In this document: positions 1 through 15,536 of the stretch, piece by piece
Layout: each line of letters starts with the position of its first letter
Numbering within the stretch: position 1 is the first letter of the stretch
From: Spartobacteria bacterium
GTDB taxonomy: Bacteria > Verrucomicrobiota > Verrucomicrobiia > Chthoniobacterales > UBA10450
Assembly: GCA_003445855.1 (NCBI GenBank)
Contig: DMCG01000026.1
Location: forward strand, 7,229 to 22,764
Length of the DNA: 15,536 bases
Direction of reading: 5' to 3'
Translations under genes and position numbers: made by a program
The notes under the pieces: model-generated
The model's input: only the letters and a program-made list of their open reading frames with translations
What the model was told of the DNA's origin: nothing
The model's database searches: none

Positions 1-123
1 AAACTTTCGTAGAGGAAGAGCAGGAGCAGAAACACGAGGAGGATGGCGGCCAGTAAAATGATGGTGAGGCCGCGAAAGGCGATCTGTTGCTGTTCGTAAA
101 GGCCGCCGAAGAGTAAATCCCAA
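1..123 (-). pseudogene. RND efflux permease remnant (runs off left edge)
   Basis: The minus strand encodes an RND segment with GGLYEQQQIAF followed by a hydrophobic helix ending in LLLFLYES. It matches residues about 841-875 of the intact permease at 673-3741; by eye 31 of 35 residues are identical, with R/K, I/V, L/V and L/S changes. In RND pumps this is the end of the second periplasmic domain entering transmembrane helix 8. No RND sequence precedes it, so the N-terminal ~830 residues are missing. Any C-terminal part lies beyond position 1. It is a second RND copy that has lost its front, or a gene disrupted by recombination. The frame is open to the left edge. Confidence 0.8.
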
Positions 124-193
124 GTGACTGTTCGCGCAGCAACATCCGCCGGGCCATGGAACCGGCGCAGTCTCAAAACTCGCGCGCACTTCG
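124..193. other. Spacer with inverted repeat between two RND fragments
   Basis: About 70 bases separate the stop of the retropepsin/RND-tail frame from the RND body fragment. It contains a 6-bp inverted repeat CGCCGG (147-152) / CCGGCG (162-167) around a CCATGG core. The RND frame stays open through it, but the encoded residues do not resemble the equivalent stretch of the intact permease. It may be a dispersed palindromic element or junction sequence. I cannot assign a family. Confidence 0.35.
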
Positions 194-610
194 CTAGGAG
201 ATTAACTCGCTCTCGATTACCTGCGGCGCATCGTGGAAAACATCGCCGTCGTTGTCAGATGTGTGGCCGCCGCGCAAAAGCAAATAAACGGTCGGCGTCG
301 CGATAAGCGACAGCAGTACGGAGATGCACAGCGCGCCAATCACAGCGATCGCGAGTGAATCGACGGTGGCGAGCAACGCTTTCACGACTCCACCAGCAGT
401 CTGACCTTCTTTCGAACCTGTACTTTGCACGCCAAGCGTGCGAGCCAGTTCTGGAGTTAAAAGCGTTGTGCCGGCGCCGGTATCAAGGATGAAGTCGAAC
501 GGTCCGCACTCGTTCACGTGCATCGGCACGAGCATGAGCGGCTGTGTGCCGCCGGCGAGCCGGAATTTCGTTCGAGGAACGGGAAAGACGCTGGCTGGCT
601 CACAAAACAT
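194..610 (-). pseudogene. Chimeric frame: retropepsin-like N-terminus joined to RND C-terminal helix
   Basis: This 138-codon frame has two unrelated parts. Residues about 17-85 look like a retropepsin-type aspartic protease: a strand LMLVPMHVNECGPFDF, then the catalytic motif LDTGAGTTLL with Asp43, then ELARTLGV and a flap-like TAGG. The rest of the protease fold, including the usual C-terminal hydrophobic-Gly element, is missing. From about residue 85 (near position 358) it switches to LAIAVIGALCISVLLSLIAT, which aligns with the last membrane helix of the intact RND pump (residues 982-1007), then ends in an acidic tail. The switch falls at a shared LAI, as expected for recombination at a short match. 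It lies 60 bases downstream of the intact RND gene on the same strand. It is probably a non-functional fusion; an expressed membrane-anchored protein is possible but unsupported. Confidence 0.65.
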
Positions 611-672
611 AGAGTCTGTCGGTTATTTACAACATGCGAAGGAAGCCGCGCTGCTCAAGAAATGCAGCTGAA

Positions 673-3600
673 CTAGCTTTCTCGTTCCTGCTTTTTCTGG
701 CCACCACCGTCGGCGCCCAAGAGCGACAGAATTACCGGCAGAACAATTAAGACGAGTGGTAATTGCGCGACGAGTCCGGCGATGATCGCGATGGCGAGCG
801 GTTGTTGCATCCCGGAACCTTGACCGATGCCGAGCGCGAGAGGGAGCAGTGCCAGGATCGCGGCGAAGGTGGTCATCGCGATCGGTCGCATTCGGTTGAT
901 ACCGGCGGTGATGAAACGTTCGTGCGGATTTTCGGTAGGTGGCAACACTCGGAATTCTGAATAATAAAAAATCGCGACTTCGGTGACGATGCCGACGATC
1001 ATCGTCATGCCCATGCGCGAGGTGATGTTGAATTCGGTGCCCGTGACCAGCAGACCGAGAAAAACCGCCGCGACCGCCAGCAACGGCATGGCCAGCATCG
1101 CGATCGCAGCGCGAAAACTTTCGTAAAGAAAGAGAAGCAGTGAAAAGACGAGGACGATGGCCGCGAGCAAGACAATCGTCAGACCTTTGAAGGCGATTTG
1201 TTGTTGTTCGTAGAGACCTCCGAGCGTGTAGGGGACCGAGTTGGGAAGAAACCCCGGCTTGTCCAGAATTTTCGTTTTGATTTCTTTCACGGTAGATCCG
1301 AGATCGCGCCCGCTAATTCGCCCGGTGACCGCAACCATTCTCTTGAGATCCTCGCGGCTAATTTCAGGCTGACCGGTGACAGGAATAATTTTCGCGACGC
1401 GCTGTAGGGGAAAGAGATGACCATCGGGCGCGCGCAGGAGCAGCTTGCCGATGTTCTCCACGGTGTGGCGCGTTTTTTCCGGCAGCCAAACACGCACGCC
1501 CACCAGCTTCGGCCCATATTGAATGCGCGTTGTGACGCTGCCGCTTAAATAATCATTCAGCGTCGTCGTGATCGAACCCGAATCCATTCCTTCGAGCGCG
1601 GCCTTCACCCGATCGACTTCGATATTCAAGGCATCACCGGCGGGAACAATGCCGCTTTTTACTCCGACTACGCCATCTACTTTTTCGATCGCCTGCCGGA
1701 CTTTTGATGAAGTTTCTTCGAGCGTCTTTTCGTCATCCGAATAAAGTTTTATTTCGATCGGTTGCGGCACGGATGTGAGATCACCGATTAAATCTTCCAT
1801 CAACTGTGCGGTCTCGATTTCCAGGCCGGGAATGTTGTGCTCGACGCGGGTGCGGACTTCATCCATTACCTCGTCGATGCCGCGACGCGGTGGCGGTTTA
1901 AGCCGGATAAAAAAATCGCCGATGTTTGCTTCACTAACTGCGCCACCGAGCTGGAGTCCCGTCCGTCGCGAATAAGTTTGCACTTCCGGAGTTGACTGGA
2001 GGATTTGCTCAAGCTGGCGCAAAAGCCGGTCGGTTTCCGCCAGCGAAGTCCCCGGCTCCGAGATGTAATCCAAAATAAAACCGCCTTCATCCATCGTCGG
2101 CATGAAACCCGAGCTGACATTTTTGAAAGCGATGTAACCAAGAACGAGCAGCGGAATAATGACAACGAGAAGAAGCGACGGACGCGCCAGAAGATGTTGC
2201 ATCCATCTCTCGTAACGGCGGTGCACCTTGTGCATGAAGCCGCGCGGTTCCGCCGATTTCGCGTCGCGTTTGTCCAGGACGCGCGCGCACAGAATCGGGA
2301 GCGCAATCCAGGCGATCAAAAACGAGATAAACAAACTGCAGGCCATTGTGAGCGAGAGCGCTTTGAAAAACGCGCCAGTCACGCCGCTCAAAAACGCGAG
2401 CGGCAAAAAAATGATGATTGTCGCGGACGAAGAACCAACAAGCGGACCGGTGAATTCATCGCTCGCGCGCATGACGCGTTCCCGTTCGGAGCCGTCACCC
2501 GTTTCGAGCCGGCGCATGATGTGTTCGACCATGACAATGGCGTCGTCGATGATGAGGCCGACTGCGGCCGCCATTCCGCCCAGCGTCATGATGTTCAGAC
2601 TCATCTTTGCGACGTAGAGCAAAAGCATCGTCGAGATTAGTGCCGCCGGCACCGCGAGGACGGCGATGAGCGTCACTTTCCAATTGCGCAGAAAGATCAA
2701 CAGAATGATCGCGGCGAGAACAATGCCGATGAGAACGGCGTCGCGCGTGCTGTTTTCCGATGAAACGATCAACTCACTTTGGTCATACCAATTTCTGATC
2801 TCGATTTCTTTCGGCAGCCGTTTCTTTTCTTCCTGCAATTTTTCTTTGATGCCAGTTGCAATCTGCACGGTGTTGGCGTCCGGTTGTTGGTAAACTTGGA
2901 AGAGAACCGCATCGCGGCCATCCGCGGTGACGCGAATCCACTGCGGCTGGGTCGAAGGCTCAACGTTAGCAACATCTTCAACCAGCACGCTGCCGTTCGG
3001 GCCCGAACGCAGGACCGTATTCGCAATCTGATCGATGCTTTTGAGCCGGGTGTCGGAAACAATCAGGTAAAGCTTGTCGTGATCTTCGAGGTGGCCGACC
3101 GCGACGAGCACATTGGCGGCAGAGAGCGCCTTCGCGACATCGCTCAAACTCATGTTGAACGATTGCAGCTTCGCCGGATCGACCGTCACCCGGTATTCCT
3201 CGATTGCGCCACCTTGCACGCCGACCTTGGCCACGCCCTTCACCGCTAAAAGCGACGGGCGTAATTGATACACCGCGATGTCGTACAGTTCCGCGAGCGA
3301 ATGCGTCGCGGAAGTGAGGCTGTAAGCGATCGCCGGGAAAACGGTCGGGTCCATTCGCGCGACCTGGAAGGTTGTTTCCTGCGGGAGTGTCGGCAGGATT
3401 TTGTTGACCTCCGACTCCACATGCAAGATCGCCTGGACCATGTTGGCACCCCAATCGAAATTGATCGAAACTTCTGCGCTACCGCGACTTGTGGTCGAGC
3501 GCATGTTGCGCACCCCGGGAATCGCGCGAACCGCTTCTTCCACTTTGTAGGTTACCTCGACCGCCATTCGTTCGGCGGGACGATCACCGGCATCGAGTGT

Positions 3601-3741
3601 CACGCGGACGCGCGGGAAACTGACGTAGGGGAAGAGCGCAACGGGAAGCGACAAGCCGCCGAAAATTCCGGCGACGATGAGCGCCCCGAGGAGGAAAACA
3701 ATCGACCGCGCATGGCTGTGCAGCCAGCCGGTAAAGTTCAT
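673..3741 (-). CDS. RND-family efflux permease (tripartite pump inner-membrane subunit)
   Basis: This 1022-aa protein has the full RND length and architecture. TM1 is near residues 13-32, followed by a large periplasmic domain with FPYVSFPRVRVT (37-48). TM2-TM6 span about 335-490, with GLIIDDAIVMVEH in TM4 carrying the proton-relay pair D399 and D400. TM7 is near 522-540, a second periplasmic domain follows, then GGLYEQQQ (841-848) and TM8-TM12 to about 1007. The double Asp is typical of drug-type (HAE1) pumps; heavy-metal pumps such as CusA usually keep only one. TM10 reads GIVTEVAIFYYSEF, so the lysine of AcrB-type pumps is replaced (E921 nearby), marking a divergent subfamily. It should export a substrate from periplasm or membrane using the proton gradient, with the adaptor and outer-membrane factor encoded just upstream. 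Its ATG overlaps the adaptor stop as ATGA. The substrate cannot be read from sequence. Confidence 0.93.
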   Translation of the reverse strand: MNFTGWLHSHARSIVFLLGALIVAGIFGGLSLPVALFPYVSFPRVRVTLDAGDRPAERMAVEVTYKVEEAVRAIPGVRNMRSTTSRGSAEVSINFDWGANMVQAILHVESEVNKILPTLPQETTFQVARMDPTVFPAIAYSLTSATHSLAELYDIAVYQLRPSLLAVKGVAKVGVQGGAIEEYRVTVDPAKLQSFNMSLSDVAKALSAANVLVAVGHLEDHDKLYLIVSDTRLKSIDQIANTVLRSGPNGSVLVEDVANVEPSTQPQWIRVTADGRDAVLFQVYQQPDANTVQIATGIKEKLQEEKKRLPKEIEIRNWYDQSELIVSSENSTRDAVLIGIVLAAIILLIFLRNWKVTLIAVLAVPAALISTMLLLYVAKMSLNIMTLGGMAAAVGLIIDDAIVMVEHIMRRLETGDGSERERVMRASDEFTGPLVGSSSATIIIFLPLAFLSGVTGAFFKALSLTMACSLFISFLIAWIALPILCARVLDKRDAKSAEPRGFMHKVHRRYERWMQHLLARPSLLLVVIIPLLVLGYIAFKNVSSGFMPTMDEGGFILDYISEPGTSLAETDRLLRQLEQILQSTPEVQTYSRRTGLQLGGAVSEANIGDFFIRLKPPPRRGIDEVMDEVRTRVEHNIPGLEIETAQLMEDLIGDLTSVPQPIEIKLYSDDEKTLEETSSKVRQAIEKVDGVVGVKSGIVPAGDALNIEVDRVKAALEGMDSGSITTTLNDYLSGSVTTRIQYGPKLVGVRVWLPEKTRHTVENIGKLLLRAPDGHLFPLQRVAKIIPVTGQPEISREDLKRMVAVTGRISGRDLGSTVKEIKTKILDKPGFLPNSVPYTLGGLYEQQQIAFKGLTIVLLAAIVLVFSLLLFLYESFRAAIAMLAMPLLAVAAVFLGLLVTGTEFNITSRMGMTMIVGIVTEVAIFYYSEFRVLPPTENPHERFITAGINRMRPIAMTTFAAILALLPLALGIGQGSGMQQPLAIAIIAGLVAQLPLVLIVLPVILSLLGADGGGQKKQERES

Positions 3742-4811
3742 AATTTTTTTCCGGTCGTGACCGCCATGCCGTCGCTTAGCTCGTAATTTCCTTGCACGAC
3801 AACTTCATCCCCGGGCTTCAGATCGCTCGCGATGATTTCCGTTTCCTTGTCGGTCTGAAGTCCGGTCTGCACGGAATGCTCAACGGCGTGATCCTTCTGC
3901 ACGGTGAAGACCACTTTGCCATCGCTCTTGGGCAAAACCGCGGAACGCGGGACCACCATCGTTTCATGCGCGAGCGTTTTGATTTCCGCGCGAAGATACG
4001 CGTCGAGCATCAGATTCGCACCCGGAGGAACAGTCACATAAACATCTACCATCCGCGTTTCGGGATTCACGCGTTCGGTGATGAGACGGATTTTGCCCTC
4101 GACCGGTTTGGCTCCTTCAACGTTGACCGCGACAAGTGAGAGCGATTGATCCGGCTTCATGTAACGAACATCTTCCGGTTCCACGCCAAGTTTCACTTCG
4201 ATGTCATCACGCGCGATGAGTTCGACGAGCGGCCCTCCCGCCTGAACAATCTGACCGTCCTGCACATCCACTTTTCCGATGAGGCCGGCCATTTCCGAGG
4301 TGATGCGGCCCTCCGAGCTCACGCCCTGCTTCTGCAGACTTTGCAATTGCAACTGCGCGCTCTCGGCTGCTTTTTTCGCCAGTCCCAGCTCCTGATTGGT
4401 GGCGAGCTTGAGATTGAATCGCTGCTGCGTTTGATCGAGCTCCTTCTGCGCGGCTTCCGCCGCGCTCTTCGCTTCAGCGAGTTGCAACTGCGCAGCCGGA
4501 CTCGGATCGATTTCGACCAGTGGCTGACCGGCAGTGACTGTTTCGCCCGGCGCAACAAGGACATGGCGCACTCGCGTTTCAAATGTCGCGGCAACGGCGC
4601 GGGATTTTCCCGGTTGCGCAACCACGCTGCCGTAAGTGGTCACATTTTCCGCGATCATTTTTTTCTGAATCGGCGCGAGTGTGACATGCGCGACGGGACC
4701 TTTGCCCTCGCCTTCTTCTTTTCCTTCGCCTCCGTGATGTCCCAACCAATAACCGAGCGCGCCCACCGCGAGCAGGATCAGCAGACGGAAAATCCAGCGC
4801 CGCCACTTCAT
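3738..4811 (-). CDS. RND periplasmic adaptor (membrane fusion protein, HlyD/AcrA type)
   Basis: This 357-aa adaptor links the inner-membrane pump to the outer-membrane channel. A membrane anchor spans residues 7-23 after a basic MKWRR start. A Gly/Glu/Lys-rich linker (27-38) follows. The first lipoyl half is VLVAPGETVTAGQPLVEID (84-102), then comes an Ala/Gln/Glu-rich coiled-coil hairpin (about 105-165). The second lipoyl half is MAGLIGKVDVQDGQIVQAGG (174-193), and the barrel and membrane-proximal domains run to the C-terminus. The short hairpin suits a tip-to-tip contact with a TolC-like channel. It has no lipobox, so it is anchored by the N-terminal helix. It overlaps the upstream outer-membrane-factor stop and the downstream pump start by ATGA, implying translational coupling. 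No metal-binding His/Met clusters are obvious, apart from HHGG just after the anchor. Confidence 0.93.
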   Translation of the reverse strand: MKWRRWIFRLLILLAVGALGYWLGHHGGEGKEEGEGKGPVAHVTLAPIQKKMIAENVTTYGSVVAQPGKSRAVAATFETRVRHVLVAPGETVTAGQPLVEIDPSPAAQLQLAEAKSAAEAAQKELDQTQQRFNLKLATNQELGLAKKAAESAQLQLQSLQKQGVSSEGRITSEMAGLIGKVDVQDGQIVQAGGPLVELIARDDIEVKLGVEPEDVRYMKPDQSLSLVAVNVEGAKPVEGKIRLITERVNPETRMVDVYVTVPPGANLMLDAYLRAEIKTLAHETMVVPRSAVLPKSDGKVVFTVQKDHAVEHSVQTGLQTDKETEIIASDLKPGDEVVVQGNYELSDGMAVTTGKKL

Positions 4812-6208
4812 CGCGAGCCGCGCGTGTTTGGCGCTAGGAAGTAACGACCCGCAGCCAACTCGAGAGCGATTCGAGTTTCAATCAATTGCTGTTTCAGTTT
4901 CAAAATCTGGATCGTTTTTTGGTTCAAATTATTTTGCGCTGAATAGTAACTGAACGCATCGGTATTGCCTTGATTAATTGCGGTGCCATAAACATCGACG
5001 AGATGCTGCAAAATTGGCAGCGCGGTCTCCGCCGCTGCGATTTGTTCTTCTAGCGAACGAATATCAGTCAGCGCGGTCGCAACATCGGAACGCCCTTCGA
5101 ATACGCGATTGATATACTCGTCATAAAGTTTCTGTCGCGTGGCGCGCTCGAAGGCGATTGACCCCTGGCCACGATCGAAAATTGGCAGATCGACCGTCAC
5201 CGCTGGCCCGATCGTATGCACGTTCGATGTGTCGCTCGCGGGGTTGAAACCGATGCCGATCTTCGGGAACTGCGCGAGAATCGCCGCCCGCACTTTTTCT
5301 TCCTGGCTCTCGTAACCTTTTTTCAGCGCGCGCAAGTCAAGGCGACGCTCTTCGATCCCTTCCATCAATTGCGCCAACGATGGCGTCGAGACATGCGAAG
5401 GCAACGCGATGTTCTGATTTAGTCGGATCACGGTGTCCGCTGGAACGCCGAGCGCTTTTTTGAGCGCGAGTTTTTGATGCGCCAAGTCCTGTGCCAAAAC
5501 AAGAACGATGGCGTGCGCATCCTGCCGAGCTGATTCCGCCGTCGCGAGATCGAGCTCGGTTTTCGCATGCGCGCTCACGGCTTGCCGCATCGTTTCGAGA
5601 TTTTGCGAGAGCCGGGAATCAACGTCATTCGCGCGGGCGAGCTGCGCTTCATCGGACACCACACGATAAACCGCGAGCTTTGCCGCTTGCGCGATCTGCC
5701 ATTCCGTCCATGCGATATCGAGATCGATCGATTCGACGCCGGCGCGAGCCGCGGCTTTCTTCGCAGCTAATTGAATCAACGCCTGAATGTCCCAACTCAC
5801 TCCAACGCCGTAACCGGTGAGGAGACCGGGAACGATCGTGCCGCCGGTAACGAAGTCGAGAGAGCCAGTCACTTGAGGATTAGGCAGGATTCCCGCCTGG
5901 AAAAGTTCAGCCGTCGCGATCTGGCGCCGGTCGCGCGTCGCGCGCAACGACGGATTAATGAGTACGGCGATAACCGCCGCGCCATCGGGCGTCAGCCCGG
6001 CACGCGGATTCAATCTTATCGGTGCGAGAAGTGGATGCTTAATTTCGCTCGCCTGGACTTGCAGGGTGGTCCATTGCGGTTTCCGAAGCGCATTTGCTAC
6101 GGCATCGCCCGTGAGCGGGAGTGAATGGTAAAATGCGCACCCTGAAAATTCCGCGAGCAGCGCGAGCCACAATCCACAACGAACTGAAAGTCTCGTTAGT
6201 GCGACCAC
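4808..6208 (-). CDS. TolC-like outer-membrane efflux protein
   Basis: Outer-membrane factor of the tripartite pump, 466 aa from the GTG at 6208. I chose that start because it gives MVALTRLSVRCGLWLALLAE, a basic n-region and hydrophobic core ending at FSGC, a plausible though imperfect lipobox. The open frame continues upstream to an ATG at 6499, but that extension does not look like a signal peptide. The mature part shows two OEP repeats: first around DGAAVIAVLINPSLRATRDR and ILPNPQV, with long helical stretches rich in Ala, Gln and Glu (DLATAESARQDA), then around LRALKKGYESQEEKVRAAIL and FDRGQGSIAFERATRQ. The ending LAAGRYF is typical of the family. It is first in a minus-strand operon and overlaps the adaptor start by ATGA. 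No strong Shine-Dalgarno precedes the GTG, so the start is uncertain. Confidence 0.88.
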   Translation of the reverse strand: MVALTRLSVRCGLWLALLAEFSGCAFYHSLPLTGDAVANALRKPQWTTLQVQASEIKHPLLAPIRLNPRAGLTPDGAAVIAVLINPSLRATRDRRQIATAELFQAGILPNPQVTGSLDFVTGGTIVPGLLTGYGVGVSWDIQALIQLAAKKAAARAGVESIDLDIAWTEWQIAQAAKLAVYRVVSDEAQLARANDVDSRLSQNLETMRQAVSAHAKTELDLATAESARQDAHAIVLVLAQDLAHQKLALKKALGVPADTVIRLNQNIALPSHVSTPSLAQLMEGIEERRLDLRALKKGYESQEEKVRAAILAQFPKIGIGFNPASDTSNVHTIGPAVTVDLPIFDRGQGSIAFERATRQKLYDEYINRVFEGRSDVATALTDIRSLEEQIAAAETALPILQHLVDVYGTAINQGNTDAFSYYSAQNNLNQKTIQILKLKQQLIETRIALELAAGRYFLAPNTRGSR

Positions 6209-6520
6209 TCGAAATTGCTGTCGGCTAGAAATTGTTGCAGCACTGGAAAATGAATTTCGCCTTAATTCAACGCGTAACGCAAATCGTCGCCTTTGAAAAT
6301 CTACGTTGTCGGAAATCCACTTCAGCGGGAACGCGGCAAGCTGTTTAATGTGGTCCGTCCCGCGCGGAACGGGATCAACAAGAGCACTAACGTTTGGCTG
6401 ACCAGCGATCTCGTATTTCTTGGACATTGCCCGCCCGTCTCCACGATCGTTCGGGACAGAAACGAGCAAGAAATGGACTTGCGGGTTATCTTTGGCCATC
6501 TTCGTCCAATCAACTGCTCC
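6209..6520 (-). other. Open reading frame extension upstream of the outer-membrane factor, unrecognised
   Basis: The outer-membrane-factor frame stays open here back to a TAA at 6521-6523, with an ATG at 6499. The encoded ~100 residues include HFLLVSVPNDRGDGRAMSKK and LAAFPLKWISDN, which look protein-like but belong to no part of a TolC protein I recognise. It may be the C-terminal remnant of another gene fused in frame, consistent with the broken genes to the right. The opposite strand is also open (6293-6610) without recognisable content. Confidence 0.35.
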
Positions 6521-6636
6521 TTAATTCGGATTGGCACCGAATACCACGGCGCATCGTGTCGGACAAAGCAAGGGATTTCAACGTTGTTCCGTAACCTTCA
6601 TTTGCTTTGACAGGTGGTCGTCGCCAACGGAGGCAA

Positions 6637-6780
6637 CATTACCGCGTGCTCGCAAAATTGCTGACCGCTCCCCTCGCGCGGACTTGCTTATTTGTTCCTG
6701 AACTTGACAGAGTCTATGTCGCTGTGCCGCAACAGAAGGACCACGACGCCGAGCTGCGTGTCTACCAGGCGCGCTATTGA
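6637..6780 (+). pseudogene. C-terminal remnant of a YVTN/YncE-like beta-propeller protein
   Basis: The plus strand reads APLARTCLFVPELDRVYVAV followed by PQQKDHDAELRVYQARY and a TGA at 6778-6780. The pattern 'ART-LFVPEL-R-YVAVP...AE-RVY' is, from memory, the usual end of secreted YVTN-type beta-propeller proteins. Only the last blade is present in this frame. Just upstream another frame reads VVVANGGNITA, which also resembles propeller sequence, so a frameshift near 6645 is possible. No start codon or upstream blades were found. Confidence 0.5.
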
Positions 6781-6992
6781 AACATCTTGGTCAACGGTTT
6801 GGGTTCCGAGCTTGTGTTTCAATTCGACTATCGGCGTATTGTCTCCTATCGCGACCTCGTAAAAAACATTGCGTCAGCCCGATATTCGCGACGGTATTGG
6901 ATCTATCACCCTGATTTTGTCACGATCGAAAATCGATCGGAGGCAATTTCAGAAACCCGACATCTCGCGAGCAGACGTAATTCCTTCAACGG
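6781..6992. other. No recognisable gene
   Basis: About 210 bases lie between two gene remnants. A short plus-strand frame (6787-6996, 69 codons) is open, but it has no recognisable motif, and an open frame also exists on the other strand. I see no hairpin with a T-tract and no convincing promoter. Confidence 0.4.
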
Positions 6993-7320
6993 ATGAATCT
7001 GCCCAACAGTTGGATAAACCCGCGCGATGGCTCCGTTATGCGTTTGATCCCAGGTGGTGAATTCACCGATGGGCTCGACGCCGCAACAAATCGAAGGAGC
7101 TATCGCTATGGATAAAGACGGAGCGCAATTCGCGCTCGGACACGAAACACCGCAGACTCGCGTCTTCGTTCCGGATTTTTACCTCGGTATTTATGTTGTC
7201 ACGAATAGACAGTTCGCGCGTTTCCTTTCCGCAGCGCAGCCTCGGCAGGACCAACTAGAACTTTGGATCTCCTCTTTGGCACGGATCTCGCCGCGCGTGA
7301 GTTTCGAAAACGGCGGAGTC
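6993..7320 (+). pseudogene. Formylglycine-generating-enzyme/SUMF1-like gene, frameshifted and truncated
   Basis: From the ATG at 6993 the frame reads MNLPNSWINPRDGSVMRLIP followed by GGEFT. One extra base at about 7068 then moves the match into the next frame, MGSTPQQIEGAIAMDKDG, then GHETPQTRVFVPDFYLGIYV and VTNRQFARFL. Together these give the N-terminal signature of FGE-sulfatase (SUMF1) domains: GGEF-MGS, then ETP--V-V-DFY-G-Y-VTN-QFARFL. Similarity fades after LELWISSLARI, near 7300, where the catalytic C-terminal half should continue. The gene is therefore both frameshifted and truncated and should not be active. Family members activate sulfatases or hydroxylate other substrates; which applied here cannot be told. 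Confidence 0.7.
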
Positions 7321-7339
7321 GAAGACCCCGTAGCGCAGC

Positions 7340-7344
7340 GGAGG
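7340..7344 (+). promoter_or_regulatory. Shine-Dalgarno site for the XRE-type regulator
   Basis: GGAGG lies 8 bases before the ATG at 7353. It is one of the best ribosome-binding sites in the window. It decides the start over the longer open frame from 7263, whose extra N-terminal residues are only a shadow of the upstream pseudogene. Confidence 0.6.
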
Positions 7345-7352
7345 ACATTGCG

Positions 7353-7682
7353 ATGCGCTACAAAAACAATGTCGGTCCGCAAGTACGCCACCGCCGCTAC
7401 GCGCTCGGTTGGTCACAATCAGATTTTGCGACCAAACTCCAACTCGCCGGTTTCGATATCAGCCGCAGTGGCGTCTCCAAAATCGAAGCGCGCCTGTCTT
7501 ACGTTGACGACAAAACGCTTCTTTATCTCGCCGAAGTGCTGAAAGTACCCGTGCAGGAACTCTTCCCGCCGAGAACACCAAGCAACCGTCTCCACGATTT
7601 CATGGCAAAATTGGAGACAACGCGATTCCGACTATGCATTTTCCCATGTTACGGAACCGGCAAAGATGCGTCGCCATCTTGA
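7353..7682 (+). CDS. Small XRE-family helix-turn-helix regulator
   Basis: The 109-aa protein begins MRYKNNVGPQVRHRRYALGW and continues SQSDFATKLQLAGFDISRSG, VSKIEARLSYVDDKTLLYLA, EVLKVPVQELFP. This is a Cro/C1-type HTH fold: 'WSQSDFA' begins helix 2 and 'ISRSGVSKIEARLSYV' covers the recognition helix and after, ending with the usual 'L...LFP'. Stand-alone proteins of about 80-110 residues like this bind DNA as dimers; the target is unknown. The last ~30 residues (about 80-109) have no family resemblance, so the C-terminus may have been altered by rearrangement. It sits between a broken FGE gene and the riboswitch region on the same strand. Confidence is high for the fold, moderate that the gene is intact. 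Confidence 0.75.
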   Translation: MRYKNNVGPQVRHRRYALGWSQSDFATKLQLAGFDISRSGVSKIEARLSYVDDKTLLYLAEVLKVPVQELFPPRTPSNRLHDFMAKLETTRFRLCIFPCYGTGKDASPS

Positions 7683-7800
7683 CGGTCCCGATTTCAAATC
7701 CTTAACGCGAGATGCGCAAGGCAAACTTGCTTAAGCCAGTCCCACTCCGGCTCGGGCGGCCGCTAGCTCAATTTTGCTTTCTACTTTACAATTTCTGCTT
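7683..7800. other. Non-coding stretch after the XRE gene
   Basis: No gene was recognised. A weak inverted repeat GCAAG (7716-7720) / CTTGC (7726-7730) lies here without a following T-tract, and a GC-rich patch with a GCGGCCGC palindrome lies near 7758. The sequence becomes AT-rich from about 7770. Confidence 0.35.
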
Positions 7801-7819
7801 CAGTGAGCCTTGCTCACTG
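7801..7819. repeat. Perfect 8-bp inverted repeat, 3-nt loop
   Basis: CAGTGAGC (7801-7808) and GCTCACTG (7812-7819) are perfect complements around CTT. No T-tract follows on either strand, so this is not an obvious intrinsic terminator. It lies about 70 bases upstream of the riboswitch and could be an operator or a stable RNA stem. TTGGCCAA, a short palindrome, follows near 7826. Confidence 0.5.
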
Positions 7820-7839
7820 CCACAATTGGCCAAGATGGC

Positions 7840-7885
7840 TTGCTTAATTTTCTTTGCTGCGAAATTAAACTTTCGTTAATGTCTT
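7840..7885 (+). promoter_or_regulatory. AT-rich region likely holding the promoter for the riboswitch transcript
   Basis: This AT-rich stretch directly precedes the aptamer. Candidate boxes are poor matches: TTGCTT at 7840-7845, TAAACT at 7866-7871, GTTAAT at 7875-7880. A promoter is expected here because the aptamer must be transcribed from its 5' side. The exact boxes cannot be fixed by eye. Confidence 0.25.
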
Positions 7886-7888
7886 AAA

Positions 7889-7956
7889 GGGCAATGGAGT
7901 TTGCCTTCCCGCGAAGAGGGAAAACCGCCTGATCGTTTTCAGAGCTAATGACTCCT
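7889..7956 (+). promoter_or_regulatory. Fluoride (crcB-type) riboswitch aptamer
   Basis: The sequence follows the crcB-motif layout. P1 is GGCAA (7890-7894) / TTGCC (7901-7905), with the loop TGGAGT carrying GGAGT (7896-7900). An accessory hairpin TCCC (7907-7910) / GGGA (7918-7921) follows, then AAAACCGC (7921-7928), a short stem CTGA (7929-7932) / TCAG (7939-7942), and the signature GCTAATGACTCCT (7944-7956). ACTCC (7951-7955) can pair with the GGAGT loop to form the ligand-stabilised pseudoknot. Recalled fluoride aptamers share the AUGGAGU-like loop, AAAC and GCU-AUGA--CCU elements. It precedes an antiporter-like gene; sodium/proton antiporters are, with crcB and eriC-type channels, reported targets of this class. 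Identification is from motif memory, without a covariance-model search. Confidence 0.85.
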
Positions 7957-7988
7957 GTTAGCGCAGCGATGCGCTGCAGGAGTTTTTT
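7951..7988 (+). terminator. Intrinsic terminator, expression platform of the fluoride riboswitch
   Basis: ACTCCTGT (7951-7958) pairs with GCAGGAGT (7976-7983) and AGCGCA (7960-7965) with TGCGCT (7970-7975), closing a GCGA tetraloop, with one bulged T at 7959. Six T residues (7983-7988) follow, giving a strong rho-independent terminator. Its 5' arm is the same ACTCC used by the aptamer pseudoknot, so the two folds exclude each other. Ligand binding should block termination, making a genetic ON switch. The 3' arm contains AGGAG (7978-7982), 6 bases before the ATG at 7989, so the hairpin would also hide the ribosome-binding site. Confidence 0.85.
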
Positions 7989-8135
7989 ATGCTCAGTTTT
8001 TTCTCGATCGGTTTCGGTGGGGCGAACGGAATCTTTCAAAACATTTGGTTTGTCGCCGCGATATGGATGGGTTTGGCGCTGGTCGCGAGTCTCTTTTCCA
8101 TCTGGACCGGTATCTCTGTTGCGCTAATCGAAATC
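7989..8135 (+). pseudogene. 5' stub of a riboswitch-controlled CPA2-type cation/proton antiporter
   Basis: The ATG lies right after the terminator T-tract, with AGGAG 6 bases upstream. The first ~49 residues have an N-terminal segment FFSIGFGGANGIF, then WMGLALVASLFSIWTGISVA and LIEI. In CPA2/Kef-type antiporters the first helix typically ends in 'ALVASL-S-R-GISVALIEI-VG', so this is the start of such a carrier. After LIEI, near 8135, the family sequence stops. The frame runs on to a stop at 8325-8327 only as antisense of an outer-membrane-factor gene. About 90% of the antiporter is therefore missing. The frame could still yield a 112-aa product with one or two real helices, but not an antiporter. 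Confidence 0.7.
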
Positions 8136-8777
8136 CTGCTCCAACGCGAGCATTGTTTTTTCGTGCACGTTTACCGCTTCTCGCATCGCGTCCGCACTTT
8201 CCTGCAATCCGCGGTTTGCTTCACGTGCGCGGGTGACCTGTTCGCCCAACGCGACGACGCGGTAAACGGCTGCGCGCGCATTCTCCGCTACTTGCCATTC
8301 CTGCCACGCGATATCCAGATCCACTGAGCGCACATTTTTCCGCGCTGCTGTTTGCTTCGGCAAAAAAGGAATGAGCGCGCTAAACTCCCAACCGGCGCTG
8401 AAAGAATACGCATCGACGGTTCCTACGGTATTTCCACCAGTGACATAGTCGCGTGCGTATGCGACCACTGGATTGGGCAAGATGCCGGCCTGGATCAACT
8501 GCGCCACCGCCAGCCCACGCCGATCTCGAATAGCGCGCAACGCCGGATTCGAGTACAACGCGATCGTGGCGGCTTCATCCGGGCCGATCCCCTTGCGAGG
8601 GTCAAATGAGAGCGGGCCGAGCGGACGACGTTCGAATCGCGTTGTAGGAATCCTCACCGGCGCCTCGCGGGCAGCGCCCGGTCGCATTTCCGACTGAGCC
8701 CGCACGGCCGCGATCGCCACGGCGAAGGTAAGCAGACAACCAAAGAAGATCTGGAATCGAGTCGGCACGAATCGCAT
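8124..8777 (-). pseudogene. Second TolC-like outer-membrane efflux protein, truncated to its N-terminal half
   Basis: The ATG at 8777 gives MRFVPTRFQIFFGCLLTFAV ending in AVRAQ, a clear signal peptide with an ARA-like cleavage site. I prefer it to the longer frame from 8918, which reads antisense through another gene fragment. The mature part parallels the outer-membrane factor at 4808-6208: NPALRAIRDRRGLAVAQL, QAGILPNP, SVDLDIAWQEWQVAENARAA and VYRVV. It stops after TMLALEQ followed by DFD and a TAG at 8124-8126. The last three codons are antisense of the antiporter stub, so real homology ends at about 8136. About 217 residues remain from the start, against 466 in the intact paralogue. Without the second repeat it should not form a trimeric channel. 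Confidence 0.8.
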
Positions 8778-8846
8778 GGCCGATGACGAGTATCGCTGGA
8801 AAACTCCCGGACGCGACCTCGCGTTAGTTAATCTCCGTTCTATCCG

Positions 8847-9182
8847 TTGAACCACGGGGACGACGTCCAAATCGCGCGTCGCGTGGGGCCGGTCGAATTG
8901 GATTTCGAGTCCGGGCATAATTTTTTCGAAGGTTCGACCGACGAATGGATTTACGGCTTCGTCGCCGGCTGGCCAATCTCCGATAAGCTGGAACTGCTCG
9001 CGGAGTTGTTCGGGGTCGCGTCACGAAGCTTCGATACAGATGAACTTGCCCTGAACTTCGGAGCGCGGCAAAAGCTCACGAGGAATGCGACTCTGCTCAT
9101 GGCGATTGGCCGCGATCTGCAAAGCGCGCCTGGCGAGCAGCTGCAACTAATCGGCTACTTCGGAGTTCAGCTGAGCTTCTGA
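8847..9182 (+). pseudogene. C-terminal fragment of an outer-membrane beta-barrel (transporter-like) protein
   Basis: The frame encodes about 110 residues with alternating beta-strand character: FELDFESG-like VELDFESGHNFF, EWIYGFVAGWPISDKLELLA, LNFGARQKLTRNATLLMAIG, and an ending LIGYFGVQLSF. The terminal Phe after alternating hydrophobic residues is the usual last-strand signal of outer-membrane barrels. It resembles the C-terminus of MetA-pathway/transporter-type outer-membrane proteins. There is no signal peptide, and the N-terminal strands are missing. Homology fades near 8860, where the 5' leader of the opposite outer-membrane-factor fragment begins. It converges on another barrel gene ending at 9237. 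Confidence 0.65.
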
Positions 9183-9236
9183 ACGTTGATCTGCATTTCC
9201 GCCCGTGCGTTTACACTCTCTCGAGTCTATGCCGCG

Positions 9237-9950
9237 CTAAAACTCGACCTCGAGCACGAACCGTACGAAGTCCTCGCGATTCTGATCGAACCCTTTTGAG
9301 TATCCGGCCTTGAATGTAATGTCGCGCGGAAACGCCAGCCAGATTTGTGGGATTACTGCGCCGCCGCGCTCGTGCACGTCGTATTTCAGCTCCGAGCCAA
9401 AACGAAATAGTTTTGTCACATCGTATCGCGCACCGCAAGCGAGCTCAGCGCTGGGTGCGCCGCGATTTACCGGTAATTCCTCCGCCACGTTGAGCGTAAA
9501 ATTCAACTTGGCAAAATCTTTCGACAGTACAAGACGCGGCTCAAGGCCGTATTGGTAGTGACCATTCGCTAAACGGCGCGTGTTCGCCTCCCCCGACAAA
9601 GCGACATCGATCGGCCAGTCGCCTTCTTCCGCAAAGCGACACCGAGTTTCGAGGCGCGCGGAATCGAAATTCGCGTTGCTCTTGTCCGGATCATCGACTG
9701 TCACTCGTCCATCAACCATCAAGTGATCGGTAATTCCGTACTCGAGCGCGATGTTGTGCCGCGTGAAATCGCCTTCTGGTCGTGTGCCGTAGTCAAACCA
9801 GTATTCCGGCTCGACCGCATGCTTTTCAACAGTTTGAAAAACCAGCGTTTCGTCGATGTAATCTTCGCGATGGGCCAACGCTATTCCCACCGGCAGCAGG
9901 CCGAGGCCCATGACGAGCAACTGCACTGCTCGCGCGCATCGGCAGTTCAT
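9237..9950 (-). CDS. Outer-membrane beta-barrel protein (transporter-like), function unknown
   Basis: From the ATG at 9950 the product is 237 aa: signal peptide MNCRCARAVQLLVMGLGLLP with cleavage likely after ALA, then HREDYIDETLVFQTVEKHAV. A run of amphipathic beta-strands follows (EPEYWFDYG, HNIALEYGITDHLMVDGRVT, PQIWLAFPRDITFKAGYSKG), ending FVRFVLEVEF with the C-terminal Phe needed for barrel assembly. I chose the 9950 start because it creates the signal peptide and overlaps the upstream DMT gene stop as ATGA; the longer frame from 10493 is a shadow. It is about the size of a 10-12-strand barrel. It is probably cotranscribed with the DMT transporter and faces the ChrB/MFS pair, which hints at a role in solute or metal export. 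The function is unproven. Confidence 0.75.
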   Translation of the reverse strand: MNCRCARAVQLLVMGLGLLPVGIALAHREDYIDETLVFQTVEKHAVEPEYWFDYGTRPEGDFTRHNIALEYGITDHLMVDGRVTVDDPDKSNANFDSARLETRCRFAEEGDWPIDVALSGEANTRRLANGHYQYGLEPRLVLSKDFAKLNFTLNVAEELPVNRGAPSAELACGARYDVTKLFRFGSELKYDVHERGGAVIPQIWLAFPRDITFKAGYSKGFDQNREDFVRFVLEVEF

Positions 9951-10372
9951 CGCCGCAGTAAGAATAACCCGGCGATGGCAAGTGTAACGCCGAGCAGGCG
10001 CTGCCACGATGGCGGTTCGCGAAAAAACAAAATTCCTGCGACGGCCATGATGGCCGCGCCGCCGGCCAAAATCGCCGGCACGGAAGAGAGCGGTCCGCCT
10101 TTTTGAAAGAGGAGGAAGAACGCGATCGTGCCCGCGCCGACACAAATTCCGGTGAGCACCGAGTAGTTGAAACCGGGCATACTGAATCTTTGGTTCCAGC
10201 GTCCACTCAGCCAGAGAAAGGCGAGATAAAGCAAGATCGACAATGCGGCGCTGGCTTCCACGATGAAGCCACCGAGGCCGTCGCTTATTCGTTCTGCGGC
10301 GAGTCGGGTAAAAATTTGATGCGCGCCGTATAGGACTGCTGCTACAACTGCATACCAAAACCACGGAGCCAC
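9947..10372 (-). CDS. Half-size EamA/DMT-family membrane transporter
   Basis: The 141-aa protein begins with GTG (MAPWFWYAVVAAVLYGAHQI) and has about four or five hydrophobic helices. They carry EamA features: an early helix followed by FTRLAAERI, and a last pair GGAAIMAVAGILFFREPPSW then LLGVTLAIAGLFLLRR, with the Glu before the final helix that is typical of the family. Ordinary drug/metabolite transporters have ten helices from a duplicated EamA unit; this has one unit and would work as a dimer, like small multidrug or sugar-exporter relatives. No good Shine-Dalgarno precedes the GTG, so the start could be a little further in. It overlaps the outer-membrane barrel gene by ATGA. It is divergent from the ChrB-like gene with only 16 bases between the starts. 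The substrate is unknown. Confidence 0.82.
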   Translation of the reverse strand: MAPWFWYAVVAAVLYGAHQIFTRLAAERISDGLGGFIVEASAALSILLYLAFLWLSGRWNQRFSMPGFNYSVLTGICVGAGTIAFFLLFQKGGPLSSVPAILAGGAAIMAVAGILFFREPPSWQRLLGVTLAIAGLFLLRR

Positions 10373-10388
10373 GGAGGAAGCTTAATTT

Positions 10389-10889
10389 ATGAAATGGATC
10401 ACGCGCGAGAAAATTAAAGTCGATCGCGTGGCCTGTCCCTGGTTGATCAAAAATTTCGTCGATCCGGAGGCGGAGTTTGTTTTTCTGCCGCACGAGACTG
10501 ATTGGGCAAAGATCGACAACGGAGCCGGCGGGAGCCGCGCGACGTCGACGGGAAAGCCCGCGAGGGTTGACGAGCCGGGAGGCGAGTCAATCAACGGAAC
10601 TGTGTTCGATGTGCCGAATTGTGAGCTCGGCCATCACGGCGAAGACGTCTCGTTTAATTCCATTTTGAAGAAATACGATCTCACCGACCCAGCACTGTTG
10701 CTGCTCGGCGAAATTGTGCGCGCGGCCGATTCCCACCCGCGTAAGCCACATGAAGCGGGCGAAGGATTGCGCTGGATCGCAGCCGGCTTCGGTGCGCTTG
10801 GTTTAACTGATCATCAAATCCTCGAGCGCGAATTCGTTGTCTACGACGCGCTTTACGCCGAATGCAAGCGCCAGGCCGGCAAAGCCTAA
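10389..10889 (+). CDS. ChrB C-terminal domain-like protein (chromate-resistance associated)
   Basis: The 166-aa protein begins MKWITREKIKVDRVACPWLI and continues KNFVDPEAEFVFLP, TVFDVPNCELGHHGEDVSFN, SILKKYDLTDPALLLLGEIV, RAAD, and FVVYDALYAECKR. This is the ChrB_C pattern ('RPKVDRIACPWLI-RFID', 'FDVPG-ELSH-GE-C-FD', 'VVYDALY'). The sensor half of full ChrB is missing, as in many short homologues. Conserved Cys16, Cys78, His82 and His83 could bind metal. Residues about 45-69 (GAGGSRATSTGKPARVDEPG and on) form a Gly/Pro-rich insertion not usual in the family; it contains an imperfect palindrome in the DNA. GGAGG at 10373-10377 lies 11 bases before the ATG. It overlaps the MFS gene by 28 bases and so is cotranscribed with it. 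Confidence 0.82.
   Translation: MKWITREKIKVDRVACPWLIKNFVDPEAEFVFLPHETDWAKIDNGAGGSRATSTGKPARVDEPGGESINGTVFDVPNCELGHHGEDVSFNSILKKYDLTDPALLLLGEIVRAADSHPRKPHEAGEGLRWIAAGFGALGLTDHQILEREFVVYDALYAECKRQAGKA
10567..10590. repeat. Imperfect palindrome inside the ChrB-like gene
   Basis: TTGAC (10567-10571) and GTCAA (10586-10590) are complementary, and GCC (10574-10576) pairs with GGC (10581-10583) around GGGA. The palindrome falls within the extra residues that distinguish this protein from ordinary ChrB_C domains. It may be the trace of an in-frame inserted palindromic element. Confidence 0.4.
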
Positions 10890-12091
10890 ATCCCGCGCGC
10901 AGGCTCGCGGATTTCTTTGGGCTCAAACGCAATCTCGTCGTCCTGCTCGTCGCCATTTTCGTGATTGGCGCCGGCGAGGAACTTTGGATGCGTTTCGTGC
11001 CAAAATATCTGCAAGCGCTCGGCGCGAGCGTTTTCCTCATCGGTCTTTACGATGCGCTGCGCACGCTGCTCGGCGCGGTTTACGCTTATCCGGGCGGCAT
11101 ACTTGTCGATCTTTGGGGACATCGGCGCGCGTTTCTCGTTTTCAACCTGGTTTCAATTCTCGGCTACGCGCTCGTGCTGCTCATTCCGCATTGGGGCGCG
11201 GTGATCGCGGGAATGTTCCTCTTTCTATCCTGGACCTGCTTTTCCCTGCCCGCGACCTTTTCGCTGGTCGGCGCCACGCTGGCCGCGAATCGCTACTCGA
11301 TGGGCGTGGGCATCCAATCGGTGATCAAGCGGCTGCCGATCATGATCGCGCCAATTCTCGGCGGAATATTGATCGACCGCTTCGGGATTATCCCCGGAGT
11401 GCGCCTCGCGCTCATCATGTCGATCTTCCTCTCAGGCGCGACGATTTTGGTGCAGCGACAGTTGCGCGAAGAGCCGAAGGAGCAAATTGAGAAAACCGAG
11501 CGCTGGAATTTTTGGCGAAGTTTGCGCGCGTTCGACGCGCCGATGCGCCGGTTACTGTTGAGCGACATCCTCATTCGCTTCTGCGAACGGATTCCCTTCG
11601 CCTGGGTCGTGATCTTCGCGATGGATTACATCGGGGTGAGCGGGAAGCAGGTCGGCGTGCTCACGACCGTGGAGATGCTCGCGGCCACCTTGTGCATCAT
11701 TCCTGCGTCGCATTTCGCCGATAAATATAGCCGCGAACCTTTTGTGATCGTGACCTTCATCATGTTCACGCTGTTCCCGATCAGTTTGCTGATGTCGCGA
11801 AGTTTTTCCGCTCTCGTCATCGCGTTCATCATTCGCGGTTTCAAGGAATTTGGTGACACCTCGCGCAAGGCGCTCATCATTGGATACTGCGAATCGGAGC
11901 GGCGCGGGCAGATGGTCGGCACCTATTATCTGGTGCGCGATTTGATCGTTAGCCCCGGCGCGCTCGTGGGTGCATATCTTTGGAAGCTCGGAGCGGAGCT
12001 GAATTTTCTCGGCGCGGCCGCTTTTGGAGTGATTGGAACGATTTTTTATATTCGAACGATCAGACGACCGATCAAAGTTTCTTCTCTGTAG
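10862..12091 (+). CDS. Major facilitator superfamily transporter
   Basis: The 409-aa protein has about twelve hydrophobic helices in two sets. The first set runs from VVLLVAIFVIGAGEELWMRF. MFS motif A lies between helices 2 and 3, PGGILVDLWGHRRAFL (about 77-92), with a degenerate copy in the second half (ASHFADKYSREPFVI). The central cytoplasmic loop is charged (RQLREEPKEQIEKTERWNFW, about 203-222). The C-terminal half ends IRTIRRPIK. The ATG at 10862 lies inside the ChrB-like gene in another frame and has no clear Shine-Dalgarno, so translation may be coupled. MFS carriers next to ChrB-like proteins are plausible exporters for the same stress, but the substrate here is inferred only from the neighbour. 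MmpL or ABC features are absent. Confidence 0.88.
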   Translation: MQAPGRQSLNPARRLADFFGLKRNLVVLLVAIFVIGAGEELWMRFVPKYLQALGASVFLIGLYDALRTLLGAVYAYPGGILVDLWGHRRAFLVFNLVSILGYALVLLIPHWGAVIAGMFLFLSWTCFSLPATFSLVGATLAANRYSMGVGIQSVIKRLPIMIAPILGGILIDRFGIIPGVRLALIMSIFLSGATILVQRQLREEPKEQIEKTERWNFWRSLRAFDAPMRRLLLSDILIRFCERIPFAWVVIFAMDYIGVSGKQVGVLTTVEMLAATLCIIPASHFADKYSREPFVIVTFIMFTLFPISLLMSRSFSALVIAFIIRGFKEFGDTSRKALIIGYCESERRGQMVGTYYLVRDLIVSPGALVGAYLWKLGAELNFLGAAAFGVIGTIFYIRTIRRPIKVSSL

Positions 12092-12132
12092 GGGAAGCCG
12101 CCGGTTGATGAGAACGCCATCGCAATGGCATA

Positions 12133-12492
12133 ATGCTGCTCATGTTGCTCTTGAGAATCGCGGCAGCGCTCTGTTTCCTCGCGGTCGCGCTCGGCGCATT
12201 TGGCGCGCATGCGCTAAGATCGACAATCGAAAGTCACGGCATGGCCGATGCCTGGAACAAGGCAGTGCTCTATCATTTCATGCACGCTATCGCGCTGTTC
12301 GTGCTGGCGCTTTACGGCAGCGCGAATCGGGGCGCATGGTGGCTGCTCTTTGCCGGCATTTTTCTTTTCAGCGGAAGTTTGTACACGATGGCGCTAACAA
12401 GTTTGCGCTGGCTCGGCGCGATCACGCCGCTGGGCGGTCTTTGTTTTCTGGCGGGCTGGGCGTGGCTCGTCATTTCACCGTCGAAGTTGTAG
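12133..12492 (+). CDS. DUF423 (YgdD/TMEM256-like) small membrane protein
   Basis: The 119-aa protein has four hydrophobic helices. Its family signatures are ALGAFGAHAL (about 18-27), KAVLYHFMHAIALFVLAL (43-60), FSGSLYTMAL (79-88) and ITPLGGLCFLAGWAWL (97-112). Length and motif order fit DUF423 well. The role is unknown in all organisms I recall. It starts 41 bases after the MFS stop without a good ribosome-binding site; the ATG at 12142 is an alternative start. It is probably transcribed with the upstream MFS gene and ends just before a palindromic element. Confidence 0.9.
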   Translation: MLLMLLLRIAAALCFLAVALGAFGAHALRSTIESHGMADAWNKAVLYHFMHAIALFVLALYGSANRGAWWLLFAGIFLFSGSLYTMALTSLRWLGAITPLGGLCFLAGWAWLVISPSKL

Positions 12493-12550
12493 CTGCCGCT
12501 GTCCCTAACGTCAGAACTCCCAAACATGATCGCGATCCTGCCGCCAAAAT

Positions 12551-12614
12551 TGTAGAGGCAGCCGTACCCGGCTGCTCTGCCGTGGGTTTCGCAGGCGACA
12601 CGCCTGCCACTACA
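12551..12614. repeat. 64-bp composite palindromic element (REP/MITE-like)
   Basis: The ends TGTAGAGGCAG (12551-12561) and CTGCCACTACA (12604-12614) are inverted repeats with one mismatch. Inside are two perfect 7-bp hairpins: GCAGCCG (12558-12564) / CGGCTGC (12569-12575) with a 4-nt loop, and GCAGGCG (12591-12597) / CGCCTGC (12601-12607) with a 3-nt loop. This is the architecture of a non-autonomous palindromic repeat. Only one copy is in this window. Confidence 0.7.
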
Positions 12615-12640
12615 GAGTTGTTTCGGCGGGCTGCTTTTTT
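12602..12640 (+). terminator. Possible intrinsic terminator after the DUF423 gene
   Basis: GCCTGCC (12602-12608) can pair with GGCGGGC (12625-12631), with one G-T pair and a 16-nt loop, followed by TGC and six T residues (12635-12640). It shares its 5' arm with the second hairpin of the palindromic element, so the element may have supplied the terminator. Confidence 0.4.
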
Positions 12641-12648
12641 GATATAAT
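12618..12648 (+). promoter_or_regulatory. Candidate promoter for the MscS-cNMP gene
   Basis: A perfect TATAAT lies at 12643-12648, only 8 bases before the ATG at 12657. A weak -35 candidate TTGTTT (12618-12623) is 19 bases upstream of it. If used, transcription would begin within a few bases of the start codon, giving a leaderless or nearly leaderless mRNA. No Shine-Dalgarno is seen beyond a short GAG, which fits. Confidence 0.4.
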
Positions 12649-12656
12649 CCGAGAAA

Positions 12657-14162
12657 ATGTTCACCAGCTTGCTTGAAACGCAGAGACCGGCCGTCACGGG
12701 AATTGTTTTCATCGCGACGTTTTTTATCGCGTTCGCGATCGGCCGGTTTCTGAAACGGCGCGCCGGCGTACGGCTCGGCGTTCTGTTCCGGCTCTTTTGT
12801 CTCGCTCTCGCGTTCTATGCCGCCATCGCGGTCTATGGTGTGCATGCGCCCTGGCGAATTCACATCGTCACTGCGGTCGCACTTTTGAGCACGGCCATCG
12901 TCGTCGCGTTAGTGAATCGTTATGTCTGGGACCTGTATTTCGAGCGGCGCAAACAAACGCCAATTCCCCATTTTCTTCGCGAAGTCGTCGCGGGCGTCAT
13001 ATTCCTGGTCGCACTTCTGCTCGTCCTTTGGCTCGGCTATCACGCTGAGCGCGGGCTGATAGGGTTGCTTTTCACTTCGGGTGGCGCCGCGATTATTCTC
13101 GGGATCGCGGGACAAAATCTTTTCGGGGGGATCATTGCGGGCATGGCGCTGCAGATCAACCGGCCATATCGGGTGGGCGACTGGTTACAGGTGGGAGAAC
13201 GGTTCGCCGAGGTCATGGAGATCAACTGGCGTTCGACGCGCTTGCGCACCAACGACGGCATTTATCTCGACATTCCGAACAACGAGATCGTCCGGCAGAC
13301 AATCGTCAACCTGCATTACCCGACGCAGCTTCACGCCATGCGCATCCGTGTGGGCGTGGATTACAACGCGCCGCCTAATCGCGTAAAAGATGCGCTCTTC
13401 CGTGCGGCCAGCAGCGCGGATGGCGTGCAGAAAGATCCGCGGGTGAAAGTTTTTCTGGTCGATTTCGCCGACCACGCCGTCACCTACGAAGTGAAGTATT
13501 ACATGCTCAATCACGCCGCTTACAACGAAGTGAGCGATGCCATTCGGACGAACGTCTGGTATGAGCTGAAACGCGAGCGCATCAAAATCCCATTCCCCAT
13601 CCGCACGCTGCAATTGGAACGGCATGCCGCGCGACCCGTGCCTGAGGGACACGAGGAGGCACGCGCCATCTTGCGCGGCGAGCCGCTCTTTCAATGTCTC
13701 TCCGACACGCAACTCGACAATCTGGTCAAGCAATCCGATCTCAATCACTTCGGCCGCGGCGAGCGCGTGATCGAAGAAGGGGCCGAAGGCGATTCCATGT
13801 TCGTTCTCTTGCGCGGCGTGGCGCAAGTTTCGGTAGCGAAAAACGGCAGCGTCATTCCCGTGGCCACTTTGCGCTCGGGCGATTGTTTCGGCGAAATGTC
13901 GCTGCTGACCGGCGAGAAGCGGAGCGCGACCGTCCGGGCCGAGGGCGATTGCTACGTCATGGAGATCAGCAAAGGCGTGATGGCGGAAATCATTCGCGAC
14001 TCGCCCGATTGCCTCCGTCAACTGAGCGAGATCCTGGCCAGGCGTAAACTTGAGACCGAAGGAATTGTCAAAGGCGCGGCCCAGTTCGCCGACCAGGCGG
14101 CCAAGGAAAAGGAATACCGCGCGACCTTTTTGCGGCGGCTGAAAACATTTTTCGAATTATGA
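12657..14162 (+). CDS. MscS-type mechanosensitive channel with C-terminal cyclic-nucleotide-binding domain
   Basis: This 501-aa inner-membrane channel has hydrophobic helices near residues 13-31, 43-62, 68-89 and 111-127. The pore helix is GGAAIILGIAGQNLFGGIIA (142-161), with the Gly/Ala packing of MscS TM3. The cytoplasmic MscS beta and vestibule domain follows (RPYRVGDWLQVGERFAEVME, 169-188; LDIPNNEIVRQTIVN, 204-218) to about 320. Residues about 340-460 form a cNMP-binding fold, GEPLFQCLSD, then FGRGERVIEEGAEGDSMFVL, and the phosphate-binding cassette FGEMSLLTGEKRSATVRA (411-428). That cassette has the Glu413 and Arg422 expected for cyclic-nucleotide binding. Such fusions (bCNG-type) are usually weakly or not stretch-activated and may be gated by cyclic nucleotide. 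A possible leaderless promoter precedes it. Confidence 0.93.
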   Translation: MFTSLLETQRPAVTGIVFIATFFIAFAIGRFLKRRAGVRLGVLFRLFCLALAFYAAIAVYGVHAPWRIHIVTAVALLSTAIVVALVNRYVWDLYFERRKQTPIPHFLREVVAGVIFLVALLLVLWLGYHAERGLIGLLFTSGGAAIILGIAGQNLFGGIIAGMALQINRPYRVGDWLQVGERFAEVMEINWRSTRLRTNDGIYLDIPNNEIVRQTIVNLHYPTQLHAMRIRVGVDYNAPPNRVKDALFRAASSADGVQKDPRVKVFLVDFADHAVTYEVKYYMLNHAAYNEVSDAIRTNVWYELKRERIKIPFPIRTLQLERHAARPVPEGHEEARAILRGEPLFQCLSDTQLDNLVKQSDLNHFGRGERVIEEGAEGDSMFVLLRGVAQVSVAKNGSVIPVATLRSGDCFGEMSLLTGEKRSATVRAEGDCYVMEISKGVMAEIIRDSPDCLRQLSEILARRKLETEGIVKGAAQFADQAAKEKEYRATFLRRLKTFFEL

Positions 14163-14391
14163 CCCATTGGCGGACTTGTTCTCGGAATAATCACCGGCAG
14201 CGTGGGAGCGCTTTTTGGGAGGCGAGTTTTTAACTTCGTCGTTGAGTTCCCTAAACATTTCGGGTGATGGGCAAGCGCTAAGAGAATCGCCAGCCTCGAC
14301 GATAAGATCGACAATCGCGCTTTGGCCGCGTAGCGAAGTTAACCTTTGCCAGCGGGCCAATTCTTCATAAAGTCGTGCGCTTTATTGCGAA
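14163..14391. other. Intergenic region with weak protein-like traces
   Basis: About 230 bases separate the channel gene and the pyrophosphatase. Directly after the channel stop, in the same frame, the sequence reads PIGGLVLGIITGSVGALFGR and continues to a stop at about 14267; this is Gly-rich and membrane-like and could be a remnant of a small membrane protein. The minus strand is also open (14157-14360 and upstream) without recognisable motifs. No strong terminator or promoter was found. Confidence 0.3.
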
Positions 14392-15536
14392 ATGGTCATG
14401 ACGCTACTTGCCTTTAACCTTCTCGATTCCGGCGTGCACTTGTCGATGTTGTGCGCGGCCATCGGGCTCGCCTTCGCGTTTTTCCTGATCACGGCGGTGA
14501 TTCGAAAATCGGCCGGCAATGAGCGAATGCGGCAAATTGCGGCGGCGGTGCAGGAGGGCGCGAAAGCTTATTTGAATCGACAGGTCGTCACGATCAGCGC
14601 GATCGCGGTTGTTATTTTCATTCTCCTTTTCGTTTTCAAAGATCATCCGACAGCGATTGGGTTTGTGATCGGCGCGTTCTGCTCGCTTTCGGCCGGTTTC
14701 ATCGGCATGCGCATCGCCGTGATCGCAAATGTGCGCACGACGCAGGCGGCGAGTCAGTCGCGCACGGAGGCGCTGCGCGTTGCCTTCAACGGCGGAGCGG
14801 TGACCGGGTTACTGGTGGTTGGGCTCGCGCTGCTCGCGGTGTCGATCTTTTACACCGTCGCGGGAAAGATGGTCGGGCATGACATGGCAGTACGGAGCCT
14901 GGTGGGATTGGCGTTGGGCGCGAGCTTGATCAGTGTGTTCGCGCGACTCGGCGGCGGCATTTATACGAAGGCGGCCGATGTGGGCGCCGACCTCGTGGGA
15001 AAGATCGAGAAGGGCCTGGAGGAAGACGATCCGCGCAATCCGGCAACGATCGCAGACAACGTGGGCGATAACGTAGGCGATTGCGCGGGCATGGCGGCGG
15101 ACGTTTTTGAAACGTACGCGGTCAGCTTGATCGGCGCGATCCTGGTGGGCGCGCTCACGGTCGCGGCGGAGCCGGCCGCGATCATTTATCCATTTGTGCT
15201 CGGCGGCATTTCCGTGCTGGGCGCGATCTTGGGAGTTTTGTTTGTCAACGTCGCCAACGGCAAACCGGCCAGCATGCTGATGGGCGCGGTGGGAGCAAGC
15301 GCACTGGTCTCCGCCATTCTGTTTTGGCCGGCGACGCACCGTCTTTTTCCAAACGGAGTCACGATCGGTGGACTCTTGCGAACGCCCACTCAACTTTATT
15401 TCGCTTCGGTGATCGGTCTGGTCATGACCGCAGTCGTAGTGGTGATTACAAACTATTATACTTCGATGCACTATCGGCCGGTGCAGAAAATTGCGCACGC
15501 GTCCGAGACCGGCCACGCCACGAACATCATCGCCGG
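14392..15536 (+). CDS. hppA: Membrane-bound ion-pumping pyrophosphatase (partial, runs off right edge)
   Basis: About 381 codons of an expected ~680-800 are present. The enzyme couples pyrophosphate hydrolysis to H+ or Na+ export across the membrane. Hydrophobic helices alternate with the catalytic signatures AADVGADLVGKIEKGLEEDD (about residues 194-213) and NPATIADNVGDNVGDCAGMA (about 215-234), which supply the Asp and Lys residues for Mg-pyrophosphate binding. The early EGAKAYLNRQ (about 55-64) is also typical of the family. Two in-frame ATGs (14392 and 14398) compete and neither has a Shine-Dalgarno; I took the first. The residue that separates potassium-dependent from independent enzymes, and most ion-selectivity determinants, lie beyond the window. 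Family assignment is secure. Confidence 0.95.
   Translation, partial: MVMTLLAFNLLDSGVHLSMLCAAIGLAFAFFLITAVIRKSAGNERMRQIAAAVQEGAKAYLNRQVVTISAIAVVIFILLFVFKDHPTAIGFVIGAFCSLSAGFIGMRIAVIANVRTTQAASQSRTEALRVAFNGGAVTGLLVVGLALLAVSIFYTVAGKMVGHDMAVRSLVGLALGASLISVFARLGGGIYTKAADVGADLVGKIEKGLEEDDPRNPATIADNVGDNVGDCAGMAADVFETYAVSLIGAILVGALTVAAEPAAIIYPFVLGGISVLGAILGVLFVNVANGKPASMLMGAVGASALVSAILFWPATHRLFPNGVTIGGLLRTPTQLYFASVIGLVMTAVVVVITNYYTSMHYRPVQKIAHASETGHATNIIA

Follow-up and report, generated by a model that had tools for sequence, protein, structure and literature searches.

The locus described here raises the question of whether one short RNA strand can serve a ligand-sensing aptamer, a transcription terminator and a ribosome-binding site together. 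It lies in the window, by which we mean the whole 15,536-nt stretch of DNA analysed, taken from the genome of a Spartobacteria bacterium (G000). An earlier note on this DNA had read the region as a fluoride riboswitch in which ACTCC can pair either with the aptamer loop GGAGT or with the terminator arm AGGAGT, so that termination and the start of translation could both come under one switch. The features found are listed in Table 1.

The assignment to the fluoride class was borne out by a search of the window against Rfam (cmscan), in which RF01734 was matched over its full model (positions 1-64) above the cut-off of 34 bits with an E-value of 4.6e-9, and no other family reaches its cut-off anywhere in the window. 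As a check the earlier note had proposed a covariance search of positions 7850-8000. There fluoride is the clear top score, and the runner-up at E <=10 is a microRNA family with 15.3 bits against a cut-off of 78. A Li+ or Na+ (nhaA-type) riboswitch would suit the type of gene downstream, which is Na+/H+ exchanger-like and in a congener encodes a full protein of family PF00999, and this is the single point in its favour. We consider that reading practically negligible, as the RF01734 match spans the whole model with 42.6 bits, the 4 matches listed for 7850-8000 at E <=10 include no lithium or nhaA model, and the same switch precedes CrcB in all 26 CrcB-bearing riboswitch genomes of the family; another ion class was rejected on the outcome of that search, where fluoride is far ahead. 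As judged from its sequence the window RNA is a fluoride riboswitch, and its binding of fluoride is predicted from the model match. A second fluoride riboswitch (39.2 bits) was found in the same genome on contig C256.

Table 1. Coordinates of the features at the riboswitch locus and of the reading frames that follow it (positions are those of the window).
Feature	Position	Strand	Basis
Fluoride riboswitch aptamer (RF01734)	7881..7964	+	full-length model match, cmscan 42.6 bits
P1, first stem-loop, with the 5' pseudoknot strand GGAGT (7896-7900) in its loop	7890..7905	+	CM alignment, fold
Extra insert hairpin UUCCC...GGGAA, between P1 and the AACCGC element	7906..7922	+	fold
P2, second stem-loop, as folded	7927..7945	+	CM alignment, fold
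ACUCC: 3' pseudoknot strand, 5' arm of predicted terminator and anti-Shine-Dalgarno	7951..7955	+	sequence, CM alignment, fold
Predicted terminator and Shine-Dalgarno-sequestering hairpin, GCGA loop; the fold adds G7950-U7984	7951..7983	+	fold, covariation of outer stem
Shine-Dalgarno AGGAG within the 3' arm of the terminator	7978..7982	+	sequence, predicted unpaired probability
T-tract T6, start codon directly after	7983..7988	+	sequence
First 14 codons, derived from a crcB start (MLSFFSIGFGGANG)	7989..8030	+	compared with crcB starts of G012, G020 and G021
N-terminal piece of a PF00999 / CPA2-like cation:proton exchanger, ending at about codon 50 of the ORF	8031..8137	+	nucleotide identity to C256
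Junction of exchanger fragment and tolC-like fragment	8137..8141	.	genome comparison
tolC-like outer-membrane efflux ORF, N-terminal half, its end overlapping the riboswitch ORF	8124..8918	-	amino acid identity to relatives

Folded alone, positions 7889-7991 yield P1, the insert hairpin, P2 and a long 3' hairpin with -44.1 kcal/mol, compared with -29.2 +/- 3.5 kcal/mol for shuffled sequences (z -4.3; 0 of 200 shuffles as stable). Once the 3' hairpin is left off, the remaining aptamer part has ordinary stability (z -0.9; 38 of 200 shuffles as stable). Complementarity of the two pseudoknot strands was found in the window both in the sequence and in the covariance model alignment, and an exact 5' complement is present in 21 of the 22 family loci scored, the one in which it is missing being L025; two more family loci were unscored.

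The extra hairpin between P1 and the next element, which had been pointed out as a departure from the minimal aptamer, is indeed present and is modest, as positions 7905-7925 fold at -6.7 kcal/mol with 10 of 200 shuffles as stable. An insert hairpin with at least 4 pairs was observed in 22 of 24 family loci (the other two were unparsed by the script) and in 21 of the 61 above-cut-off loci elsewhere in the phylum (two unparsed). It is ordinary for the window's family and not rare in the rest of the phylum, nor is a hairpin unusual among crcB RNAs, 31% of which are described as carrying one (PMC3023696), possibly another hairpin than this; on that ground the insert was rejected as a novelty.

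The expression platform follows within a few nucleotides. The arm AGGAGT occupies 7978-7983, six nucleotides separate AGGAG from the ATG at 7989, and the start codon stands directly after the T-tract, all as had been read by eye. The distance from the hairpin to the ATG is 5 nt, inside the 10 nt expected of a dual platform, and AGGAG is paired in the 3' arm. For the 3' hairpin (7945-7995) the folding energy is -24.2 kcal/mol (z -4.8; none of 200 shuffles is as stable), and T6 comes next, as in an intrinsic terminator. A simple terminator scan found only the upper stem, with 3 sites in the region against 1.3 +/- 1.2 in shuffles; it gave little because the stem holds an internal loop. No sigma-70-like promoter was found in the scanned region 7650-8200.

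The alternative pairing of ACTCC proposed at the outset stands on three counts: the coordinates are right, folding predicts both partners, and the stem covaries. ACUCC is required by the pseudoknot and by the 3' hairpin alike. In folding calculations for the window, the predicted unpaired probability of the Shine-Dalgarno sequence (SD) is 0.000 without constraint and 0.381 with the pseudoknot strands withheld. The same calculation was made for 24 family loci, of which 22 have a scorable SD and 21 of these also have the exact 5' pseudoknot strand, and for 20 of these 21 the ON state gave the higher unpaired probability of the SD. The predicted release of the SD is small in some loci, namely L018 (0.029, from 0.001), L008 (0.189) and L021 (0.243). 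The exception is L010, where the release is reversed, probably as the wrong SD was picked by the script.

We put the probability that this RNA is a fluoride riboswitch which works as an ON switch through a dual expression platform at about 0.8. Without fluoride, ACUCC would pair with the AGGAGU arm, and the hairpin together with the U-tract would terminate transcription just before the AUG, while any transcripts that read through would still keep the SD buried. With Mg-bound fluoride, ACUCC would stay paired with GGAGU in the aptamer's pseudoknot, the hairpin would lose its lower half, the polymerase would read on and the SD would be freed for translation. The upper hairpin could still form with ACUCC held in the aptamer and would then no longer abut the T-tract, so that termination is predicted to cease.

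Part of this layout is to be expected. The conserved ACUCC of the aptamer is by its sequence an anti-Shine-Dalgarno in its own right, complementary to any SD, and since it is fixed, some pairing with an SD comes almost free. Regulation in the cell may act at a single level, with the hairpin as a plain terminator or a plain sequesterer of the SD, and the overlap may be a by-product of this complementarity, any nearby GGAG being able to pair with a fixed aptamer strand. Fluoride riboswitches of a single type have been published for each sort (PMC3023696, PMC13273304), and within the family 16 of 55 loci are classed as sequestering the SD without a U-tract. In addition, the four congeneric platforms carry TTTTATT in place of T6, which makes them poorer terminators. 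The non-trivial part of the layout is the U-tract wedged between SD and ATG, and it is here that a one-level account fares less well, since SD pairing needs no U-tract and this tract nevertheless recurs in 29 of the 55 family switches. At least five T between SD and start were found in just 2 of 70 SD-led genes that do not stand behind a fluoride switch, compared with 5 of 8 that do. This comparison draws on 78 distinct SD-led ORFs from the window and 23 other loci (24 sources, almost all within the family); the 70 are counted without three further riboswitch-led genes, the proportion being 2 of 73 with them.

Neither does SD pairing by itself need a stem beyond ACUCC, and the stem pairs outside ACTCC covary across relatives. 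Pairs 5-7 are standard in 97 of 117 cells over 39 distinct platforms, against 58-65 of 115-117 when the arms are slid and, over 2000 permutations, 78.1 on average and 88 at most; the cells are non-independent as the genomes are related. These platforms come from 46 of the 55 family loci, nine without a usable start or class being excluded. A smaller set of 18 platforms, one from another family, gave 64 of 72 against 24-34 of 72 when slid, with a register picked on pairs 0-6 and hence biased towards structure. In the 11 closest platforms no covariation is visible, the stem being too conserved, and for that reason the wider sets were used. Taken with the spacer counts, this leads us to regard regulation at one level only as rather unlikely and to prefer the dual platform.

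The dual layout was found in 29 of the 55 fluoride riboswitch loci of the window's Chthoniobacterales family, whereas elsewhere in the phylum it was assigned to only 2 of 61 above-cut-off loci (8 of the 61 without a start found). The family set comprises 83 genomes, 51 of which have a match at E 0.001, and the phylum survey took in all 83 matches at or above the cut-off and five weaker ones. Apart from the 16 SD-only loci, which fall below the U-tract threshold, the family includes two terminator-like platforms with a weak SD, five of other kinds and three unassigned; in the last three the first ORF is a crcB remnant, and by eye they too seem dual. The thresholds for these classes were set by the analyst, and related loci do not represent independent events. 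An earlier classification by script gave the dual form in 15 of 24 family loci, two of the 24 being below the cut-off. The dual layout is a lineage trait, typical of one bacterial family, and both it and the SD-only form occur before either crcB or the exchanger. With 16 of the 55 loci SD-only, translation may be the ancestral or main level of control in the family. Further fluoride riboswitches in G007, G469 and G474 (L023, L164 and L176) precede ORFs that encode neither CrcB nor the exchanger; in L023 (1608-2261) the ORF starts with GTG and matches DUF6062.

Work by Rodionov from 2002 is reportedly cited for platforms that attenuate both transcription and translation. That a ribosome-binding site may lie in the 3' arm of a terminator is established as a class in other riboswitches (Barrick and Breaker 2007, PMC2258182). 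The window resembles these dual platforms in having the ribosome-binding site on the 3' side of a terminator beside the ORF, no more than 10 nt from the start codon, and differs from the metabolite riboswitches described there in its fluoride class, its predicted ON logic and an SD that pairs with the aptamer's own pseudoknot strand. For the fluoride class, it was noted at discovery that terminators often overlap the crcB motif (PMC2864571). The translational crcB RNA of Acidothermus cellulolyticus and the terminator-bearing one of Roseburia intestinalis were drawn separately (PMC3023696) and represent one half of the mechanism each, whereas in the window both halves are predicted to be the same hairpin. 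Sharing of the pseudoknot strand with the expression platform is also described for the transcriptional switch of B. cereus (PMC11077080). An assay of 1901 fluoride riboswitches from 2026 sorted them as transcriptional or translational, and its main text does without the words Shine, RBS or ribosome binding (PMC13273304). The majority of its terminating variants have start codons 28 nt past the termination site, unlike the window with its SD in the terminator arm and its start codon directly after the U-tract. In the open-access literature searched, no dual-platform fluoride riboswitch and no takeover from crcB by an exchanger was found. Since dual platforms are known in other riboswitch classes, and given the share of crcB RNAs with a hairpin, neither of these two traits is new in kind. 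A fluoride riboswitch with a dual platform appears to be the best-supported mechanism for the window RNA.

The earlier note was silent on two points, namely that the window's own gene is broken and that crcB has undergone deletion and fusion in the genus. At the level of the family, the riboswitch lies in the 5' UTR of a fluoride-defence gene; in the window this gene is truncated. Nucleotide identity to C256 is 83% over 7888-8137, after which the match stops, and from about 8141 the N-terminal half of a tolC-like gene follows on the opposite strand. The tolC-like fragment shows 71% amino acid identity to its counterpart in G001, 75% to that in G002 and 55-71% to those of four other relatives. 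No Pfam match was obtained for this fragment itself, and the 51-residue exchanger piece of the window reaches no Pfam family either. The full-length exchanger of G003 matches PF00999 with 135 bits (cut-off 26.2) and the CPA2 model with 92.5 bits, below its cut-off of 238.3. The copy on C256 has the same layout of hairpin and SD, the T-tract TTTTATT and an exchanger ORF of 355 codons that runs to the contig end. Its upstream region is common with G001-G003, and the window copy shares only about 250 bp with them. Over 33 comparable exchanger codons, the window and C256 differ at 13 synonymous and 3 non-synonymous sites, hence the window piece has probably been under selection for most of its history. 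Being an extra, non-syntenic duplicate whose exchanger is cut after about 50 codons, the window riboswitch is probably a relic before a gene that is truncated in the assembly, and the working copy of G000 is probably the one on C256.

The junction was absent from the other 57 genomes searched, with up to 10 candidate places scored per genome, and the idea that a riboswitch joined to half of a tolC gene is a normal arrangement of the lineage was rejected on this count. The same absence would be expected if the junction at 8137-8141 were an assembly error and the riboswitch led an intact exchanger in the organism; the genome (2.1 Mb) is fragmented into 260 contigs and 73% complete, and in G001 and G002 the counterparts of the two halves sit on different contigs. 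The surroundings of the junction speak for a different origin. In G001 the gene row is RND-MFP-tolC-EamA-ChrB-MFS, and on the window contig pieces of its RND-MFP-tolC operon flank an 8-kb stretch that contains a diverged RND-MFP-tolC set, gene debris and the riboswitch. Both flanks match this one operon in the order of G001, unlike a random join, and the rest of the resident operon is found nowhere else in the G000 assembly, which speaks for a real insertion or replacement. Moreover, the sole other exchanger pieces of the assembly, on C256 (residues 1-355) and at the C-terminal end on C113 (386-435), fit together as one other gene. An assembly error is accordingly possible, if the less probable of the two, and a relic in the genome is the reading we keep.

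Several other features of the window touch on this stretch. It holds two tolC-like genes, the fragment in Table 1, cut where the exchanger fragment ends, and a second at 4808-6499 on the reverse strand. At 194-610 (reverse strand) an aspartyl-protease-like start, recognised by eye, runs in frame into the C-terminal end of an RND pump, giving the 8-kb stretch another abrupt junction at its left border. The overlapping fragments at 7054-7682 (forward strand), immediately before the riboswitch, resemble a piece of a formylglycine-generating enzyme (by eye) and a helix-turn-helix gene (Pfam) and represent gene debris.

The second point concerns the gene that the switch leads. Wherever a riboswitch genome of the family has CrcB, crcB comes first behind the switch, and in G012, G015, G020, G021 and G446 it is followed by DUF190 and the exchanger within the 1.3 kb examined (CrcB and DUF190 of G021 were identified by Pfam). 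In the window's genus every copy, two in G000 and one each in G001-G003, opens with about 14 codons similar to a crcB start (the window has MLSFFSIGFGGANG, G012 has MLSYIWVGLGGAIG), and the same reading frame continues into exchanger sequence at FQNIW. In this genus crcB, DUF190 and the exchanger's own start have been deleted, leaving an in-frame fusion of crcB and exchanger. In three further genomes (G452, G464 and G481) a decayed crcB remnant is found between switch and exchanger, an apparent intermediate stage of the loss. These remnants were located in L134 (560-790; the same DNA as L168), L146 (506-736; the same DNA as L161) and L155.

By a hand tally, the 51 riboswitch genomes of the family divide into 26 with CrcB and 25 without, the latter all being multi-contig assemblies. 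In 24 of these 25 no other recognised gene stands between switch and exchanger; in G469 a 218-codon ORF takes the exchanger's place. CLC exceeds its cut-off in 3 of the 25 and has a weak match below it in two more, which leaves 22 genomes that lack both CrcB and an above-cut-off CLC, including five of the six with a completeness of 90% or more. Conversely, out of 24 named loci found by way of the exchanger, 23 have RF01734 on the same strand, upstream in 22, at a distance of no more than 1.8 kb. About 16 of these loci are from the same genomes as the family set and the rest include Acidobacteria, Latescibacterota and Ignavibacteriales. Na+/H+ antiporters are reported as the next most common genes of fluoride riboswitches after exporters, which was read as pH homeostasis (PMC11139923). 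What differs here is that, in the absence of crcB, the exchanger has moved up to first position behind the switch, in one genus through in-frame fusion with crcB.

With crcB fused in frame in genus g1, decayed in the three genomes or gone, it is conceivable that in g1 and part of g5 the main defence against fluoride has passed from CrcB to the exchanger and that the latter transports the ion, for instance by F-/H+ or F-/cation exchange. We judge this quite unlikely at present. A comparison of the exchanger with solved structures gave no match. The motif FITD, once FIND, occurs in 22 of the 24 exchanger translations (L125-L146), the remaining two having been translated in a wrong frame; DD, ND or QD is found at this position in related exchangers.

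The strand ACUCC would make this RNA a compact natural case in which five nucleotides act as ligand-sensing pseudoknot, terminator arm and anti-Shine-Dalgarno, and with one strand in three roles the control of termination and that of translation should be separable by small mutations. The family, which has dual and SD-only versions with the same aptamer and the same genes, offers a natural series on the keeping of one or both levels. A more open question than the window copy itself is posed by the relatives, which hold a fluoride regulon without a known exporter. The genus mates may live in soil, as their sample names are read, and the loss of crcB under a retained fluoride switch raises the question of what protects these bacteria from fluoride. 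If the exchanger does so by moving the ion, bacteria would have, next to CrcB/Fluc and CLC-F, a fluoride exporter of a third kind.
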